Assembly: GCA_947044365.1 (NCBI GenBank)
Contig: OX345636.1
Location: 60,639,537-60,703,536 of the forward strand
Length of the DNA stretch: 64,000 nucleotides
Reading direction: 5' to 3'
Origin: Petrosia ficiformis
Lineage: Eukaryota > Porifera > Demospongiae > Haplosclerida > Petrosiidae
The notes under the pieces were generated by a model, which was not told the DNA's origin, did no database searches, and saw only the letters and a program-made list of their open reading frames with translations. The translations under genes were made by a program, and so were the position numbers. How positions within the stretch are numbered: position 1 is the first letter of the stretch; each line of letters opens with the position of its first letter. Shown piece by piece: positions 1 through 64,000 of this stretch.

Positions 1-685
1 TTTATCATGTACTGTATGATACAAAGATCATGATGATCAACTGAATAAAGAGTGTGTAACATATAAAAACAAAAGAAGGGCTAAGCAATACTGAAAATTA
101 TTTGTTGTACTTGTATTTTATAACTACACATAGTAGCCACATTCATTAGTGATAATAATTATTATCTTAGTTCTAGTATTGCTTAGACTTCTCTCATCTA
201 GTCTGTTCTCTTGTATTTCAATCTTCATTCACTGGATCATCATTCTGTTTATATTAAGTTTCTGATGATCTACTTTATTATAATATTTAGTATATGATCA
301 ATGATATAACAAAACATTCACATATTATCCATTGACTACATTACTGATATGAATGTACACTTGAATTGAGCTAATTATAAACCTGATACTATTTAAATAT
401 CATTAAAAGGACATTGTTTGTATAAATTATAATTATATGTAAATTATGTTATCTCTTGGTAGAGATATTTACATGTTAGTTTTCATAAACTCATCTTTAG
501 GAATTTACTGTCACAAACTTATTATATTTAGGAATCTATTATTAAATTATATTCATAATATTTTATACATAAGTATGTACATGTAAATATACTGTATAAT
601 TATAATATAGATAATAAGTGTGATTATATTTTATGGATAATTATAATCACAATATAATTGTTTCATTACATGTCATTGTTTACAG
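1..685. other. AT-rich intron sequence, no gene seen
   Basis: This stretch lies upstream of the first recognisable exon (acceptor ending at 685). It is very AT-rich with short ATTATAAT runs. I found no open frame with protein-like composition and no splice-bounded exon. It is most simply the 3' part of an intron of the ankyrin/kinase gene, whose earlier exons lie outside the window. Confidence 0.5.
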
Positions 686-3600
686 GGTGGAATGACGGCT
701 CTTGATTATGCTAAAAAATACAATTATGATAAATGTATCACACTACTGGAAGAAGCTATGGTATGTACATTTTGTAATTTTATGTAATTTTCATCACTTG
801 TCATTACATTAATATGATGTACATGTACATGTATATTTTTATATGTACATCATTACACTATACTATATATGAGTACAATATTTATACATTCCTAATCATA
901 TAAACCTACTCATATTTGTATAGTGATTATGTTTATTATTAGTACATTAAAAAGTCTGATTCTGTTACTAGTATTGAGATTTGGTAATTATTTCCTTTTA
1001 GAAGAATCAAAAAGTTGATAAGCATTTGGATAAACCTGGTAAGTAAATATGATATTGTTTTATTGGTTATATACACATGTACATGTAGATTGTATTATTA
1101 GTAATTGTTGTAATGATTGTAATAGTTATCAGGTCTGGTCTTTGGCCGTGTTGTGTCAAGCACTTTCTAGGCTTAAGCACAGTTTATGAAGTTATTTAAT
1201 TGAAGTGCTTCAAAGCCCTTTGTCAATTTAAGCACAAGTGCTTGTGTTAGCATTTAAGCACAATTGATAATTGTCAGTGCTTGTGCTTACGTCTTTTGTA
1301 GTTACATGTACATGTATATTCTGCAAATATTCATATTGACCACTTTTCCTTGCAACTAAAAGGGTATACAACTTTCAGACCCTTATCAGCACATGTGTGA
1401 TAGCAGGTGTATGATAAAAACAATGGCAGCTGTAGTAGCAAAGAAGCTACCCATAATATTTGAACAATTAATGTTTATTAGGTCTAATTAAACAATGAAA
1501 TAACTACATGTATTATAACTGTTGCTAGTTTAAATGATTTCATTGAAAATGCTTTAAAGTAATTAAGTACTCTAACAAAGGGCTTGTGCTTGTGCTTGTA
1601 TTTGGGCTTGTGCTTGTGCTTATGCTTATGCTTGTACTTGTGCTTGTATTTGTACTTGTGCTTGTGCTTGTGCTTGTACTTGTGCTTGTGCTTGTGCTTG
1701 TACTTGTGCTTGTACTTGTACTTGTATTTGTGCTTGTACTTGTGCTTATACATTTGTACTTGTTCTTATACTTGTGCTTGTGCTTGTGCTTGTGCTTGTG
1801 CTTGTACTTGTGCTTGTACTTGTGCTTATACTTGTGCTTGTATTTGTGCTTTTGCTTGTGCTTGTACTTATACTTGTATTTGTGCTTGTACTTGTGCTTA
1901 TACATTTGTACTTGTACTTATACTTGTGATTGTGCTTGTGCTTGTACTTGTGCTTGTACTTGTACTTGTATTTGTGCTTGTGCTTGTGCTTGTGCTTGTG
2001 CTTGTACTTGTACTTGTACTTGTACTTGTATTTGTGCTTGTGCTTGTGCTTGTGCTTGTGCTTGTACTTGTGCTTGTACTTTTACTTCTTTTTGTGCTTG
2101 TGCTTGTGCTTGTGCTTGTGCTTGTACTTGTACTTGTATTTGTGCTTGTGCTTGTGCTTGTGCTTGTGCTTGTGCTTGTGCTTGTGCTTGTGCTTGTATT
2201 TGTGCTTGTACTTGTGCTTGTATTTGTGCTTGTACTTGTACTTGTATTTGTGCTTGTGCTTGTGCTTGTATTTGTGCTTGTACTTGTACTTGTATTTGTG
2301 CTTGTGCTTGTGCTTGTGCTTGTGCTTGTGCTTGTGCTTGTGCTTGTACTTGTACTTGTACTTGTATTTGTGCTTGTGCTTGTGCTTGTACTTGTGCTTG
2401 TGCTTGTGCTTGTGCTTGTGCTTGTGCTTGTACTTGTGCTTGTACTTGTGCTTATACTTGTACTTGTGCTTGTTTTTGGGCTTGTGCTTGTGCTTGTGCT
2501 TGTGCTTGTGCTTGTGCTTGTGCTTGTATTTGTACTTGTGCTTGTGCTTGTGCTTGTACTTGTGCTTGTGCTTGTGCTTGTACTTGTGCTTGTACTTGTA
2601 CTTGTATTTGTGCTTGTACTTGTGCTTATACATTTGTACTTGTTCTTATACTTGTGCTTGTGCTTGTGCTTGTGCTTGTACTTGTGCTTGTACTTGTGCT
2701 TATACTTGTGCTTGTATTTGTGCTTTTGCTTGTGCTTGTACTTATACTTGTATTTGTGCTTGTACTTGTGCTTATACATTTGTACTTGTACTTATACTTG
2801 TGATTGTGCTTGTGCTTGTACTTGTGCTTGTACTTGTACTTGTATTTGTGCTTGTGCTTGTGCTTGTGCTTGTGCTTGTACTTGTACTTGTACTTGTACT
2901 TGTATTTGTGCTTGTGCTTGTGCTTGTGCTTGTGCTTGTACTTGTGCTTGTACTTGTGCTTGTACTTGTGCTTATACTTGTGCTTGTATTTGTGCTTGTG
3001 CTTGTGCTTGTACTTATACTTGTATTTGTGCTTGTACTTGTGCTTATACATTTGTACTTGTACTTATACTTGTGCTTGTGCTTGTGCTTGTACTTGTGCT
3101 TGTACTTTTACTTCTTTTTGTGCTTGTGCTTGTGCTTGTGCTTGTGCTTGTACTTGTACTTGTATTTGTGCTTGTGCTTGTGCTTGTGCTTGTGCTTGTG
3201 CTTGTGCTTGTGCTTGTGCTTGTATTTGTGCTTGTACTTGTGCTTGTATTTGTGCTTGTACTTGTACTTGTATTTGTGCTTGTGCTTGTGCTTGTATTTG
3301 TGCTTGTACTTGTACTTGTATTTGTGCTTGTGCTTGTGCTTGTGCTTGTGCTTGTGCTTGTGCTTGTGCTTGTACTTGTACTTGTACTTGTATTTGTGCT
3401 TGTGCTTGTGCTTGTACTTGTGCTTGTGCTTGTGCTTGTGCTTGTGCTTGTGCTTGTACTTGTGCTTGTACTTGTGCTTATACTTGTACTTGTGCTTGTT
3501 TTTGGGCTTGTGCTTGTGCTTGTGCTTGTGCTTGTGCTTGTGCTTGTGCTTGTATTTGTGCTTGTGCTTGTGCTTGTACTGGTACTTGTGCTTGTACTTG

Positions 3601-6600
3601 TATTTGTGCTTGTGCTTGTGCTTGTGCTTGTACTTGTGCTTGTGCTTGTGCTTGTACCTGTATTTGTGCTTGTGCTTGTGCTTGTGTTTGTGCTTGTACT
3701 TGTGCTTGTGCTTGTGCTTGTACCTGTATTTGTGCTTGTGCTTGTGCTTGTGCTTGTGCTTGTACTTGTGCTTGTGCTTGTGCTTGTGCTTGTGCTTGTG
3801 CTTGTGCTTGTGCTTGTACTTGTATTTGTGCTTGTGCTTGTGCTTGTGCTTGTACTTGTGCTTGTGCTTGTACTTGTATTGTGCTTGTGCTTGTACTTGT
3901 GCTTGTACTGGTCTTAGAGTGGGCAACCTGGGGATTTAGTTGACTAATAGCTAAGATATTATACTACATAGATATTGAAATTCCTGAGAGAAGCACAGTT
4001 TGTCTGGAAGCTCTATTTGAACTAATTATGTTTTCTTTAATTTTATTGTTTATCTATACAGTATAATAACTTATTTATTTGTCCACTAACTCTTGGATTA
4101 TAGATAATCATATTTATAAGCATTTAAAGTCATGTCTATGAATTATTGCTGCTTCTCCATTTTAAACACCTACTCAAGTTAAGTGGGTTGCACCTAAGGA
4201 CTACTGATATATCTCTGATCAAACACTATCCATACAGTGTATTAGACCATCTCTTGATCATAGAGAGGAGGGGCTTGCTACACAAGACTAGCGTTCAACA
4301 TATGCAAATATTTCTGTCCCAGACCAATAAATAATCCCTGAAAGTTTTAAGTTTTATAGTTTGTATTAATACATGTATATTAGTTATATTAGGTTTTGGT
4401 TGTATGAATTGTATTGTAATACTGATTTTTTTAAAACTTTTTTTTCCATTTGCAGACATTAATCGAAAAGTAGCCATGCAGAAGAATCCTGAAGCAGTGC
4501 CAGGTACTAAATACACTTCCAATGTTTTCATAGTAAATAAGTACAATATCTTATACATTGTACATAGCTACATTTAGAAAAGTTACCAAGGATAGCAAAA
4601 CAGGTGTTTGTCAAAATAAAGGGGAGCAAACCCCTCATCTGTTTACATAAGCACATGCCCAACTAGGGAGGTCTGGTGACAGGGTTCCTCAGGAAATTTT
4701 TATATTACAATCTCTGAGATCACTTTTGGTTGCATAATCAGACTAATGTTTGACCTCAAAAGATTGCAACTTAATAATTAAATTACAAGTACAAGTAGGG
4801 CAAGATTTTAGTAAAGGGGGCAAATGCACTACCCCCACCACCACCCCTCACCCTAAATACTACCTGTTGTACTGTATAAGCTAACAATGAGTAGGTAACT
4901 TTATGAGTAGCATAACCTGACGAATTTGTTGTGAAACTCTACTAGTAATTTATTAATAGTACAATACTATATTATTTGTAATTCAGACATAGTAGTTACC
5001 ATTCTAATAGTTAATTAAGAGCATAATATAATAAATCACCACACCTGTTATGAATAAATGGTTGCTAGGGCAACATGTGCAAATCTATCTGCTCAGCATA
5101 CATTTATTATACTCCCTGAGGGTTTTAATGATTGTATTATTTGTATTACATGTAGTGATAAAAGTTGTAATAGTCACATGCATATTGTGTGTATTGGTTA
5201 TAAAATTGTATTACATGCAGTATTTAGGGCTATGACGAAGGTGGGAAAACAGCCTTTAAAGCTTTGTCAGCAAAAATGAACGAATGTTCGAAGGTTCACA
5301 CGTGTTTATATCAATGTTGGTCTTACCTTGATTGGCTATAGAAAGCCTCCAAAACAGGGTTATTGCTTTATAATGAGAACTAGTGTGGTTTCTGTCAGTG
5401 TTTCTATCAAGATTAGGTACTGCTGGACTGAGAAATAAGACAAAAGCAACCAGCAACACAGCCTCAACTTTCATGGAACATGCCTACATTATTAGCCACA
5501 AGTGTGAATTGCAGAATTGCACATGCACAAACATTATGTAGGCGTGGCAGTGAAGCTTCAAAGGTAGAAATGTAGCTTTGAATGCACAACCAACGAACGA
5601 AGGTTCGAACCTTCAAACCTTCATTCCCAGCCCTACTTGTATTAGTTATATAAGCTGTATTAGTTGTATTAGTTATATTGGTTTTATTAGTTACATGTAT
5701 ATTAGTTGTATTAGTTGTATTACTTGTATTATTATAGATAATGAGCATTTAAAGTCATGTCTATGAATTTTTGCTTCTGCTCCATTTAAACACCTTGTAT
5801 TAACTGTGATTTATACTATATAAAGCCCGGTTTGTATGGTGGTAACCACAAGCAAGTCTCAGATAACCTAAATTTTGTGCAGTGTCATTGTAGGTATATT
5901 TCCTGCAGACAACATTTGGGGATAATTCTGCTATGAATTAGGGGTGGGCGGCATTGGTAATTTTTTTACTGATAAATTTATGATAATCATTTCTGTATCG
6001 CAATACGATATCACAAATTGATACATACCAAAATATCGAAATATACTGTTAATTAAATATTTTTGTGCCGCACTCAGCCACACTCATATTATGTTTCAGC
6101 ACATGGCCAACTGAAATAGTGTGTTTAGCAGTGTTTGTTAGACTTTTCTAGATGCGAACAGGTTAGAAAAGAGTGGTAGACTACAATTCATTAATAGTAG
6201 ATACTATATTTGAGTGTTATCGTTGTCACATAAGTCAATTGATACAAAGACTTTTTGTTTACGTTAAGAATTCTACTCCAGTATGCCAAAAAAAAGTGTG
6301 TTTTACAGATAGTATTTTAGTAGTCTGAACTAGTTGTTGGTTGTATTTCAGGCACAGTTTGTGCGTACAAAGTATTTGTGGGAGTGACCATTTGTAAAAC
6401 ACGTTTGTATGTACATGTAGTTGATATTTAGTTATATCGTGATAAATTAATTGATACTAAAATTTCCAATATCACCCACTGCTATCTGCTCACTGGCGTG
6501 TTTAAGGGAGGCCTGGTGGGGCCCAGGCCCTCCTTGTTGCTTTGTAATGAAATTTTTTAAAAATAATTCTAATTAATGCCTCCGTGCATCATGGTTTGCA

Positions 6601-9600
6601 GCCCCATTGTAGAAGTAACTAAGTCTGATATGGACTCTGACTCTGAGTCTGAGAGCATTGAATCCCCACAGAGTTCGTCAACATTGCTAGATTCTCAGTT
6701 GTCATCATCAATAATAGCGATAATGTACGTAACGTAGATGCCAACAGACAACACCCATCATGAATGATCAATTCGCATGCCATAGTAATATCAATACAGG
6801 TGCTAGGCCCCCCTGATATTCATGTCTAGACACACCTATGTATCTGCTAGTAAGTAGAATGCTATATTTGTAATTAAGATATAATACCACTCTTCTTAAA
6901 AGCTCCTATACATAGAACTATTGTATTGCTTATAATTACATGTATTATTATCAATACATGTATTGAGAATGTCTGTTGATATTATTATCATTTATCCTAG
7001 TCATACAAAACTTTATTACATTGTATACATATTTGTTTATTTATACATTTTACACATTGCTATGATCTATTCACATTGCTATGATCTATTCACATTGCTA
7101 TGATCTATTCACATTGCTATGATCTATACAGATTACTATGATCAATTCACATTGCTATGATCTATTCACATTGCTATGATCTATTCACATTGCTATGATC
7201 TATTCACATTGCTATGATCTATACACATTGCTATGATCTATACACATTGCTATGATCTATTCACATTGCTATGATCTATTCACATTGCTATGATCTATAC
7301 ACATTGCTATGATCTATTCACATTGCTATGATCTATTCACATTGCTATGATCTATTCACATTGCTATGATCTATTCACATTGCTATGATCTATACACATT
7401 GCTATGATCTATACACATTGCTATGATCTATTCACATTGCTATGATCTATACACATTGCTATGATCTATTCACATTGCTATGATCTATTCACAGATGACA
7501 AATCTACTGTTACTAAGAAACAGGAGGTATCACTCCCAGGTACTGATTTGTGTTCCATATCAGTTTCATTATCATAATTTTAATGTTCTATATGAGTGTT
7601 TGAAACATCCCATAGTTTAGTAATAATTATTATCATTGCAATTACAATAATAGCACTTGCCATGTTGCTTCCTTCACCTTGTTAAGATAACTATACACTG
7701 TGAACAATAATGATATAAAATATATTCCAAACATTTCTAAATCAGTTAGTAAAATTGTCCTCCATTTTCTATTGTCACATGAAGTGATTGAAGTTTAGCT
7801 GTATATAGGACTGAAATGAAAATTTAAAATCTGCTTTATCACCTAATGATCAAATGGCTGCTTGTGTTATTATCATTGGGGTAATGCTTGCAAGGTTTGG
7901 TTGTAGAAAATATCCAACACTTCCTAGTCACTTCGTTTCCATTCTGATTTATCATCATAAGAATGCTAGGGCAACATGTGCAAATCTGTCTGCTCAGCAT
8001 CTATTTTAATGATTGTATTATTTGTATTACATATAGTGATAAAAGTTGTAATAGTCACATGTATATGGTGTGTATTTGTTATCAAAATTGTATTACATGT
8101 ACGTATTTAGGGCTGGGGCGAAGGTGGGAAAACAGCCTTTAAAGCTTTGTTAGCAAAAATGAACGAAAGTTCAAAGGTACATGTTTTTATCAATGTTGGT
8201 CTTACCTTGATTGGCTATAGAAAGCCTCCAAAACATGGTTATTGCTTTATAATGAGAACTAGTGTGGTTCCTGTCAGTGTTTCTATCAAGATTAGGCACT
8301 GCTGGACTGAGAAATAAGACAAAAGCAACCAGCAACACAGCCTCAACTTTCATGGAACATGCCCACATTATTAGCCACAAGTTTGAATTGCAGAAGTGTG
8401 CATGCGCAAACATTAAAGTAGGCGTGGCAGCCCAGCTTTGAAGGTAGAAGTGTAGCTTCGAATGCACAACAAAGGAACAAAGGTTGAACCTTCATTCCCA
8501 GCCCTACTTGTATTAGTTGTATTACTTGTATTACTTGTATTACTTGTATTAGTTGTATTACTTGTATTAGTTGTATTACTTGTATTAGTTGTATTACTTG
8601 TGTTACTTGTATTACTTGTATTACTTGTATTACTTGTATTGTATTACTTGTATCAGAGCCCAGAATGATGTTGACGAGAAAGCGAAAGAGTAGGAGCGGC
8701 AGACGAACACGAATTTAATTAAATTGGTCAAACTATCTGTCTGTCCATCTGTTACTATTTTTAGAATCCACGTGTATCCACACCTTCGTTGAAAACGAAC
8801 TGCTACTAACTACATTGACTTAGTTTCCTCTAAAACAAAGAAAATAATTTGGCAATAATTTGGCTGTGTAGACCTGTGAAGACGTTGCTAGTGAAGCCAT
8901 TGACAGAGTAGCAGAAATAATGTCAAACACTCTTGATTAGGACTAAACAATTCTTTCTCGGCTTCTCCAAAGCATGATCTCGCTTTCCTGATAGTAGGTG
9001 ACTCCATTTCTGCCTCCAGACATGTTCGTATACTAACTAACCTTGGAGATCTTCGAGGTGTTGACGCCATATTTAACAAAGGCATGGATTCTACAAATAG
9101 TAACCTATGGTCAGACAGATACATGTAGTTTGAGCAATGTAATTAAATGCATGGTCATCTACCGCTCCTACTCTTCTGCTTTCTGGTAAGTTTTTGGCTC
9201 TTGTTTGTATTAGTTGTATTTTTTTTGTACAAGTGTTTTGATCAAATGTGGCTTAATGAGGAAGCTAAAATAGCACAGAGACCGACGGCTTTACATCCCC
9301 TCCGAAGGATGGGGTGATTAACACCTCCTCATTTTTGGAGGGTAGAGCTGTGTACACTCATAGGTGAAAAAAACCTAACCCTAGCGGGGCTTAAACCTGC
9401 AACCTTTCGATTGCAGGCCAGCACTTTAGCTAGCAGGCCTCTAGTACTCCCCTATTAGTTGTGTTATACATGTAGTTGTGTTGATATGAGGGTTGTATTA
9501 TAATGCACATTTCAATGAACACTATTTTTTCCATTGCAGATGATATCAAAAGCGATATTTCTGAGCAAGATGAACCAAATGTGAAGAAGCCAGATGAAAC

Positions 9601-12230
9601 AATACCAGGTACTAAATGTAGTGTCTTTATAAAACAAATAGTACAGTATGACTAGTAGCATCATGAGTACATGTATATCTTTCTGTATTTTAACTTAATG
9701 TGATGTGTTATAAACTCTAATACAGTGTATTAATATTACTATTAGTAGAATGCTGTATTTGTAATTAAGATATAATTAGTTACCACTCTTCTTAATAGTT
9801 CCTATACATAGAACTATTGTATTGCTTATAATTATATTATCAATAAGAATGTCTATAGACACATTGAAATTTCAAACTCACTGTAGTGTGACTTGGCCAT
9901 GGAAAGTATAGTATAATGAATATCTGTTATTAGTTTCAATTATCATAGGTTATTGGTAGAATATATTTTGTAATAAGTAGATCATGTCAACTTTCATACC
10001 TTAAGTCTACCTTTTATTACATGTACTAATTTTAGCAAATTTAGCAACTAAAATTATTACGTGCTAAAAATATATTTTGTGATTAGGCAAATTAGGTGTG
10101 GCTCAGAAATTCACTAAAATCATGCAATGCCATGATAAACACAAGCATTTAAAAATCGCTTAATTTAGTGGATGCAATTAATAGTAGGCTTCAGGTAGTT
10201 AGTGAAAATTAACATCACCATAGTTACATGTATGTAAACAATGTGAGTACTCCAACAACATTAAATTCACTTGTGTCAACTGCATTGAAAAGCCACTTGT
10301 ATCAATAGCATTGAATGTATCAATAGCTGTATCAATAACATTTAAAAGCCAATTGTATGAACAGCATTGAAAAGCCACTGTGTCAACATCATTGTTGTGT
10401 CTTTTTCTTACTCATATCTACTCCTTCTACTATAACACTTACATCATGTAGTGCTACAGTTCATCTAATGATATTCATAAACATGATCTTCCACTACTAT
10501 GTCCTGATTCATTTCAGTATACCAAACACTATGTTTTAATAGTGTTCATCCATCTAATGATATGCATAAACATGATCTTTCACTGCAATGGGAGTGAATG
10601 CCTGTCTATACTATATCAGTGTTTCCCCTTGGGTAAAAGATTAAATGTGAAGGAGTGCATCAGTGTTACATGACGTCAACAGTGCCATAAAACAGTTTTT
10701 TTTTCAGCATAAACTTTAAAATGAAAGGGTGGGGGGCACCATGGTACCACCTTTTGGGGAAACACTGCTACCTGTATAGTTATATAAAGTATATAATATT
10801 ATTTTTTTTATATCAAAGATAATCAAACATATGGAGATCAAGTCAGTCCCTTCAGACAACAATTTAAAGAGTCACAACAGACAGAGACAGCTGGAAGAAG
10901 TCCAGTCAAAACACAACAGCAACATAGTATAATGAGCATTAGAGTAGAAGAACAGCAGCAAGCAATGGAAGACACTAATACAAAGAAACAAGAGATGGAG
11001 CAAGCAATTCAAGAAATTAATATAATGAAAGAAGAGATGAAGCAAGCTATTCAGGATGCTGGTATGAAAAATCAAGAGTTGGATAAAATGATTCGAGAAG
11101 CTAAACAAGAGAAAGAGCAAGCGATTCAACAAACTAATATAAAGAAACAAGAAATGGTGCAAGTTATTCAGGACACCATTGTGAAGCAACAAGAGATGGA
11201 ACAAACAATTGAAGATGCAGGTATGAAGAAACAAGAGTTGGAGCAAGCAATTCATGAAACTAATATGAAGAAACATGAAATGGAGGAAACAATTCAAGAA
11301 GCTAATCGTAGAGTGGAAATGATACAGCAGATTAATGATACTACCCAACAACAACTACAGCAACTCACACATGTATTGCAACAACACATACAGGAAAGTA
11401 CACAAAGGATTTCAGAACTAGAGGAACAATTAAAACAAGAGAATACTAGTGTTCAATCACATGATAAAATTCATTGGGTGATTGAAAGAGATGAGGTCCA
11501 AGTTACACAAGAGATTCTTGGAAGAGGAGGATGGGGTGAAGTGAAGGTTGGTGTGTTCAGGGGAACTAGAGTTGCAGTCAAGTGTCTTTACGAGGTTATC
11601 CTCTCAGAGTATAATCTCACTCTCTTCTCTAGAGAGATGGATATTGCATCTCGTGTACGTCATCCTAACCTCCTGCAATTTATAGGAGCCACTACAGTTG
11701 GTAATCCTTTGATACTAACTGAGCTTATGCCTACTAGCCTTCGTAAAGAACTGGAGAAGAGTCCATTAACACGTCCCCAAATTATTAGCATTAGTAATGA
11801 TGTAGCATCAGCACTCAACTATCTTCACTTGTGGAAACCACAGCCAATCCTTCATCGAGATGTTAGTAGTGCCAATGTCCTCTTAGAGGCTTCAGGTAGT
11901 GGACGATGGAAAGGGAAGCTTTCTGATTATGGATCTGCTAATCTTCTTCATCAAATTCGTACTGTGGCTCCTGGCAGTCCTTCATATGCTGCTCCTGAAG
12001 CCATTTCCCCTCAACTTCATTCTCCTGCAATGGACATCTATAGCTTTGGTGTTCTCTTTATGGAAATGGCAATTCGTCGTCTACCGTCTGCAAATATTGA
12101 AGAAAGAGAGGCACAGATTCAAAGTGTTCAGTGGCCTACATTTAAGATTTTAATACAGAAATGTGTTACACGGGATCAACAGTCTCGTCCAACAATAGAA
12201 CAAGTGCTAGTAGATCTTGGCAACATGTAA
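686..12230 (+). CDS. Ankyrin / coiled-coil / TKL-type protein kinase (5' partial)
   Basis: Exons joined by GT-AG introns with consistent phase: 686-760, 1002-1038, 4456-4503, 7495-7539, 9540-9608, 10819-12230 (stop TAA). The first encodes the end of an ankyrin repeat ([13 protein letters not shown]...CITLLEEA). The next four are short charged linkers, three of them phase 1-1 and ending in PG. The terminal exon holds a coiled coil and a kinase domain. Counting from the Met at 10932, the glycine loop GRGGWG is at 197-202, VAVK Lys at 217, HRDVSSAN at 308-315, DYG in place of DFG at 332-334, and APE at 354-356. The core residues for ATP binding and catalysis are present, so an active Ser/Thr or dual-specificity TKL kinase is likely (family knowledge). 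Large sponge families of such kinases are known; substrate and partner cannot be read. No start codon is in the window. Confidence 0.85.
1039..1580. other. Intron with dispersed GTGCTT-rich segment
   Basis: This intron follows the exon at 1002-1038. Around 1150-1290 it contains scattered AAGCAC/GTGCTT words (for example TTGTGCTTGTGCTTACG-like runs). A related segment lies at 31200-31630. The large hexamer array that follows may have grown from such a seed. No coding potential seen. Confidence 0.45.
1582..3912. repeat. 2.3-kb hexanucleotide array (TTGTGC/TTGTAC)n with higher-order copies
   Basis: The block is built almost entirely of the hexamers TTGTGC and TTGTAC with occasional TTGTAT, TTATAC and TTTTGGGC variants. 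Because 6 is a multiple of 3, several frames stay open and give long false ORFs of Leu-Val, Cys-Ala/Cys-Thr or Lys-His/Lys-Tyr dipeptides. Marker variants show higher-order duplication: a CTTTTACTTC block near 2077 recurs near 3103, and GTTTTTGGGC near 2471 recurs near 3497, both about 1,026 bp apart. A CATTTGTACTTGTTC block at 1751 recurs at 2631. It lies in an intron of the kinase gene. Confidence 0.95.
4930..5745. repeat. Intron block duplicated with its exon neighbourhood
   Basis: The stretch 5058-5745 matches 7965-8650, and a second block (TAGAATGCTATATTTGTAATTAAG-like) is shared between 6850-6990 and 9745-9860, with a weaker form near 4960-5030. Each block lies beside one of the three phase 1-1 linker exons (4456, 7495, 9540). 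All three exons end CCAG and are followed by GTACT donors. The simplest reading is tandem duplication of an exon plus its intron. Confidence 0.6.
5225..5635. mobile_element. hAT-type MITE, copy A
   Basis: It begins TAGGGCTATGACGAAGG and ends CCTTCATTCCCAGCCCTA, inverted termini of about 17 bp with a hAT-like TAGGGCTG start. Both flanks end in GTATT, a decayed candidate target duplication. Close copies lie at 8108-8506 and 62093-62438. It has no coding capacity and sits in an intron of the kinase gene. Confidence 0.7.
7052..7494. repeat. 19-bp satellite, about 23 copies, ending at a splice acceptor
   Basis: The unit is TTCACATTGCTATGATCTA with rare TACACA or GATTAC variants. The last copy runs into TTCACAG, and that CAG is the acceptor of the kinase-gene exon 7495-7539. 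Each unit therefore starts with TTCACA, one base short of the real acceptor. Confidence 0.95.
8108..8506. mobile_element. hAT-type MITE, copy B
   Basis: It has the same TAGGGCTG...CAGCCCTA ends and interior as the copy at 5225-5635. Flanking sequence also matches (a GCAACATGTGCAAATCT-like block at about 5070 recurs at 7975), so this copy arose at least partly by segmental duplication of the intron and not by a second insertion. Confidence 0.7.
8507..8652. repeat. 9-bp microsatellite (TTGTATTAC/TTGTATTAG)n
   Basis: About 16 units of TTGTATTAC or TTGTATTAG follow directly after the MITE copy at 8108-8506. A shorter degenerate version (5636-5740) follows the sister MITE copy. The open frame of Leu-Val repeats here is an artefact. 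Confidence 0.9.
8654..9203. mobile_element. Non-autonomous DNA element with ~45-bp inverted ends
   Basis: The left end (8654-8699) and the reverse complement of the right end (9162-9203) share CAGAGCC, AGAAAGC and AGAGTAGGAGCGG in order. The interior has a 78-codon minus-strand ORF (8888-9124) with a short [14 protein letters not shown] segment. I do not recognise it, and it may be a leftover N-terminus of a transposase. Confidence 0.55.
9270..9455 (-). mobile_element. tRNA-derived SINE
   Basis: On the minus strand, 9450 down to about 9385 reads like a degenerate tRNA: an A-box-like TAGCTAAAGTGCTGG, an anticodon-arm-like hairpin CTGCAATCG...GGTTGCAG, and a B-box-like GCAGGTTTAAGCC. It continues into a body with CACCCCATCC, TTCGGAGGGGA and GTAAAGCCGTCGGTC, words typical of widespread animal SINE cores (recollection, not checked). 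Confidence 0.6.
10617..10767. mobile_element. Short MITE with CAGTGTTTCCCC ends
   Basis: It is bounded by CAGTGTTTCCCC at the left and GGGGAAACACTG at the right, a 12-bp perfect terminal inverted repeat of hAT style. It is about 150 bp with no ORF. No perfect 8-bp target duplication is visible. It lies in the last intron of the kinase gene. A fragment with the same end motif lies near 58595. Confidence 0.65.
10980..11306 (+). repeat. 42-bp / 14-residue repeats forming a coiled coil
   Basis: Inside the terminal kinase exon, residues 17-125 (from the Met at 10932) are about eight copies of a 14-residue unit like [14 protein letters not shown]. One copy is shortened to 11 residues. Fourteen residues are two heptads, with hydrophobic M/L, A/I and I positions, so the block should form one continuous coiled coil directly before the kinase domain. 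Inference: a dimerisation stalk whose length changes by repeat gain or loss. Confidence 0.75.
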
Positions 12231-13560
12231 AAATTTAGTGCAAATTTCATGAGTTTTATAATTACTCTATATTTTCCATTTTTTTGCGATTTCTAAAAGA
12301 AAATAATTAATATTTATAATCAGTGCTGTAATTCTCTTATACCATTAATAATGAACATCCTAGAGGAAATGGTTGATGATTTTGTTCAAAAATAATTATA
12401 CAGTTTGTGATTTTATACATCAATAATTACGTATATTGCCCACAGATGTACATTTGAAAACGAGGCTGGGTTAGTAGGGAAGGATAGTGTTACTATTTTA
12501 GTTAAGAATTGATTTAAGCATTATAATCCCTACCATACTCTTTAATATGCTTGTGCATGCATCTATGTGTTGTATGCATAGTTAAGGAAGTTGTGTCAAT
12601 ACAGTTGTGTAAGATCCTTTTAAAAGTAAAGAGAATAGATATCTGCATTTCAGGCATGAGAAAGTAAGCCATGAATGATGACAGCACAAGAACAGGCGGG
12701 TACCGGGGGTATTTTGAGTGCTTAGGGGCATTTAGGGTGCAATTGTGTTTGTTAGAGCACTCTCACGAGGGCTCTAAGTTACTTGGATCTATTACAGAAT
12801 GTCGATTATGACATGTATGTCGAATAATAATATAAGTATTATAGAAGTTTATATTGATTATAGGTCCTTTAATCTGCAGTTACGTACTTTTTCTTTATTA
12901 TTTTCTGAAACTTGGCCTGTGTTTTCCCTGACTTGTTAATGCTTTCATTTTGGCATCAAGTGTTTTTCTTGTGATATCAAATGTTGGATGACTAATAGCA
13001 TCTAATAATTATTGAAATTCAAGTTTGTCAATTTCTCTTAGATGGCATTGTAAAGAAGCAGTTATTTGGAACTATATTTTTCAAATTCACGACCTACAAA
13101 CAGTACAGCGAAGATTGAACAGAGTCGGAGAGAGAGAGAGACGTAACATTTATATAATTATAGTTCATTCATTTACAATTAAATTTTTGATTGAAAATCG
13201 TAGTATATTTTGTTATTATTCTAGATAATACTTCTTTCAATGACCCTACTGCACTTAAATTGTAATAGGTTATAATTTACCACACCTGAAAAGTACTATG
13301 CTTAGAACATACTACGCTTGCCTAGCTTAAACTGCTGAAGGGGGTATTAAGCTATATATATATATATATAATTATAATACATATAATTATATATATACAG
13401 CTTAAAGCAATTGTATAATAATACTGTATATATACTATGATAAGCATTAGAATACTGAATTGTTGACACAGTGACTGACACTACTTCTTGTAGGACTGCA
13501 CACAGTGCTGTAAGTGAAATAGAGAATGTACATCATCTGTAAGTGAAAGAGAATGATAAT
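12231..13560. other. 3' flank of the kinase gene, no gene seen
   Basis: AT-rich sequence downstream of the kinase stop. Around 12590-12700 there is a decayed copy of a repeat also found at 14500-14750, 32150-32345 and 63780-64000 (TTTCAGGCATGAGAAAGT-like words). No supported exon. Short ORFs here lack protein-like composition. Confidence 0.5.
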
Positions 13561-13564
13561 CAAT

Positions 13565-13870
13565 ACATAAATACAAAAGACTGATCTTCATTGATGTATA
13601 AATTTTAATACATTTTTGATTGCATGATTTCATAATGATATTATATAGTATTTCTGCAATCTACAAGAAAATATTCACACCATTCCAAAAAAACAAAAAA
13701 AAAACAATGAAAACAAGAATAATAAAAAACATTTTCAATAAAAGTGAAAGAAGATGTAGGGATGTCAAAACCCAAAAAGCAGGCAAACAAGGTTAGGAAG
13801 CTAACATAGGACCCAAAATTAAACAAACCACTTCCATAAAAAATCCATATAACCCTACATAAATAGTATT
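13565..13870. repeat. Dispersed repeat related to 32800-32960
   Basis: The words ATAATAAAAAACATTTT, ATGTAGGGAT, TCAAAACC, CCACTTCC and CCTACATAA occur in the same order here and at 32800-33036. Both are AT-rich and non-coding. Probably two decayed copies of one MITE family. Confidence 0.5.
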
Positions 13871-14085
13871 TTGTTTTATAGCGGTGTAAGTACTTATGTC
13901 TCTACAAACGTGTCTTGGGAAGCGCTAAAATTTATTTGCATCGTTAACCCCACACACAAAATTTTTAGAGTACTAGATATGTATGATGAGAAAACTGATA
14001 AAGAGACTGAGACACATTCCAGAAAGCTTGACCTAACTGAGTAGTGAGACATTCGTCTATGAAATCCCCTTCCTCAACCTGGCTC

Positions 14086-14260
14086 CAGTAGCTCAGATAA
14101 TAGAGCATCTGACTAGAAATAGTTCTTATATATAATTATAATTATAATATTATATATATAAATTATATATATATACTTTTATAATTGTAGTTATAATAGC
14201 AGGTGCCTTTTATATTTTTATATAAGAGCAGCTGCTTTTATATCCCTGGTGACCTGGTCT
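14086..14260 (+). mobile_element. tRNA-like SINE head, interrupted by AT repeats
   Basis: The segment around 14080-14130 reads GGCTCCAGTAGCTCAG followed by ATAATAGAGCATCTGACTAG, a clear tRNA acceptor/D-arm (A box) and start of an anticodon arm. It then runs into an AT dinucleotide tract instead of a T arm. The missing half resembles the B-box piece at 30497-30525. It is not a functional tRNA. Confidence 0.5.
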
Positions 14261-14425
14261 ACTTGATAATAATTTAATTTTTATTTCATTTATTATGCTC
14301 CATCAAGACTACATATGTGGAATATTGTATAATCATTTGTGGAAATAATGTGCTGTAGATCATTCACATTCTGGAAGTGCTTGTTATCTTTTACATGAAA
14401 CTCTTCCCTTTCTCTCTTTGTAGAT

Positions 14426-14940
14426 TAAGTCACTTAGTGTGTCTGTTCTGCTTCAGATGTTTGAATTGAGCCACACTACAATGCTAGCGCTCGAGCGCTC
14501 GGTCAATTAATGGGCGTGGCGCGTATAGAACGCGCGCTCGAGCTGCAGAAAGAAAGCTGCTTGTAACTGCTGTAGAAACTGGAAATAATACCTAGCTATT
14601 CTACGGTGACTACCTGAAATATATTCACAAAGTTTTACAAGGTCCTTTAAAAGGTAAAGAGAGTACTATAATAGGCTGTTGTGTTTCAGGCATGACAAAG
14701 TCAGCCGAGATTACTGAATGCTGGACACCAAGCAACATGATAACTTTTTCCTTTACATATCTTGTTATGGCTTCGTTTGAAATCCAAATCTTTATGAAGT
14801 GGCTTTCTAGTATTGGAATCCACGTTTTATGTTGATTTCACTTTCTTTACACTTATTTTCATGTTGCAATACTTTTGAAGTCTACTGTAGTGTGGCTCAA
14901 TTCAAACATCTGAAGCAGAACAGACACACTAAGTGACTTA
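14426..14940. mobile_element. 515-bp element with 55-bp perfect terminal inverted repeats
   Basis: Left arm 14426-14480 (starts TAAGTCACTTAGTGTGTCTG) and right arm 14886-14940 are exact inverted copies. The interior carries a CG-rich block (GCTCGAGCGCTC, GGGCGTGGCGCG) and a body shared with 12590-12700, 32150-32345 and 63780-64000. No ORF, so it is a non-autonomous element. Confidence 0.85.
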
Positions 14941-15536
14941 CAAGTGTATCTGGAGGTAAAGCAATATTAACATGATCTACATAAATAACTATACAGGGGA
15001 AGGATTTGAAATAATGCATAACAAGTATATCGAAATATTATCTGGAAACAATGGGGTCTTTTGCACCATGTCAGAACAATAATTTATGATAAAGAATTAT
15101 TTATCACATCATAACTTTTAATCTGTCACAAAAAAACTGCTGCAAAAGTGGGTGAGTGAAATGTCTCATCCACCATCAACCATGATAATTTATTTGCGAA
15201 GGTACGTACATAATTATTCCTATAATAACTTAACCATAAATGATTCATCTTTGTAAGATTTTCATGGAAAGAAAACAAAGGAGTAAAACTCCTATCCAGA
15301 GGAGCTTACTATTAATGATATTAAGGCGTGTGATGAGCCTAACAAATATATGAACATACAGCCATGATACAGGGCATACACAAAACTGACTATACGTTAT
15401 CTGACATGGCAGCTCATATAGCCTTTGCTCTTGAAGGAGGACATTGTATTGCTTATAATGTGGTAAACAGCCACTGGTTTGAAATGAGGTATAATTATAA
15501 ATATTTAAATTAAATACCACTTCCCCATAACTATTA

Positions 15537-15745
15537 CAGTGGAACCTCTAATAACGAAACTTCTCTTTAACAAAAACCTCTGCATATTGAAAATATTGCA
15601 ATGTACCGACTTGTTTTCCTATTTAAATGATGATAATGCAACCTCCCTTTAACGAAAACTTCTCTGATACGAAATAACGAAAGGCCTTTACTACACCAAT
15701 TTCACTTCCATTTAACGAAAGAGGTGTGGCTACGCATGCGCACAT
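15537..15745 (+). mobile_element. Possible pogo/Tigger-like element end
   Basis: Starting after TA, the sequence CAGTGGAACCTCTAATAACG resembles the termini of pogo/Tigger elements (family recollection). Several AACGAAA / CCTCTCTTTAA words follow, and a related AAACCTCTCTTTAATAAAAA piece lies at 16281. I found no matching inverted right end, so the element is probably truncated. Confidence 0.4.
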
Positions 15746-15776
15746 CTACCTATCTACATATCTACCTATCTACCTA

Positions 15777-16134
15777 TCATATGGTTAACAATAGTCTGAA
15801 GTAAATTTGAATTGTGTAGAGAGGCAAATAGCTCTTTAAGTTTCTTGACATTTCAAGACCGTAACCAGCACTATTAATTTTGTCTCCTGTTACTGTGGCA
15901 AATCCCTTGTTGTAATCTCTCTGGAGAAAATAGGTTACTGCCAGAGAAATATTTAGAGGAATGTGGCCAACCATCTTTCAACACAGCAACTGCTGATCTG
16001 TCTTTGACATTATCAGGCTCTCTTCTCAAGAGCAATTCTTCCCCAATAAACGGAGTCCAAACGTCTTTGTAAGCATGATACCCTCTGATAAATGAGTTCA
16101 CTTCAAGTTCTACTGACTTGTGGATGAAAGGCAT
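15777..16134 (-). pseudogene. HIRAN-domain-like ORF broken by a frameshift
   Basis: Two overlapping minus-strand frames make one domain. 16134 to about 15975 gives MPFIHKSVELEVNSFIRGYH, ELLLRREPDNVKDRSAVAV and LKDG. The next frame from about 15972 gives VGHIPLNIS, GFATVTGDKINSAGYGLE. The DN..D..AV.V...G..VGH.P pattern is that of HIRAN domains, which bind DNA 3' ends in HLTF and are also found in stand-alone invertebrate proteins. The frame changes inside KDG/VGHIP, as a 1-2 base loss would do. There is a Met at 16134 and a stop at 15777. Either a pseudogene or a sequencing error. Confidence 0.55.
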
Positions 16135-16304
16135 TCTCGTACATTAAGTCGCTTTCATAGTATAGTAACCCACAATCAGCTGGACAACAGTAAACAAACA
16201 ACTTTACATGATTTCTTTAATTAACTAAGCCAGACACTGTAACCATCAATAATTTTGTTGTTTCATGACAAGTAATATTAAAACCTCTCTTTAATAAAAA
16301 CCTC

Positions 16305-16501
16305 GGATCAAGTATAATATACGGGCAGAGCAACGTAGCGATCTAATGAAGCCACAAGAGTATTTTACAAGTGTTCCACCCACACCTATCGTGCATAATT
16401 AATAAGGTGACGAATCCGGAAGTGGTGGGTGGAACACTTGTAACACTCTTGTGGCTTCATTAGATCGCTACGTTGCTCTGCCCGTATATTATACTTGATC
16501 C
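16305..16501. mobile_element. Foldback element, ~77-bp arms
   Basis: Arms 16305-16382 and 16425-16501 are inverted copies, beginning GGATCAAGTATAATATACGG and ending with the reverse complement of it, around a ~42-bp loop. The arms contain GCAACGTAGCGATC and GAAGCCACAAGAGT. Non-coding, hairpin-forming MITE. Confidence 0.85.
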
Positions 16502-18015
16502 TTTCTTTCATTGATATTCTTGTTTTGACTTTGTTTTAATGCCCATAAATGTTTTTCAAATTTATATGTAGCAAAAGTGTTGTTTGTTTCATACACAAAC
16601 TTTATTATATTTAGAGTAGTGCTTTGTATCACTTTGCCACATAGGCGAGGGTCCCGTCCCGACGACGCTCGTATTGAAGTGGTATTTAATTTTGTTGCCA
16701 AAGCAAGGCACCATTCCAATCGTGTTCCTGTGCTTTTTTCGGTTTTGATATGTATCCCTACATTCTTTAAAATGTTTATTATTTATAATTACTGTAATAG
16801 ATAATTGAGTATAATGATGTCACTGGTGATTACATCAGTGCACTGTGTTGATGCTTTTGATAATTAAGAGAACTGTAGACTAGCTATCAATCTATCTATA
16901 TACAACTTATGTAAGATATTTACATAATTGTTAATGACCGCATTAATTTAGTCACCAGATGATAAACTGGTCACATTATTACTACAACTCAAAAAAATCC
17001 ATTCAAAATGCTTTGTACTTTTTTTTTTCCTTGAATTGATTGGGTTAAAGAAGGCCCAACCTTTGAACTAACTAGAAACACATTCATTGATGCACTTCCT
17101 GAATTATCAAATTTCCAAACATAATGTATTATATACAGGCTAAATCATCACTGAAATTGGTTCTGGGCTGCTGGCCTTTGCAATTCCCTATAATCAATTG
17201 TAGACGGAGTTCTGACCCTCCATTTCAACTGTCCTGGAGTTCCAACCTTTGGATGCAGCTAATTACTATAACACAAACAAAATTATAAATTAAATTATTA
17301 AAAAAACAATAATTACTATAATTATTAATATAATTTTTTTATTTCTTGAGATTCTTTTTGTTTATTGTGTGGATGTGTTTGTGACAATAATTGTAAAATA
17401 TAAGGAGTTAGTTCATTTACCTGTAAAAAAATAGGAAAAGAAATGTATCACATTATAATATTATGTCTACGGAATTATAATACTAATTCCATTTTATATA
17501 ATATGACAAGGTTCAAAATGGTGATGATCGATAATTATATTGTATCACATATACTGTACAATATTGGCTTCTGGGTATATTGATACACTGGATTGGGCAG
17601 TTTAGTAAACTTGGTTTCACACAAAAAGGACAAAAAGGACAGATAGACAGACAGAACACCAGATTACAGTAACCCTTCGTTCCACCTACGTGGGCAGGAG
17701 TCAACAAGATATATAATTTTTATACAGAGAAAAGATTATCACTATGATCACTTTGTTTGTGTCATTAATAAGTCCACCATTGCTGAAGCAAAGAAGTTTC
17801 TCATGTTTTAAACCCAATATAAACCATACTAACAATAGTTAATAGTTATCTGTCTCCTACTCTTTATCGATAATATATGTCAGCTATTAGTTTCTATAAG
17901 CTATTGTTTATTGTACTAGCTCAAATTTGTGTTGTCTTATGAAACGCCCCATTCGTAAATTTAATAATAATTAATGATTTCAACCATTGTTTAGCCTAGC
18001 TTTGTGTCCATATTG
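16502..18015. other. No gene seen between the foldback element and the HPS6 3' end
   Basis: AT-rich with small ORFs on both strands that show no recognisable domain. At 17640-17700 a CAGACAGACAG...TTACAGTAACCCTTCG segment is a relative of the one at 29540-29600. The HPS6 3' UTR should lie at the top of this block, reading leftwards from 18015. Confidence 0.4.
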
Positions 18016-21000
18016 TCACTTTATAAGTACATAAAATTTATACATAACACTCACTGATAATCTTCTTACTGGTACATATACATCATCTTCTGTAAGAGGA
18101 AGAAATGATAATAGATGTTCATAATGTAACATGATGTATATACCTTCTTGAGTCTTCATAGTTTTCAACACACTAACAAAATCCAATACACTATAATATA
18201 AAAGACATTCTTTAAAGAAGTACACACATTGCAGACACAACATGTGTGCATGAGGAGGTATGTTATAACTGTTTCGTACCATGGAAATTGGGCAATATGA
18301 AATTAATTTTTGTGATTATTGCCTAAACGTGACTTGCAATTATTGTAATATTGTAACTACTCATTGATACTGTCTATGATAACAAAAATAGGTTCATTTT
18401 TTAAAAGATGACTATTCCGATCCATGTTTAGATAGCATACAGCTTAAGATTAAGTGTTATACATGTAGTATTTTTCAACTCCATAATTATTTTTATAATA
18501 ATTATAATATCTATTATTTAATACAATATATGTGATATGATTATTACAATGTATGTGGATATATTAAAACTATTACCCAACTCTACATGTAGCTGACAAT
18601 TGTAGAATGCTATCTTGATGCAGTCAGTGCCAACATTTCTCATAATGGCACTGCAGTCATGCAGTGGCAACATGTGAGATGAGGCACTGTGGTTATACCA
18701 CATGCTATATGTTAGCATTGCTGGCCTTTTGATATTAAGCACTACATGCTACATATCAAGTATTTGTAACGAATGAATAGTCATTAAGTTCCTTAAATAA
18801 ATTATTTATGCAATTAAATTCATACTTGAAGGTATCTGGTAATAGTTCCCAAATTTGATCAGTTTGAAGAACATCTCCTTTTGAAAAATGAATCAGAGCT
18901 CGATGGAATAAAGCACATTGAAGAGGAGGAGATATCTGATAAAGATAAGAATATTAATCAAACATGTACATGTACATGACAGCTTGTGGATTATTTTTAG
19001 ATGTTCTTGTAGAACTTTAGGAATATATTGCATCTAGAACAACTATTAGTTCCAGTTTATACGTAAATCTACAAGCAGCTTTCTTTTTGGAGGCCTATAG
19101 AGCTTGAGTGCGCATTCCTTATTATGCCCTCGCCATTATTTAACAGAGTCCTAAGGAATGACACCACTTCGCTACATATACAATGCATAGTCACCTATGT
19201 GACAGAAACATAAATATTCATTAAACCCCATGGAAAGCAGTTATAGGGATGGCCCTATAGCCCATAAAAACAAATTATGAATACCTGAGAGAAGACTTGT
19301 TTCATCACATGAATAGCGTCAACCCACAACTCATTATCCAATAGGATAGTCAATGCTTGTAGTTCAACATTAGGATAATCACTGTGTGTATGGAATATAA
19401 TTATAAATGTATAATATACATGAATGTACATGTACATTCAACATTAGGATAATCACTATGTGTATGGAATATAATTATAAATGTATAATATACATGAATG
19501 TACATGTACATTCAACATTAGGATAATCACTGTGTGTATGGAATATAATTATAAATGTATAATATACATGAATGTACATGTACATTCAACATTAGGATAA
19601 TCACTGTGTGTATGGAATATAATTATAAATGTATAATATACATGAATGTACATGTACATTCAACATTAGGATAATCACTATGTGTATGGAATATAATTAT
19701 AAATGTATAATATACATGAATGTACATGTACATTCAACATTAGGATAATCACTGTGTGTATGGAATATAATTATAAATGTATAATATACATGAATGTACA
19801 TGTACATTCAACATTAGGATAATCACTGTGTGTATGGAATATAATTATAAATGTATAATATACATGAATGTACATGTACATTCAACATTAGGATAATCAC
19901 TATGTGTATGGAATATAATTATAAATGTATAATATACATGAATGTACATGTACATTCAACATTAGGATAATCATTGTGTGTATGGTATATAATTATAAAT
20001 GTATAATATACATGAATGTACATGTACATTCAACATTAGGAAAATCATTGTGTGTATGGAATATAATTATAAATGTATAATATACATGAATGTACATGTA
20101 CATTCAACATTAGGATAATCACTATGTGTATGGAATATAATTATAAATGTATAATATACATGAATGTACATGTACATTCAACATTAGGATAATCACTGTG
20201 TGTATGGAATATAATTATAAATGTATAATATACATGAATGTACATGTACATTCAACATTAGGATAATCACTGTGTGTATGGAATATAATTATAAATGTAT
20301 AATATACATGAATGTACATGTACATTCAACATTAGGATAATCACTATGTGTATGGAATATAATTATAAATGTATAATATACATGAATGTACATGTACATT
20401 CAACATTAGGATAATCATTGTGTGTATGGTATATAATTATAAATGTATAATATACATGAATGTACATGTACATTCAACATTAGGATAATCACTGTGTGTA
20501 TGGAATATAATTATAAATGTATAATATACATGAATGTACATGTACATTCAACATTAGGATAATCACTATGTGTATGGAATATAATTATAAATGTATAATA
20601 TACATGAATGTACATGTACATTCAACATTAGGATAATCACTATGTGTATGGAATATAATTATAAATGTATAATATACATGAATGTACATGTACATTCAAC
20701 ATTAGGATAATCACTGTGTGTATGGAATATAATTATAAATGTATAATATACATGAATGTACATGTACATTCAACATTAGGATAATCACTGTGTGTATGGA
20801 ATATAATTATAAATGTATAATATACATGAATGTACATGTACATTCAACATTAGGATAATCACTATGTGTATGGAATATAATTATAAATGTATAATATACA
20901 TGAATGTACATGTACATTCAACATTAGGATAATCATTGTGTGTATGGTATATAATTATAAATGTATAATATACATGAATGTACATGTACATTCAACATTA

Positions 21001-24000
21001 GGATAATCACTGTGTGTATGGAATATAATTATAAATGTATAATATACATGAATGTACATGTACATTCAACATTAGGATAATCACTATGTGTATGGAATAT
21101 AATTATAAATGTATAATATACATGAATGTACATGTACATTCAACATTAGGATAATCATTGTGTGTATGGTATATAATTATAAATGTATAATATACATGAA
21201 TGTACATGTACATTCAACATTAGGATAATCACTGTGTGTATGGAATATAATTATAAATGTATAATATACATGAATGTACATGTACATTCAACATTAGGAT
21301 AATCACTATGTGTATGGTAATAACAATACTTATACACGAATGTACATGTACATGTACGTGTTTTAGTATGCACATACATGTACATGTACATGTAGATGAA
21401 TATATGTACATGTACATGTGCAATAGCTTCAGATGCCAACTAATAATAATTATTATTTCAAATGAAAAGAGGCTATACTTCAGTCCAATTCAACATTTTT
21501 ATGGTGGTGGTGGTAGTTACATTTTTGAGAGTTAAAACACAATATGGCAACAGTTACTACTGTAAAGTACTGTTACTGATGTACTACTAATACAGTGAAT
21601 TCATATAGTAATAAAATGTACAGTATAGTACATGTATAGTACATGTATAGTACATGTATAGTACATGTACATATACACTGTACATGTAGTGTAATACCAT
21701 ATACATGTACGTGGAAATATTAACAGTTTGCTGTTCCCAGAGTATTGATGAATTACAGTTTGACGATTAACTAACCCTGTTGATACCTATAAACGTCAAG
21801 ATCAATTAATGGGTAACTCCTACAGAAGACGTCATGTATATCAACAGTTCAAATTTCTGAAGTCCTTTGATATTTTTCAATTATACAGGAGAGTACATGT
21901 ATTTAAATTTACTTTAAGCTAGTCCAAAAATTGAAGCTATACGAGTAACCAATCCAAATTGTAAGAGATCGAATTGACAAAGATGCTATATGTAAGTGTG
22001 GGTGCTGGCACTGACCACTGCACTTTCAAACACTTGGCTTGCTGCTTTTTTCTGATTAAGAAAGCATGATTTTGGTACCTACATGTATGTCTTTCTTACA
22101 AGGTTGAGATGTGGGTGTTGCCTTCGAGAGCAAAACACTCGCGCTATAGATCACTTTGCTATCTTTTGCAGCTAAAGAAGAGTACCACATGGCTTTCTTG
22201 TTACAACATGTATGTCTTCTATCCAACAAAATAATAACTATAATCTAAATTGCATAGATACTGTATTCTTGGTTTCCACACGCAATAGAACTACCTTGGA
22301 AGCATTAATTACTTCGGGCTCCGCCCTCAGTTATTAAAACTGTTTCCACGGTAGTTCTATTGCACGTAGAAACCTCGAATACAGTATCTAACCCATACAG
22401 AACTACATGTATTATTTTAATAGTTTACAGGAAACAAATTTTCTATCAAATTTGTATTAATACTCATTATCTGTGGGGCCATGGTCATTTTGTATTCAAG
22501 GAAGATCACATATATTAGGTTTCTTGGTAGTCTTGTCTCCTGACTCCCAATTTCAGTGGCTTGTTGTACACAACAGTCAAATAGTGAGTGCATTAACACA
22601 CTTACATGTACATGTATTGTGTTTGATAGAAAATTGGATCCTCCAAACAGTCGATTTCTTTAAATACTGTCACAAATAATTACATGCACATGTGCGTACA
22701 TACATGTACCTTTCTGAGTCTCCTTGTGAAGGTGATATCTACTCCATGTTGTAAATATCTTACTAGATGTGCATAAGCCACAAAATGCAGTAATTCATTT
22801 GGTTCAGAATCATACAATAGATTACATGTTAACTCAAATACTGGAACTCGAGCTGTTTGAATACTTGGCTATAATTTATGAAAGAGATAACTGAAATTTA
22901 TCATTAGATATTTTTTCCATTTCATATACATGCAGTACACATGTACAAGCATTATAATGTGTACTGTACATGTGATAGTCGTGTGCATTATACATTATAT
23001 TAACATGTACTGTACATGTCATAGTTACTAGGGCTCAGGATAACACCAGATCAATCATTATCTCTCATCAGTTATCATGAGCACTGCATTACAATATATG
23101 AATATATGTATGTATTGTAATTGGTATACATGTACAGTATAATTATGTCGTCACCATACAGTAACAGTAATTACCTTAGTTCTATTGTCAGTAATTCCTG
23201 TCTCACTACTGTGGTGTTGAATACCAATTACTGTGAAAACTACTGTTGAACTATGTAGTGTGGAAATGAAACTACTGAGTAATTACTGTACTGTATGGTG
23301 ACTTTTTATTGATATACATGTACATGTATACTGCACATGTACATGTACATCTGCATAGTATATGTGTACATCATTACATGTACATGTAAACCAGTGTTCT
23401 GACTGTTCTCCATAGTGGAAAAGGCAAAGGTACATGTAACAATTATTATTGGACCTATTTTATACTGATCGGAGGCATTGTCTCACACAAACTGTTAGAT
23501 GTAACACAAATTATAATCAATTAGATTGGTGATTTGCCAGCCCTATGGAGATCACTGAGTATAGATATACATATACATGTAGGGTTTGTACTGTAAGTGA
23601 AAATTAATTTTAAAGACTGAGACTGAATGTGTGTGTGTACATGTACATGTATACACATCACACTGTGCACTACCATACATTGTAGATGTACACGTACCTT
23701 CAGTACATGTATGTACATGTATGTATATATACACACACATATACAGTATAAATTATAGATATACATGTACCTTCAGTGTAGTTTGAGCTACTCTATCGGC
23801 TGCTTCAGTAGCTAACAGATTTTTCCAGTTTATGTCTGAACAATATTGATTACTCTGCAGAACTGAATATACAGTACATGTAAGTACATGTACACTAATA
23901 TTATACATGTATGTACATGTACTTGTGAGTACATATTATACGTGTATACATGTATGTACATGTACATGTGAGTACATATTATACGTGTATACATGTGTGT

Positions 24001-27000
24001 ATATGTACATGTAAGTACATGAACACTATTATACATGTATATGTATAATTATGTACATGTACAGTGTAAGTACATTTACCTTGTACATACAAGTATGTAT
24101 GTACATGTACAACTAACTATGTCATGTATATACTGCGTGCAAATGTGCAACCCTTTCCCAACCAGAAATGTACATGTATATGCAACTTACCTTATACAGT
24201 GTACATACATGTACATGTATGTATGTACATGTACAACTAACTATGGCATGTATATACTGCATGCAAATGTGCAACCCATTCCCAACCAGAAATGTACATG
24301 TATATGCAACTTACCTTATACAGTGTACATACATGTACATGTATGTATGTACATGTACAACTAACTATGGCATGTATATACTGCATGCAAATGTGCAACC
24401 CTTTCCCAACCAGAAATGTACATGTATATGCGACTTACCTTATACAGTGTACATACATGTACATGTATGTATGTACATGTACAACTAACTATGTCATGTA
24501 TATACTGCATGCAAATGTGCAACCCATTCCCAACCAGAAATGTACATGTATATGCAACTTACCTTATACAGTGTACATACATGTACATGTATGTATGTAC
24601 ATGTACAACTAACTATGTCATGTATATACTGCATGCAAATGTGCAACCCTTTCCCAACCAGAAATGTACATGTATATGCGACTTACCTTATACAGTGTAC
24701 ATACATGTACATGTATGTATGTACATGTACAACTAACTATGGCATGTATATACTGCATGCAAATGTGCAACCCTTTCCCAACCAGAAATGTACATGTATA
24801 TGCAACTTTTGTCAGCTATATACGTAAGCTTTTCAAGTTCTAGTTGGTCCAAGAGTTCCACAACTAAAAGAATGAAGCTTCATTACTGTCAGGAAAGCAG
24901 CGAGATGAGTGTTTGAAAATCAGTTTGGTAATACATGTAGCAATGTTCAGTAGCATTAATGTTTTTAGTGACCTTTGAATTTACAATTTTGGAATGATTA
25001 TGTGTACTTCAATAGATAAATATTTAGGACCTGAGGCTCATGTTAATGTCACTTTAATAATGTGTCTACATTCTCCAGGATCTGGAATAGCAGATTTGAA
25101 TGTATTATCAATTATTATCATTCCTACCTTCTGAGAAAGAGTCCTCAATTCTCATAAAATCTTTGATACCTTGTAAAGTCTCAGTAGGATTACAGATACT
25201 TAAGGAATGTAGTTCCGCTCTAACAGATGCTAAAAGTAGATCACATGTATGTCACATGACATAAAACACAAATGCAATACATACTTGTAGGATCTGTTGA
25301 AACTGTAGATTGCTGTGATAATTCAAGAATCTCTTTTACTCTTTTTCTCACTAAAGGGGTGTGGTCAATCTATGGGATATACATCACACAGACACTAGTC
25401 ACATGTTCATTTATAATAATCATGTGACCTACTGGTATAATAGGTGTGGTCAGTAAAGATTCATATTCTTGTGAAAGTTCCAAATAATGTTCCAAGAGAG
25501 GTACTATACGTATCTATAAGAAAGCAAAGTGAATAATAATTATACACTATACAAACTATTGGTAGTACTAGTAGTAGTACTAGTGGTAGTACTATTGGTA
25601 GTACTAGTGGTAGTACTATTGGGAGTACTATTGGTAGTACTATTGGGAGTACTATTGGTAGTACTATTGGTAGTACTAGTGGTAGTACTAGTGGTAGTAC
25701 TATTGGGAGTACTATTGGTAGTACTATTGGTAGTACTAGTGGTAGTACTAGTGGTAGTACTATTGGGAGTACTATTGGTAGTACTATTGGGAGTATTATT
25801 GGTAGTACTATTGGTAGTACTAGTGGTAGTACTATTGGTAGTACTATTGGTAGTATTAGTGGTAGTACTAGTGGTAGTACTATTGGTAATACTATTGGTA
25901 GTACTATTGGTAGTACTATTGGTAGTACTAGTGGTAGTACTAGTGGTAGTACTAGTGGTAGTACTATTGGGAGTACTATTGGGAGTATTATTGGTAGTAC
26001 TATTGGTAGTACTAGTGGTAGTACTATTGGTAGTACTATTGGTAGTATTAGTGGTAGTACTAGTGGTAGTACTAGTGGTAATACTATTGGGAGTACTATT
26101 GGTAGTATTAGTGGTAGTACTAAAATTACGATCAGTACGATATGCATTACTAATGGTAATACTAATGATAATACTAATGATAATACTAATGATAATACTA
26201 ATGATAATACTAATGATAATACTAATGATAATACTAATGATAATACTAATGATAATACTAATGGTAATACTAATGGTAATACTAATGATAATACTAATGA
26301 TAATACTAATGATAATACTAATGATAATACTAATGATAATACTAATGATAATACTAATGATAATACTAATGATAATACTAATGGTAGTACTAATGATAAT
26401 ACTAATGGTAATACCAATGGTAGTACTAATGGTAATACAAATGTAGTTAGTTTCTTTCACAAAATGGCTGAATATCAAGTTTAAAGGTACATTTAAGCAA
26501 TTGATCAAATGTATTTCCCTTAAGACCTGTCATATATACATGTACATATATATTGTACCAGTTTGTGCGTTAAGAGGAGTTTGTAGGATTGCTTCATTGT
26601 CATGGTAACGATGAAGAAACTCAGTTAGCTGGTCTACCAAGTACTTGTGACAAACAGGATACTGTAAAAAATAATAAATATACAGTTAATAACAGTACAT
26701 GTATTCAGGTAATATACATGTGTATCTGGATGTGATAGTGAACTTCACAATTACATGTAGGTATGTTTGTATGTGTACAAGTACATGTACATGTACATCT
26801 AGTTGTATACATGTCTGTATGGGTAGTGACTGGGTACATGATTATATACAGCCTGTACTACCAGTTGTATGTACATGTACATGTATACATGTCTGTATGG
26901 GTAGTGACTGCGTACATGGTTATATACTACCAATATTTCATATGTACATGTACATGTATGTACATGTGTTGTATGTACATGTACATGTATACATGTCTGT

Positions 27001-27103
27001 ATGGGTAGTGACTGGGTACATGGTTATATACAGGCTGTACTACCAGCTGTATGTACATGTACCTGAGGCAACTCTCATTTTTCATTTTCCATTGCCTCAG
27101 GTG

Positions 27104-27134
<31 letters not shown>

Positions 27135-30100
27135 ATCTACATCTCGGATAACATCATGTATACATGTCTGTATGGGTAGTGACTGGGTACATGGTTATAT
27201 ACTACCAACATTTCACATGTACATGTACATGTATGTACATGTGTTGTATGTACATGTACATCTAGTTGTATACATGTCTGTATGGGTAGTGACTGGGTAC
27301 ATGGTTATATATTACCAATATTTCACATGTACATGGATTTCCACACCATGTCATGGATTAGTTTTAGACTCTCATTTGCATTACTCAGGTCCTCTATGCA
27401 CTAAGTGGAAGTGTAGCTGGTTTACCAGTATCATCCTGAATGTATAAAGTTTATGATACAATTATATAAATATTAATAATAGATATGATGGACAATAGAA
27501 TACATTACATCATCATACTGAAATAAAAACTATTAAGATAATTATTGAAAAAAATTATCCCACTTTGTGATATCATCATTGATCATTACTGATTTGCTCT
27601 TCTCAATCTACCAATCATGTACATGTACATGTATTGTACACATGTACATGTACACATATAATATAAAAACAAGATATTGAGAAAAATTATCCCTATGATT
27701 ACTATGTGATATCATTGCTGATTTTCTTATCTGAATGCAGCAATCATGTACACTGTAATGTATTGTACACATGTACAGTACATCCAGTGTACACTATACA
27801 TGTACATGTATCTTTAGTGACAGATAAGCTATACTGAGAGTATAACGATATACACATGTACATGTACATGTACAATACATGTAGTGCACACTATACATGT
27901 ACATATACTTGTGTACATGTATCTTTAGTGGCGGATAAGCTATACTGAGAGTATAGCCATATACAGATGTACATGTATAGTACATGTAGTGTACACTATA
28001 CCTTTAGTAGCTGGTACGCTATACTGAGAGTATAATGAGTGGATAATAAAGGAAATCCCCACAAATGACAAAGACGAGACGCTAAGAGTTCTCCATTATC
28101 AAGATAATCACCAGGCGTAGTCTAACATAGACCAAGAAAATACATTATATATTCAATAACTCTTATACACTTTACATATACATGTACATGTACATGTACA
28201 TGTATAATTTAGTGATTTAACATATACACATGTAAACCATGTACAGTGTATGTAATGCATTATTATTTTACTGTACATGTATAATGTGTACATACCTCAT
28301 CAGCATTGGTTGTTATTGGAAACAGACTATCAACAAACATCTGAGCATGATCAGTGATACGCTTGCACTATAAAAAGAATATTAATCACATCATAATTAT
28401 AATTATTTACTAGTAATACAACACACATGTATATAAAAATACATCATACATGTACATGTACATGTATTAACTGTATACATGTACATGTACATGTATTAAC
28501 TGTATACATGTAAATATATTATGTGTTGTATTAACTTGCATACATACAACATGTATTACATACATGTACATGTACATGTATACCAGATCTTACAATACAC
28601 ATGAAAATTCATGTGTCTAGTATGATAGCAATAGGCGTAGAAATAATAAACAAACAAACAAAATAAACAAGCAGCCATAATGGCTTAGAAAATTCATAAA
28701 ACACACCACAAAGGGTTGCTACATGTAGTTTTACTATTATACATATACATGGTTAATTACATGTAATTTACATGTACTGTACATGTACATGTACATGTGT
28801 ATCACAGATAAAACATTGTGTAAAGGAACAACTCTTCTAAAGTCTGTTCGTATTCTTGATGACCTTAAAATTATGAAAGCACAAAAGTGCTGAATCCTCG
28901 GTGCTGTTACATGTGTACGTAACTCAGACACAACTTCTCTTTCATTTTTTTCTAATAAACCTCATCTCTGTTTCCTTACTTAACTTTTGCAGTGAAACAG
29001 GCTTACTATGTTTTATTGCAAAAGTATATCCACAACTACAGGCCCATAATCTAATGTGCAACTTAGTATGACACTGTGGACACTTTTTATATGGAACCAT
29101 GATTTTAAAAAGAGGTACAACTATTAAAACAAAAACAACTACCAAAAAACTCACTGTTAAACCATCAAGACCACAACACTGGCAGTACATCACCTACCAC
29201 GTGGCCCAAAGGCAGGAATCTCTGCCCACCTCATATACAATTAATTAATTATTTTGGCTGACTCGGCAATTTTATATCTCCAAACTTGGGTGCTGGAATT
29301 CTTTTTATACAGCTCGTGCAAAAGTAGTACACCTACAAGCAATATTTTGTATGTGTACTCCTGTATAAAAACACCTTTTTGAACTGTAAAAGACCCTCCA
29401 GGTTAGCCTAAGTATAAATAACGCCATATCTTTTGAACCAAGAATTTTTATGCAGTCGTTTGAAAAAGTGTGGAATTTATGTCATGTTGAAACTCTAATT
29501 TCAATCTCTAGACGAACGACTTTGCTTATTTCGTAGTAACAGACAGACAGACGAACAGACAAAACAGACTACCGTAATCCTTCGCTGCGCATGCGCACCG
29601 AGGATTAATAATGTACATGTATATAGTATAGTGTATAGTTTAATATCATAAGGTTAATATGATTATCCTGTAACTCAATAATGAAGCAATGGATTGAAAT
29701 TTGACATACACAAAAAAGATAATGTACTCATTATATGTACCTGTAATACATATATACCACTTTGATTCCAAAGAGTCACTGGTAGAGGAACAGGCGACGA
29801 TACCATACTGGGTGTGGTTAATAATTGAGTGGATGTATCGTCTAAATCATCACATTCCCATACAAATTCACCAGACATACTATCATACAGTCTATGAATA
29901 ATTAATTATTAACTAAATGGGGATTCCCCTAATCATACTGTAAACACACCTTAGTTCACCATGGAGACATAATCCAAAATATGTATGACAAACAAATAAT
30001 TGTAATGAAGTTGAAGAGGAGGAGTACCATGACTTAGGAGATGGGTATCGTGTAGTGAAATCTTTGAGATGAACAACAAGATGATTAATACAACTTCCTA

Positions 30101-31944
30101 TATAAAGAAAGGTACATGTAGGTAGATACTGACTAGATTCACTAGAGTATAAGGGTTTCGTATAGAAGGGAGGAGGGAGAGGAGATAAAAGAGATACAAG
30201 AGATACAATATAATTATGTACATGTATGTGTTTAATGACTAACCATCTCTCCATATTAATTGATAAATGGTTCCATCATTTAGTAAAATCAAGAAGTGTT
30301 TTGAAATAGGATGAACACAAAGAGATACTATATATCTGGAGTCACATTGCTGGAAGAAAAGATGAATAGATAGAAGAGATGAAGAAGAGAACAGAATATT
30401 TAATATTAAAATGAATATCCCACATATACTGGATGTAGTGCTGGGATAATAATACAAACACTATTACTAGTCTATTATACGTGTACATGTACAGAGTGTC
30501 GTGGGTTCGAATCCCACCTGAGGCAACTCTCATTTTTCATTTTTCCATTGCCTCAGGTGTCTTTCTTTCATTCTTTCTTTCTTTCTTTCTTTCTACATCT
30601 CGGATAACATCATGTACGTAAACTACGTATACAGTACAGTTTTTGTTGAGGCCTGCATGTTTACTATGGCACTGCATAACTGCATAACCATAATAATTAT
30701 GCTTCTTATCAAATTAATACAATTACATGTACATTTCAGAAGTGGTAATGTACCAATAATTGGTTATTGTTGGCTATTACTGTACTTTTAGTATCAATAT
30801 AGCTTATTTCTGAAAGGTGCAATCGATATTGTAATAAGTGTACTAATAATGCTATTTCTTGTGATTATAGCATCATTAATTGCTTTATGATACTCATAAT
30901 TATTAATATAATACACATTTTCAGTAAGGAATCATAACTCAGAAGGTACATGTAGATATAATACCAGATTACTAGTTTGGAATATTGAATTACTATACTC
31001 AAAGGGACCAGTGTTAATAATACCAGATTACTAGTTTGGAATATTGAATTACTATACTCAAAGGGACCAGTGTTAATAATACCAGATTACTAGTTTGGAA
31101 TATTGGTGCATTACTACTCAAAGAGATCCGTGTTACACATGCAGGGTAAAGTATTTTGGTGATTTTCAAGTTCTTGAACATAAATGTACTTGGAACCATT
31201 TTACCAATTAAAGCACTTGTGCTTGTGCTTGAGCACATTTTGTAGATGTGCTTGTTAAGCATATTTTTAATCACTAAGCACTTTTTGGGTAAGTGTTTAC
31301 AGCAGCTCTTTTGTGTACTAGCAGTTTTGTTGATTTTTTTTCCATTTTAAATATTTTAGGCCAGATAGATGTAGACTAACAGATATTAACTTTCAAAAAC
31401 CTGTTTTCATAAGAAGCAACAATAAATTTCAATGAATTCCATGCATTTTGTTTTAAAAAGGGTTGTTATACTTAGCATGAGTGAAATATTAGAATGCATG
31501 TACAAGTGCTTGAAATTGTGCTTGAAGTGCTTTAAAAGTGCTATAAAAGATGATTAAGCACTTTTTGTGTAAGTGCTTGAAAAAGTGCTTAATGCTTAAA
31601 GCACTTCAGTCAGTGCTTGTGCTTATGCTTGAAGGACCAACTGAAGTCCTTGACCCCATGCCTGTCAGTGTACACCCCACATATCACATTACACCATTTC
31701 TAAAGCCAGATTCACACTACATGTATATGTAGGTACATGTATATGACCCCATGTCTGCCAGTGTCACACATATCCCATTACACCATTTTTAAAGCCGGTT
31801 TAACACTACATGTACATGTATATGTAGGTGAATTAATGCAATGTAATCAAGTACATGTCCTTATGCAAACTTGTATTTTTAGGGCCAATAGCAGGTTTAA
31901 CGTATGTTTATAATACTTCATAGTTCATATTAATATTATATATA

Positions 31945-31998
<54 letters not shown>

Positions 31999-34900
31999 AT
32001 ATATATATATATAATTATACATGTATAATTTATATACAAATACAATGCTATGACATTTGACCATGCAATTATCAAACCTTATTTCGACCTCTGTGTATAT
32101 ATACAAGTCATAATTATATATAATTATGTATACATATATGTTTGTTGGGGTCGTTCAATTAATGGGTGTGTTACGTAGAAACTGGAACTAATAGCGGTTC
32201 TAGGTACAATATATTCCTAAAGTTCTACAAGACTACATGTGTGTATAATAGGATGTTGTGCTTCAGACATGATAAAGTCACCCATGATTAATAAATGTTG
32301 GACACAACAAACCAATTATAGGGATACTTTTTTCTTAATATATCTTGTTTTTTTTTTTTACATAATCAAGTTTAACTATTCGTATGGATTGCATAAGTAA
32401 ATATAAATATTTTCTATACATTACATTATGTTAAATATATTGCTCTAGTGTGAATCTGGCTAAATACATGTACATGTATACATGTAAATACTTACCTTAC
32501 TCCATTGCCATGCTGTTCTTCTACACAGGACTTTTGTTTTTGATACCACACAAATCATTATCACATTGTCTGTCTTGAAAATTATAAATGTAACTCTATA
32601 GAAATAATTAATATCTAATTAATATAACTAATTAATAACTAATTAATAACTAATTAATAACTAATTAATAACTAATATAGTGCTGCACAACTCTTATTTA
32701 TTCTGTACATATAATAATTGAGAACTATTGTACATGTATATTGATAAGTACACTAAATATTGAACTAATTTAGTGCAGAAATGAATTATATATTAATTGT
32801 ACTATGATAATAAATTATAAAAAGAATAATAAAAAAACATTTTAAAAAATTGAAGAGTATGTAGGGATATATATCAAAACCGAAAATGCACAGGAACAGG
32901 ATGGCTTAGGCAAAAAAATGAAATACCACTTCCACATAACAACCGTACATAAGTATCACTTCTTTGTGTTTTGCCTTTACTCTAGTTACAATGTATATAT
33001 ACTTATGTAGGGTTGTTATGTGGAAGTGGTATTTCAAGGATGCTGCACTGTGTGGAGTGCATTCATTCATAATCACTTGAAGTTGAATCATTTCCTGAGT
33101 TTGTTAATTGATAGACAGCTGCAATATAAATGGTGGGACCAGCAATTATGGACAGTACATTACATGAAGGAGCTTGTATGGCATTCTGACTTGTACAGCT
33201 GTCAAAATAGAAGAGTTGATACTACTTATCACTCAGTGGTAACTATAACAACACCTACTTACACAAATCATTATCTTTAAAATTGTTAAGAATTTTATTT
33301 TTTAGAACCCACTTGCATTCCAAGAAATTCATACAAGAATTTGTTTTGTTTGGTTGGAGGAGACATTTTATGGATAGTAAGCAGATGTCCACAAAAATGT
33401 TTGAAAAATAGCTACCCTGAGATTGAATGTGGTGAGTTTTGGCAGCTATACACTTATCTTTCACACTCAATAAAAGAAGAAGACTAAATTAAGTATCCAA
33501 CTATCACTATACTGACATGACTAATTTCATTTACTTCCTATAAACTGTCTAGACAGCAAGTGATCAAAATTATTATATTATGTCCAATCATACTCCAATG
33601 ACTGATTATTTCAAGCTATCCCTTAGAAAGAAAGACGCTCCATAATGATGCCACTTTCAACAGGACACAATCCACATTATGGATGTTTAGATGTACATGC
33701 ACATATAATTATGTAACTTACTTTAATAAAATCTGTGCTATTCTTCCAATACAACATAAGATTATGAGGAGCAGTTGTTCCTATACTGGGTATCATCCAC
33801 ACACCTGAATCCACAGTGAAGAATTGGAATAAAGGACAATTTGAAATCAGAGAGGTGTGGTTGGATAAAAGAAATTTGCCATTTTCTGAAATAAATAAAT
33901 AAATATATAATGTATATATATACATGTATACGTACATGTAATTATATACAATGTACATTAACATGTACACATGTATAATAATATTATATATATCAGTTGA
34001 TTACATTAACATGTATAATAATATTATATATATATCAGTTGATTATATAATGAAATCATTAAATAAATTCTGTTCACATTCATGATGACATCATTAGACA
34101 TTATATTGTAATAATAATCATTATAGTGTATAGTGTAATGTCATAAGATTAATACATGATTATACTGTAACTCAATAATAGATTGAAATTTGATATACAT
34201 GTACATGTACATTACATAATAAAAAATGGGAATGTTTTTATATGAAAATAGTGCAGGTCAAACGATTGTTGGCCATTCTAAACTAAAGTTATCATCATTT
34301 TTATGAGGGCATGTTGAATGTGAAAGTGAAACTTTGTCTGTTCATATTGACATGACCTCGATATTAAGATATGATGACTTCATAACTATTATACAGAATA
34401 GTTTAATGATCTTGATATTAAGATATGATGACTTCATAATTATTATACAGAATAGTTTAATGATCTTGATATTAAGATATGATGACTTCATAATTATACA
34501 GAATAGTTTAATGATCTCGATATTAAGATATCATGACTTCATAACTATTATACAGAATAGTTTAATGATCTTGATATTAAGATATGATGACTTCATAATT
34601 ATTCATAAGGTTAATACATGTATGCTTTGGATGTGTCATATACGATGCTCATTAGGGCTGGGTGGTATATCGGTATTTAGTTGAAATTCTATATTGATTT
34701 AGAAAGGAGTGCTAGACATCAACATAAGATGCTAACTTTGTGTGCTGAGGAGTGTTTCTGTTGTTTGGTAGCATGAGTCAATTGATATAAGTGACTTCTT
34801 GTTGAGCTTATACTATATAATATGTTAAAAAAATTTGTCTACTGATGATTGCTCACCTTAGAAGCATGAAATATCTATTTGCTCATAGCAAGTATGAGTT

Positions 34901-36334
34901 GGAGGGTTACAACGTTGCACAAGTACATGTATCTACCTCAAGTACATGTACGTTTTACATATAGATCTAGTATGTTAAAATAATTAAGTTTTACATATAT
35001 ATGTACTGTAGATCTAGTATTATAGAAGTCTGAATGAGTTGTTTGTAGTGATTCAGGCATTGCTTGATGCCTAAAAATGTTCGTGGGTGTGACCAATCGT
35101 AGCTTCGAATGTACAGCAAAAATCATGAGAAGTTTAAAATTCAAATATTACAAGTACGCTACACAGCAATAGCCAATATTGTACACAAACCTTGATGTTG
35201 AAGTGTTTCAATACACACTGAATGACACCATTCATCAGTTCCATCTTCAATACAGTACATCAACTGACCATGTGCTGTTATCATAGCATTAACTACACCT
35301 CCTTGACCTCTGTTTAACTGAAGGATTTGAATGTTCTTCCATTGAAGTGACTCTGATGTGAACTTCATTATATGTACAAGTCCATTAAACTCGATCTACA
35401 CGTAATTAACAGATCACATGATCACTATGCCTTATACATGTACATGTACAAGACTACAAGACCAGTCAACTCTATCTAATTAACTGATCACGTGATCAGA
35501 TGCCTCATACATGAACACGTATGTACAAGTCCATTACAATCCTTCTAATTAACAGATCAGTATTCATGTAAAAATGTCTGGTGATTGTAATAAAATTCCG
35601 CGTCATTTCCAATAAATATATTACAGAAAGATGGTGGGTGAGAACTTTACACACTAAGCATGTATACAGAATTTCCCTCATTATTCTTATATATGTACTT
35701 GCTTCCAGAAATACTATCCATGGATCTACACTTGTTCTGTAATTAACATATGCCACAGCAAAGAGGGTGTGGTCAACCAAACCGCAGACCTATAGACCAG
35801 TTAAGGTTTTTAAAAATTAAGATACAAGCAGAGGTGCAATGGTTCAGTGGACCACATCCTTGTTGCTATGACATATATTATTTACGCTACATTTACCAAT
35901 CTTTTTGCTGGTCATGAATGAGGAAAAGTGATAAATATAAACTTACAATTGCAATATGAGTACTATCAATCATTAAGACAGCTATGATCTTGGATGCCAC
36001 ACCCACTGGATCACACACATTATCAGATACTGCATTCAGTGGAACTTGATCAAATATATATACTTCATGTTCATCTATTAAATGATTATCATAATTATAT
36101 AATTATAATATTACATCTTATATATCATCATACCATTTCTGATTGATTTATATGCAATAATTACATGTCCTTGTAGCAGCCACACACCCTCTACCTGTCT
36201 GTGATTCTTCAACAGCTCTCTGAGATTCTAAATAAATGCACAAACAAGATTATACAATGAGCCAAATATTCAATTATTCTCACCTGAATACTTCTCAGTG
36301 ATGGCCAGGCTTCAACGAGTCTGTGCACCTCCAT
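18016..36334 (-). CDS. HPS6: HPS6 homologue, BLOC-2 subunit (one exon unresolved)
   Basis: BLOC-2 subunit that acts in trafficking to lysosome-related organelles (family knowledge). Phase-consistent minus-strand exons: 36284-36334 (ATG), 36134-36227, 35947-36074, 35715-35789, 35191-35395, 33722-33885, 32496-32573, 30244-30349, 29950-30097, 29741-29891, 28296-28367, 28002-28121, 26559-26661, 25433-25503, 25285-25369, 25128-25229, 24807-24863, 23771-23862, 22710-22868, gap, 19285-19381, 18826-18935, 18016-18190 (TGA). About 814 codons, against about 775 in human HPS6. The first half looks like a beta-propeller, the second is helical. Segments matching remembered human HPS6 in order: CHSVCIETL, LISNCPLFQFF, HFLILLNDGTIYQL, VFELTCNLLYDSEP, ELWVDAIHVM, SPPLQCALFHRALIHF. 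The exons at 22710 and 19381 do not share phase, so at least one exon is missing between them. Human HPS6 coding sequence is intronless. Confidence 0.8.
19363..21310. repeat. 74-bp minisatellite, 26 copies plus a partial, containing an HPS6 splice acceptor
   Basis: Units repeat at exactly 74 bp from 19363 (TTCAACATTAGGATAATCAC...GAATGTACATGTACA). On the minus strand each unit holds the acceptor CACACAG (or CACATAG) followed by TGATTATCCTAATGTTGAA, which is the first part of the real HPS6 exon 19285-19381. The copy nearest the gene is the true exon edge. Variants alternate ACTGTG, ACTATG and ATTGTG, and GGAATA or GGTATA, in a pattern suggesting multi-unit block duplication. Confidence 0.97.
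21595..21720. repeat. TATAGTACATG / TACATGTA repeat cluster
   Basis: Four tandem TATAGTACATG units, then further TACATGTAC words. Part of the genome-wide TACATGTA palindrome excess seen through this window. Non-coding. Confidence 0.7.
22256..22388. mobile_element. Foldback MITE with GC-rich loop
   Basis: AGATACTGTATTCTTGGTTT and CAATAGAACTACC on the left pair with GGTAGTTCTATTGCA and AACCTCGAATACAGTATCT on the right. The loop holds CTTCGGGCTCCGCCCTC. The same stem-plus-GC-loop architecture occurs at 40874-40985 and 41150-41255. Confidence 0.75.
22434..22636. mobile_element. Small MITE, CAAATTTTCTATCAAA ends
   Basis: CAAATTTTCTATCAAA near 22435 is inverted as TTTGATAGAAAATTGG near 22622. About 200 bp. 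A minus-strand ORF inside (22417-22599) gave no phase-compatible HPS6 exon and is treated as chance. Confidence 0.5.
23151..23302. mobile_element. ~150-bp MITE with TCACCATACAGTA ends
   Basis: TCACCATACAGTAACAGTAA at the left is mirrored by TAATTACTGTACTGTATGGTGA at the right. The interior contains internally palindromic ACTACTGTGG / CCACAGTAGT-type words. On the minus strand it could be mistaken for an exon, but its phase does not fit the HPS6 neighbours. Confidence 0.65.
24050..24826. repeat. 124-bp minisatellite, six copies, containing an HPS6 donor-like site
   Basis: AACTAACTATG recurs at 24111, 24235, 24359, 24483, 24607 and 24731, exactly 124 bp apart. On the minus strand each inter-copy segment reads TATAAG|GTAAGTTGCATATAC, a strong donor. 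The real HPS6 exon 24807-24863 ends in the matching context ACAAAA|GTTGCATATAC but lacks the GTAA. Since 124 is not a multiple of 3, frames rotate, producing a ladder of overlapping 106-codon false ORFs. Confidence 0.95.
25556..26445. repeat. Two adjoining 12-bp microsatellite arrays
   Basis: 25556-26122 is about 47 units of GGTAGTACTATT or GGTAGTACTAGT. After a 27-bp unique spacer, 26150-26445 is about 24 units of AATGATAATACT or AATGGTAATACT. Both share the TAxTACTA core, so one array probably seeded the other. The long ORFs (Val-Leu, Ile-Met, Ser-Thr repeats) are artefacts. It sits in the HPS6 intron between exons 26559-26661 and 25433-25503. Confidence 0.97.
26800..27330. repeat. Tandem TATACATGTCTGTATGGGTAG repeats
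   Basis: TATACATGTCTGTATGGGTA plus GTGACTGGGTACATGGTTAT recurs at about 26807, 26884, 26992, 27160 and 27272, separated by TACATGTA-rich spacers. The fourth interval is interrupted by a SINE-tail-like insertion (27064-27158). It lies in an HPS6 intron. Confidence 0.85.
27064..27158 (+). mobile_element. SINE tail fragment with (CTTT)n
   Basis: CTGAGGCAACTCTCATTTTT through GTGTCTTTCTTTCTTTC to ACATCTCGGATAACATCATG. The same sequence occurs at 30519-30614, where it is preceded by a tRNA B-box. This copy lacks the tRNA part, so it is 5' truncated. Confidence 0.65.
27800..28001 (-). repeat. Two extra copies of an HPS6 exon end
   Basis: The 3' end of exon 28002-28121 (encoding YTLSIAYQLLK) is echoed on the minus strand around 27960-27915 (YTLSIAYPPLK) and 27850-27812 (YTLSIAYLSLK). 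In the extra copies the bases after AAG are ATACATG, so the donor GT is lost, while the true exon has AAG|GTATAG. The copies are about 105 bp apart, joined by TACATGTA spacers. Confidence 0.8.
28942..29190 (-). CDS. Small zinc-ribbon protein with one membrane-type helix, nested in an HPS6 intron
   Basis: Single uninterrupted frame of 82 residues from the ATG at 29190. A second in-frame upstream codon is GTG and is not needed. Residues about 10-30 (LTVSFLVVVFVLIVVPLF) are a hydrophobic segment that could be a signal anchor. Then VPYKKCPQCHTKLH and RLWACSCGYTF give the C-x2-C...C-x-C-G-Y-x-F pattern of the UPF0547/C16orf87-type zinc ribbon (family recollection). A basic tail ends MRFIRKK. It lies on the same strand as HPS6 between exons 29741-29891 and 28296-28367. 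A 12-bp inverted motif AATCCTCGGTGC flanks the locus (28893 and 29595), so it may ride on a mobile segment. Function unknown. Confidence 0.5.
   Translation of the reverse strand: MYCQCCGLDGLTVSFLVVVFVLIVVPLFKIMVPYKKCPQCHTKLHIRLWACSCGYTFAIKHSKPVSLQKLSKETEMRFIRKK
29500..29612. repeat. Dispersed ACAGACAGACAG / CGCATGCGC repeat
   Basis: TAACAGACAGACAGACGAAC followed by ACTACCGTAATCCTTCGCTG and CGCATGCGCACCGAGGATTA. A relative is at 17640-17700. The GCATGCGC palindrome also occurs at 15733 and 43840. Probably the end of a mobile element. Confidence 0.5.
29636..29720. repeat. Dispersed repeat, copy 1 of 3
   Basis: TAACTCAATAATGAAGCAAT followed by GGATTGAAATTTGACATACA also occurs at 34160-34200 and 63240-63290 in longer form. 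Non-coding interspersed repeat. Confidence 0.6.
30490..30620 (+). mobile_element. SINE fragment with tRNA B box and (CTTT)n tail
   Basis: GTGGGTTCGAATCCCACC at about 30501-30518 is a textbook T arm with B box GGTTCGAATCC. It continues into TGAGGCAACTCTCATTTTTC, a CTTT repeat and ACATCTCGGATAACATCATG. No A box is found upstream, so this is a 5'-truncated SINE and not a tRNA gene. Confidence 0.7.
30961..31125. repeat. 59-bp tandem triplication
   Basis: ACCAGATTACTAGTTTGGAA plus TATTGAATTACTATACTCAAAGGGACCAGTGTTAATA-type sequence occurs three times at a 59-bp step, the third diverging after the midpoint. Within an HPS6 intron. Confidence 0.85.
31200..31635. repeat. AAGCAC/GTGCTT-rich dispersed segment
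   Basis: Clusters of AAGCACTTGTGCTTGTGCTT, AAGTGCTTGAAAAAGTGCTT and similar words. This is the same word family as 1150-1290 and the hexamer array at 1582-3912. Followed by a direct repeat of GACCCCATG...GTCAGTGT and ACACTACATGTA at 31651-31740 and 31744-31825. Confidence 0.5.
31930..32035. repeat. (AT)n microsatellite
   Basis: Almost pure TA dinucleotides with one ACATG interruption. Comparable AT tracts are at 13350-13375, 14130-14180, 40670-40690, 41000-41040, 44100-44150 and 44940-45150. Confidence 0.95.
32150..32350. mobile_element. Fragment of the 14426-14940 element family
   Basis: TCAATTAATGGGTGTG, AGAAACTGGAACTAATAGC, ATATATTCCTAAAGTTCTA, TTCAGACATGATAAAGTCA in the same order as 14490-14720 and 63780-63990. 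Terminal repeats are missing. Confidence 0.65.
32919..33038. mobile_element. Foldback MITE, 34-bp arms
   Basis: AAATACCACTTCCACATAAC at the left is inverted at the right as GTTATGTGGAAGTGGTATTT. With one mismatch, the pairing extends through AACCgTACATAAGTA. The same CCACTTCC motif begins or ends repeats at 15515 and 13830. Confidence 0.8.
34125..34330. repeat. Dispersed repeat, copy 2 of 3
   Basis: ATGTCATAAGATTAATACAT through CTGTAACTCAATAATAG to CTAAACTAAAGTTA and GAATGTGAAAGTGAA. Matches 63207-63395 along most of its length and 29636-29720 in part. Confidence 0.6.
34355..34610. repeat. 54-bp tandem repeat, five copies
   Basis: GATATTAAGATATGATGACT-type units recur at 34361, 34415, 34469, 34520 and 34574, stepping 54, 54, 51 and 54 bp. 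The open frame through it arises because 54 and 51 are multiples of 3. In an HPS6 intron (exons 35191-35395 and 33722-33885). Confidence 0.9.
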
Positions 36335-37208
36335 ATCTTATCTAAACACGTAGGAATATGATTAGTGTGAAAATGGCTATTCAACAATACCATTATCTCT
36401 GTATTACATACAACACTATATGCATGCATATTATTGTTTTAGTTCTTCTTGTTATTCCTTTTATTTACTCTTTCTCTTTTGTTTAGTTATATAGCTATTA
36501 TTGAATCATGTTTGTCTATTCTTTCACAGGTATATATTGTTCAAACTGTCAATAGTATGCAAGACAAATTTTCATCAATTATTACTTTATAGTCAAGACC
36601 TGGTCTGTGTGGAGACATTCAAACATATATATTTCCTTCAACACAGATTTTAAAACAACAATTCTTAAACTATAGTTTAGAGCGCTCAATCTGACTCAAC
36701 AAATGCAACTTCCTGCTTTCACCCAAATATATATAAAACACAATAAACCCGAATCACTACATCATTGTTGTTCTTATCATTACACATAAATATATGATAA
36801 ATATATTATTATTATTATTATTATTACTACACAGCTACTGGTCTACTGATTCTGTTATAATGTATTCTGTATCATCTGAGACATCATTATGTAACATCAA
36901 AATAAAGAATTACGAATCGAACTCAATGGACAAAATAGCTTAATGCAGTAGTCTCATTTCACCCACACACAATATTACGAAAACACAAAGGATCACAGTG
37001 AAAAACATGCAATTAATTAATCTACATGAAGAAGCTGTACATGGAAGAAAATAATAATTATGGTTGCCTGCATGCATGCGGCATTTGTGCACCTGCATGC
37101 ATGCACACAGTGTATGTGTGCTTACATCTCATGCTTGATTGTAGTTTGCATCTATAAAATGTTGAAACGTATTCATTATTTTATAGTAGCAAAACAAGAT
37201 CTCAGAAG

Positions 37209-37413
37209 ATGCTTAAAACTACTGAGCAGGAAAGTTTAAAGATTTCAACGGATATTGATCATTCCTTAACCTTCAGTAAGGTCTCCAGACCCAATATTTG
37301 TAGGCGATTACTTATTTACTAAAGAAACAGTAAAAAGTGGATTGAAGAGAAAGAAGGAACCTGAGAATATTGTTGGTACAGAGAAAAGTAAAAATAGGCT
37401 AAGAAGACTTTAA
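37209..37413 (+). pseudogene. Degenerate first copy of the small basic-protein gene
   Basis: It aligns with the ORFs at 38626-38817 and 40049-40252 (IDHSLTF, then AGGAAACAGT...TTGAAGAGAAAG), but GACCCAATATTTGTAGGCG replaces the AATATTGCAGATG of the other copies. The frame therefore stops at about 37320. The C-terminal KRKKEPENIVGTEKSK part is still readable in the original frame. Confidence 0.7.
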
Positions 37414-38625
37414 AGCCTGAACATAATCAAACTGCAAAGCATTTCATCTCCTTGTTCATGGATAAAGAACTACTGCATCTCCCGAGTGATTAGTTGGTGA
37501 AAGTCAGATATTCCAGTATAGAAGAGCAGCCACAAAAATTGATGAGCACAATAATTATTGTATTACAATTTTGTGTAATACATTTTTTAATAGACAATAG
37601 GTATATATCTTTAAAAAAGTATTGAAACAATCTCGAGTGAATTTATGGACATTTAAATTGCAAATTGATAGTATAATATTGTGTTAATCTAGATAATAAT
37701 AATAATAATAAATAAGAATGTATAATTTCAATTGAATACACTTTTTTCTCCACAGAATGTATCTTAATTACTGTATAGGGTGATACAGTTTGTATTCATC
37801 AACAATCTATATAACAGCACTATGCAAACTTCAACAATGAACACAACCACATTATTTAGTGATATATGATAACATAATGCATGTGATATTGCTATAAATA
37901 TATTATATGCAATTATGTACATCACAGGCGCCAGTAATCATACTAATGTCTTGTTATTCTTTCTTAGCTCTTCTTGTTATTCATTGTATTCACTTTCTCT
38001 TGCATTTCAATGAATGTTATGAAAGGCCTTTGTGGGTAGGTAGAATCATTGGGTAAGTCATTATTTAGCATTTAGAATGAAAGAACATAGAAGAGCTGTT
38101 GTAATTGGAGATATGAATGCCTCAGCAATTGCAGATGGCGTAAATTAATGGGAAGAAACTAAGGATGTCTACTGGAATCTTGGCACATGATAAACCATCC
38201 TGATCATGTGAATAGAGAGAAAGGATATCTATCACTCTTTTGTACCTCAGATTGATGACTAAAGCTGTATCATTATATAATAATATAATTGATATCATTC
38301 TAAATTAGTATACATTAGTTGATATTACCACTAACCTGTTTATTTTTATTTCAAAAACATACCAAATTATCACATAATGTGAATAATTATCAATATCCTT
38401 ACATGGATGAAAGTGCTAATCAAAACACTTAGTATAATAATTATTTACTAAGTGTATGGATGTGCAAATGCATGCATGCGCATGTGTGCACATTTGTGCA
38501 CATGCATGCTCATGTTACACAAGCATGTATGCGTGCATGCTTGTAGCGTTTCCTCCTACTGAATATTATTCATTATTTCATAACAACAAAAACAAGATCT
38601 CAGTAAACAACAGAAGGTATTGAAC

Positions 38626-38817
38626 ATGACTACAGAAAAGAAAGACTTAAAGTTAACAGATATTGACCATTCTATTACCTTCAACAGTAAGGTCTCCAAT
38701 ATTGCAGATGATTACTTATTCAATAAAGAAACAGTAAAAAGTGGATTGAAGAGAAAGAGGGAACCTGAGAATATTGTTGGTACAAAGAAAAGTAAAAAAA
38801 GACTGAGAAGACTTTAA
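38626..38817 (+). CDS. Small basic protein, tandem copy 2
   Basis: 63 residues from the ATG at 38626. It begins MTTEKKDLKLTDIDHSITF, has a middle part NIADDYLFNKETVKSG, and ends in a strongly basic tail with KRKREPENI and KKSKKRLRRL, a plausible bipartite nuclear localisation signal. It closely matches 40049-40252, and the codons are conserved where the flanks diverge, which argues for translation. It may be the last exon of a longer gene: an AG acceptor (ATCTCAG) lies just upstream at about 38602. No family recognised. Confidence 0.5.
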   Translation: MTTEKKDLKLTDIDHSITFNSKVSNIADDYLFNKETVKSGLKRKREPENIVGTKKSKKRLRRL

Positions 38818-40048
38818 CCCTTGAATGTAATCAAACTGCAAAGTATTTCAAGTATTCCTGGGTAAAGAACTACAGCATTTCTTGGGTGAAAGTCAGATAT
38901 TCTGGTATAGAAGAGCAACCACAAAAACTAATGAACACAATAATTATTGTATTGCAATTTTGTGTAATACATTTTTAAATAGACAATAGCTATATACTTG
39001 TTTAAAGAAGTTATTAAAATCATTGAAAAAATCTTGAGTTAATATCTAGACATTCAAATTGCAAATTAATATAATATTCTGTAAATCTAGATAAAAATAA
39101 TAAAGAAGAATATAAAATTTCAGTTCAATACGCTTTTTTCTCCACAGAATGTATGCTAATTACTGTATAAGGTGATACAGTTTGTATTCATTAGTGTGAA
39201 AATTATTCAACATAATCACCAATCTATATAACAGCACTATGCAAACTTCAACAATGAACACAACCACATTATTTAGTGATATATGATAACATAATGCATG
39301 TGACATTGCTATGAATATGTTATGTATGCAATTATGTACATCACAGGCTGTAATTATACTAATATCTTGTTATTCTTTCTTAGCTCTTCTTGTTATTCAT
39401 TGTATTCACTTTCTCTTGTATATTACGAAAGGTCTTCGTGGCTATGTAGAACCATCAGGTAAGTCATTATTTAGCATTTCGAATGAAAGAACATAGAAGG
39501 AGCTGTTGTAATTGGAGATATGAATGCCTCAGCAATTGCAGATGGTGTAAATTAATGGGAAGAAACTAAAGGATGTCTACTGGAATCTTGGCACACGATA
39601 AACCATCCTGATCATGTGAATAGAGAGAAAGGATATCTATCACTCATTTGCAATCATTTCAGATTGATGAATAAAGCTGTATCATTAATATTTTATTCTA
39701 AATTAGTATACAATAGTTGTTATTAACACTAACCTGTTTATTTTTATTTTCAAAAAAACAAACAAAATTATCACATAATGTGAATAATTATCAATTTCCT
39801 TACATGGATGAAAGTGCTAATCAAAACAATTATTATTTACTAAATTGAGGAAATCGTATAAGTGTATGGATGTGCAATTATAGGCATGTGCGCATGTGTG
39901 CACAATTTGTGTACATGCATGCATGCTCATGTTACACAAGCATGTAGGCATGCATGCCTGTAGCTTGCTTCTATAAAATGTTTCCCAATACTGAAAATTA
40001 CTCATTATTTCAGAGCAACAAAAACAAGATCTCTGTAAGCAGCAGAAG

Positions 40049-40252
40049 ATGTCAAACATGACTACTGAAAAGAAGGAATTTAACCAATCAACAGATATTG
40101 ACCATTCTATTACCTTCAACAGTAAGGTCTCCAATATTGCAGATGATTACTTATTCAATAAAGAAACAGTAAAAAGTGGATTGAAGAGAAAGAGGAAACC
40201 TGAGAATATTGTTGGTACAAAGAAAAGTAAAAAGAGGCTAAGAAGACTTTAA
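40049..40252 (+). CDS. Small basic protein, tandem copy 3
   Basis: 67 residues from the ATG at 40049 (MSNMTTEKKEFNQSTDIDHS); an internal Met at 40058 aligns with the start of copy 2. The central 40 residues are almost identical to copy 2, and the tail KKSKKRLRRL is the same. Differences are mostly in the N-terminal third. Function unknown; a nuclear location is inferred from the Lys/Arg tail only. Confidence 0.5.
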   Translation: MSNMTTEKKEFNQSTDIDHSITFNSKVSNIADDYLFNKETVKSGLKRKRKPENIVGTKKSKKRLRRL

Positions 40253-40873
40253 AGCTTGAATGTAATCAACTCTAGAGTATTTCATTGTTCATGGATACAG
40301 AACTACTATAGCTGGCAAGTGATATTTGAAGAACAAACAAACACAGATATTGTGGTGTAGAAGAGCAGCCATAATATTTGATGAATTGCAATTTTATTTC
40401 ATTTCTTTAATAGACAAATAGCTACTTGTATTTAAAGTTAATCTTGAGTGAATTTATAGACATTCAATTGATAATAATAGATCTAATAGTTTGTAAAACT
40501 GGCAATAATATATTTATGTCTTTTACGTAATCGAAATATTATGTTAAATATTACAATAAATACTAAAGTAAGAATTTCCAGTGATTGGTTACATATTACC
40601 TTTGCTTTTAGAATTTATACTAACTATACTATGTGATATATAATCATATAATTATAATTTTATATAATTATATATATATATATATCCCTATACGGCGAAA
40701 CATCAAAGTAAACCACAGGTTTATAAATCAAATATAGAATCTTGTGGTCAGATATAAAACCTGCCGTCGAAACAGACTACAAGAAAACAACGCTTACCTT
40801 CTCCAAAGTGCCGACAAAAGGTAGGAGAAGCATCAGACATCAACAAAGGTTTAGTCTTTCGTGAAATATATTA

Positions 40874-40985
40874 ATTATAACACGCCTACTCGTGCTATAT
40901 CAGATTTATAATCACCTCGCCCTCGGGCCTACGGCCCTCGTGCTCGGTGATTATAAATCTGATATAGCACTCGTAGCGTGTTATA
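40874..40985. mobile_element. Long hairpin with CpG-rich loop
   Basis: TTATAACACGC...TGCTATATCAGATTTATAATCACC pairs with its inverse GGTGATTATAAATCTGATATAGCA...CGTGTTATAA (both given in parts). The loop is CTCGCCCTCGGGCCTACGGC followed by CCTCGTGCTC. A diverged relative lies at 41150-41255 (loop CATCGCCCTCGGGCTTGG). Confidence 0.85.
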
Positions 40986-41149
40986 ACGTATACATATATA
41001 TATATATATATATAATTATATATATATATATAATATATATGCCACGATGAAGCCACCCTTCAAAGCTTCTGACAGTGCCATAAATGTGATTTATGCACAG
41101 TGGTTTGATATGAGCACTGTGTGTTTTGTGGCTTCATTAAGCTTGACTT

Positions 41150-41260
41150 TGAACTTGATAGTTGTCATGCCCACTTGTGCAATATCAGGCTTATGATCAC
41201 ATCGCCCTCGGGCTTGGTGATTATAATCCTGATATACCACTCGTGGCATGAATTTATATG
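41150..41260. mobile_element. Diverged relative of the 40874 hairpin
   Basis: CATGCCCACTTGTGCAATATCAGG pairs imperfectly with CCTGATATACCACTCGTGGCATG around a CATCGCCCTCGGGCTTGG loop. Next to it, 41047-41140 has inverted GAAGCCAC / GTGGCTTC words, possibly another small MITE. Confidence 0.6.
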
Positions 41261-41829
41261 TAATATAATTATAATTATATAAATTATGTACTGTAAATCA
41301 TACAAATTATGTAAATCAGAGGCTATAATCCTACTAATGTTTTGTTACCCTTTCTTGGTTCTAGTCACAAAGGCCTTTTCAAAATATTGTAATTTGTTCA
41401 TTGAAAACAAGAGAAAGCGAATAAAAGAAATAGTCAAGTAGGTCATTGGCATATAGCATGAAAGAACATAGAAGAGCTGATGTATGTATCAAGGTTGGGG
41501 TCAATTACTATACTAACAAATTAATTACCATTACAATTACTTTGTGTCTATATCATTACCTTTACTATTACCCTCATGGCTTTAGTACGTAATTAAATTA
41601 TTTGCTTGTTAATTACCATTATATTTCAATTCCATTCACTACATAATAAAACTGTTAAGTATAGTATTGTTTCAAGTTTTTTGGCAATAAGCGATATCGT
41701 TGCTTTCTTAGAATATTTCCTGCCATGCTAGATGCCCTCTGACAGGTACTGATGTAGCAGGAACAGAGCAACTAAGTATTGGATATGCTATACTATTATT
41801 TTTCTATTACACCAAGGAGCCTTTCTTAA

Positions 41830-43110
41830 TTTCTTTTTCACTGTGAACAGCAGCTAAGTAGTAATCTAGTTTTTAATATGCAGTTCTTGTCTTGTTGGTA
41901 ATGTGACTTTTGTCCATAAAGGAAAGAGCTTCCTCCTTTTGGATGGAGACACAGATTCAATGTCACCTTCAGATTGAGCAATAACAAGTGTATCAGGATT
42001 GCTATCCATATCTGCCCTATTTTCTTCTTCACATTATTAATTTCTGAAACAGAGGAAGACCGTGATGGTTTAATTTCTGGATCCAGGACAGTTGCTATGA
42101 TGAAAATTGAATCTGATTTGATTGCACTGAGTTTTGCCATGAGGTTTTCTTTGAGAATGTGTACTAGGTTTTGTAAGTGCCGATCGAACGCTAGTGGTCT
42201 CAATATATGTGCTTCTGTAGGCAAATAAAACAAGGAAGTGCTACACATGCAGATGCATATGTGTCGCCTTGTACATGTTTAGTTGCTTCTTCAAATTGTT
42301 CAAATACTAGCTCTTGTAAAACTGCTTTAGCAGTTAGTGACAAATGCAAGTCCTTCTTACTTACAATGCCATTAACCATTAGAACACTGATATCACATAT
42401 ATGTGACATTTCACCCCTACGTGGTTAGCAGTGTGTTCCTAGCTTTACAAAGCTCTCCAAATGCTTGTAGTTAGCGTCAGGCACAAGCTCATGAAAATGG
42501 CTAAAAAAGTTGCGGGGGGAATCAGGGGCTCTCGCGCTCTGGTGGGTACCTGAGACATTTCCCTTGCTGTAAAACTTGAAATCGTCGGTATAGCTGCTGC
42601 CAACATGCAGTGGGGTCAATTTTGTTTGCCCCAGTTCTGGTCAAAAGAGGGAGAGCACTGCATTTGATTTAATTCGACTTTCGAGTCCCGGTAAGCAAGT
42701 TGGTAGACGTAGTATTCCATGTCAGAAAAGGAGCCAAGTTTGTGGAAGAGAAAGTGAACTGTGGCCAAAATATATGCAATAGAGTCGCCAGTGTTGGAAA
42801 TGGTAAGAATTGTGAAAAACAAGCTCATTCCTCTAAGGGTTAGTTAATGTCGTCAACCTCCAATAGAAGCATTACCATCATTAATTGTGAGTTCCATCGG
42901 GTGTCATCTTTTGCAATCAGCACTTTATGAAATTTTTCTTCTAATTTCTCAATTACGATGGTTGACTTCCGACATCAGCGACAATTTTGACAACACATTT
43001 TGCAGTTGTCTGCAACCCATTGATTCCATCACTGACATACAACTGTAAAGTGTGTACAAAACAACTGATAGTATCAGTTGTTTTGTACACACTCTCATCT
43101 CATTTCATCT
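41830..43110 (-). pseudogene. Degenerate hAT-family transposase
   Basis: Read leftwards: TLQLYVSDGINGLQTTAKCV (about 43040-42990), then TIVIEKLEEKFHKVL and DDTRWNSQL (42960-42890), then LTAKAVLQELVFEQFEEATK and LPCFICLQ (42360-42220), then NLMAKLSAIKSDSIFIIATV and LDPEIK (42150-42060). The HTLQL, TRWNS, E.FEEATK and ATVLDP blocks are the usual hAT transposase landmarks. The blocks are in different frames, with stops between them, so the gene is dead. A 45-bp perfect palindrome (43049-43093) interrupts the HTLQL region. Confidence 0.75.
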
Positions 43111-43239
43111 TCATCTCCCACTCATCAGTAATAAAGTGGCAGGACACACCCAAATAGCTATGCATATGTCTGCTGCTTCATATGTAATATACTACAGCTA
43201 TTCAATTTTAAGAGCAAAGGATGTGTGATTACAATAATA

Positions 43240-43740
43240 ACATTTTTATAATTATAATGGCATCATGGGTTATTAATGTCAATTTTTGCACGTATCACAA
43301 AACCACTTTGAATGTGATTCTATAACATTCTCTGATACAGAAACACAAAGATCTATGTGAAACCACTCTTTGCAGGTATTGCACATGATCATCACACATC
43401 CAGAAATTTGTGGTGTCAACAGTTACAACAAACTTCAACTGAGTGAGTAAATTTGACTTTCTGATTTCCTCTTCTCCTCTTCTTTGTCAGAATGAGATAA
43501 AGTTTGCCAGCTTCCAGACAGTGAAAAAGGTGATCCCTATATAGCTCCTTTCTTTCTGGTTATATAAAAACGTACTGGGGTTCTCTCCATGAACAAGTGC
43601 AGTAGCATTTGCTAGGGCAAAAATACAGCAATCTGAAAAAACGTCCTGTATTTGACAATCCACATGTCTGTGGTACAAGATTATAATATAAAACAGTGTA
43701 GTATGACTAGCTACAATGACATGCATGAACTAAATGTAAT
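43240..43740 (-). pseudogene. Remnant of a Ulp1-like (C48) protease ORF from a transposon
   Basis: The frame 43726-43487 contains CQIQDVFSDCCIFALANATA followed by LVHGENPSTFLYNQKERSYI. The Q...SDC..FA.A.A..L..G..P....Y.Q pattern is the C-terminal catalytic Cys block of Ulp1-like proteases carried by invertebrate transposons. The usual DCG is DCC here. Downstream frames are broken by stops. It is oriented opposite to the complete Ulp1 domain in the neighbouring element. Confidence 0.5.
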
Positions 43741-43885
43741 TACTCACTGAAGGTTGATTAGTGATAATGGTGTTGCCAATAGTGCAGGACAGCCATTAGC
43801 CGGAGAAAGTTATCCAATTAGTTGGGTGGGTGTTCTTACGCATGCGCATTGCATTAAAAATAAATATTCACGATGAATTCACGCA

Positions 43886-46800
43886 ATGGCGCTCTACAAC
43901 ATCACTGCATTACAACCTCCCGGTATCTTGAACACAGCAAACAATTGCTATTCTAGTAGTGTACTGCAATGTCTTCTAAATCATCCTATTTTCTTTGAGT
44001 TGTTTCAACTGAGTAAAGGTCATGACAATTGTGAAACATGCAAAAAATCAGGTAATCTTCTTATAAATTATAAGTACATGAATATAATTTGTATGTACAT
44101 AAATAAATAAATAAATAAATAAATATATATATATATATATATATAGAATCATTATAAGTATAATTATAAGAAATGAAGTAACTGCTTTTACATTATAACA
44201 CAGGAACATGTTTAGCAAAAATGATTAAAGAATTATGTGCCACATATAAGTACAGCAGTGTGACAAAAACACTTCCAACCGAGCCAATAATTGAAATTCT
44301 AAAAGGTAAAAGTGATAATTAATGATTTGACTACACGAGAACACAGTATTTCAATAGAGACACATGAATCATTTATTCCTGGTCAATACAATGACGCTCA
44401 TGAATATTATATACAACTTATCAATAGGCTAATCGAAACAGCTACTATGGAGTAAGATACTTGTGTCATAAATTACAATGCATGTTGTGTAAAGACTAAC
44501 CTTTCCTGTGACCTTGAATAATCAATTTTTCACAAGTAGTTACATTAATTAGTTGCTAAGTATGTATGATATACAGGACAAAGAAGATTGTGAAGCAAGC
44601 TTGTTTCTCTACAGTTACAGAAATAGGTGCAATAGTTATATGTACATGTACATTACAGTCTTAAAATTACTTTACTGTATAGTTTTATGTAGTTGTTGCA
44701 ATGAAAGTACTAGCAGTAGACAGATTTCAAGTGTATTTGAAATCAAAATAGATGTGAGTGTATTCTTCTAAGTGTAGACATATTGATGAATACAATACAT
44801 TTTCAGGGAAATAAGAACGTACACTTACAGGACTTGGTTTTGGATGAAATATATAAGTCAGAAATGCTTTCCGACTACAAATGTGGAAGGTATATATGTA
44901 CAAGTACATGTATATGTATATGTAAATATGTATACATATTTATAATTATGTATATGTATACATGTATATATGTATATATATCATATATATAATTATGTAT
45001 AAATATTATATATATATATATATATATGTACATATATATATGAATGTACATATATATTTATGTATGTATATAGATACATATATTATATATATATTATATA
45101 TAATATATATATATAATTATATAGATATATAATTTATATTTATAATTATATATAAAGAATACATGTGTTTTTGTGTGTGGCTCTCAGGTAATTTAATACT
45201 GATACATTACAGATGTGGCAGTTTTGGGCGATCTAGCAAATCTATTGAAATAACAGAATATTGTAAATTACTATGTATTCATATCACCAAGTCATCAACA
45301 ACGTTAGTTAAAGCAAAAATGATTCTACATGACACATTGAAATAGGTTTTCATTTGTACATAGAAATAAGTTACCAGTTGTCCAAGTACAGGTCACTTAC
45401 AAAACATCGTTTTTCTGTTTTAACTGAAACATTCATTACTACAGAAAACATCATTAAAATTGGGAAGTGCAATTTATAACCTTGTGGGAATAGTGAATTA
45501 TCAAGCTCATGCAAAACATTACACCTCATTTGTCCGATCTAGAGAAGACAACACTCAATGGTTTTATGTGAATGATACTTTTGTTAGTTACTTTTTATAA
45601 TGTATGGCACAGTAGTCTTTACCACATACAAACTCAAGGTCACTCCTATTAGTACTGTTACAGCTGTTCAACAGGATCCATTCATGCTGTTTTATACACT
45701 AGATGAAGGTACATTCATTGATGGAGAAAACACAAGAGTTTAATTACATTAATAGGTGGAAGAATTACTCTCCCTATATCAGCTCTTAGTAGTCTAACAA
45801 CAATGGCTTATCTTACAGATGAGGTACATACAAAGTATCCCATGTATACATTACACAAGCAATGAGTGATTGATAAATATTCAGGTCATATCATCATATA
45901 TGGATATTCTTGCATCACAAGCATCATTGGTAATACACTATTTCTACAAATCCTTACTTTATGAATGGACCTGCTTTCAGATTGGAAAGAAGGTACTTGC
46001 TTTGAGTTCATTATTTTTTGCAAAACTTTGCCAGCATGGATATCAGTCAGTGGCAAGGTTTTATCAAAGGGTAAACAACAATTTATACACAAGACAAATT
46101 AAATTCACTCCAGTTTATATAAACAGATCAATCTTACTGAACAGGATATACTTTTGTGTGTAATTAATCATGGTCAATATCACTGGACACTATTAGTAAG
46201 CATATACATTCTCTTCACAGTAATGTGTAATAATGGTATGGATAGGTTGTAGATTTGGCTAAAAAACAAGCAGAGTATTTTGATTCTTTTAAGGGTTCAG
46301 TTGAGTCATATTGGTATACATTAAGGTATAAAAATATTGAAAGTATACAATATTTTTGATTAACAACCTACATAGGTTATTCTTGGAATGTCGCTGTAAA
46401 GATCAAAACTTACCAGTGCCTGACTGGAAACAGTGGAAATATATACACAGAACAGTATGCACTAATTATATATACATGTACATTGCTTGTACACTGATTG
46501 ATATTTATAGGACCAACCAATTCAAACAAATGGATTTGATTGTGGTGTTTTTGTCACACAGTTTGCATTATGTAGAGTATTTCAGAAAGCCTGGGACTTT
46601 AAGCAGGTATTCATCACATTTTGCAATGGTCTCTCTAATGTATTGAAATGAATATGTAGGAGCATATGGGAATTATAAGAAAAATAATACTAGAAGAAAT
46701 CTTATGTGGCTGCTTATTGTAAGTTGCTCAGTGTGTCATTGGTAATGTGGTTCATCTTTATGTAAGCATGTTTATAAACTTACATCAGTTGTGAATAATA

Positions 46801-49611
46801 ATACACAGGCAATTCAATGTCAGGGCAACACTTCTACAAACACCAGTTCCTAATGGATTCAACTACCAACCAATATTCCTAGAACCAAATACAGCCAAGA
46901 TTCTGCACTGTCCACTTATTTCCAAACAACAGTCTCTTAGCTCAACATCAAATTCAACTAGACAAATTGATTTGTCTGATAAACAATCACCAAAGCAAGA
47001 CAATTTTGATAGTACATCAGACCTTGAGAAAACAACTTTAATCAATGCAAAATTATTGGGAAAAGAGAAAACGGCTGATACATACAACAATCAACCTTCA
47101 ACTATAGGTAATATGACACACAATAAATTATAGCTCAACTTTAACAAAGTTTTTCAAACAGTTAAAACTCTACCAAAATCAATCAAGAACACATCTTTGT
47201 GCAGAATCAAGGATAAGTTTGTTTGTTCGATCTGTAATAAGAGTTACACCTATCGAAGCGGTTTGTCTAAGCATCAAAAAAAAGAGCACAAAGATGTTGA
47301 AAGTGGCTTCATTGTTTGTAGTCTGTGCAATAACAGGTACTCTACTTCATCTATAACTGCATAATTGCGTAATACTTGCTTCTTTTACAACAGGGTTACA
47401 ACTCTTCAAAAACTAATAACACACCTTCATTCTCATCATCAACTGTCTATGGAGGAAGAAGAGTTGTGGTTTGAAACATTACATGCTTTTACAGATTGGA
47501 AGGAAGAGCTTGAAGCAACATGTCGCTCTTACTATGTTCTTAAATGTGCTCCTTATGTTTCAAATGGCATGAAAACATTTTATTACTACTGTAACAGATC
47601 TGGGACATACAAGCCGGAAGGTTGTGGGAAACGGCAACTCAAATCACAGGGCACATCAAAAACAGGTTATCAATGTTCTGCTTTTATCAAAGCAACACAT
47701 AATACAGACACCCAAAAAGTATTAGTTAAATACTGCAGTACACATTATAACCATAGCACACAATTAGCTTACCTCAGAATACCTCAAAGAGTTCGATTAG
47801 ACATTGCTAGCAAACTGCAACAAGGGGTAAGTATAGAACGCATACTTGATGACATCCGTGATTCTGTACAATGTAGTGGTGTAAGCAGAGAGCATGTAAT
47901 TATCAGACAAGATATTCATAATATTAAAACGCAGTATAATATTGAAGGCATTAGTAGGCATAGCAATGATCTTACAAGTGTTGGTGCCTGGGTAGCTGAA
48001 ATGAGATCACTTCCTTACAATCCAGTACTACTTTACAAAGAGCAGGGTAGCGTACAGGATGACGAGATGGATAATTTAGGAGACAATGATTTCCTTCTAT
48101 GTATACAGACTGAATTCCAACGAGACGCACTACAAGCATTTGGAAATGACACAATATGCATTGATTCCACACATGGTACAAACATGTACAACTTTAATCT
48201 TGTAACCATAGTTGTTATTGATGAATATGGGGAAGGGGTACCAGTCGGTTGGATGCTCTCAAACAGAGAAGATGCTATGGCAATTATACCTTTTTTTACT
48301 GCAATTAAAGCCAGATGTGGCAATATTATACCAAACTGGTTCATGTCTGATGATTCTGATAACTTTTTCAATGCATGGAAAGGAGTTTTCGGAGAGAAAG
48401 TCACTAGAAAAATCATCTGTGCCTGGCATCTAGATAGGTCATGGAGGAAGGCTTTAGCAGAGCACGTTAAAGATAAAAAGGAACAAATAACAATTTACCA
48501 TATACTTAGCATGCTATTAAATGAACGAGACGAAGCTAAATTTAGAGTTGAATTACAAAGCTTCTTAACATATGCTGAAACAAATCACAATGGTTTTTAT
48601 ACTTATTTTGATTCCAATTATTGCACACGATTGAAACAATGGGCAACATGCTACAGAATACGTACAACAAGTAATACAAACATGTTTTTAGAAGCCTTTC
48701 ATAGGGTGCTAAAAATTGTGTACCTGCATCACAAACAAAACCGAAGAGTGGATGCTTTACTCGTTACCTTGTTAAAAGTAGCAAGAGATAAGGCATTTGA
48801 GCGGCTCAGAAAAAAGGAAATGGGGAAAAACACGCACCGAATATCTGAGGTTAACAAACGTCATAAAAGTGCTGTTCAATTAAGTCCAACTTTGATAAAA
48901 TATGAGGAAGACATGAAGTGGACTGTTACTTCACAAACTTCACTACATATAACCTACACTGTACAAAAACAGGAAGAAAACTGCAGCTGTCAAATTCGCT
49001 GCTCTGAATGTAAAATCTGTCCACATAATTACACATGTACCTGCATAGATTCAATACTTCATTCAACTGTATGTACACATGTTCATCTTGTACATATGCA
49101 ATCGGCAGCAATTTCACCCCAGCAGTCAAGCGATAATCCAGAAATCACTAACTATGATTATTTTACTCATGTGCTATCTCACAGAGATTCGAATCAAACT
49201 TTGACATCGGCCAAGAATTCATTTCTTTCTAAACTGCACAAGTTAGACATACTTGCTTCACAGTGTAAAGGTCTTGATGCCATATTATCAGGTAGTAAGC
49301 ATCTTCAGGCTGCCATTACTGTAATGACTACAATTGAAATGCAAACATCACAAAAATCACTGTCAGTGAAGAGAAAGGTCTCACCAAACCAAAACTGTGA
49401 GCATCAACAAAAATTCTTCTCCACAAAGAAACGACGAACAAATTGTAATACACGTTCCACTCTTTCAAAACCTTCTTCAGCGCAACTACAAGAAGTTAAA
49501 ATAACTCTTGAAAAAGAACATCCAAGATATTGCGGTAGTTGTCTTAAAGAAGAGGATAAAAATGCTACAGGGATAATAGAATGGATTCAATGTGATTTAT
49601 GCCTTTTGTGA
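43886..49611 (+). CDS. USP - Ulp1 - C2H2 - MULE transposase composite protein
   Basis: Proposed exons: 43886-44051, 44204-44305, 44358-44451, 44577-44626, 44683-44753, 44807-44889, 45213-45345, 45445-45582, 45639-45708, 45756-45823, 45885-45929, 45981-46070, 46127-46195, 46246-46325, 46376-46454, 46511-46606, 46660-46718, 46809-47107, 47162-47336, 47394-49611; about 1,390 codons. USP domain: Cys box NNCYSSSVLQCL, PGQYNDAHEYY, CSCC zinc pair, His box NYQAHAKHYTSF. Ulp1: HWTLL, YFDSF, QTNGFDCGVFV. Zinc fingers: FVCSICNKSYTYRSGLSKHQ, then VCSLCNNR...HLHSHH. Transposase: D at 48163 (CIDSTHGTN), D at 48349 (FMSDDSDNFF), CAWH, E at 48691 (NMFLEAFHRVLK), then SWIM-like CTCIDSILHSTVCTHVH. One flaw: TAG at 45343 just before a weak donor. 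Several separate genes remain possible. Confidence 0.7.
44940..45155. repeat. TA-rich microsatellite in the element's longest intron
   Basis: TATATGTATACATG and (AT)n tracts between exons 44807-44889 and 45213-45345. It accounts for the only long (323 bp) intron of the transposon gene; the others are about 50-120 bp. A later expansion inside the element is likely. Confidence 0.8.
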
Positions 49612-49794
49612 ATTCACCTTTCATGCACAATACCAGAGCTGACTACAATACCAACTCATTATACTTGTCATTTTTGTCATCAAAATTGAATAATTTGTAA
49701 TTGACTACTGTTATGTAAAATATAATTATTATGATGATGCTAATACCTTGATACACCTTTTAGCCACAATATAACAGTAAATGGTAATTGAGTA

Positions 49795-50022
49795 CTGCTA
49801 TGTAAAGTTTTAAAATATAATTTTATTGCTATATAATACCTTCATACACCACAATAAAACAGGTATATATAGCTATGTAAAGTTTTAAAATATAATTTTA
49901 TTGCTATATAATACCTTCATACACCACAATAAAACAGGTATATATAGCTATGTAAAGTTTTAAAATATAATTTTATTGCTATATAATACCTTCATACACC
50001 ACAATAAAACAGGTATAGACTC
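49795..50022. repeat. 75-bp tandem repeat near the right end of the MULE
   Basis: GCTATGTAAAGTTTTAAAAT through ATAATACCTTCATACACCAC to AATAAAACAGGTATA is present three times in a row. A partial, more diverged unit lies at 49715-49790. It includes an AATAAA signal, so it may also supply alternative polyadenylation sites for the transposase mRNA. Confidence 0.85.
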
Positions 50023-50249
50023 ACCAACGGCAGTTATAGACTCACTAACGGCTGTATAGACTCACCACGCCCAATACTGCCCACTCAATTAATTGGATAA
50101 CTTTCTCCGGCTAATGGCTGTCTTGAAATGTATGGGCGGCCATTTTTTTTCCGTGCCATCCCTACATAGAGAGTACTACCGTACTCTCTGATATATAATA
50201 TATCCATGGGATGGCCCTGGCTACACAAGACTTGAAGTCCCATCTACTA

Positions 50250-50477
<228 letters not shown>

Positions 50478-50991
50478 TCACACACGTGGAAAACAGAGAG
50501 ATATAAACAATAAGGGCTAAGCAACGGCTTGTGTTTTTACTGGAGAGGTGTGGCTCGGGTAAACTTTTAACCCTTTAACAGCCAATAACGTATTTTTACA
50601 TCGAATTATGTGCGAATTATGTGCGTTTTTTAATGTTGTAATTTTACAACATCCTGTCAGAGAGGAAGTGTATCCAACTTATTAATAGAATACTGAATTC
50701 GAACTGCAATTCACGGGATCTTGGATGTACCACGCCCCAAATTACTGTAGATTACGAGAGTATGCCAATGTGGTGGCGGCATGTCGGCATTCTATTGTCA
50801 AAACGCCCACGCTTTGTTGGATGTGGTCGGGCGGTGCTTTGATTCAAGTGTCCGCCCTTTGAAAAATAAAAATAAAAAAAAAGTAAAAGGAGATCAGAAT
50901 GGGATGTTGATGTATGTGTGATGTATAGACTTGCTTTCTAGCTGGTTCTAGTGAGAGAGAAAGGGATGTTGGGAGAATAAGTGAAAAATAC

Positions 50992-51101
50992 CGTTCGCTT
51001 GCAGACTTGAGTGGATGCTGTGCTTGCAGTAATTGGTAAGCAAGGTTGAAGTGAGTGTTAGATTGCTCCAGGAGGTCCAGAAAGCTGCAAAGAAGCTGCA
51101 T
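50992..51101 (-). CDS. Possible short first exon, unknown protein
   Basis: From the ATG at 51101 the frame gives MQLLCSFLDLLEQSNTHFNL followed by AYQLLQAQHPLKSASE, then a GTATTT donor at 50991. The composition is helical and protein-like, but no phase-compatible next exon was found and no family is recognised. It could also be chance sequence within a mobile element. Confidence 0.25.
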
Positions 51102-51242
51102 TTGTGATGCTGAGCCACACCTCACACATTATATGCTTGATCAAGGTGGGTGTGGTTATAATAATTTCGAATATGTCTCTGTTGCAAAACTGAAAGAGAT
51201 AAAGACTCGATTATTGGTCGGGCGTAGGCCAATCTTCGCGGA

Positions 51243-51388
51243 AAAAAAAACACGGAGGGTCGGGTGTTATTTCCTGTCATGTGATTATTAACGTAATTAT
51301 AATAAAAGATATGACGTTGGCTGCGTTCTGCAATCTGATTGGGCTGCAATATTTTTGAAAATTCTTGACACCAGACCCTCCGTTTTAT
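51243..51388. mobile_element. ~145-bp MITE with ACGGAGGGTC ends
   Basis: AAAACACGGAGGGTCGGGTG at the left is inverted, with small changes, as ACACCAGACCCTCCGTTTT at the right. Downstream at 51470-51525 begins CCCCGTGGAAAGCAATTATA then GGGATGGCCCTACGGGCC, a second repeat also present at 19225-19270. Confidence 0.6.
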
Positions 51389-51499
51389 TCACGAGAGTTG
51401 GGCTACGACCGACAAGTACTCGATGTAGTCTAGTCTCGCAAGTCAGACCCAACCCTAAAGCGTTATTTACGCGCCACGCACCCCGTGGAAAGCAATTAT

Positions 51500-52240
51500 A
51501 GGGATGGCCCTACGGGCCATAAAAAGATTATATGTACGGAGCAGGTTGCCTCCTTTTCCTGATTTGGATCCCTGTCTAGAGAGATCTAATTCCCATCTTG
51601 TCAGGTACAAATTTCGCAATTTCTTTGGTAAATCTCCCAATAGGAAAGAATATCTTTGGCTGATAGACCTGTATCTTCAACAACTGCTGACAGATTCTTT
51701 GAACCAGCTATCTTTACCAGAAGAAGCTAAAGAGCAAGATAGAATAAGGGCATCTTCTACTAAAACAGAGGCAGCATTCTCTTCATAAATTCTATTCCAA
51801 AACTTAACAGCTTTCAATTTAGTAGAGACCCAGACTGGATATAAACCCAATTCACCCAGAACTGCTAGAGGTGTTAAGAGGAACTTCTAGTATATACTTG
51901 GCAAAAGGATTCTTTCAATTGATGCTGATTCACCATAGCCCCATAGTTCACTAGCATACGTCAATACAGGCATCACTTTTACATTAAATATATGGCATAA
52001 TATTTGAGGGAAGAGAAACGAATACTTCCTGAACTTTCTAAACATGTTCGCCATGGCTTTCAGGCCACCTTAGCAACATTTTCAACACCAAATTTAGTTT
52101 ACAAACTTTAAAACCAAGATACTTAAATTGGTCCACTACCTCCAAAATCTTGCCTTTGTAAGTCTGCTTACAATCTGTAACAAATCTGTAGTTCTTCTCA
52201 GATTAAACTTCCAAATGTGTATTGACAGTATCTCTATAAA
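51500..52240 (-). pseudogene. 3' end of a degenerate LINE reverse transcriptase ORF
   Basis: Read leftwards in shifting frames: FKYLGFKVC (about 52125-52100), KVMPVLTYASELWGYGESAS (51980-51915), AKYILEVPLNTSSSSVLGEL (51900-51845), GLYPVWVSTKLKAVKFWNRI, then DSWFKESVSSC. FKYLGF, LTYASELWG and LGELGLYP are the usual C-terminal landmarks of non-LTR reverse transcriptase ORFs. Many stops and shifts, so it is dead. Clade not assignable. Confidence 0.7.
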
Positions 52241-52932
52241 GGCAAAAGTATGACAATACTTTAGTTTGTCTATTTCACTTACACATGAAAAGGAATGGCA
52301 GGCCGATTAAAGTGTCCTTCAAAATCATTTCCTGCCAATATAGTATACGAATATAACATTCACATAATTATTTGGCATCTCATTTATTCCAGCATTCCAT
52401 AAAATGACGCCTTAACTGGGACCAAAAGGCTTTGTTTCGCTATTTTCAGATTTACTATATCAATTAAAACATATCAATATAGACATCTCAATTATTTGTA
52501 ATGCCGGGATTCTCTTGACGAGGCTTTTTGTTTTAAAAAACCACACATCTTCACTAATCTCTGTATGTAGCAAGCTTGAAATTGTTTAATTAAGAATTTA
52601 TAATGATTATACTATGGTGTACATGAAAAGTGTTATAAGTTACCTCAATTTCACATCACTTTGTTTCTTTAGTATCTTCTGTATTTCACCCTTCGCATGA
52701 AATTCGGACATTCGACAGCCACACCTCATTTCTATATTTCTAATTCTACGAGCATAAGCTTACCCACGCCGCTCGAACCCTTACTAAATCTTGGGAGCGA
52801 GCACACGTGACATTAATAAGAGTGGATACGGGGCAAAGTTAGAGCCAACTTAGAGGGCGTATCCAACATTCCTTTTGTGCTGTGATGTAAACGCTTCTGT
52901 TTTCCAGTATAACATTAAGATACGCCAGGGAC

Positions 52933-53970
52933 ATGGACATGTTTGGAGAAGAAAAGTATCAGTTGGTGAGTAGAAGTGTGTTGGATGGTCAGAATGTTGA
53001 ATTCAGTACAGCATTTTCCTGTACAGTAGGAAGGGAAAGGAGCTCCTCTTCTTTTAGTTTGAATATGTAAATTTGACCAATTACATTTAAGGTATTGCAT
53101 AAACTCGGTGCTTTGGGAATTAGGGATGAGGTTAGGTTTTGTAATTATAATACACAAATAAAGTATACACTTCATGTCAGACCTTTGGTAGAAGGCACAT
53201 GTAAAGTGTATCGTGTTCACCTCTCAGTAAAACTCTTGTATTATTTATTCGTCCCATGATGTGTTTTATTTATAGATGCTGAGGAACTACAGAGTATGTT
53301 AGAAATGAAGGAGAAGAAAATAAGAGTGTTAGAGACACAGATAGAAGATAAGAAGAAAGTACGATTAGAAGGTCAATGTACAATTAATAGATACTGTATA
53401 TTACAATAGCAGATCACACATAGCATGCAATATATAGCATTGCAATAAGAAGTTTTGTGGATGTTTAAATTTGTATCTCATAATTACAGAGGAATTCAAC
53501 CATTCTAAAACCAATTAAATAATATTATATCCAGTAACAGCATGTTAGATGATTGTTGTATAACTGAAATGATTACAAATATTTGTTCATATTCAACAGT
53601 TAATGACCTGACTGAAGCTGATCCTCATCAACTAGTAGAGTGTATTAAACGAGTATTTGATCAAAACTATTCTTCTCTTGGTAGTCTATTTGAAGATTCC
53701 ATAGATGTCATAGCCAGGGAAATGTTACAAGCTGGTCTAATATCTCGTCATGTTGCTAAGAAACCAACATTCCATCTGTTAATTAACGATTTCACTTCTG
53801 GAATGGTTTTTATGAGAAAAGCTGATAAAATTATAAATCATATTATTAAATTCTTAAGAGTACTATTAGAAATGCAAGGTCCATTTGTATTTGCTGCTGA
53901 ACAACTTAAAGAAGATATTCACGATATTATTAATAGTAGACTAGGTATTGAGTTAAATCTCAATGTGTAA
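52933..53970 (+). CDS. Coiled-coil plus CARD-like helical protein (5' end uncertain)
   Basis: Firm exons: 53276-53371 (acceptor TTTATAG, AEELQSMLEMKEKKIRVLET, a short coiled coil) and 53600-53970 (stop TAA), joined in phase 1. The last exon encodes about 122 residues predicted by eye as six helices, with LVECIKRVFDQNYSSLGSLF, AREMLQAGLISRHVAKKPTF and KIINHIIKFLRVLLEMQGPF. The GLIS, FLxxLxxxG pattern resembles CARD/death-fold domains that are abundant in sponges; this is inference. A candidate first exon 52933-52965 (MDMFGEEKYQL) ends in the wrong phase, so an exon is missing or the start lies elsewhere. Confidence 0.6.
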
Positions 53971-54368
53971 TAATACAACATGTATTAGTTATTAGTATTG
54001 TATAGTGTGTTATGTTTGATTAGTAAAATACAAAGTTGCATTTATAACAATATAATAATGTTTCTGGGGAGGAAACAGCTATGTAAAAATGGGGGTGGGC
54101 AGAAGACTGTTGGAGAATATATATACAAAGATGCACAAGCATTGTTCCATATCCTGTGCCCTTTTAGTGGGTCGGGGTATGCCCCCAGGAAAATATGAAG
54201 CAATTGAAATGAATGCTCCTCCATTGATGAAATTAAAAAGGTGTCATTGATTTAGTTAACAAGCAAGTATGGCTTTACATGTAATGATCCTGAAAGACAA
54301 TAATTTTGTGACAGATTACACTCAATTCAAGTATTTTATGTTACTATATATAATTATAGTTATGTAGA
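53971..54368. other. 3' flank, no gene seen
   Basis: AT-rich sequence after the stop at 53970. A 66-codon ORF (53998-54198) has no recognisable pattern. Confidence 0.4.
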
Positions 54369-54706
54369 GACCACGGCGCCCTAAATTTCGCGCATTAATT
54401 AGCATTTTCGCGATAAATTTCCGAAAAATGAGCGCTCATTAGCACGATAGTAAAATGAACGGACAAGTTAGTATTGAACTTACTGAACAGGTTTTACAGA
54501 AGAGGTTGATTCAGTAATTCCAAATTTCTTTCCTTCATCAACTAATACCGAACATATTCACTAGAACACAGTGCAAATGATGATAGATGCTTGTCCACTG
54601 CGCTAAGCTGCTGACATAATTATAGTTATTTTCGCAAAAATGATGGTCACGCCCACCATGTAAACCATTTCGCGGTCAGATAGTCCAGGAAAATTTAGGG
54701 CTATAA
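54369..54706. mobile_element. Probable MITE, GCGCCCTAAATTT ends
   Basis: GCGCCCTAAATTTCGCG at the left and AAAATTTAGGGC at the right are inverted over about 11 bp. Inside, TTTTCGCGATAAATTTCCG and CATTTCGCGGTCAG add further inverted CGCG words. Non-coding, about 340 bp. Confidence 0.5.
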
Positions 54707-55253
54707 TTATGTAAACGACAGGTACAGGGTTAATTGTAGACCAGGAAAGATTAATTGATCCATATTGAAGATTCTTCGGATTATCGATCTGTGATATCGA
54801 AAAGACAGGCATGCGACAGTGCAATATGTGACCATGTGACAGGAAACCTTTTTGATCATCAAATGGGAGGATTTTCCCTGATAATTAGCTTCCACTGATT
54901 AACTAAATGATAAATAATTTAATATAAATATGTATATAAGTTAATGTGATTTCTGTATATGCTTTTTTGAAATATCACATTTCCCAAATCCCCATTGTAG
55001 CATAGGTACTTTATTGAAATTGCTCTTTCCTGACTTCAACAGGTAGTGCTGGAGATCACAAATTAAATAAATAATTTACTAGTATAGCAATACTAAAGAT
55101 GAAAGAAATTCCATTACTATTAAACTTCTATCTATAAAAATTAATAATAATATTTTGTATACAAAAATGTTATAATAAATAACTTCTACAATAGCAATCT
55201 AATATATATTAAAGTGTTAGTTAGAGTCGGGATTTCTTTTCATTACCATATAG
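54707..55253. other. Intergenic, no gene seen; 3' flank of IDH
   Basis: No supported exon. The IDH 3' UTR must lie at the right of this block, reading leftwards from 55253; an ATTTATTTAA-type run near 55060 could contain its polyadenylation signal. Confidence 0.35.
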
Positions 55254-62810
<7,557 letters not shown>

Positions 62811-62891
62811 CTATTCTACATTGTATAATCTGTTAACATTCACGATGTCCTCAAAATTATGATGTAATGACTTTATATGTAATATAGTATA

Positions 62892-63199
62892 TACAGTACA
62901 GGTCATAAAAAAGTTAACGTTTCGTAATCGTTCTACGATTGTTCTCTGGTTCGTTCCATTTTTACGATTACAATCTTTGCATAAGCGCATTTCAACAACA
63001 ACAAAGCACATGAACGCGAAATATGGACGTCGCCTGTGACTACTTTCAAACGCCCGCCTTGCTGCTTTCTTGCAGCTAACGGAGCATCGTTTTGGTATCT
63101 TTGGCTTTCTTAAAAGGTGTTCTGGCTAAATATGAGAGTTAAAAAAAAACGATCGTTCTACGATTACGAAACATTAACTTTTTTATGACCTCTACTGTA
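62892..63199. mobile_element. ~308-bp MITE, long inverted ends
   Basis: TACAGTACAGGTCATAAAAAAGTTAACGTTTCGTAATCG (given from 62892) is mirrored by CGATTACGAAACATTAAC...TTTTTTATGACC...TACTGTA to 63199, about 38 bp with few mismatches. The interior (GCTGCTTTCTTGCAGCTAAC) resembles 22030-22180. TA-bounded, mariner-like style. Confidence 0.8.
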
Positions 63200-63206
63200 C
63201 ATGTAG

Positions 63207-63780
63207 TTTAATGTCATAAGATTAATACATGATTATACTGTAACTCAATAATGAAGCAATGGATTGAAATTTGACATACACAAAAAATGGGAAGGATAAT
63301 TATATGATAAATGGTACAAGTAAAAAGATTGTTGATCATGTCAAACTAAAGTTAGGAGCATTTTTCTGAGGACAAGGTGAATGTGAATGACCTTTAGTTA
63401 ATAATTAAGGGTACACCATAGTGATGTTTTAGTGTGAATATAATGACCACTTTTAGTTATACATGTAACTAGTTATAGTATGCCTGGTCTCTCAAACCTT
63501 TAGTTTAGCTACAAACTGTATACTTGTACATTTAGTAAAAAATATTAGGAAGGGTTTTAGTTTAGTTAACTTAAACAACACTAGTACACACCCCCAGTGA
63601 GGAAGCTATAATTGTGCCTTGTGAGGGTGTTTTCATAATGGTCTTGGAGGAACAGGTATGAGAGCATTAGAAATCAGGACTTTCTGGTTACCAGCTGTAT
63701 CTAACTCTCTCTCCAAGACCAACATTGTAACTGGCTTAAGGAACAGCATCACAACCAGTGAAACCAAAGCTCTCCTAATC
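63207..63780. other. Dispersed repeat copy 3, then unrecognised sequence
   Basis: 63207-63395 matches the repeat at 34125-34330. From 63400 to 63780 I see no supported gene; a 62-codon ORF (63658-63846) overlaps the next repeat and is not protein-like. Confidence 0.5.
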
Positions 63781-64000
63781 AGTCAATTAATGGGTGTGGC
63801 ACGTAAAAGAACGCTCGCTCGAGCTCTACTGCTTGTAGCTAAGTAGCTTAGGTAGAAACTGGAACTAATAGCTAGCTATTCTACCTGAAATATATTCCTA
63901 AAGTTCTAAAAGGTCCTTTAATAGGTAAGAAGAGTACATAATCAAAATAATAACTATAATAGGCTGTTGTGTTTCAGGCATGACACCACAAGCGAATACT
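63781..64000. mobile_element. Copy of the CG-rich 14426-14940 family, cut by the window end
   Basis: GTCAATTAATGGGTGTGGCA, GAACGCTCGCTCGAGCTCTA, AGAAACTGGAACTAATAGCT and TTGTGTTTCAGGCATGACA follow in the same order as 14510-14700. It retains the CTCGAG-rich head lacking in the 32150 copy. Confidence 0.65.

Follow-up and report, generated by a model that had tools for sequence, protein, structure and literature searches.

In eukaryotes, both the silencing of transposons and the control of protein turnover make use of SUMO and ubiquitin. Among the Mutator-like (MULE) DNA transposons, the transposase chemistry of which is taken here as known, Ulp1 domains are carried by plant elements (Kaonashi/KI and the melon elements), and we know of no USP domain in these Ulp1-bearing MULEs. 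MuDR-6_HM is an element hosted by Hydra, and OTU (Ovarian Tumour) is a deubiquitinase family distinct from USP. VANC, a protein of the VANDAL elements, is to our knowledge not a protease. MULEs are defined by a target duplication of 8-11 bp, and have been surveyed in a set of 1631 elements (Dupeyron et al., 2019; PMC6446971). In Table 1 of that survey OTU and PHD domains are present, the former in MuDR-6_HM (group 14, Cnidaria), and USP and Ulp1 are absent; a search of its main text for the words Ulp1, ubiquitin and protease finds none of them, from which we do not claim that no USP-bearing MULE has been published. The same table describes Rehavkus, a Repbase element and MULE outgroup with one ORF and with hosts in Arthropoda and Annelida, and the survey gives it a 9-bp duplication, inverted ends of 26-400 bp, a PHD finger and a minisatellite before the 3' end (PMC6446971). 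VANC is a MULE-encoded anti-silencing protein leading to loss of DNA methylation, and its targets often form tandem repeats (PMC5735166); it has an ORF of its own (PMC6446971).

The element described here lies in the sponge Petrosia ficiformis, at positions 43788-50122 of the window, by which we mean the whole stretch of 64,000 nucleotides that was analysed (C1:60639537-60703536); the genome searched was a 191-Mb assembly of 29 contigs. We are highly confident that it is a MULE-type element with a single predicted multidomain gene, and that it has been mobile: a DDE transposase, terminal inverted repeats and target duplications within 8-11 bp were all found. It shares a Ulp1/C48 domain with the plant Mutator-like elements, and differs from them, as far as we know, in its animal host and in having USP beside Ulp1. 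By structure, the closest known system is Rehavkus, compared through its published description: the 9-bp duplication, inverted-end length, PHD finger and minisatellite are all seen in family A, to which the window copy belongs. Since the 9-bp duplication, PHD finger and minisatellite are shared, the element may be a relative of Rehavkus, and is probably a Rehavkus-like MULE, although Table 1 of PMC6446971 gives neither USP nor Ulp1 for Rehavkus. MuDR-6_HM is alike in being a MULE with a deubiquitinase-type domain, but that domain is OTU instead of USP, and Ulp1, PHD and USP are unlisted for it in the same table. The VANDAL elements, for their part, offer a precedent for anti-silencing borne by a MULE, and, as VANC targets often do, our element has a tandem array; VANC, however, comes from a separate ORF and acts by methylation loss, whereas the proteases of our element are in frame with the transposase.

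Element structure and gene model

The earlier note on this DNA had proposed a MULE-type transposon with 43-bp inverted ends encoding, in this order, USP, Ulp1, two C2H2 fingers and a DDE transposase, possibly as one polyprotein. These proposals were borne out: the arms at 43785-43830 and 50080-50125 are complementary at 93% over 46 nt, the transposase matches the Pfam MULE profile (PF10551, 2.1e-9, above the cut-off), and Pfam matches to each domain were obtained in a 20-exon model (43886-49611), in which a single predicted frame of 1382 aa holds both proteases and the transposase, followed by a SWIM-like motif and a PHD finger truncated by a TGA. All 19 introns are GT-AG, and 13 of them are 47-57 nt long; the splice sites were picked by hand, and the check on them is family B, itself spliced with A as guide. 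The features, in window coordinates, are as follows.

43788..43830, + strand: left terminal inverted repeat, 43 bp (inverted-repeat search, copies)
43886..45708, + strand: exons 1-9, USP (C19/UCH) deubiquitinase domain, aa 1-289, with Cys box NNCYSSS, His box AKHYTSF and YVNDTF (Pfam, PDB match)
45307..45444, + strand: intron 7, containing TAG 45343-45345
45756..46830, + strand: exons 10-17 and the start of 18, Ulp1/SENP-like C48 domain, aa 290 to about 490, with QYHW, YFDS and QTNGFDCG (Pfam, PDB match)
46831..47107, + strand: rest of exon 18, linker with no recognised domain (aa past about 516 lie outside the Pfam scan)
47162..47460, + strand: exon 19 and the start of 20, two C2H2 fingers, the second interrupted by the last intron (Pfam)
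47394..49611, + strand: exon 20, MULE transposase, SWIM-like CxC..CxH motif and start of the PHD finger (Pfam; SWIM by eye)
49609..49611, + strand: TGA replacing the Trp codon of the PHD finger, truncating the window copy
49797..50017, + strand: minisatellite of 75 bp x 2.9, near the right end
50013-50067, + strand: array of 21 bp x 2.7 after the minisatellite
50080..50122, - strand: right terminal inverted repeat, 43 bp (inverted-repeat search, copies)

The phases of the junctions had been reported to agree with one exception, a TAG at 45343. The agreement stands elsewhere and the exception falls away, the TAG being intronic: exon 7 can end at 45306, with a donor (GTTAAAG) at 45307 that lies 36 bases before the TAG and is in phase with the next exon. 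The same GTTAAAG donor occurs at the equivalent position of the USP in family B (L029), which has one extra intron just upstream; an exon 7 running on to the TAG was thus rejected, as the in-phase donor at 45307 has a family B counterpart. Similarly, for the intron separating exons 8 and 9, a length of 26 nt was given up in favour of 56 nt (exon 8 ending at 45582, exon 9 starting at 45639), with a donor that matches family B; the junction reads NDTF-VTPIS in A and NDTS-VTQVS in B. Splicing might still deliver USP-Ulp1 and the transposase as separate proteins, in which case there would be no actual polyprotein. This would fit the linker of L029, where the Ulp1 frame meets a stop past the Ulp1 domain and a different frame stays open (by eye), but the linker exon of the window copy has no stop and keeps the phase at either junction, and we consider such a division quite unlikely.

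The Pfam scan covered five pieces of the protein, leaving out the linker from after about aa 516 to 584. The USP domain matches UCH (PF00443, 2.9e-24) over positions 2-254 of the 254 of the profile, with Cys, His and Asp/Asn boxes, and the Ulp1 domain matches Peptidase_C48 (PF02902, 3.3e-22) with His, Asp, Gln and Cys in place. As far as can be read from sequence, the retention of the catalytic residues in both proteases shows a potential for activity rather than activity itself. The C2H2 fingers score above the Pfam cut-off; the PHD finger does so narrowly (PF00628, 24.3 bits against 24) on the reading of copy L009, the window copy being truncated; the SWIM-like CxC..CxH motif was recognised by eye only, with no Pfam SWIM match. 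Residues D257, D319/D320 and E433 of the transposase (numbered in the ORF from 47395) are invariant in the window, L029 and L040, which represent families A and B. The RNase H-like core of the transposase matches the ZSWIM1-3 profile (PF21056, 7.4e-9), a likeness to ZSWIM1/3, which are vertebrate host proteins without proteases.

Among solved structures, the family A USP is clearly closest to 4fip, "Ubiquitin carboxyl-terminal hydrolase 8" (2.6e-15), which we take to be yeast Ubp8, the histone deubiquitinase of SAGA. For family B the same structure is best by a small margin (3.2e-9 against 8.5e-9 for USP36), and for family L, of which only the Cys-box exon was compared, the best match is USP21. 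The closest solved structure to Ulp1 is SENP1 (2.4e-26). The transposase gave no match in the PDB, nor did three pieces of it in NCBIfam; in the window itself, Rfam returned no match, and the remainder of an enolase gene, sought by motif, was not found.

Copies of the element and their mobility

With 73 bp from the left end as query, 40 matches were obtained, 40 of 42 candidates having been scored. One of them, L009, is a 6335-bp copy of 99.92% identity; since more than 5 kb of flanking sequence at either end matches that of the window, it was rejected as a second insertion and is taken as a segmental duplicate or an assembly haplotig. A copy on contig C2 (99.5% identity) bears all domains together with inserts, has different flanks and is bordered by 8-bp direct repeats, in agreement with the claim that the element is one mobile unit with the proteases inside it. 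L012 is a diverged and decaying copy, also with all domains, its USP, Ulp1 and transposase each being interrupted by stops. Of the 17 family A copies in which both ends were located (L026-L028, with one or both ends missing, were left out), 11 have a perfect 9-bp target duplication, that of L015 sitting in a CA repeat, and one (C2) has a duplication of 8 bp; comparison of the flanks revealed none in the other five, namely the window copy, L009, L012, L014 and L025. Judging by the 9-bp duplications in 11/17 copies, family A was mobile recently.

No wholly intact autonomous copy was present among those found, and of the four family A copies with all domains none is whole. In the PHD finger of the window copy a TGA stands where L009 and C2 have the Trp codon TGG; L009 is interrupted by a TAG in the second USP exon; and C2, besides its large inserts, has 4 extra bp in exon 16 (Ulp1) and a PHD finger broken by a stop. 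The 75-bp minisatellite is repeated 2.9 times in the window and L009 and 1.9 times in C2. Outside family A it is mostly absent: in B there are AT-rich arrays and, in L034, also one of 69 bp x 3.0, and in K a 16-bp x 2.9 array; L043 has no array of this kind before its 3' end.

Copies with the same ends and no protease exons had been named in the earlier note as what would speak against a joint element, and were accordingly sought. Both proteases are kept by four (the window, L009, C2 and L012) of the five family A copies that retain a transposase core of at least 96% identity, a count that leaves out the A-like fragments C11:2447103 and C1:54490163 (85-89 transposase residues). In the fifth, L013, an internal deletion runs from the middle of USP through Ulp1 and the fingers into the beginning of the transposase. 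There are also 11 short derivatives (L014-L024, 2.0-2.35 kb, 98.3-100% alike), reduced to the two ends, the initial USP exons and a piece from the 3' side, most of the transposase being lost as well.

Recurrence and constraint in divergent families

The association of USP with this kind of transposase was counted across the genome. A transposase search yielded at least 78 matches (61 of 272 candidates scored), from which 44 start positions were used, derivatives and repeats of one locus being omitted; merged with 40 PF10551 matches, they make up at least 63 MULE loci. Defining the clade as those loci that match the window's transposase, a USP match lies upstream on the same strand, at 0.5-9 kb, in 25/43 clade loci (including the window and its duplicate L009, and among the matches scored) vs. 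0/20 other MULE loci, the chance rate being about 0.003 per locus. By this upstream rule 18 clade loci lack USP, one of which, L046, nevertheless shows pieces of both USP and Ulp1. An exon-by-exon scan of the genome with PF02902 gave 11 matches, none of them at these elements, so that the linkage of Ulp1 rests on exon matches at individual loci.

Besides the window, L009, C2 and L012, 20 further loci were fetched, and as these were chosen for a matching transposase or protease, counts over the resulting 24 are not those of a random sample. USP and Ulp1 are both present in 13/24, and the order USP-Ulp1-transposase on one strand in 12/24 (weakly in L046); L037 has no transposase match, L042 and L047 have a USP match without a Ulp1 match, and L038 the reverse. 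Family B has a transposase 57% identical to that of A. The USP-Ulp1 part of L029 splices into a continuous frame of 492 aa matching Pfam UCH (9.7e-24) and C48 (9.8e-17), and the phases of the junctions shared with A are equal in 16/16, plus the one extra intron, the sites having been chosen with A as guide; this copy also has a stop in its PHD finger. At greater distance (44-47% transposase identity, stitched core) stand L043 and L045, of families L and K, respectively. Canonical USP boxes are found in L042 and L045 (NTCFANA/GGHY) and in L043 (NTCFMNA/TGHY), and four single USP exons of L045 and L043 exceed the Pfam UCH cut-off. Downstream of USP, L043 and L045 show the Ulp1 motifs HW, DS and QxNGxxCG. 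In L043, L045 and L046, Ulp1 is recognised by short motifs and by weak similarity (E 0.014-0.13 among 4288 ORFs searched with a local profile), with one sub-threshold Pfam match in L045 and no Pfam C48 match in two other pieces of L043 and one of L045; L046 has an altered Cys motif (DCEIF). The catalytic motifs of both proteases are preserved in families A, B, K and L.

Target duplications outside family A were judged by eye from the flanks. They are of 9 bp in L030 (acatttcaa) and L034 (cctaaatgt), and in L043 (agcctgggt) only if the right end is redrawn by 2 bases; of 8 bp in L029, L032 and L047, the last lying three bases outside the drawn ends; and imperfect or ambiguous in L042, L033 and L031. 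Pattern matches in viral (109) and prokaryote (41) contigs included no confirmed relative.

Comparison of A with B shows USP, Ulp1 and the C2H2-transposase region all to be constrained by purifying selection. Amino-acid identity is 44% for USP (pN 0.34, pS 0.74), 61% for Ulp1 (pN 0.25, pS 0.77) and 55% for the C2H2-transposase part (pN 0.30, pS 0.80); exact ratios are not given, as synonymous sites are saturated. A further estimate between the window and L012 (USP pN/pS 0.16) was dropped, L012 being a decaying copy with stops in three domains and this pair having zero synonymous change in Ulp1 and the linker.

These data bear on the possibility that the USP and Ulp1 exons are functionless passengers captured from host genes in the manner of Pack-MULEs. 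MULEs do take up host gene fragments (PMC6446971), and introns are retained throughout the protease part. A Pack-MULE, however, has lost its transposase and carries fragments of host genes, while in the present element the transposase is there, in frame with the proteases, and the intron phases are common to family B. Against capture there are also the recurrence of the order in divergent families and the purifying selection between A and B; moreover, exon matches of at least 95% all fall in family A copies, among the best candidates (the weaker C1:54673730 and C2:14455586 being left aside). Passenger capture is accordingly very improbable. As related elements carry the same pair, USP-Ulp1 seems to be something that the element has retained, rather than a stray gene fragment. 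Judged by sequence, the union of USP, Ulp1 and a MULE transposase is a real, conserved and unusual architecture.

Possible roles of the two proteases

The best explanation overall, with a probability of about two in three in our estimation, is that of a MULE transposon encoding one multidomain protein whose proteases would act at chromatin. One gene would give rise to a single protein with a USP deubiquitinase, a Ulp1/SENP deSUMOylase, C2H2 fingers, a DDE transposase, a SWIM-like motif and a PHD finger; the C2H2 and PHD fingers would bring this protein to the element ends and to chromatin, where USP and Ulp1 might strip ubiquitin and SUMO off chromatin proteins, silencing factors or the transposase, with the outcome that element expression would be maintained and the transposase kept stable. 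Chromatin at the element seems the simplest site of use, because a PHD finger is part of the same protein and Ubp8 is the best match of the USP. Taken by itself, this anti-silencing use of both proteases at chromatin is a tentative proposal, somewhat short of even odds.

Two other uses deserve consideration. The proteases might process the polyprotein itself and free the transposase, as the proteases of viral polyproteins do, which would suit one continuous frame with two cysteine proteases at its N end. But the five pieces scanned contain no ubiquitin or SUMO domain among their Pfam matches, and family B has Gly-Asn where A has Gly-Gly at the boundary of USP with Ulp1. With no ubiquitin-like domain in the scanned pieces and a Gly-Gly not conserved in B, self-processing is the less likely reading, and we hold it to be improbable. 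Alternatively, the proteases might work mainly off chromatin, shielding the transposase from ubiquitin-dependent breakdown or from SUMO-dependent inhibition; being in the same frame, they could act on it in cis, while chromatin is suggested instead, weakly, by the PHD finger and by the likeness of the USP to Ubp8. Such protection is doubtful as the principal use, and an effect on the transposase itself is almost as probable as use at chromatin.

Going further with the chromatin reading, this MULE lineage might possess a built-in two-enzyme anti-silencing device, in which a histone-type deubiquitinase and a deSUMOylase, guided by the PHD finger, would erase ubiquitin and SUMO marks at the element's own copies. 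This is possible, if leaning to the unlikely side; if true, the silencing of transposons by way of SUMO in animals would have its counterpart on the side of the transposon. The maintenance of both types of eraser in frame with the transposase over a long divergence points to a direct and testable conflict over these marks. For annotation, there is also a warning: some USP domains in a genome such as this one belong to transposons, 26/136 of the USP-domain matches here (exon-level matches, not genes) lying upstream of a MULE transposase.

Genomic setting of the element

The stretch containing the element is duplicated over at least 16.9 kb, its counterpart being found at C1:56709950-56726884 of the same contig (loci L049, L009 and L050, of which L009 is the near-identical copy of the element). 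The two duplicated stretches share 99.8-99.9% identity and are spaced by ~4 Mb, and the duplication could be a haplotype retained in the assembly. Several other features of the window, the three minus-strand ones recognized by eye, are listed below:

~20000-21000, repeat region with 49 genome matches, the majority on C1 at 51-62 Mb
41838-42843, minus strand, frame resembling a decayed hAT transposase
50247-50477, minus strand, first exon resembling that of enolase [22 protein letters not shown], 125 bp from the element's right end
51887-52069, minus strand, frame resembling a decayed non-LTR reverse transcriptase

A search of the window by a few motifs found no additional enolase exons. Given the decayed hAT-like and non-LTR-like frames, the DNA around the element may be rich in transposons.

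Domain content and coding variation among copies

At three loci carrying the transposase of the clade (L038, L040 and L044) USP was undetected, and Ulp1 is still present at L038; these loci may represent either truncated elements or a lineage devoid of USP. Among the short family A derivatives (L014-L024), L015 holds an open frame of 219 aa in which USP zinc-finger residues are joined to the transposase C-terminus and the start of the PHD finger, and open frames of 202-235 aa occur at others. The L015-type frame could encode a product lacking the catalytic His.

In the PHD finger, the codon for Trp is TGA in the window copy (49609-49611) and in the family B element L029 (~7581), and TGG in the remaining 23 of the 25 matching copies. 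Coincidence is the likeliest explanation for the shared TGA, truncation under selection being a possible one.

Tandem arrays at the right end

Tandem arrays (window 49797-50067) adjoin the element's right end and differ in copy number between copies: the 75-bp unit is present 2.9 times in the window and L009, and 1.9 times in the 99.5% identical copy on contig C2. These variable arrays recall the targets of VANC proteins, which are often arranged as tandem repeats (PMC5735166).
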